From positions 717,501 through 781,500 of the forward strand of contig NC_069131.1 of NCBI RefSeq assembly GCF_026914265.1: a stretch of DNA of 64,000 bases, in the 5' to 3' direction. The number at the start of each line of letters is the position of its first letter. The stretch's first letter is position 1. Origin of the DNA: Mya arenaria (lineage: Eukaryota; Mollusca; Bivalvia; Myida; Myidae). A program made the translations under genes and the position numbers. The notes beneath the pieces are model-generated. The model made no database searches, was not told the origin of the DNA, and was given only the letters and a program-made list of their open reading frames with translations. This document shows positions 1 through 64,000 of this stretch, piece by piece.

Positions 1-831
1 TCCTCAGGCTACTTTGCCTTATGATTAAAACAAATGATTCAAAAATGATTGGTGAGTTAAAACATAATCAACCAAATAATCAGGGTTCAAAGATTATTCA
101 TTGGTTTATATAAAGTTCAGTCACTTATTTGATGAACGGCTTTCTCTTACGGGAGCTTTTTATTGGCGATGAAAAATACCTTAACCATTGTCAGCACGCA
201 GATCGCAATGCTCTGTGGCCAACGCAGTTGTCAGGTATGAGGCTTATTAGAGTTTCTAGCCACCAGCTCCGTTCACCAGACTAGATCGCAATGCTCTATG
301 TATCTGGCTACTTGAACTGGAACGCTAGATAACCCTATAGATGTCAAGTTCCTGGTGCCTTTTTATCCCACAGATCGCAATGCTCTGTGTTCAATAATAA
401 ACAACCAGAAGGTCAAGACTCTAATTATTTGCCTTCGAAAGACTATTTCCGGTTTACTGTTTGAAGTTACCTCGACGGCGGTCAAACACAGAATGAATCT
501 TTTAGCTAAGCGACGCGCTTATATACTCACCGGGCGGACGAGTTCATTATTAAGATGGGTAAAATGGGTATATTCCACTTTGCGAAAACATGAAGGGAGA
601 CAGCTTTATTTTTACTTATACTATTTATGAAAACAACTCCCGGTTAATTAATAATGTTTAACATGATTTCTTTAATTATTATTGTCGCTAATAAAATAAT
701 TGTATGGAATAAATAAGTCTAAAATGTAAAACTAACCTTTGAAATACACCGCCAGACATTTAACTTTGTAAGCGCAAATGGCTAATTTATAACAAAGGGC
801 GGTAATCGTGCAACTATGCGGTTACGCTACA
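1..831 (-). repeat. Left LTR (3' LTR of the minus-strand element), cut by window start
   Basis: This matches 3202-4032 at a constant offset of 3201. It ends in ...CTACA next to a purine-rich tract read on the minus strand (832-850). By comparison with the right copy, about 67 bp are missing beyond the window edge. A 91-aa open frame inside it (355-630) is repeated unchanged in the other LTR and has no recognisable domain, so I do not call it a gene. Confidence 0.9.
200..386. promoter_or_regulatory. Three 15-bp direct repeats inside the LTR
   Basis: AGATCGCAATGCTCT occurs at 200-214, 283-297 and 372-386, and again in the right LTR at 3401-3415, 3484-3498 and 3573-3587. The third copy is framed by CACAGA and TCTGTG, which makes a small inverted repeat. 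Spaced repeats of this kind in an LTR are often binding sites for a transcription factor or silencer, but the factor is unknown. Confidence 0.5.
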
Positions 832-1100
832 TTACCCACGCCTCCGAGTTCATGCGTCCCTGCATGATTAATAAAAAAAATGATCAAACAATGAACTTTT
901 TAATAAAACAAGTTTGTAACCACAAACAACATGATACAATATGCAATTTTAAAAATGCCAATAAAGTTCAACAATTTCTTAAAAAAAATGTTTCGTAAAT
1001 GTTAATGCCACAAATTCACAGTAATTTCAACACTCAAAAGATACAAACATTTTCACAACTTAACTATCTCATTTAAACAAATGTTATTCTGGTTCAGTTT

Positions 1101-3020
1101 CTACTTGTGTCCCCAAGTCAAATGAACATAGAATGACTGGCTGTCCTTCTGATCCTGCCCACAAATGTTGCATCTCAAAGGTGTATTTATATTGTGACAA
1201 CCAGCATGAGCGCAATACATGACGTAGTCCCGATACTGCATGCCACAATATTTGCAAACAAATTGCTTATTCTGATATATGTGTTCGTCTGGCTCATCAT
1301 TTTCCGTCTGCATCTCCTGATCCCTTGATTCTTTCTTGATCATTGCCAGATCTGTCTGTAATTCAGTCACAGACGTGCTCGGCTGAAAACAGAACTTCTT
1401 TAGCGTAGAGTTGGAAGGTACGTCGTTGCACTTCCTCTTGGAAGCAAACACTGGCTGGAACGTTTGTTTCCCGAAGATTCTGCCCTTGAAGATAACGTTG
1501 GTCTTCTCTATCTTCTGAATGTTCGACTTCCCTTTCTTCGCTACAAACTTCACCATTTCAATGCCCTTACTATTTTCCGCTGTAGGCACACTTGCTTTCT
1601 GCTTCTCAATACCGACTGCTGTCTCTTCCAGTGTGCTCTTTGGCTCTTTTTCGTCCTCCATGATCACATTTGGTTTACTTTCTAGCGACCGATCTGTTTC
1701 CCATTGAACTTCACTATCCTTCCCAACATGTACTTTTCGCACGTGTTTTAGCATGTATGCTCTTCTCTTGAACACTTTTGTACAACTCTCACAGTTGCGT
1801 CCGGCCCTTTTTATCCACCCCATGTCCTTATCCCTTTTCTCAGTTGTCTTTGTTTTCGCCGTTGTCCAACTGAATATCGACAGAACATAATCTTTTGTCC
1901 ATAAAGGTTCTTTTTTCTTACGCTGATCCGTTCTCGCATGGGATTGAGAAGCTTTAAGTTTGGAACAATTCCTTCTCAAATGGTACTTTGACCCACATTC
2001 AAAACATCTTTTGCCGTTGTCCCTGTTAAGACCCCATTTACGGTTACGGATGTTTCCACTCCAGCCGTAATTCATCTGTGAATGTGACGGACTACACATT
2101 TCCTTTGATAACTTATCAATAGTGCATTGCATTTCCTGCATTTTCTTCATAAGTTCCTTTACCTCATACGCTATCGTCGGACTTTCGTTTGCGGCAAGGC
2201 ACACCATTCCCTTGCTCTTTCTTTCTGCTCTGTAGAAAGCATCCAGCTCTACAGCATGACACACTGCGTCATTTAAATTCACAGGCCTAGCCTGTTTTAT
2301 CTTCAATCGCATATCCGAATTCACCAGAGCATCCACAAACTGCTCTTTTGCCAATGTCTCGCGCACGTCTACGGGTGCGCTTGGATATGCAAGGTTCGTC
2401 AGGCGACGAATATCTTGCCCTAACTCAGTAATCGACTCTGTAGCTCTCTGTCGCCTGTCCTTCAACTGAACTCTATATAGTTCAGTCTGGTTCGGAGGAG
2501 CGAACCTCTCCTCAAGGGCTTGAACTAAATCCGTGTAATTAGTTGTTTTCGTGGCCAAATTGCCATAAACACCTTGTGCCTGTCCTCGCAATGACACTGA
2601 CAAATAAAGACCCTTTTGGGTATCATCCCAGTCATTTAACATAGCACAAGCTTCAAAATGTGCCTTATAATCAGTCCAGGCACCATTTCCATCAAACGTA
2701 GCCGGCTTCATTACGGTACGTTTGTCACTACCTGCTGAGCCTCCAGCCCTTAATGGCTTACTTGTCTGGCTCTGACAAGTCTCAATTGCTTGTGGTTTCA
2801 GACCACCACAAACAGTACCGATCCCAGCTTCGTCGGTCCCAGGCTCACTTTTTAACCGTCGCCTCTCCGTGACAAAATCGGTCCTAGCAGGTGTTTGTAT
2901 GCCTACATCACATCGCGTGTGAACCCCTGGCTTAGGCGTGGAAGTCACAAGTCTGCTACTGGATAAATCAAAGTCCCGTTGTGCCATCGCTATTTCTTTC
3001 TCTAGTTGTAGAATGTGCAC
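1101..3020 (-). CDS. Gag-type protein fused to C2H2 zinc fingers, Ikaros/Hunchback-like C-terminus
   Basis: 639 residues. Residues about 103-265 resemble the capsid region of Ty3/Gypsy gag (PATFDG start, helical segments, ending in an AFYRAER stretch). Residues 285-308 form a short heptad-like helix. A CCHC nucleic-acid knuckle follows at C339, C342, H347 and C352. Three C2H2 fingers come next: C410/C413/H426/H431, C589/C592/H605/H609 and C617/C620/H633/H638. The last two match the paired fingers that end Ikaros and Hunchback proteins and mediate their dimerisation: the DYVMY...H-AGC-H core, a seven-residue linker, CNICG, then a final H. Basic stretches around 495-545 could be nuclear signals. 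In a normal element pol would lie here. The reading frame is open throughout. The gag assignment is firm; the origin of the fingers by capture of host sequence is inference. Confidence 0.82.
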   Translation of the reverse strand: MHILQLEKEIAMAQRDFDLSSSRLVTSTPKPGVHTRCDVGIQTPARTDFVTERRRLKSEPGTDEAGIGTVCGGLKPQAIETCQSQTSKPLRAGGSAGSDKRTVMKPATFDGNGAWTDYKAHFEACAMLNDWDDTQKGLYLSVSLRGQAQGVYGNLATKTTNYTDLVQALEERFAPPNQTELYRVQLKDRRQRATESITELGQDIRRLTNLAYPSAPVDVRETLAKEQFVDALVNSDMRLKIKQARPVNLNDAVCHAVELDAFYRAERKSKGMVCLAANESPTIAYEVKELMKKMQEMQCTIDKLSKEMCSPSHSQMNYGWSGNIRNRKWGLNRDNGKRCFECGSKYHLRRNCSKLKASQSHARTDQRKKKEPLWTKDYVLSIFSWTTAKTKTTEKRDKDMGWIKRAGRNCESCTKVFKRRAYMLKHVRKVHVGKDSEVQWETDRSLESKPNVIMEDEKEPKSTLEETAVGIEKQKASVPTAENSKGIEMVKFVAKKGKSNIQKIEKTNVIFKGRIFGKQTFQPVFASKRKCNDVPSNSTLKKFCFQPSTSVTELQTDLAMIKKESRDQEMQTENDEPDEHIYQNKQFVCKYCGMQYRDYVMYCAHAGCHNINTPLRCNICGQDQKDSQSFYVHLTWGHK

Positions 3021-3110
3021 CTCCCGCTTTTAATGTTCGATTTCTCTGGCCATCATCTCTCGTTCTTCATATAGGTCTGGCTGTGATGAAGTTCGATCCA
3101 TATTTAATGT

Positions 3111-3129
3111 GGCCCCACGTTGGGAGCCA
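3111..3129 (-). other. Primer-binding-like site of the LTR element
   Basis: On the minus strand the five bases after the LTR end are followed by TGGCTCCCAACGTGGGGCC, which has the TGG start and layout of a tRNA primer-binding site. It fixes the element's orientation. The priming tRNA was not identified. Confidence 0.6.
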
Positions 3130-3134
3130 AATTT

Positions 3135-4032
3135 TGTAACGTGCCGGCTGTATGTTCAATCGGTGTCGTAGAGCCTATATGGATCGCTCTTATATACATT
3201 TTCCTCAGGCTACTTTGCCTTATGATTAAAACAAATGATTCAAAAATGATTGGTGAGTTAAAACATAATCAACCAAATAATCAGGGTTCAAAGATTATTC
3301 ATTGGTTTATATAAAGTTCAGTCACTTATTTGATGAACGGCTTTCTCTTACGGGAGCTTTTTATTGGCGATGAAAAATACCTTAACCATTGTCAGCACGC
3401 AGATCGCAATGCTCTGTGGCCAACGCAGTTGTCAGGTATGAGGCTTATTAGAGTTTCTAGCCACCAGCTCCGTTCACCAGACTAGATCGCAATGCTCTAT
3501 GTATCTGGCTACTTGAACTGGAACGCTAGATAACCCTATAGATGTCAAGTTCCTGGTGCCTTTTTATCCCACAGATCGCAATGCTCTGTGTTCAATAATA
3601 AACAACCAGAAGGTCAAGACTCTAATTATTTGCCTTCGAAAGACTATTTCCGGTTTACTGTTTGAAGTTACCTCGACGGCGGTCAAACACAGAATGAATC
3701 TTTTAGCTAAGCGACGCGCTTATATACTCACCGGGCGGACGAGTTCATTATTAAGATGGGTAAAATGGGTATATTCCACTTTGCGAAAACATGAAGGGAG
3801 ACAGCTTTATTTTTACTTATACTATTTATGAAAACAACTCCCGGTTAATTAATAATGTTTAACATGATTTCTTTAATTATTATTGTCGCTAATAAAATAA
3901 TTGTATGGAATAAATAAGTCTAAAATGTAAAACTAACCTTTGAAATACACCGCCAGACATTTAACTTTGTAAGCGCAAATGGCTAATTTATAACAAAGGG
4001 CGGTAATCGTGCAACTATGCGGTTACGCTACA
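3135..4032 (-). repeat. Right LTR (5' LTR of the minus-strand element), complete
   Basis: 898 bp from TGTAACG to GCTACA, with the usual TG...CA ends on both strands. It matches the left copy over all visible bases. Confidence 0.9.
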
Positions 4033-4389
4033 CTAGTATCAACATCCGGTGTAATTTTTGCTTGTATTTTGCAGAAACTCGATTGATTTCTAGCAAACTT
4101 GGTTTACCACTACATCGTCGCTTATTATTATTTGGTATGTTTCAATCTAAAAAGGGATTTGCTCCCTTAACATCTCAGATTTTAATAAATAAAAGACGAA
4201 ATGATACAAATGCCTTACATTTTGTTTGTCAATGTCATGTCATTAGTCATTCTCATCACCTTTGAATAGCAGAACAGAACGAACACTATCACCAATTCGT
4301 ATTGTGGCTTTTTGCATGTGTCTTAAATTCTCATATTTGATAATAAATGCAACAATAAAATATTTCCCTTATTCTGCCACAGTTATGCA

Positions 4390-4571
4390 CCAGTCAATTG
4401 TAACCATGGCCCCCAGGCAGGTCTTGTTTATACCGGGGATAGCAGGGGAAATAGGCCATGTTTTTACGTTCCAGGTGGACCGGCAGTGCTGAATGAATGC
4501 GGTGTTATTTTTTTTGCGCTGAAAACGGGGAATGGGCCTAACCTAGGATGTCCCCAGGGGCATTTGACTGG
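4390..4571. repeat. Short fold-back (MITE-like) element
   Basis: The left end, CCAGTCAATTG followed by GGCCCCCAGG, is mirrored at the right end by CCCCAGGGGCATTTGACTGG. These are imperfect terminal inverted repeats around about 180 bp of GC-richer sequence in AT-rich surroundings. No ORF of note. Confidence 0.4.
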
Positions 4572-5137
4572 GATCTGGTCATTTCGTAACCTTACCATTT
4601 CGTAACTGCTGAATCTTGGTTATTTTGTAACCATTTTGTTAGTCAATTCGTAACCGTCAAGAAATCAATTGCTCATATGGTAACCACCATTTAACAAGGT
4701 GATAAATAGTACACATAGCACCTCGTTAAGTGTATTGTTCGAACCTGGATGTATATGGCACAGCAACCAAGACACCAATTGGGAGACATTACTTAAATTC
4801 TCACTAGTAACAAGCCAATAATTTATGTTACTCAATAGTTATTAGATATATATATATATCATGCTAAATTAGAAATGATTTGTTATACTACCAAAATATG
4901 TTAATTATTTTCTTACATTTTGCTTACTTATAAACAATAATTTAAGACTGATCGCGATGTATTTTTGAGTAAAATTACGTTTACATAAATGATCATTCTT
5001 GACCTATTTCATTGACTATATTTGTTTGAATTGTTTAAAACGAACAAAATTGTGTTCTGTTCTTTTCTCAATTGATCCATATTCAGCATACTTTATATCC
5101 GAAACCAACAAAAAACAGCCTAAAATTATTAGTTATG
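4572..5137. other. Non-genic stretch with repeated TTTCGTAAC motif
   Basis: Between about 4580 and 4650 the motif ATTTCGTAAC and close variants occur four or five times in clustered direct orientation. The rest is AT-rich with no recognisable gene. Confidence 0.4.
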
Positions 5138-5350
5138 GTACAGTGGAAACTCACTAAACTGGATCTCCACAAAACCGGAATGCTCGGGATACTGGAATTT
5201 TATCAGAGTCCCGGTTTCCCCTTCTATTATCAATGTAAAAAAATCCCTACAAAACCGGAACCCCGGAATTCCGGATACTGTACAAAAAATCGAGAAAATT
5301 TGTTAGTTGTCAACGTAATTTTACCTTACAAAACCGGACGTTTTGTTCAA
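5138..5350. mobile_element. Pogo/Tigger-like DNA transposon debris
   Basis: It begins TACAGTGGAAACTCACTAAA, close to the TA-flanked ends of pogo-type elements, and contains several AAACCGGA motifs in both orientations. No matching right end was found, so this is a fragment at best. Confidence 0.3.
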
Positions 5351-6682
5351 ACATGTCAAAATAATTATGTGTATTAGGAATTCGCGAATCACGTGTCACT
5401 TTGTTTTGACAGCCGGTACGTCTTTAAATATTACACCTGTGATGTTATGTTAACATGATAATCGATAATGATGATTGCGCTGTGGATTGACTGTTGCGCG
5501 ATAATCAAACGATAATCAAACTTGTAAAAAGAAAATTGATTAAAACATTTATTTGTTTGTTGCAGAAAATAAAGAACTAGAAACGTTTTTTTAGTGATCA
5601 TTTTGAAGGGTTGTTTTATCTAAAGACTTCTATGATTGAATCAAATTAGAGCGGTGCTTTAATTAAACTATCAAACATACTAAACAAGCATTAAATTACG
5701 AGAGATTCATCTCTTCCAAAGGATGTCGTACCTTTCCAGGTGGGTGTGCATTGATTGATTGATTGTGAGTTTGTGTAAATGAATAACTGTGAAACCATAA
5801 CCAAATGTTGGGTTGTAAAGGTGTGGATGTGCATGCTTCACATATTCTCCGTCCTTTTGGCATACTGGACCGTCATCAGACACTCTGCCATGAATGTTAG
5901 AGAGTTTAAAGCTATTTCTTATTTTCCTGTGTAACTATATTGATGTTAGATTAAATTTACGCCGCCGTGTTACTGAGTAACAATTTGAAATTGGGCCAAA
6001 ATCATCAAGCTAGAGCTTTGCATAATCTTTTTCAAACTTCTGTGAGATTTCTGCCCTTGACAATATTTGCTCGCAGCCCCCCTTAAAGTTGCACTTCATT
6101 CAATATTTGAAAGCTTACGGAAACACTTTTTTGTTAATTTGAGATCTTAATGTGGCTACTTCTAAGTAAATAGATGCTCAGAGTAAATAGATGCTCTGGG
6201 TGTTCACTGGGTGACAAAGGCTACCCAGTATTGGTTGTTTCTTTTTTCTGAAAAGATGTTTCTAGTGAATTGCCCAGTTGCAGTGGTTTTGACGCCACAG
6301 AACCAGCATAGCTCCATGACAGATATATATGTTTTCGTCATTGATGTCAGTACTGCTGTATTGGAGGCCTCACAATTTCTGTGTGGAAATGTCATCTGAT
6401 ACACTCATAACGGCGTATTTCTAGCATAGCTTTCACAAGTGCATGGCCATTCTCTGTCATTTTCAGATACACTGTGTTTTGTGTGGATAAGAAATGCAGA
6501 GTGGTACCACCAATCACCTAAGCCACCATTCCCCTAACAGACAATAGGCTCATGGGGACAGTTCCTGCAATTTACAGAAAAGCTCTCAATTGTAGCCCTA
6601 CGAACTTCAGGTAAGCAATAAATCTGGACTTCAAGATATCTCTGTTCTCAATGTAAGTTTATACTTCATTTGAACAAAACAT
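5351..6682. other. No gene recognised
   Basis: AT-rich sequence. Open frames on both strands at 6204-6404 are short, overlap each other antisense and have no domain. Nothing supports a gene here. Confidence 0.5.
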
Positions 6683-6891
6683 AGGGCCGAATTCAGAACA
6701 ATCACTCTCACTCACACTCAATGAGTTAATCCTCTGTAATCACATAACGGTCGAAATATTTTCGAGTGAAAGGTATATCCGAATTCACAGGTGTGAGTGA
6801 GACTCAAGTGTTTTGCGTGAGTGGGACATTTGTGAGTGCTCGGCTAGGCCACTTGAACCGCCCTCGAGGATTGGTTGTGAATAGGAATTGA

Positions 6892-7032
6892 ATGAGTGTA
6901 TGTGAAAAAAGTACATGGCAAGTAGAAAAGATGAAATATATCAAATATTTGGAACAAATAAGGGACATGCTCGTTCCCAGACAATATTTAAGAGACCGGG
7001 ATAATCCATTGAAGTACATGTTCATTCAATAA
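6892..7032 (+). pseudogene. Harbinger-type transposase N-terminal remnant
   Basis: A 46-codon open frame ending in VPRQYLRDRDNPLKYM. The RDR-NPL pattern is typical of the region near the N-terminus of PIF/Harbinger (HARBI1-like) nucleases, where it is followed by a regulatory helical segment and then the DDE domain. Neither follows here. The frame lies 210 bp inside the left terminal inverted repeat, where a transposase gene would be expected. The match is short, so family-level confidence is moderate. Confidence 0.4.
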
Positions 7033-7169
7033 CGTGGCCATCTATAAACAAAACAAATTCAAAAGGATGCGCCTATCATATATTTGTTTTGTTTCGCAAT
7101 GATCTTGAACCCCCAGCAATGTTGATGTTTGCAATTCATCAATGGCTGCAAAGACAGGCAGCTAAAGGT

Positions 7170-7680
7170 ACGTGAAGTTAGCATCCTAGCGGCATGAAGT
7201 TAGCGGCCTAGCGGCGTGAGGTTGGCGGACTAGCGGCCTAAATTTGTTATCTATTTCAAGGTTCAATGGTTTAAATGGAAAATAAGATAAATCAATGTTT
7301 TTAGTCGTACATTAGCGGCCTTAAATTGTTTTCTACTTCAGAGCATTTTTATATGAGTTTTCTTCTAAAACAATGCTACAATAATTGTTTTCCTATGCAA
7401 AATACATCACGCTTGAGCGGTCTTGGGGCGTGAACTTGGCGGCCTGGTGGTCTAGCCCCTAAAAATCCCCAAGACTCAATCCAGCAGCCCATGAAAAGGG
7501 GGAAATGCTGATATTCGCTAAAGGATGTCGATTTATGAAAAGGACATTTAATTTATCATTGTTTTAGAAAAGAACGCATATAAAATGCTTTGGAATAGGA
7601 AACAATTTTAGGCCGCTAGTCACATGAGGCGGCTAGGCTGCCAGGCCGCTAACTTGACGCCGCTAGGCCATTTCATAGCG
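7170..7680. mobile_element. MITE nested in the Harbinger-like element
   Basis: The two ends are imperfect inverted repeats of 60-80 bp built from sub-repeats of TAGCGGCCTAGCGGC and AAGTTAGCGGCC. Two further internal copies lie near 7310 and 7410-7460. It has no coding capacity. Confidence 0.55.
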
Positions 7681-7723
7681 TGGTAAGGGAATTGATATGT
7701 ATTTTCCAGCCTACTTTCAGCTG

Positions 7724-7735
7724 GATTATTATTAC

Positions 7736-7771
<36 letters not shown>

Positions 7772-7850
7772 CATTTTCATCATCAGCAGCAGCAGCAGCA
7801 CCACCACCAGCAGCAGCACCACCAACACCACCATATCATCATCAACATCA

Positions 7851-7882
<32 letters not shown>
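7724..7882. repeat. Compound microsatellite (ATT)n-(CAG/CAC)n-(ATT)n
   Basis: Pure ATT runs flank a trinucleotide block of CAG, CAC and CAT. It produces long artefactual frames of single residues on both strands; none is a gene. Confidence 0.9.
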
Positions 7883-8740
7883 GTCATCTTCATCCATTTT
7901 CCCCTACATTTCTTGAGTTGTTTTTCACTCCGAGGTGTTATTTCCCCATAAGAAGTAGATTCATTCGCTAATTCTATCCATCTGCTATTTTTTCAACTTC
8001 CATTTTTTCAACTTCCATATATTATTTTCAAACGCCCAAGACCTCTTTATGTAGAATACATAAGCAAGATTATATATGAATACATATTTGAATTACGTGA
8101 TACAATGGAAAACGGCTATATATTTAAAACAGCAACAACAACGACAACAAAAAACATGCATCTAAACGTATTTTGCAACAGTTATTTACAACACAAAACG
8201 TTTATTTTAATTAACCAATTGTTTTAAAATGTAAATTTCAGTTTCAGAATAACACTTATTATCATTTGTTTGTTACCATAACTAACAATAAGGTACTCAA
8301 ATCTCAAATAAACATATGTTTACAATGTATAATGTAAACATCACCATAGTCAAACAGATAATCCGATATGATCATGTTAACATACGTGTATAATTATATA
8401 CTGTATTGCTCGCTTGATGAAGTGGAGTGTTAGCGAGGCGTGTGAATACAAACAGATCACTTGAGTGTCACTCCCCATATTCCACTCAAGTGATCATTTG
8501 AGTGTCCCTTACGGGAATGTGGTTGGAGTGTGAGTGAGAGTGGATGTTCTGAATTCGGCCCTTACAATTTCAGCATCAAAATCCAGGTTTAGATCCCAGA
8601 CCAAACTTTGTCTCCTTCATTAAACTTAATTTCAGATGTTCTATAAGCCACATACATGTTCACTACTTATGACGGATAAGAACTTTTGCAAATTGATTAT
8701 AAATGCGTTTTCCCAGATTTACACCCTCCTCTTGCAGATA

Positions 8741-11700
8741 CTGCTGATGGTGAAGCTTGGGTGCACCGGGCCGGTTTTCCAGCCTTGTGGAATCAACATC
8801 TCCAGCTGAACTGGGGCCGGGAATTATATAAGACTCCTTAGCAGCATGGTGAGCTTTTGCTTAGTTATTTCCAGGCTCATATACCCGGCCAGACTTCTGC
8901 GTTTAAGCTTTCCTTTCGTCATTTTTTTAAATAACGTATCTCAAGTCTTTCAATGAAATCACAACTGTGACACCTTTGGAGACTAGATTTAAATTAAAGA
9001 ACCATTATGTGTAGAAAGCCTTTTGGGTGATTTAAAATCAAATTAGTAAACAGGATTCTCATGGTTCATGGTTTATAATTGGCCTTGTGGACCTTTCATT
9101 CTTTACTTTGGTAACAGCCGCTTAAGTATGTAAGAACGGGGTGGGGGGGGTACAGATGTGATAGTAAACAGTGTTTAATAAGGTATATTTGTTTTTATTT
9201 TATCACCATTTTGAAGGTACTGATTTTGTTAAATCAGGGATAAGTAACAAGTTTAACACAAACACTGTAACATGTTCTTTATTTCAAATAAATCTATAAA
9301 TTATCTCTGGAGAATTTAGTCTGATCTCCATTTCTCAGAAAATGTAGCTGTCTAAGTGCCTATTCCATCAATGAGTGTCACTGTCTTTAAATTGCTGTTG
9401 CGGTACAGTTTAAATAGCAAAAGTTTTATGGCCCTGCTTGTTTGCAACTCCTCATTCATTTTTGTACAGCGAGAAAAGTAAGGGAATTCTAGAGATTTAC
9501 TAGAATTATGGATTGTTTTTCTTGAGTTACACAGTACATAAGGAGGAATAAGTGTGTACACAACTCCTCATTTTATTCCTGTTTATTATTTACATATGTA
9601 ACATAGATGTGTACAAGACTTAGAAACATGACATAAAAGAGCTCACTTTGATAAATTTTCTCAAAAAAAGATATCTTTACTGTTAAAGTAAGAACTTTTA
9701 CTGCATAGTAAGTAATGTCTTCTGCTCATCTTCATGACATCATTACATGGAATGGAAACTTCCCAAGATACATTTCCACATGGCGCAGCTCATTTATATA
9801 TATTGCTAATGGATTGTTTAGAAAGGGACAGTTTTAATTGGACAAAATGTTTTAATCGCCATTTTACAGAGTGCCAGCCAGTCATTGCTGTTCTTTGCAT
9901 TGCTGAGGAGGACAGTCATGCCAACATAACAGTTTGTTCAATAACAGGTAAAAAACTGGTCTCACTTTACATTTTCAACCACTGCCAGATAATATAATCT
10001 TATATAATGATAACTCCTTCTTCACAACTGGTGTTAAATATATAATGATTAAACAAACAATAAAATGGAAATTATGCTCTTTAAACTCAGAACCATTATT
10101 GACTGTCAGATGCTACTGGTAAATGAACAGGTCTTGATGTCCTTTTCTTGAGATAATAACTATTTGCATATTACCCCGGTACTACTATTGTACATTCAAT
10201 AGAAAATCGTCTTGTTTGTATCGTTAAATGGCTTTATAATGTTCCCCACTTCCTGATTCTTGAAAATTACGTGAACAAATGACAATCCTACTACCATTTA
10301 AAGTTTGATTAAATTTCGGACAAATGTGTTTGTTTTAATTTGCCTTCTGCTTAAAGTAAGGGTATATATACTGGGCAAGAAGTGCTGAATTTCATTGTGA
10401 ATGACAGTGATTATCCGTAGTTTGAATTTGGTTCGGACATGTTTGACGGGAATTCAAAGACATTTTTTTGTCATCATTTTCGCATACATTGGTTCATTCC
10501 AAGATAAAAAATATAACCTTTTTCAAAATGTTCAATCTGTGAGAGTGCAGCTTTAATAGACCTGTAAAGACTTGTCGATGTGAAACTAAACTCTCAATCA
10601 AACTTTGGTAAAAGATCAAATGCGGGGCTCCGTGTGCGGCATAGACTGTGTTAATTTTTATTTAATATGATGAAGAGCTAGTTAAATTATCTTTGTTAAA
10701 AGTCTTCATTTGAAGCAAAATATGTTTCAATACCCTGTATGAATTTTCTTCACTGGATATTGATTCATAAAAAACATTGCTCCAGGGTGCGGAGCTATTT
10801 TTTTGCTATATGTCGAAATGGAAAAATCTTCTCCTCAGAAGTCAACTTTGTTCCCCAATGTGCAAGGCACAATCGGTGAAAATAATTTCAATAAAAGTCA
10901 CTGATTATTATTATTGTTATTATTATTAATAAACTTTTACTATTTCAGGAGACAAACAGAAACATAGAGGTGCTATACATTCTGATGGAAAAACAAAAGC
11001 ATCTCCCATCATTTTGGCGTGGCTCAGATCAAGAGGAGAATTTTAAGAAAGGTAATAACTGAGCAACTAAGAACATGCAAGTTGCACTGGTTAGAGTGTA
11101 AGACCCATCTCCCTTCATAAGAATTGATAATCATCACTGTATTAAATCAAGAAATTGAAACGTAAGTGTCTTGTCTTTTGCAGTGTTTTTGAAATATAAT
11201 ATAATATAATTTTAAAAAACTAAATTATTATTTAATATGATTGTGAATGTGTGATGTTTTCTTCTGATCATTCACTCTCAAAAACCAGATACTAAAAACA
11301 TATTTGTAGATTTTTTTGTTTTACTTGTAAATATAGTTTTAAGGTTGTATTTTAGGCAAAGCCTTTTATTCTGCTCAATACAAACTTAAATATTGTAAGA
11401 GTTATGGCCCTTTGTAATTTTTAAACAAATACATTTTTTTATGTTTTTGTAAGCCCATTATTAAGGGACTTTTAATATTTTCACCAGCTGCATTATAAAG
11501 TCAGACCAAAAGTATTCAGTAAGTGTCCAAACAATAACTAAGTTAGAATCCTTTCTCAATTCAAGTGAGCGATATAGGGCCATCTCTGTGTTTGTCTGAC
11601 TAAAAAACAATAATCAATCTTTGAGTTAAATTGACAAATATTGTTGTAGAATGTTTTGTGAAGACATACAATTGGATTACTTTTGTGTCAATAGGATTTA

Positions 11701-12250
11701 GGTTTCTGCACATAAAAATTATTTAGAATTGCATTTGGGTCAGGCGGTTCACGTTCGATATTACTTGCAGTATAAGTGGAAGCAGTGACTTAAAATTAAT
11801 TACCAAACAGTTTCTGCTCAATTGCTTTGAGTAAACATACGAGTTATGAAACTTGGAATACTAGTTCTTGGTGGCATAAATGAAAGACCTTGTTTTGTCA
11901 CATTGTCTTGTAATCAAGCACTAACTTCCTCTAAATTCTCTTCAGGTGATGGTTGGGCACACACAAGAAGACATAGATCACAGGTGTCTAGCCATATGAG
12001 TAGATAGGAGTGTCACACTCTGCCATACTTACTTCATCAGACGAGCAGAAAGCTTCTCAAGATCCCGCACTGCACACTAAGACATAGTCTTTGACTACAA
12101 CAAGGTGATGAAAGTACAGAGAGATCCAATTGAAATCAATTCTGTGCTACTGTCATTTCTTCATTCTGGAAGTCGATGGACATGATTTATCATGGCATCA
12201 AGTGTGCAGTTTGCCGACTACCAGCAATCTTGTTCACCAGCTGTGCAACT
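8741..12250 (+). pseudogene. Decayed multi-exon gene, possibly DUF7869-type
   Basis: Several exon-like islands lie on the plus strand with acceptor and donor signals. One starts about 8741 after CTCTTGCAG. Another is 9870-9947, between TTTTACAG and GTAAAA. A third is 10949-11051, between TATTTCAG and GTAATA. The last starts at 11946 after CTCTTCAG and opens VMVGHTQEDID. That string resembles the (L/V)VGHTHEDID motif of DUF7869-type proteins, often mobile-element passengers in invertebrates. Exon phases do not join into one frame and stops follow the motif soon after, so this is a remnant. It could instead be unrelated exon mimics: only the motif at 11946 is specific. Confidence 0.3.
10483..10556. 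mobile_element. TTAA MITE, right-end fragment
   Basis: It ends CTGTGAGAGTGCAGCT then TTAA, the same terminus as the complete copies at 12780 and 13540. The left end is not recognisable. Confidence 0.45.
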
Positions 12251-12779
12251 TGAGCTGGTAGCTTTATTGCTTGAAGCCACAGCATAAGAGGGGGAAGGTG
12301 CAGGTTCATCAAAAAGTCTCAAAAGTTGAAACTAGGAAAAGAAGTTTATCAAGAGTGTGAATCTATTTTGAAAACAATCGTTACAATGATTTGGTTTCCT
12401 TTGAAACTTGATACATACTATGAATTGAGATGCTTAAATAAAAAACCGCTATTCAATTATCAGGAAACTGCCTTTTTCATACTAAAGGGTAAATGATGTC
12501 GCCATTTCCTGTATGTATTTAAATAAGATATGTCTCCACAATTAATATTTTTAGGGAATTTTTCTCAACTTAATGAATGAGATTAAATTGTACAGTGTTA
12601 TATGAGCTTAATATGTGTTTTCTCATTCTTTAAAATTGGTGAAAAATTGTCAGAAGATAATTAGACCAGTATCCATTACTGCAATCATACAATCAAATAT
12701 ACAGGGACAAGCCCACTGGGCATATAATATAATTAAACCCTGTTTAGGGGCATGAGGCAAACAGAGTTACTTTCAAACG

Positions 12780-13088
12780 TTAAAGCTGCACTCTCACACT
12801 TTGGATGTTTTGACAACCTTTTTCATTTTATGTCTTGGATTGGAACCATCCAATTTTTGTGAAAAATTAAATCCCAGATTTTTCTATTTAAGTTAAAACA
12901 TTGATGTTTTAATGCACTTTTCTTAAACCGTTAGTAACATTAATTTTCGAACGGAAATATGAAATCTGCGATCTGATCTTTTGTCAGCAATCTTTTATCA
13001 TTGGTTTGCAGATAATTACGCCAAAACTTGCTCATTCCAAGACAAAAAAAGTTGTGGAAACGGTATATCTGTGAGAGTGCAGCTCTAA
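12780..13088. mobile_element. TTAA-flanked MITE (piggyBac-like), complete copy
   Basis: The left end is TTAA then AGCTGCACTCTCACA. The right end is TGAGAGTGCAGCT then CTAA, a one-base change of TTAA. The inverted repeats are about 17-19 bp. The TTAA target duplication is the hallmark of piggyBac-type transposition. Non-coding. Confidence 0.7.
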
Positions 13089-13539
13089 ATGTTTAATTGC
13101 TTGATTACTACTGTATTAGAAATTACAGGGATTGGGGCATATTTTTAGTGTTTTTATTGCTTGGTTTTGATTCATACAGTCATACTTTATTCTTCAGGGC
13201 ACAACTTACAAATAGACAAAACTGGAAAATGGTCATATCAAAAGGTCAAAGATAATGCAAGTTGAACAATCATATTGTTCATGGCTTGTATTTTTGGTAT
13301 ATTTTGTTGCATATGCTATAGAAAAGTTGAAAGTTAAAAATAAATTCATAGTTGAAATGATGGCTTTGAATGGTATTGTCAGATGAGAAACGGCACTATT
13401 AAGCAATAGGTATAATGGTACTTTATTTATTTTAATCAATTTTAGATATTATGAAAATTATTATCTCATTTAGTACATGAGACCTTTTAAACAGTTATTG
13501 ACAATATAACAATGTGTATATGAAGCTTTAGATCAACAC

Positions 13540-13917
13540 TTAAAGCTGCACTCTTACAGATTGTCAGTTTAGACACAAACTTGTCTCAAAATCGGCTGAT
13601 TTGGTTATCATTCCTTTAATTCAGTCATATTAGATAATTCACGATAGAACCAATCAAAAATGTTTGGTAAAACTGCCGAAAAGTTCATTTACATTAAATT
13701 GTTTGTAATGCTTTTAGTCATTGTTCGTAATGCTTTTAGTCATAAAACATCATTTTTTTAACATAAATATGATGAACTGCAATATGATCTTTTTTCAGCA
13801 GTCTTATATCACTTCAAATTGGGTCTAGACATTTCTGCAAAAAATACTCCATTTATAGACAAACAATAAAAGAGTACCAGTAGTCAAAACGATCAATCGG
13901 TGAGATTGCAGCTTTAA
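13540..13917. mobile_element. TTAA-flanked MITE, second complete copy
   Basis: It has the same termini as the 12780 copy (TTAA-AGCTGCACTC... and ...TTGCAGCT-TTAA) around a diverged interior of similar composition. Confidence 0.65.
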
Positions 13918-15678
13918 ATACACCTTTTAAGACCGCTGTAAAATTCCAATGGTTTGCCTAAATCTTTAAAGCTAGCATACTGTTTAATTGACAACCATAC
14001 TTATTGTTTAAAAGTGTCATGATATCTTTGTACAATGTTTTTATATAATTCATTAAAGAAGTCAAAACAAATTTGTTTATCTTGTAATTTGTTATCTATT
14101 ATTTAAATGACTCAGACAAAAATGGGAACGTCAGTGCTAGTTCTTTTACTATTAACATCCCATGAAGTTTCTATTGGTGTAGCAGCAAGGAGGTGTTACA
14201 TTAAGGATGCATCATTTAAACCAAATTATACATTCATATGCACATCATACAGGCGTGTAGCCGCCTATCGTGAATACGCGGCTGAATCCACATGATTCTG
14301 ACAAAAAAATCAACCAAAGTTGCAGTATGCGAACTTGACTATATGAATCTAAAATAGGTTATTTTCCAGTACTAAATAATGCACAGCGGAACGCCCAGAA
14401 TGCACTAGATTGCACCATGGTTTTCAAAATTTTCTGAGGGGGCACGCCCCTGAACCCCCCAGCACATTTATGAATTCACATGAATAGAGGGGTAGCTACG
14501 CCCCTGACATAATTGAAACCACAGTGTGGCTAAACAACACTATATGTTTATCATACGCAGTGATCTCCCATGGAAATGCAATCGTCAAAGAATCTGAAGG
14601 GGCTGTTTATATGGACTAGATTTGAAATGCACCAAGTGTTTAAAAAGTTGGTTTCAGTCACGAAGAGAATCAACCATACCCCACACTTGTTGGAGTAAGA
14701 TGAAATGTCCACTTTCCGCGAGAAAGAAAGTACATTGAAAATGTTCATTTGATTCAATTGACTATCTTTTTATAAATATGTTGCAATACATAAAATACGT
14801 TATTTGTTATAATTGTTTACCCATGTTGAATTTTATTTGGCAAATTTATAAGAGATTTAAATATGAAGAAACTCAGCAGCTAAAGAGGATATGATTATGA
14901 CATACTTTTTTTAAATCTTTCGAACATGAGTTTTTGAGTGAATATAAGCGAATGTTTCGAAAATGCATCTTTTACTTGGATTTTATAGATTGTTATTACG
15001 AAATAAAGTATGGCGAATCAAACGAAGTGTTTAAGCCAAGCTATTGATGGCTGAAACCCTTCAATAAATGTTGATATGTGCTAAAATATAGTCTTTGAAG
15101 TCCAAAATTTTGAAATGCGTTACTAACCCGATTCAACAAAAGGCTGTTGCACAATCAGTTGATTGACATAATCACGTGATAAATCAATAATTTCCATTAA
15201 GGTTAAAATATTCAACACCTTAGTATGAGTCCCTGTGGGCGAGTGGATAAGCGATCCGTTTTTTATTCTATGTGTTATCTGCACCCCCATGTGCTTGCTC
15301 CCAACTTGAACAAGATTAATTTTTAATACTTTACTGTAAAATGCAATTTAAGTATAAAAGAAAATCAACCTGGTTACTATTATTTCTGCAATTTCAGTAC
15401 CAAGGAGTAAAATAAATATACATGTAAGTGTTTTCAGATGCATTACGAGCAAAAATATGTTTGGTGCCAAAACATGAGAGAGCCTCTTTAAACGGAAAAG
15501 TTTTGGCAGTCAGATGGTGATAAATATAATGTATAGCATCATCGCTCTGGAGTACGAGAACGTTGTATACAGAGTATGTTTTTACTGAACATGCGTCTGT
15601 TTATTTTGATGCCATAAAAGGTTTAAACTGTTTAAAGGAACTATAACATTATGAAACAACAAATCTGATTACAGATAT
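13918..15678. other. Mostly non-genic; one possible secreted-protein exon
   Basis: The frame at 14107-14295 opens with a signal-peptide-like stretch (MGTSVLVLLLLTSHEVSIG) and then a short Cys-containing segment, but it has no domain and no convincing splice partner. GC-rich inverted motifs (GGGGGCACGCCCCTGA) at 14430-14510 look like transposon ends. A tRNA-like A-box string occurs near 15213-15232 without a B box. Confidence 0.3.
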
Positions 15679-15973
15679 CAGTGGCAGATCCAGGAATTGA
15701 CTTAAGAAGGGGTACGTGAAACTCATGGGCTTAATCTTTCCACATCCGCCCCTCCCTCAGAACAGAAATTGAATGGCTTAAAATGTTGGACCGGGGTGGG
15801 GGTTAGACTCCCCTAATTTATAGTCCGAAATAGTGCATTTTTATCTTAATATTGTATTTTTTCCCGATATTGATTGAGAACGTATTATAAACGGACGATT
15901 CAAAGGGGTGGGGGACGGCGCGCGCGCTGGGACCGATCCCCCCCCCAACCCCCCCCCCCTGAATCTGCAATTG
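15679..15973. mobile_element. MITE with CAGTGGCAGATCCAGG ends
   Basis: The left terminus CAGTGGCAGATCCAGGAATT is mirrored at the right end as CCTGAATCTGCAATTG. Inside the right end are long C runs and a GCGCGCGC stretch. This end type recurs on many marine-invertebrate DNA elements. Non-coding. Confidence 0.5.
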
Positions 15974-16383
15974 ATTACATGCATTAAAACCGTCTCCGTA
16001 GCCTATTGGTTAAGGCGTTCTATACCCTTCATTCAATTGACTTAACACTTCACACAATTGTTCAGGACCATCAGCCAATGAGGTTACATAACTCCATAAT
16101 ACAAGTTATGGCCCCTGATTGACTTCGGTTAAAGTTTTAGGCAAGTATAATTTAAGGGGAAGTTGGAATTTAATAAATAAAACTTCCATGGATCACAATG
16201 AACCCAATGGACAATGTTCTTTTATCATGAGCTAACTGTTCAAGCGTTAACAGACACATTCCTGTGCAGACGAAACTTTTATTGTTTTACAAGCACAGAA
16301 CTTGTATTTAGCATTTACAGTTTCTATATAATTCAACTGAAAGTTCTATTTAACCATAATATATCAAATATTAAGTCACCATT

Positions 16384-16594
16384 CACTAGCGGATTGAGAA
16401 GGGGGCGCAATCGTCTTTAAAATCGTCCAAGTTTACTTTTTGTGTCAATATATGAGAAGAAAATAAATACGCACATAATGCATCATTTCCGACTACAAAT
16501 TGTTAAAAATTTCTTGATTGAGTAACCCTCAATCCTCCTGCAAACGCCCCTTAGTAACGCCCCCTTCTAACGACAATTCCTGGATGCGCCCCTG
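16384..16594. mobile_element. Short MITE related to the 15679 element
   Basis: Left CACTAGCGGATTGAGAAGGG and right ...AATTCCTGGATGCGCCCCTG form imperfect inverted repeats sharing an AGAAGGGGGCG core. It is about 210 bp long and non-coding. Confidence 0.45.
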
Positions 16595-16779
16595 GTCATT
16601 ATATTTTTTGTTTATCAAACGGTACACATACCAAGTAACTGAAGATGAATTTCATTTAATGAATGAGATGGTCTGTAAAAGATTTCCGATGAATATCCTA
16701 TGAAATTTGCAGTCCTCCCGTTTCGACCGGTCATTGTTTGTGGATTTATTACACACAATTATATAAAAATACTATTACA

Positions 16780-17154
16780 AAGTTGTCTCTTAAGGTTACG
16801 GGAGCCTTCACTGTCAAAAGTAAGATATATAATTTGTCCCCCTAATGCCATAAAATATGGATGGTCCCCTTAATGCCTCAAAAATAATATAATATATACA
16901 CTGGTCTCCATAAACCCTTCGACATATATACCTGTCCCCTTAAAACCTGCAACATACTTACAAATTATTAAGGAGACCGCAAATTACGTATATTTTTTGT
17001 TAATTAATTTAAGAAGCCTAAATCTTGTACACATAATAAATGATCATTTCAATACTAAATTATCAAAAAAAAAGCAAAAAAAAGTATAAAACAAAAAATA
17101 TACAAATTGTCTCCTTAATGCCGTAAAATACATACGGTCTCCTTAATTCCCTAA
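16780..17154. repeat. Diverged short tandem units (GTCCCCTTAATGCC)
   Basis: Four to six degenerate copies of a GTC(C/T)CCTTAATGCC-AAAATATA unit run through this AT-rich stretch, the last oriented the same way just before the AT microsatellite. Confidence 0.45.
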
Positions 17155-17236
<82 letters not shown>

Positions 17237-17240
17237 ATAT
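17155..17240. repeat. (AT)n microsatellite at the copy A breakpoint
   Basis: Near-pure AT dinucleotides. Homology between copy A and copy C begins immediately after it, so this is where the duplicated segment ends. Confidence 0.9.
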
Positions 17241-17454
17241 TGTTAAAGGCGCAGCGTATGGTCGTTTACATCCATTGTTTTTACAATCACACAACATTAA
17301 GGAAAATAATTATATTATTTATATGGTTTTCCCAATGATCACAAATAACAACATTACATTATTATCTTCCCTCTTTCTGAATCTCGTGTTTAGGTCTGCC
17401 AGTTCTAGTTATTCGATTGTTCTACCAAGTTGACAAAAAGCTGACGTTTATATA
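17241..17454 (+). repeat. Copy A: intron 3 segment, paralogous to 46835-47050
   Basis: It starts TGTTAAAGGCGCAGCGTATGG and runs colinear with the copy C intron up to the point where the satellite begins in C. Copy B lacks this segment. Non-coding. Confidence 0.75.
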
Positions 17455-17474
17455 ACTTCCGCTTAAATCTGACT
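17455..17474 (+). repeat. Single satellite-like monomer in copy A
   Basis: ACTTCCGCTTAAATCTGACT occurs once, at the position where copy C has thousands of bases of this unit. On the right it continues into unique sequence that reappears in copy C after the array. Confidence 0.8.
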
Positions 17475-17738
17475 TAAATTAAATATTTCATTCGTTAAGA
17501 AATTCTTCAACAATAAAATTACACTATTACACATATACCTTGGAAAAGTGAAGTAAACGGCATTATTATAAAAGATAACGATTAAAAAAAGGTTGTTGGT
17601 ACTAATTTTATATTTTCCATATGTACACATATTTGTCATCTAGACATTCATAAACCGTTGTACAATGTGTTTAATTATATTTATAAAATGGCAATTTTGA
17701 ATTGATAAAAGAAGAAAATATTTAAAAAGATCTTTCTT

Positions 17739-17844
17739 ATTAAACCTTTAAATTATGGTTTCTCATCAAAAACACGTATTCAAATATAAATACTTATTGG
17801 TATTACGTATAATGAAACAAAACAAATGTTTGTTACATTTTCAG
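17739..17844 (+). other. Copy A: conserved block just upstream of exon 4
   Basis: 106 bp ending at the AG of the exon 4 acceptor. By hand count it differs at 1 position from copy B and 4 from copy C. An ATG at 17755 opens a frame that runs through the acceptor into exon 4 (67 codons) in all three copies. Confidence 0.6.
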
Positions 17845-17958
17845 ACATCCTCAGTGATCAGTCAGCCCACAGACGATACTTCAGAAACTGGCTCCGGTCT
17901 CTGTGACAGTCATGTGCTGGCAACCAGCATGTCACGTGCAAGTCTTCCAAGTGATTGA
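17845..17958 (+). pseudogene. Copy A: orphan exon 4 of the A/B/C gene family
   Basis: This is the 114-nt terminal coding exon (TSSVISQPTDD... ending SRASLPSD and TGA), preceded by TTTTCAG and homologous to 41319-41432 and 61079-61192. I found no exons 1-3 upstream; the homology stops at the AT microsatellite. It is therefore a partial duplicate, unless the ATG at 17755 gives it a life of its own as a 67-codon frame. The frame is open and the residues most conserved in B and C are kept. Downstream sequence and a LINE remnant are also shared, which shows the copy arose by DNA duplication and not by retrotransposition. Confidence 0.6.
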
Positions 17959-18756
17959 CGGTTTACTTTCAAAATGGCCGACACTAAAACACGTTTTATC
18001 TTCGAAGTAAATTTTGAACCTTTATAAGCGTAGTGTAAAGCCTCTATAGGAGCTTCCAACCACCCTCGTCCTACGCACAATATATCCAGAATATTGCCCT
18101 GATTGATTTATTTTTAAAAAAACTTACACATATTTCTATTTGCTTTCAACTTATTGTTAGGCACATTAACATTCATTCTTTTTTACAGGTAAAGAAAGAT
18201 CGACGGAACAATAATATCCTGAGACACGTGCAACAGTTAACATTGTTACTTATACACAAATATTTATTTCAAATTCAGTTCTTCATTGTTTGAAAATCTT
18301 GTTCCATTCTGGTTGACCTAGATTCATAAAGTAATGTTTTTTTCCCAGTTATACTTTTTAAATGCATTTATTAGGTTTTGTTAAGAATAAACCTGATTTA
18401 TATAGACTTTGAGAGAAATCTCTGGTGGATGTGTGTAGTAAGTTCTGGAGTTCGGTATATAACGGCCAACTTCTCTGATCTTGAGACAAGAATAAATAAA
18501 ACCTTCCACCAACATTTTAAAATTTTGGACTTAATGAGGATAACATTTCAAGCTTTTGTGGGAATTATTATGATACTGTTGTTGGACTTAAATATTTCAT
18601 GTGGAGTTAATTCTGCGTACATTTTAATACCAGGATCAGTCTTGATATTTCTAGTCATTTAAGTTTTAGCATTATATTTTTGAGATTATTTCTGTAAAAC
18701 TGTTTGTAAATGTATTGTTGTTGTTTATAGTTTGGTGCTAGTTTATATTAATAGCG

Positions 18757-19820
18757 AGCATATACACACTTGGACAGTTGATATTAAACAGTTGTTGAAT
18801 GAGCATGGATTTGCTTATTTATTTAAATGTGATGGTTTAACAAATATACAGATAGAAGCTGTTGTTAGAAGAGTTATAAATATTACTTACAACAATGGTA
18901 TGTAAATGGTAGAAATGCAGACAAATTACATTGTGATGTCAATTTTAAACAAGATTTTGCAATTGAAAAATATTTATTTTTCTTTAATTGCAAACCTTAT
19001 ATGAAGAAGAAAGATATTCGGATATAAACCAAGAGGATAAAACATGTAAAAAATGTAATATGAATGTAATATGAATATTCTGGAATATGAATATCACTTT
19101 TTGTGAGTGTGTCCTCATTAATATGATTTTCATACAAAATTTATACCCATGTATAATATTCAGTGCTCTTATATTACTTACTTAAAGATGCACTCTTACT
19201 CCCAAATAGGAATTACCATTATTAATGATATTGTTTTAATGTTCCAATAAAGATGAATAAATGTCGAAAAAAATGTTTTTTATGAAGGATACCGAGTTAA
19301 ATTTGAAAGAAATATGCATAAAACAGGCAATATGAGACCATAGTAGACCACACTAAATCTTTTAGCATTCACCAATCATTTAATATGTTTGTGCTTTCTG
19401 CTATTAAATACACAGTTACAATTTTGTTATCAGTTCTCAATATTTTCCATAAATGCATTATTAAGTAAGTAGAAAAAGGTTTATCAGTAAAAATTGATGT
19501 CTGTTTTTCATGTGTATGTATTGATTTTTGAATAAGAGTGTCACTTTAAATCCTGTTATAATTGTAACATAATTAGTAATAGTGTTACTTAATTAACATT
19601 TACTACAGATTACGTAACTTACGTGGCGTACGTAACAATCATGTTGTAGTTGATACGTTTCACCTTAAAATAAAATGTAGAACAAATGATCTCATATGTA
19701 TTCCATATTTATAGTTCACTCTAATGTGTTGTTAGTAATGCTATTAAATTAATGATGTTATGTGTGTATTGGCAAATTTCTTATTAAACTTGCAACAAAA
19801 ACGTTGACTTGACTTGACTA
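18757..19820 (+). mobile_element. LINE 3' remnant in copy A, interrupted by a MITE
   Basis: Translated pieces match the C-terminal ORF2 region also seen at 24202-24852 (minus) and 42937-43320: IHTWTV...KQLLNEHGFAYLF, then a Cys-rich knuckle and EYHFL region. The 3' end is a TTGACTTGACTTGAC tail at 19804-19819. The coding parts carry many stops. A TTAA MITE sits inside. Confidence 0.65.
19182..19549. mobile_element. TTAA MITE inserted into the copy A LINE
   Basis: TTAA-AGATGCACTC on the left and GAGTGTCACT-TTAA on the right. The LINE sequence on either side joins across it when compared with 43240-43340, where the uninterrupted LINE has a TTTAAC site. Confidence 0.65.
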
Positions 19821-19824
19821 TTAT

Positions 19825-20499
19825 GTTTCATTGATGTACATAAGCTTATGGCCATTTAAACATCTGTTATTTAGTATGAAAATTACACAAATATTCATTT
19901 ATATATATTGCACATTGCATTATTGTAAATCATAAATATATTTAATGTTAATAATAAATATTCTTCTCTATTTTGATCTCGTTCTTGTTAATTATTGTTT
20001 GAAAACGCCGCAAAACGTGGTAGTCAATCCGTTAAACAATTCATAACCGATTTGCCGTTTTGCATCGAAGAGACGATAAATAAGTATCTTCCAAACAGCG
20101 GCTTCAATCGGTCGTTTTCCAAAGAGTTTGGATTGTCACCACCCAGTGCTTGATTGGGTAATTTAAAGCTACAATTGTAATGTTTGTTTGAAATGAAATC
20201 ATAACAAACCATCCATGTGCTAAGGCTTTGTGGCTATTCAGTAGTTTAGAAACCTAACAGGTATATGGTGTCAGTCGATTTGATGGGTGACTAAAGGTGT
20301 TGTACTTGATATAAAATTCGCTTCATAGATGAAGGAGTTATTTAAAGTCACGATCAACCAATTCTTCAAAACCTTGAAACCTTAAGTTTATTTGCAAGTA
20401 GTAAGGCTTCACGAACTTGGATTTACCTATCTTTTTTTCAAACATTGCCGAAACAAACAATACGTTTTAACCGACCGGTTCTATTTTTCACCTTCCGCA
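19825..20499. other. No gene recognised
   Basis: AT-rich sequence with no domain, tRNA or clear repeat. It may include the worn 5' part of the adjacent Ty3/Gypsy fossil. Confidence 0.4.
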
Positions 20500-22660
20500 T
20501 GAAGACATATTATTTAAAACACTTAAATGCCAAAGAAATCCCCGCTTTGCTGCAGTGTAAAGATTAATCAAACATTGAATTGCTTCACACTCCTGGTGCG
20601 TTTAAGTATGCAACACAATTCTCCCTTTGCGAATTTGGTATGCATAGATTATGCTGCTACACTAGGTAGATACAGAGGTAGTGGTGGGTGTAGAGGCAGA
20701 GTCAGACAACAGTTTGTTTGAAGAGTGTGCACGAAGAAGGGCCACATACGTTAAGATTGTCAAAAATCTTATGTACTCAGATCTTATTAATGATGTTGAA
20801 ATTGGAGTGATTTAGACAAGGGTAGTTGTTGGGTACAGATACAAGAATAACTTTTAACTATTGCATTGAAACTAGTACAGGGCTACCAAAAGCAAAACCA
20901 CAGTTTGTTCCATTATAAGTTACACCAGAGACTTCTAAGCACCCTTGTCATACTTAATCCCTCTATTTTGTAAGAGTTCTGGCATGGAGGTAAAATAGCG
21001 TGAGTGCACAATATTTACAAATAGCTAAATTGCATTGCCCATTGTATCTTAGCTTCAGGCTATCCTTTCAAATTGGAAAGGGCGAAACAAGGGTAAGAAA
21101 GTAGGTGTTAAATGTGCTTCTTCAATAAAAATTAAATCAAAGCCCAATCAATGCACTGATGTGACAAGAATATATAAAATACAAGACCACAACTGCTATG
21201 TTGCACGAACAAATGGAAATACTATACAACATTTCAATGACGTTACACCATCATTAATATGCGAAGTATTAAAGTACAAGAGCGATGGTGCGATTTGTGT
21301 TAGTTTAAGTAATCTGTCAACACAGCAGACAGTTTTAACCCAGTCATTAGCATTACTTTGTGAAATACAACCAATGTCTGTTGTTGGCGAAGTATTGGGT
21401 AAGAATACCGAACAATGTAACACAGTTCTTCTTAGTAGCTGAAGAAACTCTTTTTCAATTTCATATGGACCAGTAATATTGATATTGGTATGTGAAATTC
21501 TATAAAATATAGAATAGAGTTAGCATATCCAACACCATTTAGCAAGCGTCATAGAAAGATTCCACCGAACAATCAAATACTCATTTCCGCTGACTCGAAT
21601 TGAGAAAATATTTGATTGTCAGTATGGTGCTAAATATATTTTTTTTAAATTTGGATATGAAATCTGGATACCATCAGGTTAAAATCGAAAAAGAGCCTAG
21701 AACTACATTTACTGTAGGTTTATTTGAGGACAATCACATGCCATATTAACAAATGCACCTGCAACGTATCAACATCTGATCTAAGAATGCAAAGGTAGTG
21801 TAAATGGAAACAAGTGTCTTATTTATCTTGGTTATGTTAACATTTTAGTGAAAACTTAGAAACAGGATACTTGGAAAGATTGGACAACATTCTACAATAA
21901 CTTCAATCTTACAATTTGAATCATGCCCCTGAAAAATCACATTTCTTTAAGCTTCTATAAGTCAAACAATATTTCTTAACCATATTGTGACGTCATCAAA
22001 ACTGACCCTAAAATTTAATTGGAAGAAATATGTAAACTTGTTCGTATTTACGTATGATTGCTCACCCCGGACATCAACAAGATTGTCTCCATTAAACCTG
22101 ATGTTCAACAGAAGACCACGCAAACCTATTGATTCAGCGTATGACAAAGCCTCAAAAAAGCCCAAGGCTAAAATGAAGCAGTCAGACTATGTAGATAATA
22201 TCGGTGAGACGGATTGTCATTATTGACAAGCATTCGCTTGCAACAAGAGCAAAGTCGCAGAAAATGTACGATTGGAAAACAAAGATAGTAAATACTTCTG
22301 TTGGAGACAAAGTCCTTGTGCAGAGATTGTCTTTCGATTGACAAGATTGCAGACCGTTATGAATTTATGTATACCTCGTTGCAGAACATCCTAGAGATAA
22401 TACACCCGTGTTTCGTTTGAGATGTTGGGAAAATGTGGAGACACTTAATAGAAATCATAGTGATGTGTTGCGCAAGCAATATGCCAATGAATATGAAGAG
22501 AACGTTGATATAATTAAGATATGAGGCATATAATAGAAATGAATACATCATAGAGAATAATGACACGAGTGACGTTCCTACAGAAGTGGTTTGGGATAAT
22601 GAAATCAGAGAGGGTCTCGTATGGTTTACGCACCTGAATGAAACGCCCTTTCTCCTCACA
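20500..22660 (+). mobile_element. Ty3/Gypsy fossil, heavily decayed internal region
   Basis: Scattered pieces appear in the expected order on the plus strand: a worn CCHC knuckle (about 20700-20760), a spacer/protease-side region (21160-21440), a reverse-transcriptase signature LDMKSGYHQVKIEKE (about 21650-21700) and an integrase C-terminal-like stretch with STRLSPLNLMFNRRPR (about 22070-22125). The element is broken in more than ten places and looks old. Confidence 0.65.
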
Positions 22661-23999
22661 CAGGCCTTTGTTTATTAAATGATTATGTTAATCAACAAAG
22701 ACATGATATTAGTGAACCTGACACGGATAAAGTTATTTGGATTTAATCAGACCATAGCAATGCCGAGGAAAATGTTCATGTTTGAACGGTTGGCGGCGAA
22801 TCACATTAGCCAGACGGTGCCCATGGACAACACAGTCCTTGCTATTAATGTGCTGATTGAATATGTATTTCTAAATAAATTTTATAATAATAATGGCCGT
22901 AAACTTTAATGCAGTTGTAAAAAGGTACCTGACGTAGTTGTTATTAATAATGTGCGTTTACATTTAAAAAGGGAATTTAAATGTAATACAAATTCATTTT
23001 AATGAGTTACATATCAGAACAAAAATATAATCATTTTTGTTGTAAATGTGGGATTTAACTCTTTGTAATGCGTAGACGCATATTTTGGACAGGGAATGGG
23101 TATTTATGGAGGAAACTACTGCTAACAAATGGAGTTTGTCTTGCGTGATAAGTTCAAAATTCACTTGTGGTGTTGAGATGACAGTATTCTACCAAACGAA
23201 GTATACTGTAGTTATATAAGTAGGTGTGTAGGAGTAGAAAGTAGTAATGATTTGTATTTTTGTCACCATTTTGACATGACTATGGTCTGATTAAACATAC
23301 GATACATATATATTGGATTGATTGACAAGATGTTACAGTTAACGGGGGATGGTATAACCAGAACATAATAAAATTGTTATCATATTGTGATTATTTCCCT
23401 TTACCATAAGTGATATATATATACATATATATATAGTATATAGTATATTGATCTTTGTTTCATCATGAAGAAACCACATTCTTCGGTGCACTTAACACCG
23501 TCTTATTTTACAATTAGGCAGACTTACTTGACCACAGTGTAAGAGCTGCAGAGAGCACTATAAAGTGAGTTATAGACTTATTGATCACCAATCGGCATGC
23601 TAAATGTGTTTTTGCTGTGTAAGTCTTGTGTTTGTTTTTTTTTTATTTCTTTATGTATTTTAGCAACGATCGCGGACACTAGATTGTCTCTGCTATACTA
23701 TTAGTATTCAATTACTTCTTTGTTAGGACTTATATTCAATTTGGAACTCACTATCTGATTAACATTATGTATATATGTGGATTACCTTGTATGAATTTTT
23801 TATCATTATTTCTGTTTGGCCACTAGAAACGCTGTGTTTATTTACTTTACCATTTTCGATCATGCAGTGTTCCAAATATGGTTTTAAGTGTGACTTATAA
23901 TATTATGTACTTCTTTATACTTGCAAGTGCTAATTGTATGTTCTTTTCATTACAACACATCTGGTTCGAATTCTCATCCGTGTTTGCACCTTCATAACT
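22661..23999 (+). other. Possible 3' LTR of the Gypsy fossil; otherwise non-genic
   Basis: A purine run AACGGGGGATGG at 23341-23352 resembles a polypurine tract and is followed by about 650 bp of AT-rich sequence up to the adjoining LINE. No matching 5' LTR was found, so the LTR call is tentative. No gene is seen. Confidence 0.3.
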
Positions 24000-24001
24000 A
24001 A

Positions 24002-25560
24002 GTCAAGTCAAGTCAAAATATTTATTAGCAAATTCAATTAGAACATTGCAAGTACACAAAAAAACATAATAGATGGCATTAATGACAACAGATTAGGGTT
24101 AAATATAAATATGAAATAAATATGTGACCATTTTTACAACATTTTATCTTACGGAGAAAAGTATGAACTACAACTATACATGAAATGTATTTAGATGTTA
24201 ATTATGCTAAACTAGCATTTCTCTTATCCGTAGCGAATGATAAATAAGTAGCAATATTATTCAATATTTTATCATTATTCCAGGACATCAAGTTGTTACA
24301 TTTGGTCATATTAGGCCATTGAATATAATACCTGGGTATATATTTTGTACGCAAATCCAAATAATGAGGACAAACTAACAAAAAGTGATATTCATTTTCT
24401 ACAACATTCATATTACATTTATAACATATTCTATCTTCTCGGTATATATTTCTATATCTTCCTTCTTCAATATTAAGGTTGTGTGCCGAACATCTAAATC
24501 TAGTAACAAGTATCCTTAAATTATTGTTATTAATACAAAATAATTAGTGTTTAATTGCAAAATCTTGTTTAAAATTAACATAACACTGTAGTTTGTCTGA
24601 ATTTCTAACATGTGTGTAACATTGTTGTAAGTTAGTATTATATATTCTTCTAAAGAGAGCTTCTATCTGTTTATTCGTTATATTATCACATGTAAATAAA
24701 TAATGAAATCCAAGGTAATTCAACAACTGTTTCAAATTAACTGTCCAAGTGTTTATATATTCGCCATAAACAGATTTTATATTAAATACCTTATACATAA
24801 GATAACGTTTAACCTTGAACCAGTACTTAATAAATCGTATTTTCCTAAACAAACTTAAAATGGTGCCAATTCACCATAAACTGCAGCATTGCATGATTGC
24901 TGTCTTACACCTAAAACTTGTTTTAAGAATTTTAGTTTTTTAGTACTCTCTCGATATCCTTGGCTTTATGGAAGCCCCAAACTTCAGAACCATAATTAGG
25001 AATAGGACTTATCATACCATCAAATAGTTTCATTTTATCAAGTATATCAAAAAGTATAACATCAAAAAAACTATTCAATGAAAACAAAGCACGAAGTGCC
25101 TGCTCCGATCCGATAACTTCTTTAGGTTCCATTTTGTGATAAAATAATACCTAGATAGGTAAAGTTGTTAATAGCATCCAATTTATGACCATCATAAAGT
25201 AAATTAACAATTTCTATTTTACGAAGCCTTTGTCTATATTTACAGATATACCCCACATATTACAATAGTCGTGTAATTTGTTAAGTAATTTTTAAAGTCC
25301 ATTTTTTGTATATGAAAATAAAACAGTATCATCTGCAAGCAAAAACATGAAGAGTTGATTTGATTTTATAGTGACAACGTCAATATTATCTATTTTAGAT
25401 ACTCTTCCATATCATTTATAAAGAAACAGAAATAAAAGTGGAGAAAGAGGTTCACCTTGTTTGACACCCATATTACCCATAAAATAATCACTATATTGTA
25501 CATTATTTCTCGAACTTGCATTCGTCATCTTTGCTAACCAATGTTAGAACTTTGAGCTAA
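24002..25560 (-). mobile_element. 5'-truncated LINE (non-LTR retrotransposon)
   Basis: The minus strand carries, in order, a reverse-transcriptase block with GVKQGEPLSPLLF (about 25440-25480), the catalytic LADDTVLFS (about 25325-25350), a thumb-like region with NYGSEVWGFHKAKDIERV (24932-25132) and a C-terminal segment (24544-24852). A knuckle region with VVENEYHFLLVCP follows (24202-24411). The 3' end is the TTGACTTGACTTGAC tail at 24002-24016. The start lies inside the RT domain, so it is a typical truncated insertion. The frame is interrupted at several points. The same family gave the remnants at 18757, 34924, 42600 and 62340. Confidence 0.8.
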
Positions 25561-25840
25561 CTAGCGTATTGCGACTGTCTACAGCATAACTGTGTAAATC
25601 AGAACTGGTAGTGTTTGAGTGATTAACACAGTTCACCTTTCCATGTAAATGAAATAATCAGAAAGCAAAAATACAAATAATTGTTTACGGTTTATTCATA
25701 AATTTGATATTTTCCAATAACAACAGTTCTGCAAAGATAGCATTTACTAGTTTTGATTGAACATGCATGACAAGTCAAATGGCCACAAGGCGTAATATCT
25801 TGGATACTAATCGCATGTCAGCCAAAATGCAAAAAAATAT
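25561..25840. other. No gene recognised
   Basis: Non-genic flank between the LINE and the tRNA pair. It ends in a run of A that would act as a Pol III terminator on the minus strand. Confidence 0.5.
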
Positions 25841-25922
25841 TAGTACGGGTGGGGTTCGAACCCAGGCGGACATCGTCCATTGGAACTTAAGTCCAACGCC
25901 TTAACCACTCCGCCAACGTACT
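25841..25922 (-). pseudogene. Decayed tRNA-Leu (anticodon TAA)
   Basis: This 82-nt sequence aligns base for base with the intact tRNA at 26082-26163. It has the TTGGA/TCCAA anticodon stem and a CTTAAGT loop (TAA). Mismatches fall in the acceptor stem (position 7), the D stem and the first T-stem pair, so folding is weakened. A T-run follows the 3' end on the minus strand. It is probably a dead tandem twin, though weak function cannot be excluded. Confidence 0.7.
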
Positions 25923-26081
25923 TGGTGCAAATAAGCCGGGAAGTGAAGATTATAAGAGCTTGAAATTAAAATGCAAAGGCCATACGATCTGCCAAATTGC
26001 TCAAGTATTCCTTACAAAACTTTGCAGTTACGCTTAGTCGAATGGACAATTGCCTAAAATGGAGCTTCAATGCAAAAGTAT

Positions 26082-26163
26082 TAGTACGGGTGGGGTTCGA
26101 ACCCACGCGGATATCGTCCATTGGAACTTGAGTCCAACGCCTTAACCACTCGGCCACCGTACT
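26082..26163 (-). tRNA. tRNA-Leu (anticodon CAA)
   Basis: 82 nt including the discriminator A. All seven acceptor pairs form (AGTACGG with CCGTACT). The D arm is GCC-GAGTGGTTAA-GGC, the anticodon stem TTGGA/TCCAA with loop CTCAAGT, and the long class II variable arm is typical of Leu. The T arm is GTGGG-TTCGAAC-CCCAC. There is no intron. A TTTT terminator lies just beyond the 3' end on the minus strand. It decodes UUG. Confidence 0.92.
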
Positions 26164-26579
26164 TGGTGCAAATGAGCTGAGAAGTGAAGATTATAAGAGC
26201 TTGAAATTATGCAAAGGAAACATGAGTTTTTCTTATGTTTGAAGATTTTGAAAAAATATGAGATGAAATTTAAAAATTGCTTTCTCGTGAAAGTGAAGTG
26301 AACATTCCAGTTTGAAGCATTTCAAAAGACGAAAGTCTTCATGATGCTTAAATTTTGTTTCACTCAATCGTTGCATAACTATTGAAAATATCTCATATAC
26401 AACTAATGCTTCTAATTTCAGTTAAAGTTTTATTCAAAATGTAAGCAGATAACAAAGTACAAACATGCATAACATACATAACAATGCAAACATATCAATA
26501 TTCAAAATTATACACAATTGTTTTCATGAAATCAAACACAAGCAAAGGTTTACATTTGTTATAATATCAAACATTCAAT
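26164..26579. other. tRNA 5' flank; no gene recognised
   Basis: The first about 60 bp repeats the flank of the decayed tRNA (GAAGTGAAGATTATAAGAGC), which shows that a unit of about 240 bp was duplicated in tandem. The remainder is AT-rich and featureless. Confidence 0.6.
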
Positions 26580-27170
26580 GTGAAAAGTATTTTTGTTATG
26601 CAATGTGGTCACTCCCTGTTTTTCATCCAGACTTGTGACTGGCATTGGTCAGGTTACCCACGGCATCAGCGAGATCGGTAAATGGTAACTCTGAGCCAGA
26701 AACCTATTTTCCTAGTGTCATACACTACGCAAAATCAGCACCCATTAGAGGCCTTCCAGGCGACCTTCTACAATTTGTTACACCTATAATGTAGAGTGCT
26801 GGACTACTCGGGTGTAACAAACGGGGTATTGCTGACTCGTTGTAGGTACAACGCCGAACTAGTGATATCTGATACAAGAAGGCCTGTACTGGGGCAAGAA
26901 TCGAGTGCCTCAGCCGCATTGTCCGATCAAAGAAGGGATTTCTGCGATCAACTTCAAGTACCTCAACCACAAGCTAGGCTCGAAAACTCGTAGACTTATT
27001 TCTCTTCTGAGCTAAGAGAAGGCTACAGAGTTCACTTTCAAACATACCTCTTAAGCACATAGAGGCATATTTGCTCGCTTTACTTGCAGGCAGGAAATGC
27101 TAACTATAATCTCAGAAAGCATTTCCTTTTATGTATCGCACCTTATGAGCAAAGAAGCGATTGAATTTTG
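26580..27170. other. GC-richer non-coding island
   Basis: Unrecognised sequence of higher GC than its surroundings. It shares a CACTCCCT(G/A)TTTTTCAT motif with the duplicated blocks at 27186 and 28671. Short open frames on both strands lack any domain. Confidence 0.4.
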
Positions 27171-27185
27171 AATTTTGAAAAAAAA

Positions 27186-27640
27186 AACTGAGGCAGCGCT
27201 AAAGGCAACTACTCGACAAGGCACACTTAGGAAGAAGCATTCGATTGCCTATGTTTCCCCTCTCATTGTAAAGACTGTGTGGAGTGTCGGACCACGGCGA
27301 TACAAAGAGGTTGCCACTCCCTATTTTTCATTGCCTGTAGCGCGACATGATGACCATGAGCGGTTCCTAGTATTGGTACTGTACATCACCTTACACCAAT
27401 ACTAAGCTGGTCTAACGACACCTCCATACTCATGGTAGCCTCTCAAATTTTACTTTTGCCAAAATGTTTTTTTGCGAAGTTGACAAAATCATTGCATTGC
27501 ATCCATGACCGTAGCATATTGAGCAATGAGAAACAAATCTCGTCGAAGCTATACTTCTATGCTCATGCTACCAGACGCAAATAACAAATCACTTGCCAAA
27601 ATCGCCTTTGAATTGTATATGATCTAATGGCTATCACAGA
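27186..27640. repeat. Duplicated block, left copy
   Basis: About 270 bp from GGCAACTACTCGACA to TTACTTTTGCC is close to identical to 28671-28940. A weaker shared stretch with GAGAAAC(A/G)AATCTCGTCGA follows at 27525-27600, matching 29195-29260. I could not match it to any snRNA, 5S rRNA or SINE I know. Confidence 0.6.
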
Positions 27641-27999
27641 GAATGATCGTATTCGTCAGGCGATGTCAAAGTGATCGACAACATGAGCTGGCCAGACTCA
27701 AGAGCGAAAAACTATGAGGTATCGCGACATACGGTTCTCATGTTCAAACCAGAAGGTCAAAAAAACTCTCAGATATTTTCTCTGTATCTCTGATGCACCA
27801 GGTTCATAGTGCGAGGAGAAATCTGAGAAGTTCAAACCCACTTTGGGCTCCCAGCAGACTAACAGCACTTCTGAGCTAAGAGCTTGCTACTGGAATGACG
27901 AATATTGAAAAATGTGGAGCTAATATACCCGATGGCCAAAATTAATGCGCATCGCATTATAAATGTGCATAAATTGTTAGGACTATTTTTTAACCGCTT

Positions 28000-28520
28000 T
28001 TATTTATACGCTCATATGAAGTAGTTCCATAATTATCACTTGATTCCGCATTATTTTTGTACAAATGGCTCGAGATTTTGAAATCTGTGAATGAAGTTGT
28101 TTTTCTATGAAGATTATGTGAAATCAGTTTCAGCAAAATATCATTTTTTTCAAGCTTCATGGACTTGGTGCTTTTTGTGCATATAGCTTATGATTGTGAA
28201 ATCTGTGAGATTTGCTGCAAATGTTGATTTGATGAATTTGATCATTATGAAGATTTTATTTTGTTCATCTTGTGTGAACGCCAGTCTCAGAAAGATATCA
28301 ATTTTTCATGTTTCATGGACTTAGCTGCATTTTTTGTACATATGGCTTATGATCGTCAGATTTAACATGTTTGAAAATAAAAAAGAAGCTTTTTCATACA
28401 ATCTCATGTTTGATTTTTTTAAATTTCAACACAGCAGAATTTGTGAATTTGCTGTTCATGTTTTGCATTATTTTTGTACAATGAAAAATGTTGCAGATAA
28501 AATGTTGAAATGTTGAATGT
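28000..28520. repeat. Diverged tandem repeat, period about 130-170 bp
   Basis: Phrases such as CATGGACTTGGTGC, TTTTTGTACATATGGCT and ATTGTGAAATCTGTGA recur roughly every 130-170 bp, four times, with considerable drift. No coding content. Confidence 0.45.
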
Positions 28521-28670
28521 TCGTGTGATATGTATTGCGAGCCATTTTTTGAAGTATAACGCCAGTGGCTGTTATCTTCAAACATTAAAAGGGAAACCTA
28601 ATTTTCATCGTAACCCTATTATGTGATCCTAACCTAGTTTTATTTGTTCACAAATTTGAAAATAAAGACA

Positions 28671-29290
28671 ACGCCAAAAGGCAGTTACTCGACAGGGCAC
28701 ACTTAGGAAGAAGCATCCGATTGCCTATGTTTCCCCTCTCATTGTAAAGATTGTGTGGAGTGTCGGACCACGGCGATACAAAGAGGTTGCCACTCCCTAT
28801 TTTTCATTGCCTGTAGCGTGACATGGTGAACATGAGCGGTTCCTAGTATTGGCACTGTACACCACCTTACACCAATACTAAGCTGGTCTAACGACACCTC
28901 CAAACTCATGCTAGCCTTTAAATTACTTTTGCCAAATCATTTTGCTGAACGAAAACATTGCCACATATCAATGTTCGGTCGTTCAAGAGGAATGTTTGTG
29001 ATGAATGAAGTTTTGCACTTCGAAACCAAACTAAGAATGCAATGAACCTAGTACATTTCACTACGCATCTACATTCTAACACTTTTGACTTTTTTAAAAA
29101 GTGCTTGATTTTGCAATATTGATTTCAATTTTCATTCAAGTTAAACTTTAGACATTGACAAAACAACAGGCTTGCATCTTAAACCGCCGCATAAAGGACA
29201 GTGAGAAACGAATCTCGTCGACCCATGCTGGCACGAGCAAACAAATCATTTTGTCAACAGCATTTCGCAAAAATGAAACATTTCCAAATG
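28671..29290. repeat. Duplicated block, right copy
   Basis: Partner of 27186-27640, about 1.5 kb downstream in the same orientation. A moderate number of substitutions suggests an old but not ancient duplication. Confidence 0.6.
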
Positions 29291-30375
29291 TTTACCATTT
29301 ACCAAGTTATGCTCCAACCAATATCGTAATCAATATGACAAGACCAAAGCTTAATAAATTTATGAATTACAAGAAGCATCACTGCTAAAATTTTGTTCAA
29401 TCACAAATGTTCCTCGGTTTCAACCATGACCAAGTCTGGCTGTTTCTCATAAAAAAATATGGTGAAAAACCGTTTGACTGTGGTTTCAGTTGAAAAAATC
29501 AACAGACCAAAATGTAACCAATTTTATGAAAAAAATGGTTTGTCTTTCGTGAACAATACTTTGGATGGCCAAAAAAACAAACAACAGTACTCACAATAGC
29601 AAACAAGACCCGCGTTACTGGGGTAAGCAAAACAGCACAAACATTAAAAGCAAACAGATAAATCAGTATTTCTCCATTTAAATTTCATTTTCGAAATGAT
29701 TTACTGTATGTTAAATTTTTAATGTTCATGTAAAACACGAAATACAAGTGTTGGAGGATTACTGATAAAACAAAAAGCAACGGTACAAAGCACATATAAT
29801 ACAAACAGCTATTTAAAACAACATGTGTGGATAGGTAACTTTTTTCAAATAAACAATGACATTTCAAATACATCGACGAATTCTGTCTGCTGTCTTCAGT
29901 CGGATCCCCTGTGTATGGCATCTCATCTGAAAAAAATGAAATGAAACAGTGTAAAAGACAAAACATTCTTACATACAATAGCAAATTAATGTTTACTCTG
30001 GTAAATTTTGGTTTCATTAATAACATTGGATGATTTACTTGCAGTGAGTTGTAAATGCTTAGTCTCAAAACATATTAACCATTATCTCAGTTTTAATTTA
30101 CAAATGACAGAGCTGTACACTAAAAAGTGCTTAAAATCATGATTTATTTGACAACTTTTCAAAATTTTCAAAATTTTCAAAATTGTTGACTTTGGATTTT
30201 CACCATAGCGCATTCGCTTTTTAGCTATATACCTACCAAAGCGCATTTGCGTTTAAGCGATGTAGTTTTTTCACGCTGAGTACCCCCCTTATGAACCTTT
30301 TTTTACATTGAATTTAGAACGATTTAGTTGAATCTCAAAATTAAGCACACAAAGTGACGATGTACAAATATTTTG
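29291..30375. other. Mostly non-genic; weak minus-strand terminal-exon candidate
   Basis: On the minus strand TTTTTTTCAG precedes a 63-nt open stretch (29926 down to 29864) ending in TGA. A longer frame (29685-30068) crosses the same spot but is mostly AT-rich and hydrophobic. No upstream exon was identified, so neither is called a gene. Confidence 0.25.
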
Positions 30376-30482
30376 GGGTGACGAGATTTTGGCTCGCTCG
30401 CCCAACAAAACTTAAAGACTTATATATATACTTTAAGTCTTTGAAATTGGCTGGGCGAGGTAACCAAAAAGCTCGTCACCCT
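30376..30482. repeat. Fold-back hairpin element
   Basis: A left arm GGGTGACGAGATTTTGGC...CTCGCCCA and a right arm TGGGCGAG...GCTCGTCACCC pair across a TATATATA-centred loop with an AAAGACTT/AAGTCTTT inner stem. The whole is about 107 bp and would form one long hairpin if transcribed. Confidence 0.6.
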
Positions 30483-31430
30483 AAATTATGTTCGAAGCAT
30501 TCTAAAACGAGCTGGGACCAATTTCTTTTGACATAAGTTTTTACGTAATTCAATGCACACATCGACAAAACTTGTTGGCAATATGATACATCATATATTT
30601 AGACACAATTTCGCATAAAACTTTTAAACATGTATGTCATATTTAGCGCAGGAAAGCTGGAAATACGACCTTCACAATTTATTTTTCCAGATGGCCGACC
30701 AGCGCACAGCGAGAACTCTGCATTATGACGTCATACATATCACGTCATATCATTCCATGAATTGCATTATTTATTTATTTTTTAAACTTTTACGAAAATA
30801 AAGAAAATACACTCATTAAAAATAATTGAAATTATCTTAATTATGTATTATGTATCGTTTTATGAAATTAAACATTAGGAAAAATAAAATGTTTGTTCAT
30901 TTTCAGAAAAACGAAATCGAAAGTAGAAATATTTTCTGAAATTGGAAATGTTTAAAACCTCGTAAAATCATTTATTTCTCTTGTATATGCATAAACCCGG
31001 CTTGATTCAATCGCGAAAACATTATAGAAACTATAACTACCAAAGTCGTACCTTCAAACACAGAAAATATCCCAAACTTTTACACACAAAGAGTATTGTT
31101 TACATGGGTTCAACCGTATCCAAGTGAATACGACAGACAACACTTTCCCTTATAATAATCAGCTCAGTATAGCTTGTACCGAAAATCGTAACATTAGTCT
31201 GTGATTGTTTTACTTTATTTCATGTTTTATTTTGCTTAAGTATCGTACTTTGTAGCATTTTACGATACATTCTGTGTATTTTTGAGGAGTTATGCATAGC
31301 GATTTGCACATATATGTGACTATATGACCATTACTCGTTTAATAACTATGAGCAACCATAGTTGTTCTTGAAGCTTAAGAGACTCCAATTAGATTACTAT
31401 AAATAAACCCAATAAAACACGAACAGTTCA
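30483..31430. other. No gene recognised
   Basis: AT-rich sequence with no domain or repeat that I could name. Confidence 0.5.
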
Positions 31431-31480
31431 TACATTTTATTTGTTACTATTCATTGTCTGTTCATCACTCAATTCATTTA

Positions 31481-31804
31481 TCAACAACGTTTTGGCACAA
31501 ACTGTCTCCCACGCCTGGCGAAGAACTGGCGAAGTGCTTCGTGGTTTTGATTTTTCTCACTGTTGTCGCTGCTGCTGAGATCTTCAACACGCTTGTAACA
31601 GCACGTTTTGTCAACACTCGACAAGTCCTCATACAACAAACACACCAAACAGGGGTACAGTTCAGGGCACTGATGGCTTGCGGCTTTCTGTTCTGTTTTC
31701 TCAGCATCCCCTTTTTTGAAACAAATCAAAGACGGATATAGTTTCGGACATGTGTGGATTTTAGTTGCCATATCGATGTTCGCATTCAATTGCACACTGT
31801 CCAT
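31481..31804 (-). CDS. Cys-rich 107-aa protein of the compact cluster
   Basis: Unrecognised. From Met at 31804 it runs 107 codons without a break. It contains two related pieces, CPKLYPSLIC and CPELYPCLVC, about 37 residues apart, which suggest an internal duplication with metal- or disulfide-bonding Cys. The C-terminus is basic (RRGRQFVPKRC). A strong TATA-like ATATATAAAAC lies at 31936-31946 (minus), with about 130 nt to this Met, so a short leader exon or upstream frame is possible. AATAAA for the minus strand is at 31436-31441. No intron is visible. It is the last of five same-strand units. Confidence 0.45.
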   Translation of the reverse strand: MDSVQLNANIDMATKIHTCPKLYPSLICFKKGDAEKTEQKAASHQCPELYPCLVCLLYEDLSSVDKTCCYKRVEDLSSSDNSEKNQNHEALRQFFARRGRQFVPKRC

Positions 31805-32190
31805 ATTTTTCTGTTTTGCATCAGACCTTCTGAGCAACTTCTTCTAACACGTTTTGATGGTTTTCTTGAATCCCATAATTTGTATATACTAGATCAGTAG
31901 GTTTTGACAAGTATGACATGAGAAGAAAAGATAAAGTTTTATATATGAACTATATTCGTTCCACTCATTGCATTATTTTAAGCCATGGACCATGCAATCT
32001 ACAATGCTAGGTACAGTGCTTGCTACTATGTTACTATGCTACTATTTTTTCAATCTACATAAAATAGACAATCAAATTGCATTTCAACGCATTTATTCAA
32101 TGTTAAAACATCAAACAATTGTTTGAACCTTTTCATTTGGAAAGCGTTTAATGAAGTATCATAAATGTTTGAACGAATTGAAAACTAATG

Positions 32191-32541
32191 TCAATTCTTT
32201 TTTTCGCTCACAAAAATGCTTGGTTCAATTTCGTCAATTTTTACTTCCTCGTCTACGGTCTCAATGTCTTCAAAAGTATCACTATCATAACAGTAGCCGT
32301 CACAAACGTAGCAATTTCTCATATAACAAGCTGCCCCGTCTGGGTTGTCATCTTGCATGGATTCGATTTCGCTCGATTTTTGTTCTTCAGCATCTCGCAA
32401 ATAATCTTCTGCCATTTCTATCATTTTTTCATATTCATTGATATCATCCATGGGTTGCTGAGCAGAAGACTCGCTTTTTTGCTCGTTTTCACTGGTGTTC
32501 TCACAAGGCGTTGTTTGCTGTGTCGATGCTTGACTGGACAT
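32191..32541 (-). CDS. Acidic Cys-containing 116-aa protein, paralogue of the neighbour upstream
   Basis: Unrecognised, but clearly related to the product of 32949-33689. Both share AEDYLRDA near the middle, then C..CDG.C and a D-F/E-rich tail with an SVEDIETE-like string. The N-terminus is Ser/Gln/Glu rich. The start is supported by a TATA box: TATTATAAGG on the minus strand (32582-32591) lies 41-50 nt before the ATG. A polyadenylation signal is at 32092-32097. Intronless and acidic overall. It may be a regulatory protein; no function can be claimed. Confidence 0.55.
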   Translation of the reverse strand: MSSQASTQQTTPCENTSENEQKSESSAQQPMDDINEYEKMIEMAEDYLRDAEEQKSSEIESMQDDNPDGAACYMRNCYVCDGYCYDSDTFEDIETVDEEVKIDEIEPSIFVSEKKN

Positions 32542-32581
32542 AATTGTTTGAGATTGTGTATGAAAAGTGCCAAATTTTCAG

Positions 32582-32591
32582 CCTTATAATA
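32582..32591 (-). promoter_or_regulatory. TATA box for 32541-32191
   Basis: TATTATAAGG, identical to the box before 33689, with similar flanking AATAATTC sequence just upstream. The promoter seems to have been duplicated along with the gene. Confidence 0.6.
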
Positions 32592-32948
32592 TGAAAATAA
32601 TAATTCACTAGTATATCGCATAGCGTGATATAATTCGAAAAAAAAACTGACAGTGATCGCTCACAATAGAAATATGACGGACATAAGCAACCTTAATTTA
32701 CAAATTACCGGCTTCGTAGCGAGACTATGTATGGGTGATAACAAGCACGAGTCTACGTTCAAAGAAATCGTCTCAATACTTGACAATATCGAAAAAACTT
32801 TTTACACATTTGCGAAAACACTAGACAAAGAATATTTCATTTTTTCATGTTTATTTTACAATTGAATCGTTATCTACAAAAACTTGAAACATCATAACAC
32901 ACTAAATATCTCCAAAGTCCTGATACTCAGAGTCCCCAGGTTCATTGT

Positions 32949-33689
32949 TCATAAGTACGGTTTTATCGTTTCCCACATATAGCCTATGTGCTTCAACAAG
33001 AACTCGTTTAGAATCTCAGGTTCAGCATAATCGTTTGAACTGTGTCTCAGTGCTGTCCTCGCTTCTTCCGTCTCACAATACTTGATCTCTCTGTACATTT
33101 CAACGCACCTCCTGATCTGGTCTGCCTCATATTTTGACTCCTGAATATTGTATATTTGTTCAAGTATTTTCGCAACTTTATCATGATCCAAAGGGGAAGC
33201 CGGCGAAGAATTTTCAAGATCATCGCTAAAATTCCCATTCTCGATATCGTCGTCATCTGAAAGGACAATAGCTGTAGCTTCATCTTTTCCTTCCCATGCC
33301 TTGAACCTCTTCCTTATCGGGCTAGCAGGTGGAGTAAGAACGTCTGCTTTTACCTTTACTGCGCTGAATTCTTTCTCATCCATACTCACATCCGTACAAG
33401 GCTCGATATTTTGAAGTTCAATTTCACTTTTTTCGGTTTCAATGTCTTCAACAGATTCGCTCTCGAAGCTATCACATTCATCGGTATCGGAACAACCATC
33501 GCAAATGCAGCAGTGTGCCTTCTTGCAACCTGGATAGTACCCCCAATGCAAATCGGGCAATTGCTGTTTTTCGTTTTCAGACATATTTGGGACTTTATGT
33601 TCTGCCGCATCTCGCAAATAGTCTTCTGCCATTGCTTGTAGTTTTTCGTCTTCAGTTGAGTAGTGCTGAGTAGATGATTTGCTTGACAT
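32949..33689 (-). CDS. 246-aa acidic protein with SUMO-interacting-type motif
   Basis: Unrecognised family. I chose Met at 33689 (MSSKSST), not the longer frame reaching 33890, because the TATA box at 33734-33743 lies inside that extension and 45-54 nt before this Met. Features: AEDYLRDA (shared with the paralogue at 32191), a Cys cluster CKKAHCCICDGC, long acidic Ser/Glu stretches, PPASPIRKRF (possible CDK site plus basic patch), then IVLSDDDD, which fits a SUMO-interacting motif (aliphatic triplet followed by acidic residues). The C-terminal 80 residues are predicted helical. The polyadenylation signal is at 32850-32855. Its neighbour at 34390 is a RING protein. Confidence 0.6.
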   Translation of the reverse strand: MSSKSSTQHYSTEDEKLQAMAEDYLRDAAEHKVPNMSENEKQQLPDLHWGYYPGCKKAHCCICDGCSDTDECDSFESESVEDIETEKSEIELQNIEPCTDVSMDEKEFSAVKVKADVLTPPASPIRKRFKAWEGKDEATAIVLSDDDDIENGNFSDDLENSSPASPLDHDKVAKILEQIYNIQESKYEADQIRRCVEMYREIKYCETEEARTALRHSSNDYAEPEILNEFLLKHIGYMWETIKPYL

Positions 33690-33733
33690 GTTGTAGATTG
33701 TAGATTGTTTGTAACCAGTGCACAACTTGGAGA

Positions 33734-33743
33734 CCTTATAATA
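33734..33743 (-). promoter_or_regulatory. TATA box for 33689-32949
   Basis: TATTATAAGG on the minus strand, the same ten bases as at 32582-32591. Confidence 0.6.
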
Positions 33744-33846
33744 GCAAAAAAATAATTCATCGATATTATTCATCGTCAAAACTTTCATATTGGTTTGATG
33801 TTCATTTATTTCAAATAGAAGCACATTGTAGCTTTTTGCATAAATA

Positions 33847-34311
33847 TCAAACAAGATCCATACAGTCATTGTCCTTGTCAAACATACCAACTCTCATCGA
33901 TTCGGTTTGTTGGGGGGAGGTATTGCTGTAGTCTATTTTCTGTTTTTTTACAATGTTTTCCATCTCACAATTGTCCACTTTTCTTTTCATTCCCGCATTG
34001 GAACTGGAATCGTTCAAATCCATCTGCGGTTTGAACATTTCATAATAATTCATGAACATTTCCTTATCCAACATATTAACACTCATCGATTCGGTTTGTT
34101 GCGGGTAGGTATTGCTGTTGTCTGGTGTCTTTGTTTTTACTGTGTTAGCCATCACACCCATCTCCATTTTCTGTCTGTACAATTTACAATCGTCGCATTG
34201 GCAGTTCTCGGCACAGAAATTGCAGCGGTACTCATCGAAAAATTCATGGCGTGAAATGGGGGTATCACCCTTGTTTTGATATTCAAAAAAACATTTCATT
34301 AGCTTTGCCAT
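33847..34311 (-). CDS. 154-aa protein with CxxC zinc-binding-like cluster and basic patches
   Basis: Unrecognised. The Met at 34311 is preferred to the one at 34377, because the consensus TATA box GGTATAAAAG overlaps the latter's first codons. Residues about 30-40 read CNFCAENCQCDDC, a compact Cys cluster suited to zinc binding. Basic strings MKRKVD and VKKQKID, about 20 residues apart, could act as a bipartite nuclear signal. The string PQQTESM followed by a MLDKE/MFDKD stretch occurs twice, the result of an internal duplication of about 180 bp (33886-33936 and 34068-34118). The polyadenylation signal is at 33805-33810. Intronless. Confidence 0.55.
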   Translation of the reverse strand: MAKLMKCFFEYQNKGDTPISRHEFFDEYRCNFCAENCQCDDCKLYRQKMEMGVMANTVKTKTPDNSNTYPQQTESMSVNMLDKEMFMNYYEMFKPQMDLNDSSSNAGMKRKVDNCEMENIVKKQKIDYSNTSPQQTESMRVGMFDKDNDCMDLV

Positions 34312-34364
34312 GATCTCTTTGCAGTTTGGCTTGGCAGTATTTTGCAATGTTTTGCAGTCTTTTG

Positions 34365-34374
34365 CTTTTATACC
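34365..34374 (-). promoter_or_regulatory. TATA box for 34311-33847
   Basis: GGTATAAAAG on the minus strand, about 54 nt before the preferred ATG, a spacing like that of the other two boxes. Confidence 0.6.
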
Positions 34375-34389
34375 CATTAGAGCTTTGCA

Positions 34390-34851
34390 TTATAAAAAGG
34401 CGAACATCAACACGTCACTTTTGGACTTTTCCCTTGTGCTTTTCTTAATGGTAGCGAGGTAATCATGCGTCATCTCTCTCAATAACCAGTCGTTAGTTTC
34501 TATTTTACCCAAATTCTTGTAGTATCGTTTCCTTTCCTTAATGTGTGCTAACGCAACTGGATGGTTCAACCAACAAGCAGGACAAGAGCCGTTGTATTTA
34601 TCAAAACAGCTTGGACACGCAGAATGTTCGAACACACAGTTTTTCATAACGAGTAAGAGATAGTAAATGTTACTGTATCCACCACACCACTCACAACATC
34701 GAAAACGTTTTCCGAATCTCTTATCATACGAATATTTTGACATGTTTGACATGTTTGACATTTTTGAATCTGTATCGGCTGTATCGGCTGTCATATTTTC
34801 TTTATATGTTTGTGTGTTTGTATGTGTGTATGAGTTCTTTGTAGCTACCAC
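34390..34851 (-). CDS. RING-HC zinc-finger protein, 153 aa
   Basis: A C3HC4 RING layout is visible: C53-x2-C56-x15-C72-x3-H76-x2-C79-x2-C82-x7-C90-x2-C93 (numbered from the Met at 34851). RING fingers of this type recruit a ubiquitin-conjugating enzyme, so an E3 ligase role is likely by family. The region before the RING is a Thr/Ser/Asp-rich leader with several in-frame Met (residues 1, 20, 31, 34, 37), and I cannot decide the start. After the RING comes a basic helical tail. The gene is intronless and heads the five-gene minus-strand array, 79 bp from its neighbour. Small single-exon RING genes in dense arrays are common in large DNA viruses that infect molluscs, but host genes of this form also exist. 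Confidence 0.65.
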   Translation of the reverse strand: MVATKNSYTHTNTQTYKENMTADTADTDSKMSNMSNMSKYSYDKRFGKRFRCCEWCGGYSNIYYLLLVMKNCVFEHSACPSCFDKYNGSCPACWLNHPVALAHIKERKRYYKNLGKIETNDWLLREMTHDYLATIKKSTREKSKSDVLMFAFL

Positions 34852-34923
34852 AAATGATGGAATACAGAAAACGGGGGTGAAAATAAGGGGGGATTTTCAA
34901 CAAGGGGGGGGGGGGCTTTTCTA

Positions 34924-35230
34924 TCAGCCTATTTCCCCAAGTCCATTCCATTTCGATTTTAATTTTTCAAACATCAAAACAAAACTTTCAAGTTTGCTTG
35001 CGATTAACACGATGACATGACTTTCTTCTTGATAAATCTTTTTAAGCGTTGATACAAGTTCTGTAGATGCACCATATTGTAATAATTTGTACCATTTACC
35101 ATTTCGATATACAACATCGAATGCCTTACGAAAGTTAACCATCTACATCTATATGTGTACTTTCAGTCGCACATGTTCTTCAAACACCTTCTCATTTAAG
35201 TATTTACTGTCACAAGCTGTCTCACTATAT
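34924..35230 (-). mobile_element. LINE reverse-transcriptase fragment
   Basis: The frame contains NFRKAFDVVYRNGKWYKLL, the typical DF(R/K)KAFD segment of a non-LTR reverse transcriptase. It comes from the part of ORF2 missing in the truncated copy at 24002. Both ends are ragged and no tail is seen. Confidence 0.6.
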
Positions 35231-36735
35231 GCCCTCCTTATTTGAATAAAAATTGTTATCAGGTGTTATATTGTTTGCACCATCATTTCTCACTGAGATC
35301 ACTTCTTTCAATACCTATCTCACTATTTGTCCCCATTATCAATCGTATTGACAATTGTACTACTATCATTTGTCTCACTATCGTAAATAATAATAAAAAG
35401 TGGTCCGTAGTTTATCAAATTATTGTAAAGGCGATGATAAACTCAAAGTACATATTTTGAAATGTAATACTTCCTTGACATGTTATTTTGGTATAAACTT
35501 CCTCCTCGCGATACTTAAATTCAATCTTATGTTCTAAATGTTTCTGAAGATTGTTTGTTTATAATGACAGGTACGGTCATTTATTTGATTTAACAGCTAA
35601 GATTACCTATATAGTCTAACGGACTTAAGTCATGCATACAATCAAAATATTCCATACTGTTTCGTTACCAATTTTAGTACTAATGTTAAATCATAAATAT
35701 TCGTGGGAAATTAATTTTCGTGCTTTTCATGGGTTGGTTTATCACGAATTAAAGATTCCAACAAAAGTTTGACTTTAATTCTGAAATCACAATATCTATG
35801 TAAAAGGGCAAACATGTATTCACATGAATAAACATGGGCGCGGGATACAACTTGAACGTACCTCATCATTATCTATTTTACTTTTACATCTTATTTAACC
35901 TCAGTGAAAATACATTAACGTCAATTATCAGTTCTTGCATCCAGCAATTATGTATGAGATTTTCGGAACATTGTAACAAGGTGATTATCAACCTCATGTG
36001 CAGCATATATAGGTTATTAACCTCGTGTCGCCACTTGACTTTGTTTCTTTGATCAAATATTTAATCTATTATTCCTGAGCTGCATTTATTATGATGAAAT
36101 GATATGAGCTAAACATTAACATGAATTAGTATCAACAAGGAATACAATACTTAGAACTATGAACATAAGAACAGTACATGGACACGTTTACAGTACAAGA
36201 AGTCACACTAATTGTATCTCACTCAGCTACTGGTATCATTTACGAATGTTAATTCAAAATTAAACACCCTCTCAGTGTTTTAACAGTTTGCAAAAAAACA
36301 CCTAATTTGACATTCAATGGCATCTTTATTTTATACCGTTGATGTGGGTGCATTTTTTATGAACCTTTAGTTACAGATTAAGCGATAATTGACATTGCTA
36401 TATGCCCTTACTGGCATATTGTACCATTGTAGTAAGTGTCATTAACTGCATTACGTAGATATTATAATGCACGGGATCGAAACGTGGTGATTTTGCAGAC
36501 GATTTAGGATCGCAGTTTTAATGTTTTTTTCTTACAAAATGAAAAATCCACAAATTGAAGAACCCACGAAAAAGTCATTTTTCAATAAAAAAAGAAACAA
36601 ACACGAAATTTCAAAATAAAGAAAATAAATGCTTTTACAGTGCCTAATTCTTTCTTAGATGAATTCATTATCGAAATTTGATGTGTCACACAAAATTTTA
36701 AATTACTTGTGTACGGGACTGGAAATGTGACTATC
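35231..36735. other. No gene recognised (upstream of gene copy B)
   Basis: AT-rich sequence without domain or repeat. The promoter of copy B should lie towards its right end; I see no clear TATA box near 36600-36735. Confidence 0.4.
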
Positions 36736-39700
36736 ATGGCCAATAGAATAGAGAATACCGATAGAAAGATCTCGCGGGAACATTTGGACAAAAAAATATA
36801 CGAGGATATAGTGAACATCGGTCATTGTGTTATAGAGGCGGAAAACCAAGGAGAAAACACAAACAAATCAGAGGCTTTTTATCGAAAGGTACAGTCTAGT
36901 TTAAGACAAATAATGTCACGCTGTGTTATCGTTTAAGATTTTTATTTCGTATTATATTTCGAACAGTATTAGCCTGATTATGTATACATGTAGTGTTCGA
37001 ACGGGTCTAATGGATGTAAACATTCATTGCCAACTTAAGGGCTCATCCGGGTATCAATGATCCCTATCGCTCTATTGGCTCTGTTCAATACTGGCGTATG
37101 GCGTTATTTGTGCTTATTTTTCGTTGTACCCTTCACTTAATTAGTAGAATGTATGAGGGTCAGTCGTTTTCTTAACAGAACAAACTATTTTGTTTTCTTA
37201 AGCATTCAAAAGGTTCATCGTCATACATGCAAATATACAAACATATTTTAGCATGGCAGTTAACATCGAAAAGGAATATTATGCTAATATTTTATATTTT
37301 CTTGAACGCCTCAAGCTCTTATGTGAGTAAATGTATATTATTTTAACACGGTTATAAGTTTTAACAAATTATGGACATCCCAATCCTCGTCATGAGTCAG
37401 AAGTTAGTCACTGAGCATTGTTATATCAAGGAATTGTAAGAACAATGGTTTTACTCTGTATGACGTTTGAATGCATTTGATAATTGCATAGGAATGATAA
37501 TAGTATACAAGTTAAAGGTTATATATATTGGAGATATGGGTAAACATACGAACTTTTATTATGATATTTACGATATGGATTCATACGTTTAGAATACGCT
37601 TAACGGCCAATTCTCACATTTTGACATGCCATCAAATAAACTTTTTCTAACAACAATTCTAAAATTTGTTATCATATTGAATGAGTCAGAATGAACATTG
37701 TTTCGACTTGTTTTCAAACAATGCAATATTATGGCTGAATCGATATTTATTTTTAGGAAATTTATGATCAGTGTCAGTGATAATCAGTCGATACGAGTTA
37801 AAAATATATCTACCACATATCTTTATCGCAAAGATCCATGTAAATTGATCAGAAGATACAGTTAGGAAATAATTCAGCTGTGAATTAATACTAAATCTCA
37901 ATATAATGGGCTGTTATTACTTTAGTACTACACTACATAAAGAATTACAAATGATATGCGCATTACAATGCATTATTTCGTGACTAATCAAATATCGTAT
38001 AATCACATAAATCAAATATTCCCGTTTCCACGTAACGTCAGTATTGAATAGTTTTCAATGTTGTACCATGGAGGGTTACGTGATCCAAATGGACCAGCCT
38101 ACATTATTAATGTAAAATGAAAATACAACATGTTTGATGAAAAGAAACAATCTTTATTTATATACAATTGAATAATATATATAATGAAAGCTTAGATCTA
38201 GGGACCTTCAGCTTTCTAGATAGATTTGTCATGACCATGATATAAACTCTATTGATTTTGAGGTCAATGGGTAACGGTCAAGGTGGTGGTGACATTCAGT
38301 TGTTAATCTGTTTACATGCAATATCTGAAGAACGCTTTGGCTCATTGACCTCAAACACGGTAGTAAAATTGATCATGATCAGCAGATGAACCGTATTTAT
38401 GTTGATGTTAGTGGTCAACTTGGTAGTGAACTTAAGCTGAAAATGTGCTTCTGATCAATATATAAGAAGAACGCAGATGCACCCTATTGCTTTTGAGATT
38501 AGTCGTTGTTACCGAAAGCTGAACATACATAGTTTCCTATCAATAATTAAAAACAGCTTATGCCAAGGGAAATGGAACTTAGTAGCGATCCCTCAAACAT
38601 TACCATAACACTGACTTTTTGACGTCAGTTGGTCAAAAGTCAATGTCGTGAGCTGAAAAAACGATTTCGTTCAATAATTGAAGAATGCTTTTATCCAGTT
38701 AATTCACACTTGGTGTGCCTGTGAATGACATCTGCTCCCATTAAGTCATGTTTTTAAGAAACATTTGTGGCGTCTTTGCATAAAACCTTAAAACGTCTTG
38801 TTATGAATAGTATTAAAACATTTAAACACCGTAAAAATACACATTTGTATCTGTACGAATCAAAGAGTGAAATGGATTTTTTTCAAGCACATGTGTTTGC
38901 TGACGCGCGTGGAAAGAAACTGACCTCTAAAAAGCAGCGGCTCGCAGTGGCCCTGTCCAACGCCATGCGATACATCCATGGGTTGCCCTTTGAATCAGTT
39001 GTAACACATGCTCAACGTCACGTGTTCAGGTCAATATTGTCGATTAATGCATTTAAATGGTACACTGGTTGAAAACTGTAGGTAATTTTGATTAAAGCCG
39101 CATTTTAGCGAACAGATCCATTTTAGCGAACTTTTATTTACTAGAAAGACAATGCTTGAAACACAGGAAAATCCAGTGTGAGGCAGAATATGTTAAACAA
39201 ATTGTGCCTTTTGATTACAGAACGTACAACATCGACTTCACATTTATGTAGCGGTTCATGCCACATAAATGAAAAATCCCACAGCTTCCTAAATCCTATC
39301 CGATTATATTTAACTAATAAATTACGATAGTAAATATTTTCATTTCATAGCAAACTGCAAACTTGGGTTATCCTTTCCGTATGGTGTACCAAAAATGAAT
39401 ACCACATTTATAGCTGCGTCGTATTTTCACTTTTCAGGCACTAGTACCGACTGAGAATGTCCGTACACATTTGGAAGCTAAAATTGGCAACTTACATTTG
39501 AGAAAAACTCCAGGCCGCAAAGGTACACATAAAATTATTTCATGTTTTAGCTGCTAAACTATACTAAACACAATGTATTGATTTGTATAAGCCGAGGTTT
39601 CTGGAAGTATTAGTTTCTTTATGTCTTTATAATTGGCTGTATGGTAGTCTTCGTATAGTGGTTGTGAATCACTAGAAATCAGTGTAATATTGCATGCAAA

Positions 39701-41432
39701 TTGGTCAATTTTTAATGGTCTGGCCTTTATCAAGGTCATACAATAGATATTTTATATTTTACGAGTATAAGACCAAGTCGGTCGAGGTTCGTATCATGTC
39801 CTAGTGTGCACAACTAACAAAGCTGTTTCCATAGTTTACTCTTCGTTTTTATACAGATAAATTAACACAAAGTTTATGGAACTGAGTGTTCTCACTGGAT
39901 GTCTTTCACTTCTCATGACGTCTGTTAACTATAGAATATATAGAACATTTATTTAGTGGTCTCTGACCTATACAATCACGCAGAGAATCTCATAATTATG
40001 CGTTTGTTGTTTTGTTTTCAGATCTTAAAGATAGCGGCATGGAATCTGAGGTAGTAAGTAGTCTTTTCAAAAGTTGTCTTCGGTTTACAAATTTACCCAC
40101 TGTCAACGGCATCTTGAGTCAGACTGCTGTGAGACCGACAAGCAATCGAATATATGAGACACGTTTAATAAAGACTATCAACAATATATAATTACAATAA
40201 CCGTCGATTCATATTTTAAATTACATACAAATAGTCCAACCACGTTGTAAAGCCTTGCCTCTGTATATAATTGATCCACACAAAAACAACATAAGTATAT
40301 ATGTAACATTTACCTACACACTCTTAATACGCTATAAAACCGTGTTTCTGTGTGTTACATTGACAAACACAAGTTAAACACCCGGAACTATAAAGCATTG
40401 TTTCTATGTGAACAGTTCAAATTATCTATATAATGTAAAACCCTATCAAATTATATCCGTATTATTTCCCCATTTTATGTATGGAAGAACTTTGATAAAA
40501 ACAAATCCTATTTCTAGTTTTATGACAATGGCCCTGTGTCTACCAATTTATAACAATGTGTATTGTATACAGGCGTGAGCAAAAAACGGTTGCCATGCTG
40601 TTCTGTTAATAGAAAAATATTGAACATAAAAGGAAAATAATACATCGCAGTAAATTCAAATATAATTATGTGTGTCACTTAATTGAATTCTTAATTTAAA
40701 CCAATGTATGTTTTATCAAAATAGCCCAACACTCTCGGCTGTTGGCAGCGTATATGCGAACAGATACACAAATAATTAGTTGGAAAGTAACTCTTGGACG
40801 CATTGTATCAACCTTTTGCCCGATATCAAAAGTGTCAACTGACAACAGAAGATTTACTGAGTTCAAAATTTTGTTCATTAATTTCTTAAATATTTTAATG
40901 TTGACAACTTTTGCTGCGATGCTGAAAAGTCAGATAAAATTATTAGATGTGTGATTACTTTGTTCAAGTATCTGTACAGCATCAACATAAACATTTGAAT
41001 CTTGACAACCTTATCTGCGTTATTGATCAAATTCTTAGTTGTGTATATTGTGCGACAAAGGTAAATACCTCGTTTAGCAATACAATAGTTCCATGATCGA
41101 ACCCTGCTGCATATCTTGCTTTAATTCTCTCTTTTTATGTTTGTCTTTATTTTCGTTTTTTTGAATTCATTTCATTTTATTATGCTCGTGCTTTTTTGAA
41201 ATAGTACTTTTTATTAAACCTTTAAATTATGGTTTCTCATCAAAAACACGTATTCAAATATAAATACTTATTGGTATTACGTATTATGAAACAAAACAAA
41301 TGTTTGTTACATTTTCAGACATCCTCAGTGATCAGTCAGCCTACAGACGACACCGCAAAAACTGGATCAGGCCTCTGTGACAATCACGTACTGGCAACCA
41401 GCATGTCACGTGCAAGGCTTCCACTGGATTGA
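36736..41432 (+). CDS. Gene copy B: unnamed four-exon gene with DSGxxS degron motif, 126 aa
   Basis: Exons 36736-36888, 39438-39522, 40022-40050 and 41319-41432. Each has AG/GT borders, and phases 0, 1, 0 join without a stop (381 nt). The model is supported by paralogue C, where exons 2-4 have identical lengths (85, 29, 114). Exon 1 (51 aa) is helical and charged and starts MANRIENTDRK. Exon 2 continues the helix and ends in a basic LHLRKTPGRK. Exon 3 adds D-L-K-DSGMES-E, matching the beta-TrCP degron DSGxxS. Exon 4 is Ser/Thr-rich and ends SRARLPLD. No signal peptide or membrane segment, so probably cytosolic or nuclear. I do not recognise the family. Extra 5' exons cannot be excluded. Confidence 0.6.
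38250..38740. repeat. Diverged tandem repeat with AGGTCA-like motifs in intron 1 of copy B
   Basis: Units of about 120-150 bp recur with phrases GAAGAACGCTTTGGCTCATTG, AAGAACGCAGATGCACCC and GAAGAATGCTTTTATCC, and GGTCAATGGG/GGTCAAGGTGG half-sites. Similar GGTCA-rich units are widespread in bivalve genomes (from general knowledge). Confidence 0.45.
38767..39072 (+). CDS. Unrecognised 101-codon frame in intron 1 of copy B
   Basis: The part from about 38870 to 39030 is GC-richer than its surroundings and reads as ordinary protein (FADARGKKLTSKKQRLAVAL, then NAMRYIHGLPFESVV), with a basic stretch and an amphipathic helix. The N-terminal third looks like AT-rich chance reading. It could be a fragment of an inserted gene, a skipped exon or part of a mobile element. 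No homologue in copy C is visible. Confidence 0.3.
   Translation: MASLHKTLKRLVMNSIKTFKHRKNTHLYLYESKSEMDFFQAHVFADARGKKLTSKKQRLAVALSNAMRYIHGLPFESVVTHAQRHVFRSILSINAFKWYTG
41213..41318 (+). other. Copy B: conserved block upstream of exon 4
   Basis: Homology with copies A and C begins abruptly at TATTAAACC. It continues with one difference from A and three from C up to the acceptor AG (hand count). Confidence 0.6.
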
Positions 41433-42599
41433 CGGTTTACTTTCAAAATGGCCGACGCAAAACACTTTTAATCTTTGAAAAAAAAGAACGTTTATAAGCG
41501 TAGTTAAAAGCCTATTATAGGAGCTCCCACCCCACTCTCGTCCCACACACAATAAACGCGGGATATTGCCCTGGATCTATAAATGTTTAATCATTCTGAT
41601 TTATTTTAAAAACAAATTACACGTATGTCTATTCGCTTATTGTACGACGCATTAACATCCATTCCTTTTAACAGGTAAAGAAAGAACCTACGGAACAATA
41701 ATATCCTGTGACACATGCAATAGTTAACATTATTACTTTAATATACACAAATATTTATTTTAAATACAGTTCTTCATTGTTTAAAAATCAAGTTCCATTC
41801 GACTAGTTGACCTTGATTCATAAAAGGAAACTATGTTTTTCTGCTGCTATATTTTAAGAATGCATTTAGTAGGTTTTTGTTTAGAACAAACATGATTCGT
41901 ATATAATTTGAGAGCAATTTCTCGAGGATATGTGTAGGATGTTTTTAAATCGGTAAATAAGGGCAAACTTCTCTGATCTTGAGAAAACAATTTAAATAAA
42001 ACTTCAACCAATATTTTCAAAATTTAAATTTAATGAGGATTACATTTCAACCTTTTGTGGGAATTATTATGATATTGTTATAGGACTTCAGTATTTCATG
42101 TGGATTTAATTCTGTGGACAAGTAAATACCAGGATCAGTGTAGATATTTCTAGTCATTTAAGCTTAAGCATTATTTTTATGGAATTATTTCTGTAAAACT
42201 CTTTGTAAATGTATTGTGCTGTTGTTATTTAAATTGTGTTGCTTGTTTATATTTCTCTGTTGCGTTTGGTGGTCATAACAACATAATTCAATGTTATTTA
42301 TGCTGGAAATACTCATAAATGTTCCTCATGATCTGTGTTGTTCAGTTCATATTCGGACAGTGTCGTGTTAAATGTTCTAAACCGTTGCTCTTTGCAGTAT
42401 TTTGACAAATGTTTCTCTACCTGTTTCAGAACAGGCGGCCACTCGAGCATGTATATGGTTGTCCAATGTTTAGGCATATTGGATAATGTTATGGAAATGT
42501 TTATGTTGCTTATCACTCTTCTTCAAATTATTAGCTGATGACTTTTATTGTTATATTTTCAGTCTATTACTGACCCAAAACCTTATTTTCCTTCGACCT
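41433..42599. other. Copy B: 3' UTR and downstream flank
   Basis: Colinear with the sequence after exon 4 in copies A and C, including a shared CAGGTAAA(G/C)AAAG stretch near 41674 that could be a 3' UTR splice acceptor. No other gene is seen. Confidence 0.5.
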
Positions 42600-43551
42600 G
42601 CAGCCTTTTTTATAATTCAATTGACGATATTTAGATATCAAGAGAGTTCAACTAAAATACTTAAAACAAATTGTATGTGTAAGACAGCAATCATGCAATG
42701 CTGCAGTTTATGGCGAATTGGCTAGATTCCCACTAAGTTTGTTCAGGAAAATACGTTTTTTCAAGTACCGGTTTAAGGTCAAACGGTATCCTTAGTCGTG
42801 TATAAGGTATTTAATATAAAATCAATAATAGCAAGTGTATACACACTTGGAAAGTTAATTTGAGCATGTTTTGCTTATTTATTTGCATGTGATAGTGAAA
42901 TGAACATACAGATAGAAACTGTTATTAAAAGATTATATGATACTTACTTACAACAATGGTATACAAATGGTAGAACATCCGACAAACTACAGTGGTATGT
43001 TAAACTTTTATTCAGACAAAAAACAGTCTTATGTTAAACTAAATTTTTATGTTCGGCACACAACCTTAATATTTGGAGAAGCAAGATATAGGGATATAAA
43101 CCGAGAGGATAAAACGTGTAATAAATGTTACATGAATGTTGTTGAAAATGAATATCACTTTTTGTTAGTGTGTCCTCTTTATTGGGATTTACGTACAAAA
43201 TGTATACCCAGGTATAATATTCACTGGTCTTATATAACCAAATTTAACTACTTGATATCCTGTAATAGGTATAAAATAATGAATAATACTTTTACTTATT
43301 TAACAGTTGCTACAAATTAAAGAAATGCCTAGCTTACGTAATAATCACGTTTAAATGTATTTCACGTAAAGTTGTAGTTGATACGTTTCTCCTTCAGATA
43401 GAATGTTGAAAAAAATGATCTCATATTTGTTTCATATTTATATTCAGTTCACTATATTGTGTTGTTATTATTGCTATATAGTATGTTCTTTGTGAATTGG
43501 CAATGTTCCAACTGAATTGGCTAATAAAACTTTTACTTAATAATTTGACTT
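42600..43551 (+). mobile_element. LINE 3' remnant downstream of copy B
   Basis: The same family as the 24002 LINE, reading plus. The most open part (42937-43320) contains a CNKCYMNVVENEYHFLLVCP knuckle region. It sits in the same relative place as the LINE pieces after copies A and C, so the insertion predates the duplications. Confidence 0.7.
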
Positions 43552-44036
43552 TGTGTTCTACGCTTTTAGCGTTAACCATGTTGCCATTAAACAGAAACAA
43601 GCTCAGAAGCCGAAAGTTTAAACATAAAACCCGTTATGACATAGATGCAGGACATAATATATTATAATCAGAACGGAATATTTATGTTTACTTAAGCATA
43701 ACAGGCTCCTTATCTTACAGTGATCTTTATGTCAGATATATGGTCTTTACTTCCTCGTCGTAACCTATAAATTCCTTCAATTCAAATTGGTATTTTTATC
43801 TTGCACAAAGAATGTTTGAATACAAAGAAGCGCGTGCAGTTATTTGATACAACCTTGAAGATAATTAGTCACAAATTTTGTCCTTAAATCTGCAAAATGA
43901 TATTTTTAATAGTATTTGGAATATAAAAAAACAATTTATTTCGGCATCAATCTTCCTTAGTTGATATTTAATATTAAATTCCGTTGTGACACACCAACGT
44001 TTAAATTACTAGTATACGTGTATTCAAATTGTGGAT
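43552..44036. other. Intergenic between copies B and C
   Basis: About 480 bp of AT-rich sequence; the promoter of copy C should be here. No distinct motif recognised. Confidence 0.4.
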
Positions 44037-46209
44037 ATGGCCAGTGGAATAGGAAGAAATATTTCGTCGGAGGATTTGGACTTAGATTTATGCAAGACTG
44101 TAGTGAAAATCGGCTCTTGTTGTATAAAGGCGGAAAAGGTTTCACCACAAGAAAAAAGCAAATTAGAGGAAGTATATCGAGAGGTACATTATAGTACTAG
44201 ATAAATGTAGTAACGTTGTTTCATACCTTTATTTTTTGTTTCGCTTACTATTTACATTCTATATATATTCAAACAATAATAACCTGACCCTTTATGGTAA
44301 ACGAAAGGGTCCAAGGGACGCAACCATACATTACAAATTGTAGATGATGATCTCTCACTTTATTAGCAATTATTTTCATTTGTTCGCTGGCAACAATACA
44401 TACGTAGATAAATGCGGTGATATCAAATGATAAATATGAATACAAACACGAATAAATACATTATCATATTAGTTGGAGACAAAATGGCATCTTCCTGACA
44501 ATGTATGGAAGTAAAAAAAGATTCGTTGATTTAAGCATTCGTGCGGTGCAGCGATAATTTATGAACGATATCAGAAATTATTGTCGCATTGATTTCTACT
44601 CTAATACTAAGTATTAGAGCGATGAGGTCAGTGTTAATCAGTACATAACGAGTTAATTATATATATCAATATCATTACAATGATCGGTACGAATAGATCA
44701 AAAGATATATTTAGAAAATGACTCAGCTGTAAAAATTAATTATGCGAAGAGTGTTAAGGTCAATCTTGTCAATAAATACACAGGAATAAATCCAATTTGT
44801 GCCTTTCAAGGATGAACTGGTTAAGTAAACATATCGGAAGGATTTTTAGTTACGTAAAGGCAAAGCTTGAAACACATGCAGGGAAAATAGAAGTAAGGCT
44901 AAAGACGTTAAAGTTGCACTCGCACAGATTTACCGCTTATGGCAACTTTTTTACATTTTGTCTTGGAATGAGTCATTTCGCGTAAATATCTGCAAACCAG
45001 TGATATAAGACTGCTGACAAAAAGATCAGATGGTAGTTTTCCACATTAACGTTCGAAAATTTAAATGGATAAAAGCGTTTCAAAAATGCATAAAACATCA
45101 TTTTTCATCATAAGTACGAAAACCTGCGATCTGATATTTTGTCATGAGTGTTATAACACTGGTTCCCATACATTTTCGCAACAAATGGCTCCATTCAAGT
45201 CAAAACGTTCAATGTTGGTTGTCCGGTTAGCGCAGTGGTTAGCGCACTCGCTTCTCACCAAGGCGACCCGAGTTCGATTCCCGGCCTGGGCGCATGTGAG
45301 GTTGGTTTTTTGGCCACCAAGCTGGACTACTGGGTTTTCTGCGGGCACTCCGGTTTCCCCCACAACCAAGACCACACTCTCGCGCAACATCGTGCCAACG
45401 AGAGTGACTTAGTATAAGTTATCACAACTTTCTTCACAATCGTTGTAGTGTTTAAACGAAAACGTTTAATCTGTATGACTTATGATAACAGAACCTGCAA
45501 CGTCGACGCCACATGAAATGAGCGCATCATGTCAGATGCCTAAAATGTCCCATATCTCCCTCAAATCCATTCCGATTTTAACAGTATTAAACTGATGAAC
45601 TATGATATTAAGTCAACCTAGCCATTTTAAAGAAGACTGAAAACATAGGTTGCGATCTAATATATATATATAAATATATCCTTTCCATATAGTTTACCAA
45701 ACATTAAAACCACATTATGCACTGAACCATATGTTCACTTTCCAGGCACTGGACCATATTGATTCACTCCGTAAATGTTTTGAAGCTAAGATTGGCAAAC
45801 TGCATTTAAGAGAGACTCCAGGCCGCAAAGGTACAATGAAAAAAGTAGTTCGTGTTTCAATTAAAGTAATATATTGATTTCTAAAAGCCGGGGTTTACCC
45901 TGGGAAGTGTATAAGTTACTTCATAAATTTATTAATGGCTGTATTGCAGTTTTCGTATACGATCTCGCTAAACTTTTCATATTGATCAGTTGTTGTCTTT
46001 TCAGATCATAAAGACAGCGGCATGGAATCTGGGGTACTAAAGTACATTTTTTTTTCAAAAGTGTTCTTTGCTTTAGAAATGTACCAACTGTCTACGGGAT
46101 CTTGAGATATAGATAGAAAGACTGGTGACTGACCGACCGACATATCAACTCTAGGCAATCACAATAGCAAGCACATGTTAATTGTAGTTGCAATGTAGTA
46201 CAACCTATA

Positions 46210-46298
<89 letters not shown>

Positions 46299-49200
46299 AC
46301 ACTCCAAGCACGCCGTAAAGCCTTGTTTCTATATGTTACATTGACAACAAAATAGTTATTTACAATTTATATCCATCTTTCAATGGGTTTGCCAGTGTAA
46401 AACTCCGCCTTTCTCTGACATAATGGACAGTTTTCGGCTTTTCAACCTTACTTAGTATCCAAATCAACCGACGACAGCATATTCAGACTGACTTATGATT
46501 AATTACTTAGGTTCGTCTCCCTTTAATCCTTCTCCCAGGCATATATGCGAACGGATACACAAACTGAACATTATCAACATAAGCATTTGAATCTTAACAA
46601 CTGATGCTGCGATGTGGACAAAGTCCGATCAAATAATAAGTGTCTATAGTGGGTGAGACAAGGGTAATGCAGAGGTCCCGTAATCATGTCCTGCTCTATA
46701 GCTTAACTCATTTTATTTTTTTCTTCTTTTTCTACTTGTCTTTATTTCACGATTCAAGCATTTATTTTATTTTATTTTTTCCTGCTTGTATATGTTTTTT
46801 TTAAAATAATCAATAATGTTTTATATTTCAAATTGTTAATGGCGCAGCGTATGGGCGTTTAAATCCATTGTTTTAACAGTCACACATCATTAAGGAAAAT
46901 TATAGTATGATTAATATGGTTTTCCCAATGATCACAAGTAGAATAACAACATTTTATTATTATCTTCCCTCTTTCTGAATCTCGTTTTTAGCTCTGCCAC
47001 TTCTAGTTATTCGATTGTTCCACCAAGTTGACATAAAGCTGACATTTATATTACTTCCGCTTAAATCGGACTCATCAAAGGTTACTCCCGCTTAAATCTG
47101 TCTGATTAAAGTTACTTCCGCTTAAATCTGACTCATTAAAGGTTACTTCCGCTTAAATCTGACTCATTAAAGGTTACTTCGGCTTAAATCTGACTCATTA
47201 AAGGCTACTTCCGCTTAAATCAGACACATTAAAGGTTCATTCCGCTAAAATCAGATTCATTAAAGGTTCATTCCGCTTAAATCAGACCCATTAAAGGTTA
47301 CTTCCGCTAAAATCTGACTCATTAAAGGTGTCACGTAACGCCAACGCTCACTTAACTTTCGTGATAGTTCGTTCAGTAACCAACCAACAACTGTTCAAGT
47401 GTTCTAAGTCTTTATTGTTCAACGTTCTTTCTAAGTATAATAATCAGTATATAATACAGCATGACATTTAAGGTAATCCCACATCCTAACTGCCGTCCAT
47501 TAAGGACCCAAGGCCGCGTTGCTTGCCTGGCCTAAGCCAACTCTGTTTTCACATCCCAAATCATCTCTTTTATACTAATTTGTACTAATTTGTTGTCTAC
47601 CTATGACAGCTTTACAACCACAGGAATACACGTTTTTGTAATTAACATGACCATTTTGTACATTTGTACCAGGTCGGCTGTCAACCATCTTCATATTCAA
47701 ATGACAATCAAATATGCCCTACATTACTAAACATGCAGTATGTAGACACATATCCATTTAATTAAATCTTAATTATATCTTAAATATAACGTATTACGTC
47801 ACATTCTATTCTGTTACGTGACATTCGTCCTTTTTTTATCAAGATTTTTAAGAAAATCTTTGCGTCAACCCCAAACAATGGTTATAATTGAATAGATAAA
47901 TAAAATCGTAAGTAAATATGTTTCTCAACCCCAAACAGGTAAATAATAATAAAAAAATAAAAAAGTAATTCCGACAAAAAAAAAAAAAAAAAAGATACGC
48001 AAAAGAAAATCTGTGCCTAAATCCCAAACAATGATGATCAAGTTGTATTTTCGACAAAAAATACGCAAAAGAAAATCTGTGCCTAAATCCCAAACAATGA
48101 TATCAAATTGTATAGATACGTATAGATAGATGACATATTGGCTATTTTAGGTAAAAGTTCATGGTTTAGTTCGCTTGATCTTAAATCAGGATATTTCCAA
48201 ATGAAACTTGCAGAACAAGATAAAGAAAAGACTGCTTTTACGACCGGATTCCGAGGTCTTTATGAGTTTAATACTTCTCCTTTCGGACTCTGTGGAACTC
48301 CTGGACGATTCCAAGAATTACTTAACCAAGTATTAGAAGGCTGTGAAAGTTTTGCCATTGCGTATTTAGACGATATCTTAATATTTTCAAAAACAAAGGA
48401 AGAACATTTGGTACATCTCCAAAAAGTACTAAACCACCTGAAACGAAAAAGGGGTGAGTGACAATTTCGGTTTTATTGGATAACATAGAGAAATGGCAGA
48501 ACCAGATATTAGTAGAATTTTTCAAAATTTAGGGGAACAATTACAAAATGTTTCGGCTGTAGTAGGCACTCAGAGTATAGCACAAGTAGTACCATATTTT
48601 GACGGGGATACGAAACAATTCAAATATTGGATAAAAAATATTGAAAAATACGGCGTTCTTACGGGTCTAGATAGCGAAAGGTTAAAAATGGTAGCTTATC
48701 AGTCTAGCAAAAATGCAGTTAGTGATTTTATACAAAGATATCTAAAAAGTAACCCTGATGATAACTGGGAAACACTAAAGGGGGAATTAAAATCAAGATT
48801 TTCGGAAGTACAAGATCCACAACATGCTTTCTGTCTATTAAGGGCAATAAAACAGACACCAGGGGAAAATGTTCAAATATATGCAGAACGACTTTTAACG
48901 ATGGCGGAAGAAGCTTTTGTAGGTCATAACGGCGACCTAATAGTTATTGAAAGGCAACTAATAGGGTTCTTTATTGATGGTTTGGCACATGATTTCCTAA
49001 AAATGAAAGTAATGCGAGAAAATCCAGATACTCTTCAAGCCGCGGTGCGTAGTGCAACAAATGAACAAAATCTTAGAACTAGATTTAATCTTCGAATAGG
49101 TAATGCGCCGAGTCAAAATAGCAGGCATGATATTAGCATCAATGATAGGCATGAACCAATGGAAATTGATCATTTAAGACCAAATAAATACTGCATATAC

Positions 49201-52200
49201 TGTAGACGGCCCGGTCATAACATAAAAGATTGTAAATCAAGAAAACGCGAAATAAATGCCATAGGTAAAGAATTTCAAGTTCAAAATAACCAAATTAGCG
49301 ATAGGCCAAATAACGATTGGAAATCAAAGATTGAATGTTGGAATTGTGGGAAAATGGGTCATTTTCAAAGGGAATGTCGAAATGGCAGGAGACCATATTA
49401 CCCCTCACGTAATCAAAAAAACTAGGAGTCTCTTATCATAAAGAAGTCGGTGATAGGAGAAAACATATGTCAACATTCACTATAGCAATTTGTGGGAATC
49501 CAAATTCATGTCTGATAAAAATAGGAAACATTTCTTTTAGAAGTTTAGTAGACACAGGTGCTGAAGTTAGTTTAATTAGTCGAAAGGCCCTTAGGTTATT
49601 GCAAAACAAACCTAAACTCTCAAATTAACGCGCTCATTTACAATCAGTTAACGGTAATTCGCTACAAGTTGATGGCTCAGTACAATTAAAATTTAAAATC
49701 GGCCGAGTTCACAAAGTGCACGAATTTTATGTTGTCCCAAACATAAATAGAAATATCATTTTAGGCAGGGATTTTTTATCAAAAAATGGGGTAAGACTCT
49801 ATTTTGATTTAGAATGTATGCGCATAGATGACAGTTATGTACCTTTGGAAGAAGATTTACATATTGCCTCAATTGTGAGACTTCAAAAATGTACTGTCTT
49901 GAAACCACAAACACGGTATTTACTAAATGGTAAAGTAAAATCAAATCCCAATATAGATACAAAAAAATGTTATGAGATTAAAAACATAAACAATTCATTT
50001 TTAGATTCTGAACCAGGCCTTGTAATTGTTAATTCCGTGGTTAAATTTCAAAGCAAACGTACATTTCCAATTGCAATTATAAATAACACTCATAAAACAA
50101 TTAAGTTAAGGAAAGGCAGTGCTATAGGCAAAATTGAAAAATTAGAGGCTCAAGAGATTGCTTCTGTTCAAAATACTTCGGTTAAAGGTAATCCAATGAC
50201 TGATGATGAAATTTTGACAGACTTACGAGTACCCAAAGATCATGCTGAAACGATCTTACCAATTATAATGCAAAATCGAAAACGTTTCGCTAAAAACGAC
50301 TCCGATCTTACTCAAACTGACACCGTTACCATGACAATCGAGACAGGAGATCACCCCCCAATTAAATTACGACCATACCGCACACCTTTGAATAATAGGA
50401 AAATTATTGACAAGGCAATTGACGAAATGCTTGAGGCAAAGGTAATTAGGAAGTCACATAGTCCTTGGAGTTTTCCCATTGTAATAGTAGATAAAAAAGA
50501 TACGCAAAAGAAAATCTGTGCCTAAATCCCAAACAATGATGATCAAGTTGTATTTTCGACAAAAAATACGCAAAAGAAAATCTGTGCCTAAATCCCAAAC
50601 AATGATATCAAATTGTATAGATACGTATAGATACCGTCCCTTTTTAATGCAAGATTTTCTTTTCGTAAGCAATAGAAAGTAAACTGACACGTTATTTGTC
50701 AAAATGTCTGACATAATATAGACTAATTGGTAATTAGCCCTCAGGTAATTAATAAACATAGTTAACAATTAGAAAATAACACTGCAGATTGAGTACAAGT
50801 AATTAACACTGACAGTACTGTTGTCAAATTTGGTAATTAGTCAATGTTTTATGTAGCGCTGTTTTTCATGTTATCATTCTGAAGACAGGGAATCATCGTT
50901 GTTGTTGTTGCTGCTGCCGTGTTGTTGTAGATGTAGAGTTTATAGCCAAGGGGTTGTTTGATTGTAGAATGTCCCCACCGACTCGAAATGTTCTGCCATT
51001 ATACTACTGCTAATTCCGGAAGTGTACTTAGATATATGTGTGCAAGTGTTCATGTTATTGAAGATGCTAACGATCTCAAGTTGGTGTTGTCCATCACACA
51101 GGAATCATCACGGTCCTAAAGACTTGATCATGTGACGTCAAGCCGAGCACAGGTCATACGAGAATGTGTGCTTAGCTCCTCTGGATATTCCGAAGTGTAA
51201 CCAATTGGTTAGCACATCACATACGCAATACCAGAATATAGTTCGATCCTTTATGAAACACCGATGACCACTTAACACAATATCGCCACTAGGTATATTA
51301 TCTCGATATCCGCTGAAGAATAATGTTGATATTGACTGTTCGTATCACGTGACATATTACCTGTACTTTTACCTTTCATTGACATAGGTGTTGCTATTAC
51401 CATGAAATTTTGTGTTGATATTTTCAAGCAGGCTTATATTTTGAAAGTGGCCCCATTTATAATTAATTACTGTATCTGTGCGTAAGTATTCGTATGTTTG
51501 ATTTAATGAATGTTTGACCTAAGTTTTTTTTTTTGTGAAACGTTTTGTTTTTATGAACAGCATTTTATTTTATTAAGAACCTTTTTATGCAATATTTTAC
51601 AAAGCTTATATGTTAGCTCATAAGTAGTCCATTATTTTAAGAAAACTAATACATAAGTGATTCAATTAATTTATTAAATAACTCACACCCTAATGTGACT
51701 TTACAGGAGTCCAACAATTTTGTTGAAATTCAATATCTTGAACGTATCATCTCCAATCACTTTTAAGAAACCTGGTCTTTCTTGACCACTATCTTTGTTT
51801 ATCTTTGTACAACTTTGTACATCTTCACAGTTATAAGAAAGCTAAACTCTAGCTTAACATGTTACCATCATGCTTATCATCGGATAACTTACAACTTATT
51901 AATTGATTCATTAGTTTTACCAAACTAATCTGTGAGTTACTTAAATAATTTAATTAGATTACTTACTACCTAACAAATAATTTTATTAGTGATTTCGAAA
52001 TTGAAAATTACTTGCCGTATTCAGGCGATACACTTATATAATGACATCTAAGAAATTACTTTTCGTTTTGCACGCTTTCTCTCTCAGACCTTACTATGAT
52101 CCAAACAATGATTTATTTATATGATTTTTACAACTTTAAAACCATCACCAATTTACTCAAAATTATATAAAATGATATATTGACAAAATACTACAATTAT

Positions 52201-55200
52201 TTACAAGACTATAAACTTACTTAATTTTAATGATTTCATATCATTAATGTCAAGTTAATTACAGGTAACATTGCATTCATTTACCTATCTGATGTGTTTG
52301 ACAATTATTTGCAGTTACATGACAACTGAAGTAATGAAACCTGCCATTTGTCTCCTTCTTCGACATAAAAAATATTTCATTTTGTATTATCGTCAGTGTT
52401 TGCACTAAACCCTGAGTATAAGTCATTATTTTTTTTTTGTATTTATGCAACTTTCATTAATGTTAGACCTGCTAAATAAGTTTACTCAAATTCTTTTAAT
52501 TACATTTCTTTCCATGTTAATTATTCAATTAATGTCTTTAAATGACTTAGTTTTCTTTTTCATCTAGTTATTCAATAATGTACTTAAATGATTCTTCGTT
52601 TGCATTTAACAACGTTTTTTCACACCTGTTTTACTTTTTTTTATCGAATTTCTCAATATTTTTATCTTTGTTACCTTAAATACTCATTCTTTAGTTTATT
52701 CTTATTTAAATCAAATGGTTTTATTGTACTTAATAATGTAGAACGTTGTTAAGTCAGAAATTAGATTACTTAGGGGTTCTTTCAAAAAAACAGCTTTGCT
52801 CTGATTGCATTTATTATCCAAAACTTTAAAATTTTGCCCCGTTAAATATCCCAAAATTATAGCAACACATGTCATATCTAGGCAAGAAATACAAAGTAAT
52901 AAAATGTCACTACCTTTTGTCCTGTGGCCTGGTCGCGCTGCAATGTCCATAGTCACTCGAACCGCAGTTGTCATCATGTACCTTTTTCTTTTACGTTTCA
53001 AATGTGATCCAATAGTTTTCAGTACTTCGCCGTTGTGTTCCACGTCAACCCTGTTCTTGAATATCTTCGGTCAGCAGGCGCCAAACTTTTACGTGTCACG
53101 TAACGCCAACGCTCACTTAACTTTCGTGATAGTTCGTTCAGTAACCAACCAACAACTGTTCAAGTGTTCTAAGTCTTTATTGTTCAACGTTCTTTCTAAG
53201 TATAATAATCAGTATATAATACAGCATGACATTTAAGGTAATCCCACATCCTAACTGCCGTCCATTAAGGACCCAAGGCCGCGTTGCTTGCCTGGCCTAA
53301 GCCAACTCTGTTTTCACATCCCAAATCATCTCTTTTATACTAATTTGTACTAATTTGTTGTCTACCTATGACAGCTTTACAACCACAGGAATACACGTTT
53401 TTGTAATTAACATGACCATTTTGTACATTTGTACCAGGTCGGCTGTCAACCATCTTCATATTCAAATGACAATCAAATATGCCCTACATTACTAAACATG
53501 CAGTATGTAGACACATATCCATTTAATTAAATCTTAATTATATCTTAAATATAACGTATTACGTCACATTCTATTCTGTTACGTGACAAAGGTTACTTCC
53601 GCTTAAATCTGACTCATTAAAGGTTACTTCCGCTTAAATTAGACTCATTAAAGGTTACTTCCGCTTAAATCAGACTCATTAAAGGTTACTTCCGCTTAAA
53701 TCAGACTCATTAAAGGTTACTTCCGCTTAAATCTGTCTGATTAAAGTTACTTCCGCTTAAATCAGACTCATTAAAGGTTACTTCCGCTTAAATCTGTCTG
53801 ATTAAAGTTACTTCCGCTTAAATCAGACTCATTAAAGGTTACTTTAGCATAAATCAGACTCCTTCTGCTTAAATCAGACTCATTAAAGGTTACTTCCGCT
53901 GAAATCAGATTCATTAAAGGTTACTTCCGCTTAAATCAGACTCATTAAAGGCTGCTTCCGCTTAAATCTGACTCATTAAACGTTACTTCCGCTTAAATTT
54001 GACTCATTAAAGGTTACTTCCGCTTAAATCAGACTCATTAAATGCTGCTTCCGGTTAAATCTGACTCATTAAAGGTTACTTCCGCTTAAATTAGATTCAT
54101 TAAAGGTTACTTCCGCTTAAATCAGACTCATGAAAGGTTACTTTAGCATAAATCAGACTCAATAAAGGTTACTTCCGCTTAAATCTGACTCATTAAAGGT
54201 TACTTCCGCTTAAATCAGACTCATTAAAGGCTGCTTCCGCTTAAATCTGACTCATTAAAAGTTACTTCCGCTTAAATCTGACTCATTAAAGGTTACTTCC
54301 GCTTAAATCTGACTCATTAAAGGTTACTTCCGCTTAAATCTGACTCACCAAAGGTTACTTCCGCTTAAATCGGACTCAAAAAAGGTTACTTCCGCTTAAA
54401 TCTGACTCATTAAAGGTTACTTCCGCTTAAATCAGACTCATAAAAGGTTACTTCCGCTTAAATCTGACTCATTTAAAGTTACTTCCGCTTAAATCTGACT
54501 CATTAAAGGTTACTTCCGCTTAAATCTGACTCATTAAAGGTTACTTCCGCTTAAATCAGACTCATTAAAGGTTTATTCCGCTTAAATCAGACACATTAAA
54601 GGTTCATTCCGCTTAAATCAGATTCATTAAAGGTTCATTCCGCTTAAATCTGACTCATTAAAAGTTACTTCCGCTTAAATCAGACTCATTAGAGGTTACT
54701 TCGGCTTAAATCTGACTCATTAAAGGTTACTTCCGTTTAAATCTGACTCATTAAAGGTTACTTCCGCTTAAACTGACTCATTAATGGTTACTTCCGCTTA
54801 AATCAGACTCATTAAAGGTTACTTCCGCTTAAATCTGACTCATTAAAGGTTACTTCCGCTTAAATCTGACTCATTAAAGGTCACTTCCGCTTAAATCAGA
54901 CTCATTAAAGGTTACTTCCGCTTAAATCTGACTCATTAAAGGTTACTTCCGCTTAAATCTCACTCATTAAAGGTTACTTCCGCTTAAATCTGACTCATTA
55001 AAGGTTGCTTCCGCTTAAATCTGACTCATTAAAGGTTTCTTCCGCTTAAATTAGATTCATTAAAGGTTACTTCCGCTTAAATCAGACTCATTAAAGGTTA
55101 CTTCCGCTTAAATCAGACTCCTTCTGCTTAACTCAGACTCATTAAAGGTTACTTCCGCTGAAATCAGATTCATTAAAGGTTTATCCGCTTAAATCAGACT

Positions 55201-58200
55201 CATTAAAGGCTGCTTCCGCTTAAATCTGACTCATTAAACGTTACTTCCGCTTAAATCTGACTCCTTAAAGGTTACTTCCGCTAAAATCAGACTCATAAAA
55301 GGTTACTTCCGTTTAAATCTGACTCATTAAAGGTTACTTCCGCTTAAACTGACTCATTAATGGTTACTTCCGCTTAAATCAGACTCATTAAAGGTTACTT
55401 CCGCTTAAATCTGACTCATTAAAGGTTACTTCCGCTTAAATCTGACTCATTAAAGGTTACTTCCGCTTAAATCTCACTCATTAAAGGTTACTTCCGCTTA
55501 AATCTGACTCATTAAAGGTTACTTCCGCTTAAATCTGACTCATTAAAGGTTACTTCCGCTTAAATCAGACTCATTAAAGGTTTATTCCGCTTAAATCAGA
55601 CACATTAAAGGTTCATTCCGCTTAAATCAGATTCATTAAAGGTTCATTCCGCTTAAATCTGACTCATTAAAAGTTACTTCCGCTTAAATCAGACTCATTA
55701 GAGGTTACTTCGGCTTAAATCTGACTCATTAAACGTTACTTCCGCTTAAATCAGACTCATTAAAGGTTACTTCCGCTTAAATCAGACTCATTAAAGGTTA
55801 CTTCCGCTTAAATCAGACTCATTAAAGGTTACTTCCGCTTAAATCTGTCTGATTAAAGTTTCTTCCGCTTAAATCAGACTCATTAAAGGTTACTTTAGCA
55901 TAAATCAGACTCAATAAAGGTTACTTCCGCTTAAATCTGACTCATTAAAGGTTACTTCCGCTTAAATTAGATTCATTAAAGGTTACTTCCCCTTAAATCT
56001 GACTCATTAAAGGTTACTTCGGCTTAAATCTGTCTGATTAAAGTTACTTCCGCTTAAATCAGACTCATTAAAGGTTACTTTAGCTTAAATCAGACTCAAT
56101 AAAGGTTACTTCCGCTTAGATCTGACTCATTAAAGGTTACTTCCGCTTAAATTAGACTCCTTCTGCTTAAATCTGACTCATTAAAGGTTACTTCCGCTTA
56201 AATCTGGCTCATTAAAGGTTACTTCCGCTTAAATCAGACTCATTAAAGGTTACTTCCGCTTAAATCTGACTCATTAAAGGTTACTTCCGCTTAAATCAGA
56301 CTCCTTCTGCTTAAATCTGACTCATTAAAGGTTACTTCCGCCTAAATCTGACTCATTAAAGGTTACTTCCGCTTAAATCAGACTCATTAAAGGTTACTTC
56401 CGCTTAAATCAGACTCATTAAAGGCTACTTCCGCTCAAATCTGACTCATTAAACGTAACTTCCGCTTAAATCTGACTCATTAAAGGTTACTTCCGCTTAA
56501 ATCTGACTCATTAAAGGTTACTTCCGCTTAAATCTGACTCATTAAAGGTTACTTCCGCTTAAATCTGACTCATTAAAGGTTACTTCCGCTTAAATCAGAC
56601 TCATTAGAGGTTACTTCGGCTTAAATCTGACTCATGAAAGGTTACTTCCGCTTAAATCAGACTCATTAAAGGTTACTTCCGCTTAAATCTGACTCATTAA
56701 AGGTTACTTCCGCTTAAATCAGACTCATTAAAGGTTACTTCCGCTTAAATCTGACTCATTAAAGGTTACTTCCGCTTAAATTAGATTCATTAAAGGTTAC
56801 TTCCGCTTAAATCAGACTCATTAAAGGTTACTTCCGCTTAAATCAGACTCCTTCTGCTTAACTCAGACTCATTAAAGGTTACTTCCGCTGAAATCAGATT
56901 CATTAAAGGTTTATCCGCTTAAATCAGACTCATTAAAGGCTGCTTCCGCTTAAATCTGACTCATTAAACGTTACTTCCGCTTAAATCTGACTCCTTAAAG
57001 GTTACTTCCGCTAAAATCAGACTCATAAAAGGTTACTTCCGTTTAAATCTGACTCATTAAAGGTTACTTCCGCTTAAACTGACTCATTAATGGTTACTTC
57101 CGCTTAAATCAGACTCATTAAAGGTTACTTCCGCTTAAATCTGACTCATTAAAGGTTACTTCCGCTTAAATCTGACTCATTAAAGGTTACTTCCGCTTAA
57201 ATCTCACTCATTAAAGGTTACTTCCGCTTAAATCTGACTCATTAAAGGTTACTTCCGCTTAAATCTGACTCATTAAAGGTTACTTCCGCTTAAATCAGAC
57301 TCATTAAAGGTTTATTCCGCTTAAATCAGACACATTAAAGGTTCATTCCGCTTAAATCAGATTCATTAAAGGTTCATTCCGCTTAAATCTGACTCATTAA
57401 AAGTTACTTCCGCTTAAATCAGACTCATTAGAGGTTACTTCGGCTTAAATCTGACTCATTAAAGGTTACTTCCGCTTAAATCAGACTCATTAAAGGTTAC
57501 TTCCGCTTAAATCAGACTCATTAAAGGTTACTTCCGCTTAAATCAGACTCATTAAAGGTTACTTCCGCTTAAATCTGTCTGATTAAAGGTTACTTCAGCT
57601 TAAATCAGACTCAATAAAGGTTACTTCCGCTTAGATCTGACTCATTAAAGGTTACTTCCGCTTAAATTAGACTCCTTCTGCTTAAATCTGACTCATTAAA
57701 GGTTACTTCCGCTTAAATCTGACTCATTAAAGGTTACTTTAGCTTAAATCAGACTCAATAAAGGTTACTTCCGCTTAGATCTGACTCATTAAAGGTTACT
57801 TCCGCTTAAATTAGACTCCTTCTGCTTAAATCTGACTCATTAAAGGTTACTTCCGCTTAAATCTGACTCATTAAAGGTTACTTCCGCTTAAATCAGACTC
57901 ATTAAAGGTTACTTCCGCTTAAATCTGACTCATTAAAGGTTACTTCCGCTTAAATCAGACTCCTTCTGCTTAAATCTGACTCATTAAAGGTTACTTCCGC
58001 CTAAATCTGACTCATTAAAGGTTACTTCCGCTTAAATCAGACTCATTAAAGGTTACTTCCGCTTAAATCAGACTCATTAAAGGCTACTTCCGCTCAAATC
58101 TGACTCATTAAACGTAACTTCCGCTTAAATCTGACTCATTAAAGGTTACTTCCGCTTAAATCTGACTCATTAAAGGTTACTTCAGCTTAAATCTGACTCA

Positions 58201-61192
58201 TTAAAGGTTACTTCCGCTTAAATCTGACTCATTAAAGGTTACTTCCGCTTAAATCAGACTCATTAGAGGTTACTTCGGCTTAAATCTGACTCATGAAAGG
58301 TTACTTCCGCTTAAATCAGACTCATTAAAGGTTACTTCCGCTTAAATCAGACTCATTAAAGGTTACTTCCGCTTAAATCAGACTCATTAAAGGTTACTTC
58401 CGCTTAAATCTGACTCATTAAAGGTTACTTCCGCTTAAATCAGACTCATTAAAGGTTACTTCCGCTTAAATCAGACTCATTAAAGGTTACTTCCGCTTAA
58501 ATCAGACTCCTTCTGCTTAACTCAGACTCATTAAAGGTTACTTCCGCTGAAATCAGATTCATTAAAGGTTTATCCGCTTAAATCAGACTCATTAAAGGCT
58601 GCTTCCGCTTAAATCTGACTCATTAAACGTTACTTCCGCTTAAATCTGACTCCTTAAAGGTTACTTCCGCTAAAATCAGACTCATAAAAGGTTACTTCCG
58701 TTTAAATCTGACTCATTAAAGGTTACTTCCGCTTAAACTGACTCATTAATGGTTACTTCCGCTTAAATTAGACTCATTAAAGGTTACTTCCGCTTAAATC
58801 TGACTCATTAAAGGTTACTTCCGCTTAAATCTGACTCATTAAAGGTTACTTCCGCTTAAATCTCACTCATTAAAGGTTACTTCCGCTTAAATCTGACTCA
58901 TTAAAGGTTACTTCCGCTTAAATCTGACTCATTAAAGGTTACTTCCGCTTAAATCAGACTCATTAAAGGTTTATTCCGCTTAAATCAGACACATTAAAGG
59001 TTCATTCCGCTTAAATCAGATTCATTAAAGGTTCATTCCGCTTAAATCTGACTCATTAAAAGTTACTTCCGCTTAAATCAGACTCATTAGAGGTTACTTC
59101 GGCTTAAATCTGACTCATTAAAGGTTACTTCCGCTTAAATCAGACTCATTAAAGGTTACTTCCGCTTAAATCTGTCTGATTAAAGTTTCTTCCGCTTAAA
59201 TCAGACTCATTAAAGGTTACTTTAGCATAAATCAGACTCAATAAAGGTTACTTCCGCTTAAATCTGACTCATTAAAGGTTACTTCCGCTTAAATTAGATT
59301 CATTAAAGGTTACTTCCCCTTAAATCTGACTCATTAAAGGTTACTTCCGCTTAAATCTGTCTGATTAAAGTTACTTCCGCTTAAATCAGACTCATTAAAG
59401 GTTACTTTAGCTTAAATCAGACTCAATAAAGGTTACTTCCGCTTAGATCTGACTCATTAAAGGTTACTTCCGCTTAAATTAGACTCCTTCTGCTTAAATC
59501 TGACTCATTAAAGGTTACTTCCGCTTAAATCTGACTCATTAAAGGTTACTTCCGCTTAAATCAGACTCATTAAAGGTTACTTCCGCTTAAATCTGACTCA
59601 TTAAAGGTTACTTCCGCTTAAATCAGACTCCTTCTGCTTAAATCTGACTCATTAAAGGTTACTTCCGCCTAAATCTGACTCATTAAAGGTTACTTCCGCT
59701 TAAATCAGACTCATTAAAGGTTACTTCCGCTTAAATCAGACTCATTAAAGGTTACTTCGGCTTAAATCTGACTCATTAAACGTTACTTCCGCTTAAATCT
59801 GACTCATTAAAGGTTACTTCCGCTTAAATCTGACTCATTAAAGGTTACTTCAGCTTAAATCTGACTCATTAAAGGTTACTTCCGCTTAAATCTGACTCAT
59901 TAAAGGTTACTTCCGCTTAAATCAGACTCATTAAAAGTTACTTACATTTAAAAGTTTCTTCAACAAACAAATTTACTTGTTATAGATATATTTTGGAAAA
60001 GTGAAGTAATTGTTATAAAAGATACCCATTTAAAAAAGATTGTTAGTACTAATTTTATATTTTTCCAAATGTGCTCAAATTCGTAATCTAGACAGTCATA
60101 AACTGTTGTGCAATTTGTTTAATTATATTTATAAACGGGCAATTTTGAATTGAATTGATGAAAGAAGAAAAATGTTTAAAAGAATATTTCTTTTTTCTTT
60201 TTGGAACTGCTAAAGTATAACAGTCCGTTTATTAGATCATAAAAGCAACAATGTCACAGGTAATAAAGTAATACATAGACAAAGATTTAAAAAAATATAT
60301 ATACACTCAAAGTATCTATTGAATGTACTTAAGGTTTTTTATAAAGTCATTTAGGAATCGGTAATTGACATTTTTTATTCGTAGGTATGTTTCTGAAGCA
60401 ATCAGATCGTAATATAAATAAGACAATATGTTTATGGGCTTCGTTCTCCGGTCGCATATGAAGTATGTTTTATAAATACAGTAACATATTTGACTTAAAA
60501 CAATATTAACACAGTTGTATTCTTTTTGGTGTATCTTATATCCTATTACAATATATTTGATATCATTAAACATTTTCTTTATACCACATTTTTTAAATAA
60601 GGCATTTATCGTCGACCAAACATTGGATAATGAAGAACAATGGATAAAAAAATGTTGATAATCTTCAACGTCCTTGCAACACATACACAGGGGACTGTCT
60701 CTCAATTTCCATGTAAATAAATTTAAGTTAGTCGCCACTAAATTATTTAATAATTTAATTTTGAATTGTTTAACTTTGTGGTCAACGATAGATTCATGAA
60801 CTATATAATACCATGATTTCCACTCGATACTTTGTTGTACATGTTTATTCCAGTATCTATTGATATACGGTTTTTCGAAAATCTGCCGGACAAAGAGCTG
60901 ATATATTTCCTTGTTTGTCATTTCGTTAATTAGTTTGTTCCCAAACCTTATTAAAAGTTTTGAATATTTCTTATTAAACCTTTAAATTATGGTTTCTCAT
61001 CAAAAACACGTATTTAAATATAAATACTTATTGGTATTACGTATTATGAAGCAAAACAAATGTTTGTTACAATTTCAGACATCCTCAGTGATCAGTAAGC
61101 CCACAGACGATACTGATGAAACTGGCTCCGGTCTCTGTGACAGTCATGTGCTGGCAACCAGCATGTCACGTGCAAGTCTTCCACTGGATTGA
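44037..61192 (+). CDS. Gene copy C: paralogue of copy B with a 15-kb satellite-bearing intron, 124 aa
   Basis: Exons 44037-44183, 45746-45830, 46005-46033 and 61079-61192. All borders are AG/GT, the joined 375 nt are open, and the phases equal those of copy B. Exon 1 (49 aa) aligns with copy B's first exon (MASGIGRNISSEDLDLDLC..., shared spaced residues such as I-S-x-E-x-L-D and KAE/EAE). Exon 2 gives ALDHIDSLRKCFEAKIG and again ends TPGRK. Exon 3 again reads DSGMES. Exon 4 ends SRASLPLD. Intron 3 (46034-61078) holds the 31-bp satellite, a 6.26-kb LTR element and a LINE insertion. Whether such an intron is spliced efficiently is open. Family unknown; presumably soluble. Confidence 0.6.
44908..45214. 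mobile_element. TTAA MITE in intron 1 of copy C, right end interrupted by a SINE
   Basis: It starts TTAA-AGTTGCACTCGCACAG like the copies at 12780 and 13540. Its interior shares their CATTTTGTCTTGGAATGAG and ATCTGATATTTTGTC phrases. The right terminus is replaced by the SINE that follows. Confidence 0.6.
45215..45425 (+). mobile_element. tRNA-derived SINE
   Basis: A Pol III A box is present (TAGCGCAGTGG, 45228-45238), and a B box (GAGTTCGATTCC) starts about 45270. After the tRNA head comes a body with CTGCGGGCACTCCGGTTTCC, a phrase common to many invertebrate SINEs. It lies inside intron 1 of copy C. Confidence 0.75.
46207..46299. repeat. (AAT)n microsatellite
   Basis: About 30 near-perfect AAT repeats in intron 3 of copy C. 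Confidence 0.95.
46835..47050 (+). repeat. Copy C: intron 3 segment paralogous to copy A
   Basis: Colinear with 17241-17454 (GGCGCAGCGTATGG, then TTTTCCCAATGATCACAA and CTAGTTATTCGATTGTTC). It leads directly into the first satellite unit. Confidence 0.75.
47051..47328. repeat. 31-bp satellite array, left part
   Basis: About nine monomers with core CTTCCGCTTAAATC and the joint GACTCATTAAAGG, somewhat more diverged than the main block. The array is interrupted by the LTR element. Confidence 0.95.
47329..47823 (-). repeat. Left LTR of the satellite-embedded element
   Basis: 495 bp, with an 11-bp perfect inverted repeat at its own ends. Confidence 0.92.
47994..48461 (+). mobile_element. Ty3/Gypsy reverse-transcriptase fragment, displaced ahead of gag
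   Basis: It contains SSLDLKSGYFQMKLAEQDKE and, later, the catalytic YLDDILIFSKT. In a standard element this segment would follow protease, not precede gag. It begins with a repeated GATACGCAAAAGAAAATCTG segment that recurs at 50498. Confidence 0.8.
48493..49425 (+). CDS. Ty3/Gypsy gag (fossil), 310 aa
   Basis: An open frame with a helical capsid-like region (about residues 30-190), then two CCHC knuckles: CIYCRRPGHNIKDC and CWNCGKMGHFQREC. Such a gag packages element RNA. It lies on the plus strand, opposite to the outer LTR element. It is not closely similar to the gag-zinc-finger protein at 1101-3020. Confidence 0.85.
   Translation: MAEPDISRIFQNLGEQLQNVSAVVGTQSIAQVVPYFDGDTKQFKYWIKNIEKYGVLTGLDSERLKMVAYQSSKNAVSDFIQRYLKSNPDDNWETLKGELKSRFSEVQDPQHAFCLLRAIKQTPGENVQIYAERLLTMAEEAFVGHNGDLIVIERQLIGFFIDGLAHDFLKMKVMRENPDTLQAAVRSATNEQNLRTRFNLRIGNAPSQNSRHDISINDRHEPMEIDHLRPNKYCIYCRRPGHNIKDCKSRKREINAIGKEFQVQNNQISDRPNNDWKSKIECWNCGKMGHFQRECRNGRRPYYPSRNQKN
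49467..50525 (+). mobile_element. Ty3/Gypsy protease and start of reverse transcriptase (fossil)
   Basis: The protease signature LVDTGAEVSLIS is at about 49540-49575, followed by a GRDFLSKNG segment typical of the protease end. The N-terminal reverse-transcriptase region then reaches SPWSFPIVIVDKKD near 50460-50500. It ends at the repeat shared with 47994. Broken. Confidence 0.8.
50498..50638. repeat. Direct repeat of 47990-48128
   Basis: About 140 bp, essentially the same at both places, itself containing two copies of a GCAAAAGAAAATCTGTGCC unit. It brackets the plus-strand gag-protease block. Confidence 0.85.
50639..53093. other. Non-coding interior of the outer LTR element
   Basis: Long AT-rich sequence without pol domains on either strand, consistent with a large non-autonomous element. 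The primer-binding-like site is at its right end. Confidence 0.6.
53094..53588 (-). repeat. Right LTR of the satellite-embedded element
   Basis: 495 bp, matching the left LTR. It is followed directly by AAGG and the next satellite unit. Confidence 0.92.
53585..59945. repeat. 31-bp satellite array, main block with higher-order structure
   Basis: About 205 tandem monomers with core CTTCCGCTTAAATC, in two main variants (AATCTGACTC and AATCAGACTC) plus rarer 30-bp and truncated forms. A distinctive CTTCTGCTTAACTCAGACTC variant appears at 55121, 56851 and 58510, with the same succession of variants after it each time, so a higher-order unit of about 1.66-1.73 kb is present. No open frame of note. 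Confidence 0.95.
60193..60961 (-). mobile_element. Young 5'-truncated LINE with target-site duplication
   Basis: It is flanked by GAATATTTCTT on both sides (60182-60192 and 60962-60972); copy A has a single such site region. The minus strand carries an uninterrupted 201-aa frame (60921-60316) with the C-terminal knuckle CMCCKDVEDYQHFFIHC of a LINE ORF2. It is a different family from the TTGAC-tailed LINE. The 3' end is A/G-rich. Confidence 0.8.
60973..61078 (+). other. Copy C: conserved block upstream of exon 4
   Basis: Third copy of the 106-bp block, with an ATG at 60989 and the frame open into exon 4. Confidence 0.6.
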
Positions 61193-62339
61193 CGGATTAC
61201 TTTCAGTAAACACTTTTAATCTTCGAAAACAAAAAAATGAACGTTTATAAGCGTAGTTTAAAGCCTTTTATATAAGCTCCCAATAAATGCAGGATCTATA
61301 AATCTTTATTATTTAATTGTTAAAAAAACGTACTTCTATTTGCTTTCAACTTATTGTTAGTCACATTAACATCCATTCCTTTTTACAGGTAAACAAAGAA
61401 CCGATGGAACAATAACATCCTCGGACACATTCAACAGTCAACATTGTTAGTTAAACACATATATGTAATGTCAATTCAGTTCTTTATTGTTTGGAAATCA
61501 TCTTCCATTCTATGTGACCAAGATTCATAAAAGTACACTATGCTTTTTCTCCTGTTATATTTTTAGAATGCATTTAATATTTGGTTTTGTTAAGAATAAA
61601 CATGATTCGTATAAAATTTGACAGGTATAACTGGAGCATGTTTGTAGTATGTTCAGGAATTCGGAAAATAAGGGCAAACTTCGTTGATCTTGGGTCTGTG
61701 GGTAAAATTTAATTTTAAATAAAACTTTCACCAAACATCTCCAATTATATGGTTTTAATGAGGATAACATTTAAACCTTTTGGTGGGAATTTTTATGATA
61801 TTGTTGTTGGACTTAAATAATTCATGTGGATTTAATTCTGCGAACATTTTAATACCAGGATCATTAGTATTATTTTTTGGAAATTATTTCTGTAAAATTG
61901 TTTATTAATGTATTGTGCGGTTGTTGTTTAAAATGTGTTGCTCGATTATAATTCTCTTTTGTGTTTGGTGGTCGTAAAAACACCATTCAATGCTGTTTAT
62001 GCTGGAAATACTCATAAATGTTCCCCATGATCTGGATTGTTTAATATATGTTCGGACAGTTTCGTGTTAAAAGTTCGAAAACATTTGCTCTTTGCAGTAA
62101 TTTGACAGATTAATAATTATACCGTTTGAAGTACAGGCGGAAACTGCAGCATTTATATGGATGTCAAATTGTAAGGCATATTTGAAAATGTTAAAATGAA
62201 ATGTTTATATTGTTAATCAATCTTCTTCAAATTTATTAGCTGATAACTTTTATTGTTATATTTTTAGCCTATAACTGACCCAAAACCTTATTTTCCTTCA
62301 ACCTTATGCGGATTTATTTTTCAATGAACGATATTTGGA
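61193..62339. other. Copy C: 3' UTR and downstream flank
   Basis: Colinear with 41433-42599. No other gene recognised. Confidence 0.5.
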
Positions 62340-62715
62340 TATCAAGATAGTACAACTAAAATTCTGAAAACAAATTGTATGTGCAATGCCGCAGTTTATA
62401 GTGCATTGGCTAGATTCCCATTAAGTTTGTTTAGGAAATTACTATTTTCAAATACTGGTTTAAGGTCAAATGGTATCCCATGTCTCTTATGTATAAAGTA
62501 TAAGATATGAAATCTGTTCATAGCGAGCATATATATACTTGGACAGTTATTTTAAAACAATTGTTGAAAGGGCATGGAATTGCTTATTTATTTACATCTG
62601 ATAATGTAACGAATATACAGATGGAAGCTGTTGTTAGAAGATTATATGATACTTACTAACAGCAATGGTATACAGATGGTAGAAATGCAGACAAATTACA
62701 GTGTTATGTCAATTT
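62340..62715 (+). mobile_element. LINE remnant downstream of copy C, abruptly truncated
   Basis: Matches the copy B LINE up to about 62715, then stops at a junction with unrelated GC-richer sequence. Confidence 0.65.
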
Positions 62716-62817
62716 TATATTTTGCAATTGACCTTACGACAGCGGCTTCTAAGCCACGCCCCCTGATTTCAAGGGAGCGAACTCTGTCTATGTCCGTCAA
62801 ACAAACGAGGAAGTAAT

Positions 62818-63470
62818 GGCGTCTCGCGTCGTTTCGCTTTCCGATATTCCTGACAAATTATGTGACATTACAATGCGAAAAAAATAGAAGTCAAAGGAAT
62901 TTGTAACTGGCTGCTACATCGGAAGGCTCGATATATCTTTAGAAAATGACGATATCTAACATTGACGGGGTGAAATCTATCCAAGTAAGAGAAAATCGGA
63001 TAGCCGCCATGTTGTCAACATTGACATCGATACAAAGGAAAAGCGTGTGTGTGACGCATACTGTAAATGCAAACAAGGGTAAGTTTAACTTTTAATAACT
63101 CCGGTCCTTCTTACAGTATTGTTGAATTAAAGATTAAATCATCGCACAATATTAGTAAATCATAAATGGCCCGAATGGGGAACCCGGAAGTGACATTAAA
63201 TAACAGTTACATGCCAGCTATACAGTATAACCTTGTATTCTATAGTATGAGCAGAAATGGTTTATTGGAGTTATGCATAAAAAGTTTCAGTTCTAAGCGA
63301 TTGAACACTCCCCCTTATGAATAATAATGTAATAGTTGACAAGTGACAATCGTGGGTGATACCAATCTGTAACTTTTGCATTGCTCAAACATTCACATGC
63401 TTTGATTTTTGTTCTTACAGAAATTGTGGAACATGTTCACACACTCTGGCTGTAAAAGTAGACCTGGGAG
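62818..63470 (+). pseudogene. SWIM zinc-finger gene fragment
   Basis: On the plus strand GEIYPSKRKSDSRHVVNID is followed by CDAYCKCKQG, a donor at GG/GTAAGT (63078), an acceptor TTCTTACAG (63420) and then NCGTCSHTLAV. Joined in phase this gives CKC-x6-CSH, the SWIM finger pattern CxCxnCxH; the preceding (L)TGE(I/V)YPS is typical of SWIM proteins in mollusc mobile and YqaJ-type genes. Upstream frames (MASRVVSLSDIPDKLCDI at 62817, KSKEFVTGCYIGRLDISLEN at 62890) are separated from it by stops. The right side is cut by SINE and satellite sequence. It is a partial, probably dead copy. Confidence 0.5.
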
Positions 63471-63474
63471 GAAA

Positions 63475-63508
63475 ATTGCCCCCGGTGTGGGGCTCGAACT
63501 CACAACGG
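63475..63508 (-). mobile_element. SINE head fragment at the satellite junction
   Basis: The minus strand reads GTTGTGAGTTCGAGCCCC, a Pol III B box in tRNA-like context. It is cut at GGACTCA, which is also part of the satellite unit. Confidence 0.5.
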
Positions 63509-64000
63509 ACTCATTAAAGGTTACTTCCCCTTAAATCTGACTCATTAAAGGTTACTTCCGCTTAAATCTGTCTGATTAAAGTTACTTCCGCTTAAATCAG
63601 ACTCATTAAAGGTTACTTTAGCTTAAATCAGACTCAATAAAGGTTACTTCCGCTTAGATCTGACTCATTAAAGGTTACTTCCGCTTAAATTAGACTCCTT
63701 CTGCTTAAATCTGACTCATTAAAGGTTACTTCCGCTTAAATCTGACTCATTAAAGGTTACTTCCGCTTAAATCAGACTCATTAAAGGTTACTTCCGCTTA
63801 AATCTGACTCATTAAAGGTTACTTCCGCTTAAATCAGACTCCTTCTGCTTAAATCTGACTCATTAAAGGTTACTTCCGCCTAAATCTGACTCATTAAAGG
63901 TTACTTCCGCTTAAATCAGACTCATTAAAGGTTACTTCCGCTTAAATCAGACTCATTAAAGGCTACTTCCGCTTAAATCTGACTCATTAAACGTTACTTC
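63505..64000. repeat. 31-bp satellite, second array (continues beyond the window)
   Basis: It resumes in the same order of variants as 59310-59770 (CTTCCCCTTAAATCTG, then the CTGTCTGATTAAAG form, then CTTTAGCTTAAATC, and so on). Confidence 0.95.

What the first reader, a model, noticed from the sequence alone, without database searches (positions are those of the whole stretch)
1101..3020. LTR element whose gag ends in Ikaros/Hunchback-like zinc fingers instead of pol
The frame goes from gag capsid and CCHC knuckle straight into C2H2 fingers, and its last 50 residues reproduce the spacing and key residues of the Ikaros/Hunchback C-terminal finger pair. In those proteins the pair does not bind DNA but drives dimerisation. 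A mobile gag that carries a host-type dimerisation module, in an element too short for pol, suggests capture of a regulatory gene's 3' exon. It might let the product join host Ikaros-type complexes or aid particle assembly.
Basis: partly seen in the sequence, partly recalled or inferred. Interest (0 to 1): 0.88.

Follow-up and report, generated by a model that had tools for sequence, protein, structure and literature searches.

The report
Bivalve retrotransposon gag fused to fingers
A short jumping element in what appears to be a bivalve genome makes a capsid-type protein joined to zinc fingers like those that pair up Ikaros-family regulators; the fingers were not freshly taken from the host but come from an extra module of the element's own full-length relatives, whose first amino acids look like the tail of histone H3.

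Summary
On the minus strand, a 639-aa frame (1101-3020) between identical LTRs runs from gag and its CCHC knuckle into a C2H2 finger and an Ikaros/Hunchback-type C-terminal finger pair, with no pol. In the 1.2-Gb assembly nine places share the fusion. Outside the element family, the pair's best matches are host Ikaros/Hunchback-type C-terminal pairs, at about 40% identity.

The fusion is not a fresh exon capture. Full-length relatives with 92-98% identical LTRs carry the same finger block directly after integrase. The window element lost the stretch from the end of gag to the last codons of pol, at a 6-bp CGTAAG microhomology. It is a young non-autonomous derivative that has amplified.

New in the relatives: the block opens at a splice-acceptor-like site and a Met followed by A-x-T-K-x-T-x-R-K, resembling histone H3 (up to 9 of 12 residues). 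Acceptor plus start occurs 13 times in the genome, each time in this block (reversed control 0). I read it as an undescribed accessory module of bivalve Ty3/gypsy elements that may tether the element's complexes to chromatin. Function is inferred.

The parts
3135..4032 (-). 5' LTR (898 bp, TGTAGCG...GTTACA)
   Evidence: identical to 1-831 over the 831 bp in the window; boundaries from L003/L006; 40 genome matches at 93% or more, a capped list
1..831 (-). 3' LTR, cut by the window start
   Evidence: flank masked in the assembly
3112..3129 (-). primer-binding-site-like TGGCTCCCAACGTGGGGC; likeness to tRNA-Lys(CUU) is recalled, not tested
   Evidence: a one-base variant (TGGCGCCC...) at the same place in L003 and L006
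3030..3101 (-). natural gag start (ATG 3101) and in-frame TAA at 3032-3030 that interrupts gag in this copy
   Evidence: 684-690-aa open frames in the eight other full copies
1101..3020 (-). open frame, 639 aa from GTG: gag + finger block
1965..2006 (-). CCHC nucleocapsid knuckle (residues 339-352)
   Evidence: translation; C339, C342, C352 invariant and H347 nearly so in 12 aligned proteins
1917..1922 (-). deletion junction: 6-bp overlap CGTAAG between the end of gag and the end of pol
1869..1919 (-). last codons of pol (KEPLWTKDYVLSIF), ending in a degraded splice-acceptor-like tract (CAG 1872-1870); just downstream ACG (1862-1860) stands where full-length relatives have the Met codon
1728..1793 (-). 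C2H2 finger (residues 410-431)
   Evidence: below cutoff; Pfam zf-C2H2 above cutoff in relative L011
1104..1268 (-). Ikaros/Hunchback-type terminal finger pair (residues 585-639)
   Evidence: protein identical in 8 of 9 full copies
832..851 (-). polypurine-tract-like GAACTCGGAGGCGTGGGTAA before the 3' LTR

Best explanation
The window holds a young, non-autonomous, multi-copy derivative of a Ty3/gypsy-type LTR retrotransposon, in an assembly that by its relatives is bivalve. Shown: full-length relatives have gag ... integrase - finger block - LTR, and the short element arose by one internal deletion joining the end of gag to the last codons of pol at a 6-bp microhomology, keeping the frame into the finger block. 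Inferred: the deletion arose by template switching during reverse transcription, and copies move with enzymes supplied by full-length relatives that share the LTRs. The finger block is an accessory module of the parent (here called ORF3): H3-like N-terminus, C2H2 finger(s), a basic stretch and, in this subfamily, an Ikaros/Hunchback-type pair. Inferred: it can be made as a separate protein from a spliced RNA, and in some families also as an integrase extension; it tethers the element's nucleoprotein complex to chromatin and dimerises through the terminal pair. In the window family the separate start is lost, so these functions would act only as a gag fusion.
For: Same genome: L010, L011, L012 and L014 show integrase, then the block with the pair (cut short in L012), then an LTR 92-98% identical to the window's; the gag stretches of three of these elements (L016, L022, L023) are 92-93% identical to the window and end at window 1917/1918, and the pol-end match starts at 1922. 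Nine places over all 639 residues; LTR pairs identical in L003, L005, L006, L007 and L008, 1 mismatch in L009; 4-bp direct repeats GTTA, CTCG, CTAC at L003, L006, L009. In seven copies the pair has 3 silent and 0 replacement codon columns, against 16/32 in gag and 10/26 in the middle. Acceptor plus ATG plus H3-like start: 13 genome matches, all in this block, reversed control 0. Other families carry the block inside open frames of 1941-1997 aa. 22 of 172 database relatives carry a related tail, scattered over the gag tree.
Against: No RNA or protein data: splicing, a separate ORF3 product, dimerisation and tethering are inferred. RT and RNase H of the full-length relatives of the window family were not fetched; their presence is inferred from spacing and from integrase. 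The window copy's gag is interrupted at codon 24. AlphaFold of the pair alone failed (mean pLDDT 49). Seven copies and three silent changes are few for a selection claim, and with the eighth copy (which has a stop) the pair shows 5 silent and 8 replacement columns. Tail and gag distances do not correlate once near relatives are dropped (r -0.10, p 0.66). A profile of the part after the finger does not rank the window protein above shuffles, though a narrower motif profile does (8.5 against at most 6.4 bits).
Confidence: 0.85

Rival explanations
1. One reading: the short element itself captured the 3' exon of a host Ikaros-type gene behind gag.
For: The pair does resemble host Ikaros/Hunchback-type pairs.
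Against: The block, pair included, lies after integrase in full-length relatives, and the junction falls in pol, not at the pair. Identity to host pairs is only about 40%.
Confidence: 0.04
2. An ancestor of the full-length subfamily captured a host Ikaros/Hunchback-type pair at the end of ORF3 long ago.
For: The pair is in the L010/L011/L012/L014 subfamily, while two other full-length families (L017-type, L019-type) end ORF3 with another sequence. Best matches outside the element family are three host genes of that type.
Against: Similar scores to three different host genes (136, 126, 122); about 50 residues cannot fix a donor; convergence from an ordinary finger pair is possible.
Confidence: 0.6
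3. The finger block is only a C-terminal tail of integrase, comparable to the chromodomain of chromoviruses, and is never made on its own.
For: The frame runs on from integrase through the block without a stop in 6 loci (L011, L017-L021); these were chosen for their long open frames, and frames are broken in L010, L012 and L014.
Against: An acceptor-like site lies 6-7 nt before the Met, the only one in the first 2100 nt of each of three loci checked, and the H3-like order starts exactly at that Met. In a database relative pol ends 8 residues after the same motif (P0132).
Confidence: 0.3
4. The gag-finger frame is a neutral by-product and the copies are passengers.
For: Replacement columns outnumber silent ones in gag and the middle, and the window copy itself has an early stop.
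Against: 8 of 9 copies keep the 639 residues without internal stop; the pair is identical in protein in 8 of 9; summed pN/pS over 28 pairs is 0.40, 0.67 and 0.23 for gag, middle and pair.
Confidence: 0.25

Closest known systems
Ty3/gypsy LTR retrotransposons of bivalves (unnamed gag-pol proteins of Mytilus, Pinctada, Ostrea, Ruditapes and others)
   Same: gag core and CCHC; protease, RT and integrase domains in full-length database relatives; LTRs and 4-bp direct repeats
   Different: pol deleted; gag fused to the finger block; such a block was not found in print in the searches made
Steamer family of bivalves
   Same: LTR retrotransposon of bivalves
   Different: Steamer LTRs are 153-219 bp, start TGTAACA and use a Leu-tRNA primer site (passages of PMC8905726); here 898-900 bp, TGTAGCG and another primer site
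Plant TR-GAG and other non-autonomous LTR elements (recalled)
   Same: LTRs, gag frame, no pol, presumably moved in trans
   Different: carries an accessory finger block derived from its own full-length parent
Chromoviruses with an integrase chromodomain (recalled)
   Same: extra module after integrase, plausible chromatin tether
   Different: zinc fingers and an H3-like start; no chromodomain listed by Pfam up to E 1
Ikaros/Hunchback transcription factors
   Same: C-terminal finger pair with similar spacing and key residues
   Different: no N-terminal DNA-binding finger cluster; attached to a retrotransposon protein

Membership tests
Ty3/gypsy LTR retrotransposon | LTR pair with short target duplication | tested here: met
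   (duplications seen in three other copies; the window copy's flank is masked)
Ty3/gypsy LTR retrotransposon | gag with CCHC related to gypsy gag-pol | tested here: met
   Pfam gag match just under cutoff
Ty3/gypsy LTR retrotransposon | PR-RT-RH-IN in the element | tested here: not met
   deleted in the window element; integrase present in full-length relatives; RT not fetched for this subfamily; so it is a derivative, not an autonomous member
Steamer family | LTR 153-219 bp starting TGTAACA, primer site TGGTGTCAGAAG | tested here: not met
Ikaros/Hunchback family | C-terminal finger pair of that type | tested here: met
   recalled comparators; host genes; that they are Ikaros/Hunchback genes is judged by eye from the pair
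Ikaros/Hunchback family | N-terminal DNA-binding finger cluster | tested here: not met
   one C2H2 finger upstream of the pair
Ikaros/Hunchback family | pair dimerises | not testable with these tools
   model of the pair alone too weak
Chromovirus | chromodomain at the integrase C-terminus | tested here: not met
   three extensions: above cutoff only zf-C2H2 models in L011, nothing in L017 and L019; no chromodomain listed up to E 1

The most novel reading that the evidence does not exclude
Bivalve Ty3/gypsy elements encode, after integrase, an accessory protein made from a spliced RNA whose N-terminus, after Met removal, imitates the free tail of histone H3 (A-x-T-K-x-T-x-R-K), followed by C2H2 fingers and, in one subfamily, an Ikaros-type dimerisation pair. 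The H3-like tail would recruit H3-tail readers or writers to the element's complexes, to steer integration or disturb silencing. Deletion derivatives repeatedly fuse this module to gag or gag-protease, as in the window.
Probability: 0.4. Interest if true: 0.9.

Novelty: new variant of a known kind. Interest (0 to 1): 0.74.

Why it matters
It replaces a one-off exon-capture story with a family-wide one: an accessory module, not found described in the searches made, of a group of bivalve retrotransposons, repeatedly found fused to gag or gag-protease where pol is lost. If the H3-like start is functional, it would be a case of histone mimicry by an LTR retrotransposon, and the Ikaros-type pair would give a mobile element a way to dimerise or to contact host regulators. 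Both are directly testable with short peptides and single domains.

Tried and rejected
Viral contigs: three scans, no relative. Bacterial and archaeal contigs: one decayed contaminant in a mussel-symbiont MAG, L001. Region search of the finger pair against the protein database: no candidate, which says little given the word filter. PDB by sequence: generic fingers only; my recalled IKZF1 C-terminal pair also found only other fingers, Ikaros-family ones among them, so PDB did not test the Ikaros claim. An attempt to find a recalled Ikaros stretch in print found nothing. AlphaFold of the pair: too weak, no fold search made. I first took the fingers for a separate ORF in the env position, then for an integrase extension; the loci show both an open frame and an acceptor-like site, and I could not decide between them. 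Splicing as origin of the L025-type gag-protease fusions: the junction lies at the AG/GT of the acceptor, but CAGGT occurs on both sides, so a microhomology deletion fits as well. Gag-versus-tail co-inheritance: r 0.45, p 0.012 with 10 rows, but -0.10, p 0.66 with the Mytilus near relatives dropped: inconclusive. Recent capture from the host: rejected on identity. H3 likeness without the Met, 126,718 windows: unrelated stretches come top and no database ORF3 start is among the 15 listed.

Full report
OBSERVATION. The frame is on the minus strand, 3020-1101, 639 aa from GTG. Window 1-831 equals 3202-4032 at all 831 positions. In other copies the LTR is 898-900 bp and runs TGTAGCG...GTTACA, so the 5' LTR here is 3135-4032 and the 3' LTR is cut by the window start; the flank beyond is masked in the assembly. 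A primer-site-like TGGCTCCCAACGTGGGGC follows the 5' LTR and a purine-rich stretch precedes the 3' LTR. The natural gag ATG is at 3101, and this copy has an in-frame TAA at 3032-3030; the eight other full copies have open frames of 684-690 aa against 642 here.

GAG. 237 database proteins match at E 1e-3 or better, 120 listed. Where a source names an organism it is a bivalve (Mytilus, Ruditapes, Mercenaria, Ostrea, Pinctada), a symbiont MAG or an invertebrate metagenome, the MAG hits presumably carrying host contigs. The assembly itself is unnamed; that it is bivalve is inferred from this. Pfam finds Retrotrans_gag and one zf-C2H2, both below cutoff.

THE PAIR IS IKAROS/HUNCHBACK-TYPE. A six-frame search of the 1.216-Gb assembly with residues 585-639 gave 28 rows, 150 of 274 candidates scored. 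Twenty-one have 67-100% identity and I count them to the element family. The seven others, 32-40% identical, are C12 at two places about 1 Mb apart (44.8 bits each; L058, L059), C4 (42.3; L060), C10 (40; L061), then 33.9, 31.7 and 30.8. Reading these loci, L058/L059, L060 and L061 end in a finger pair with the Ikaros/Hunchback look (for example CPYCKISFGDCIMYTMHMGYH...CNMCGDTCKDRVEFFLHISRAAHH), while the last three are ordinary C2H2 fingers. Identity of the window pair to the three is 20/50, 19/47 and 19/49. With recalled comparators, phmmer gave 47, 45 and 35 bits for IKZF1, IKZF3 and Hunchback and 19-24 bits for five generic pairs. Among the 172 fetched database relatives none has such a pair (profile of the window pair and three recalled pairs; best other score 11 bits).

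WHERE THE FINGERS COME FROM. Of the 172, 22 carry a related tail after gag, protease or, in P0025, a piece of integrase; ten of the 22 built the profile, and by pattern 19 of the 22 have a C2H2 finger there, P0047, P0155 and P0162 not. None of the 22 lists an RT domain. On a quick tree of 117 gag cores (165 of 173 gave a core; near-identical rows dropped, 13 tail rows among them) the ten tail rows, window included, need 9 changes, at least 7 forced by starred branches; shuffled labels did as well in 110 of 500, so the tail is not clustered on gag. None of the 13 proteins of 1399-1636 aa carries the tail, though several stop short of the end of pol. The window protein's junction peptide KEPLWTKDYV resembles the C-terminus of pol (P0132 ...RRKPVWAKDYVF); it scores above all 2000 shuffles of the stretch, 12.5 against at most 10.9 bits.

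FULL-LENGTH RELATIVES IN THE SAME GENOME. L010, L011, L012 and L014 show integrase, then the same finger block, then an LTR 96.6, 91.7, 97.7 and 96.6% identical to the window's. In L011 one frame runs from integrase through the finger to the pair and its stop; in L010, L012 and L014 frames are broken, and L010 and L014 look like copies of one another. Decayed L013 has integrase and block in the same order. Window DNA matches the gag stretch of three such elements (L016, L022, L023; 92.2-93.2%) from 3132 to 1918 or 1917 and the pol-end stretch of four (L010, L011, L012, L014; 75-86%) from 1922 on. The overlap is CGTAAG. So one deletion joined the end of gag to the last codons of pol.

AMPLIFICATION. 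Nine places match all 639 residues, eight of them without an internal stop; the LTR query gave 40 rows at 93% or more, 40 of 312 candidates scored, so a lower bound. LTR pairs within copies: 900/900 (L003), 889/889 (L005), 899/899 (L006), 900/900 (L007 and L008, a tandem sharing an LTR), 897/898 (L009); only one LTR was found in L004 and the window copy shows 831/831. Direct repeats GTTA, CTCG, CTAC flank L003, L006 and L009. Eight copies were compared (not the ninth, L034). Silent and replacement codon columns in seven of them (L009, which has a stop, dropped): gag 16/32, middle 10/26, pair 3/0; with L009, 18/37, 15/37 and 5/8. Summed pN/pS over 28 pairs of eight copies: 0.40, 0.67, 0.23. The numbers are small and the pairs not independent.

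AN ACCESSORY START. In L010, L011, L012 and L014 and in two further families with long open frames (L017, L018, L021; L019, L020) the block begins MANTKVTERK, MANTKQTPRK or MAKTKVTARK. Six to seven bases earlier stands a pyrimidine-rich tract and CAG/G; L013 has CTG there, and my pattern missed L017, L018 and L021, whose sites are. It was the only such site in the first 2100 nt of each of three loci checked. Against the recalled H3 start MARTKQTARKST these score 41 (L019, L020), 37 (L017, L018, L021), 31 (L010, L011, L014), 28 (L012) and 26 (L013). The highest of 126,546 twelve-residue windows in the 172 database proteins is 26, at the same place in P0002; the next is 25, elsewhere, and the starts of P0106, P0107 and P0019 (23, 22, 22) stand among unrelated windows. 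Without the Met, no database start is among the top 15. Shuffling the twelve letters of the L019 or L017 start never reached the observed score in 20,000 trials each. Another gag-block locus, L032, begins MARTKSTPWK and scores 34. H3 was chosen after seeing the sequence, so these figures are not clean probabilities. The combined pattern CAGGT-N3-7-ATGGCNAANACNAARNNNACN, drawn from these loci, has 13 matches in the genome, none for the reversed control; nine fall on loci that I read and the other four (C1, C4, two on C10) coincide with block matches. The window family has lost this start: ACG stands where the Met codon is, so its block can be read only behind gag.

OTHER FUSIONS. L025, L026, L027, L029 and L030 are a second set in which gag-protease is joined at the acceptor to the L019-type block. 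L028, L031, L033, L035 and L036, fetched with them, show no block in the frame read; one search finds it in another frame in L033 and 0.9-1.3 kb downstream of the other four.

MECHANISM. Shown: architecture, deletion, copy family, host-type pair. Inferred: spliced ORF3 protein, chromatin tethering, dimerisation by the pair, movement in trans. The simplest working model is that ORF3 links the element's nucleoprotein complex to chromatin, and that in the window family this ability has been moved onto gag.

LITERATURE. Ten paper searches ran. I saw search listings, and term passages of PMC6238403, PMC8556966, PMC8905726 and PMC10294476; none of these four main texts holds 'zinc finger' and, where asked, none holds ORF3 or additional ORF. 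Nothing on a finger ORF, an Ikaros-type pair or an H3-like start in LTR elements was seen in the listings, in a library that lacks most subscription papers.

Noticed in passing
window 48126-50519 (+): Two further gypsy-like coding stretches (RT, then gag and protease-RT, 23-46% identical to the relatives), with arrays of the same 66-bp unit at 47990-48113 and 50495-50618.
   Followed up: no
window 53588-59943, also 47051-47329 and 63508-64000: Long array of a 31-bp satellite (AAAGGTTACTTCCGCTTAAATCTGACTCATT), coinciding with the strong GC skew of 52-60 kb.
   Followed up: no
window 25841-25922 and 26082-26163 (-): Two neighbouring tRNA-Leu genes (anticodons TAA and CAA).
   Followed up: no
window 168-222, 340-394 and their LTR partners: The LTR holds repeated short motifs around CAGATCGCAATGCTCTGTG, perhaps regulatory.
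   Followed up: no
database protein P0121: A Mytilus edulis gene model joins gag-protease-finger block to an ankyrin-repeat protein; may be a model artefact.
   Followed up: no
L017, L018, L019, L020, L021: Sister families end the block with another stretch (L017-type ...GTIRPEDITFKVSENGEVDLEIDIQ, L019-type ...GLIKPDNIIIEVSEDGMLQVSFETEK) instead of the Ikaros-type pair.
   Followed up: partly
G000 C12:42036556 and C12:43071436 (L058, L059): A host Ikaros-type gene appears twice about 1 Mb apart with nearly the same 494-aa frame; could be a duplication or an assembly effect.
   Followed up: no
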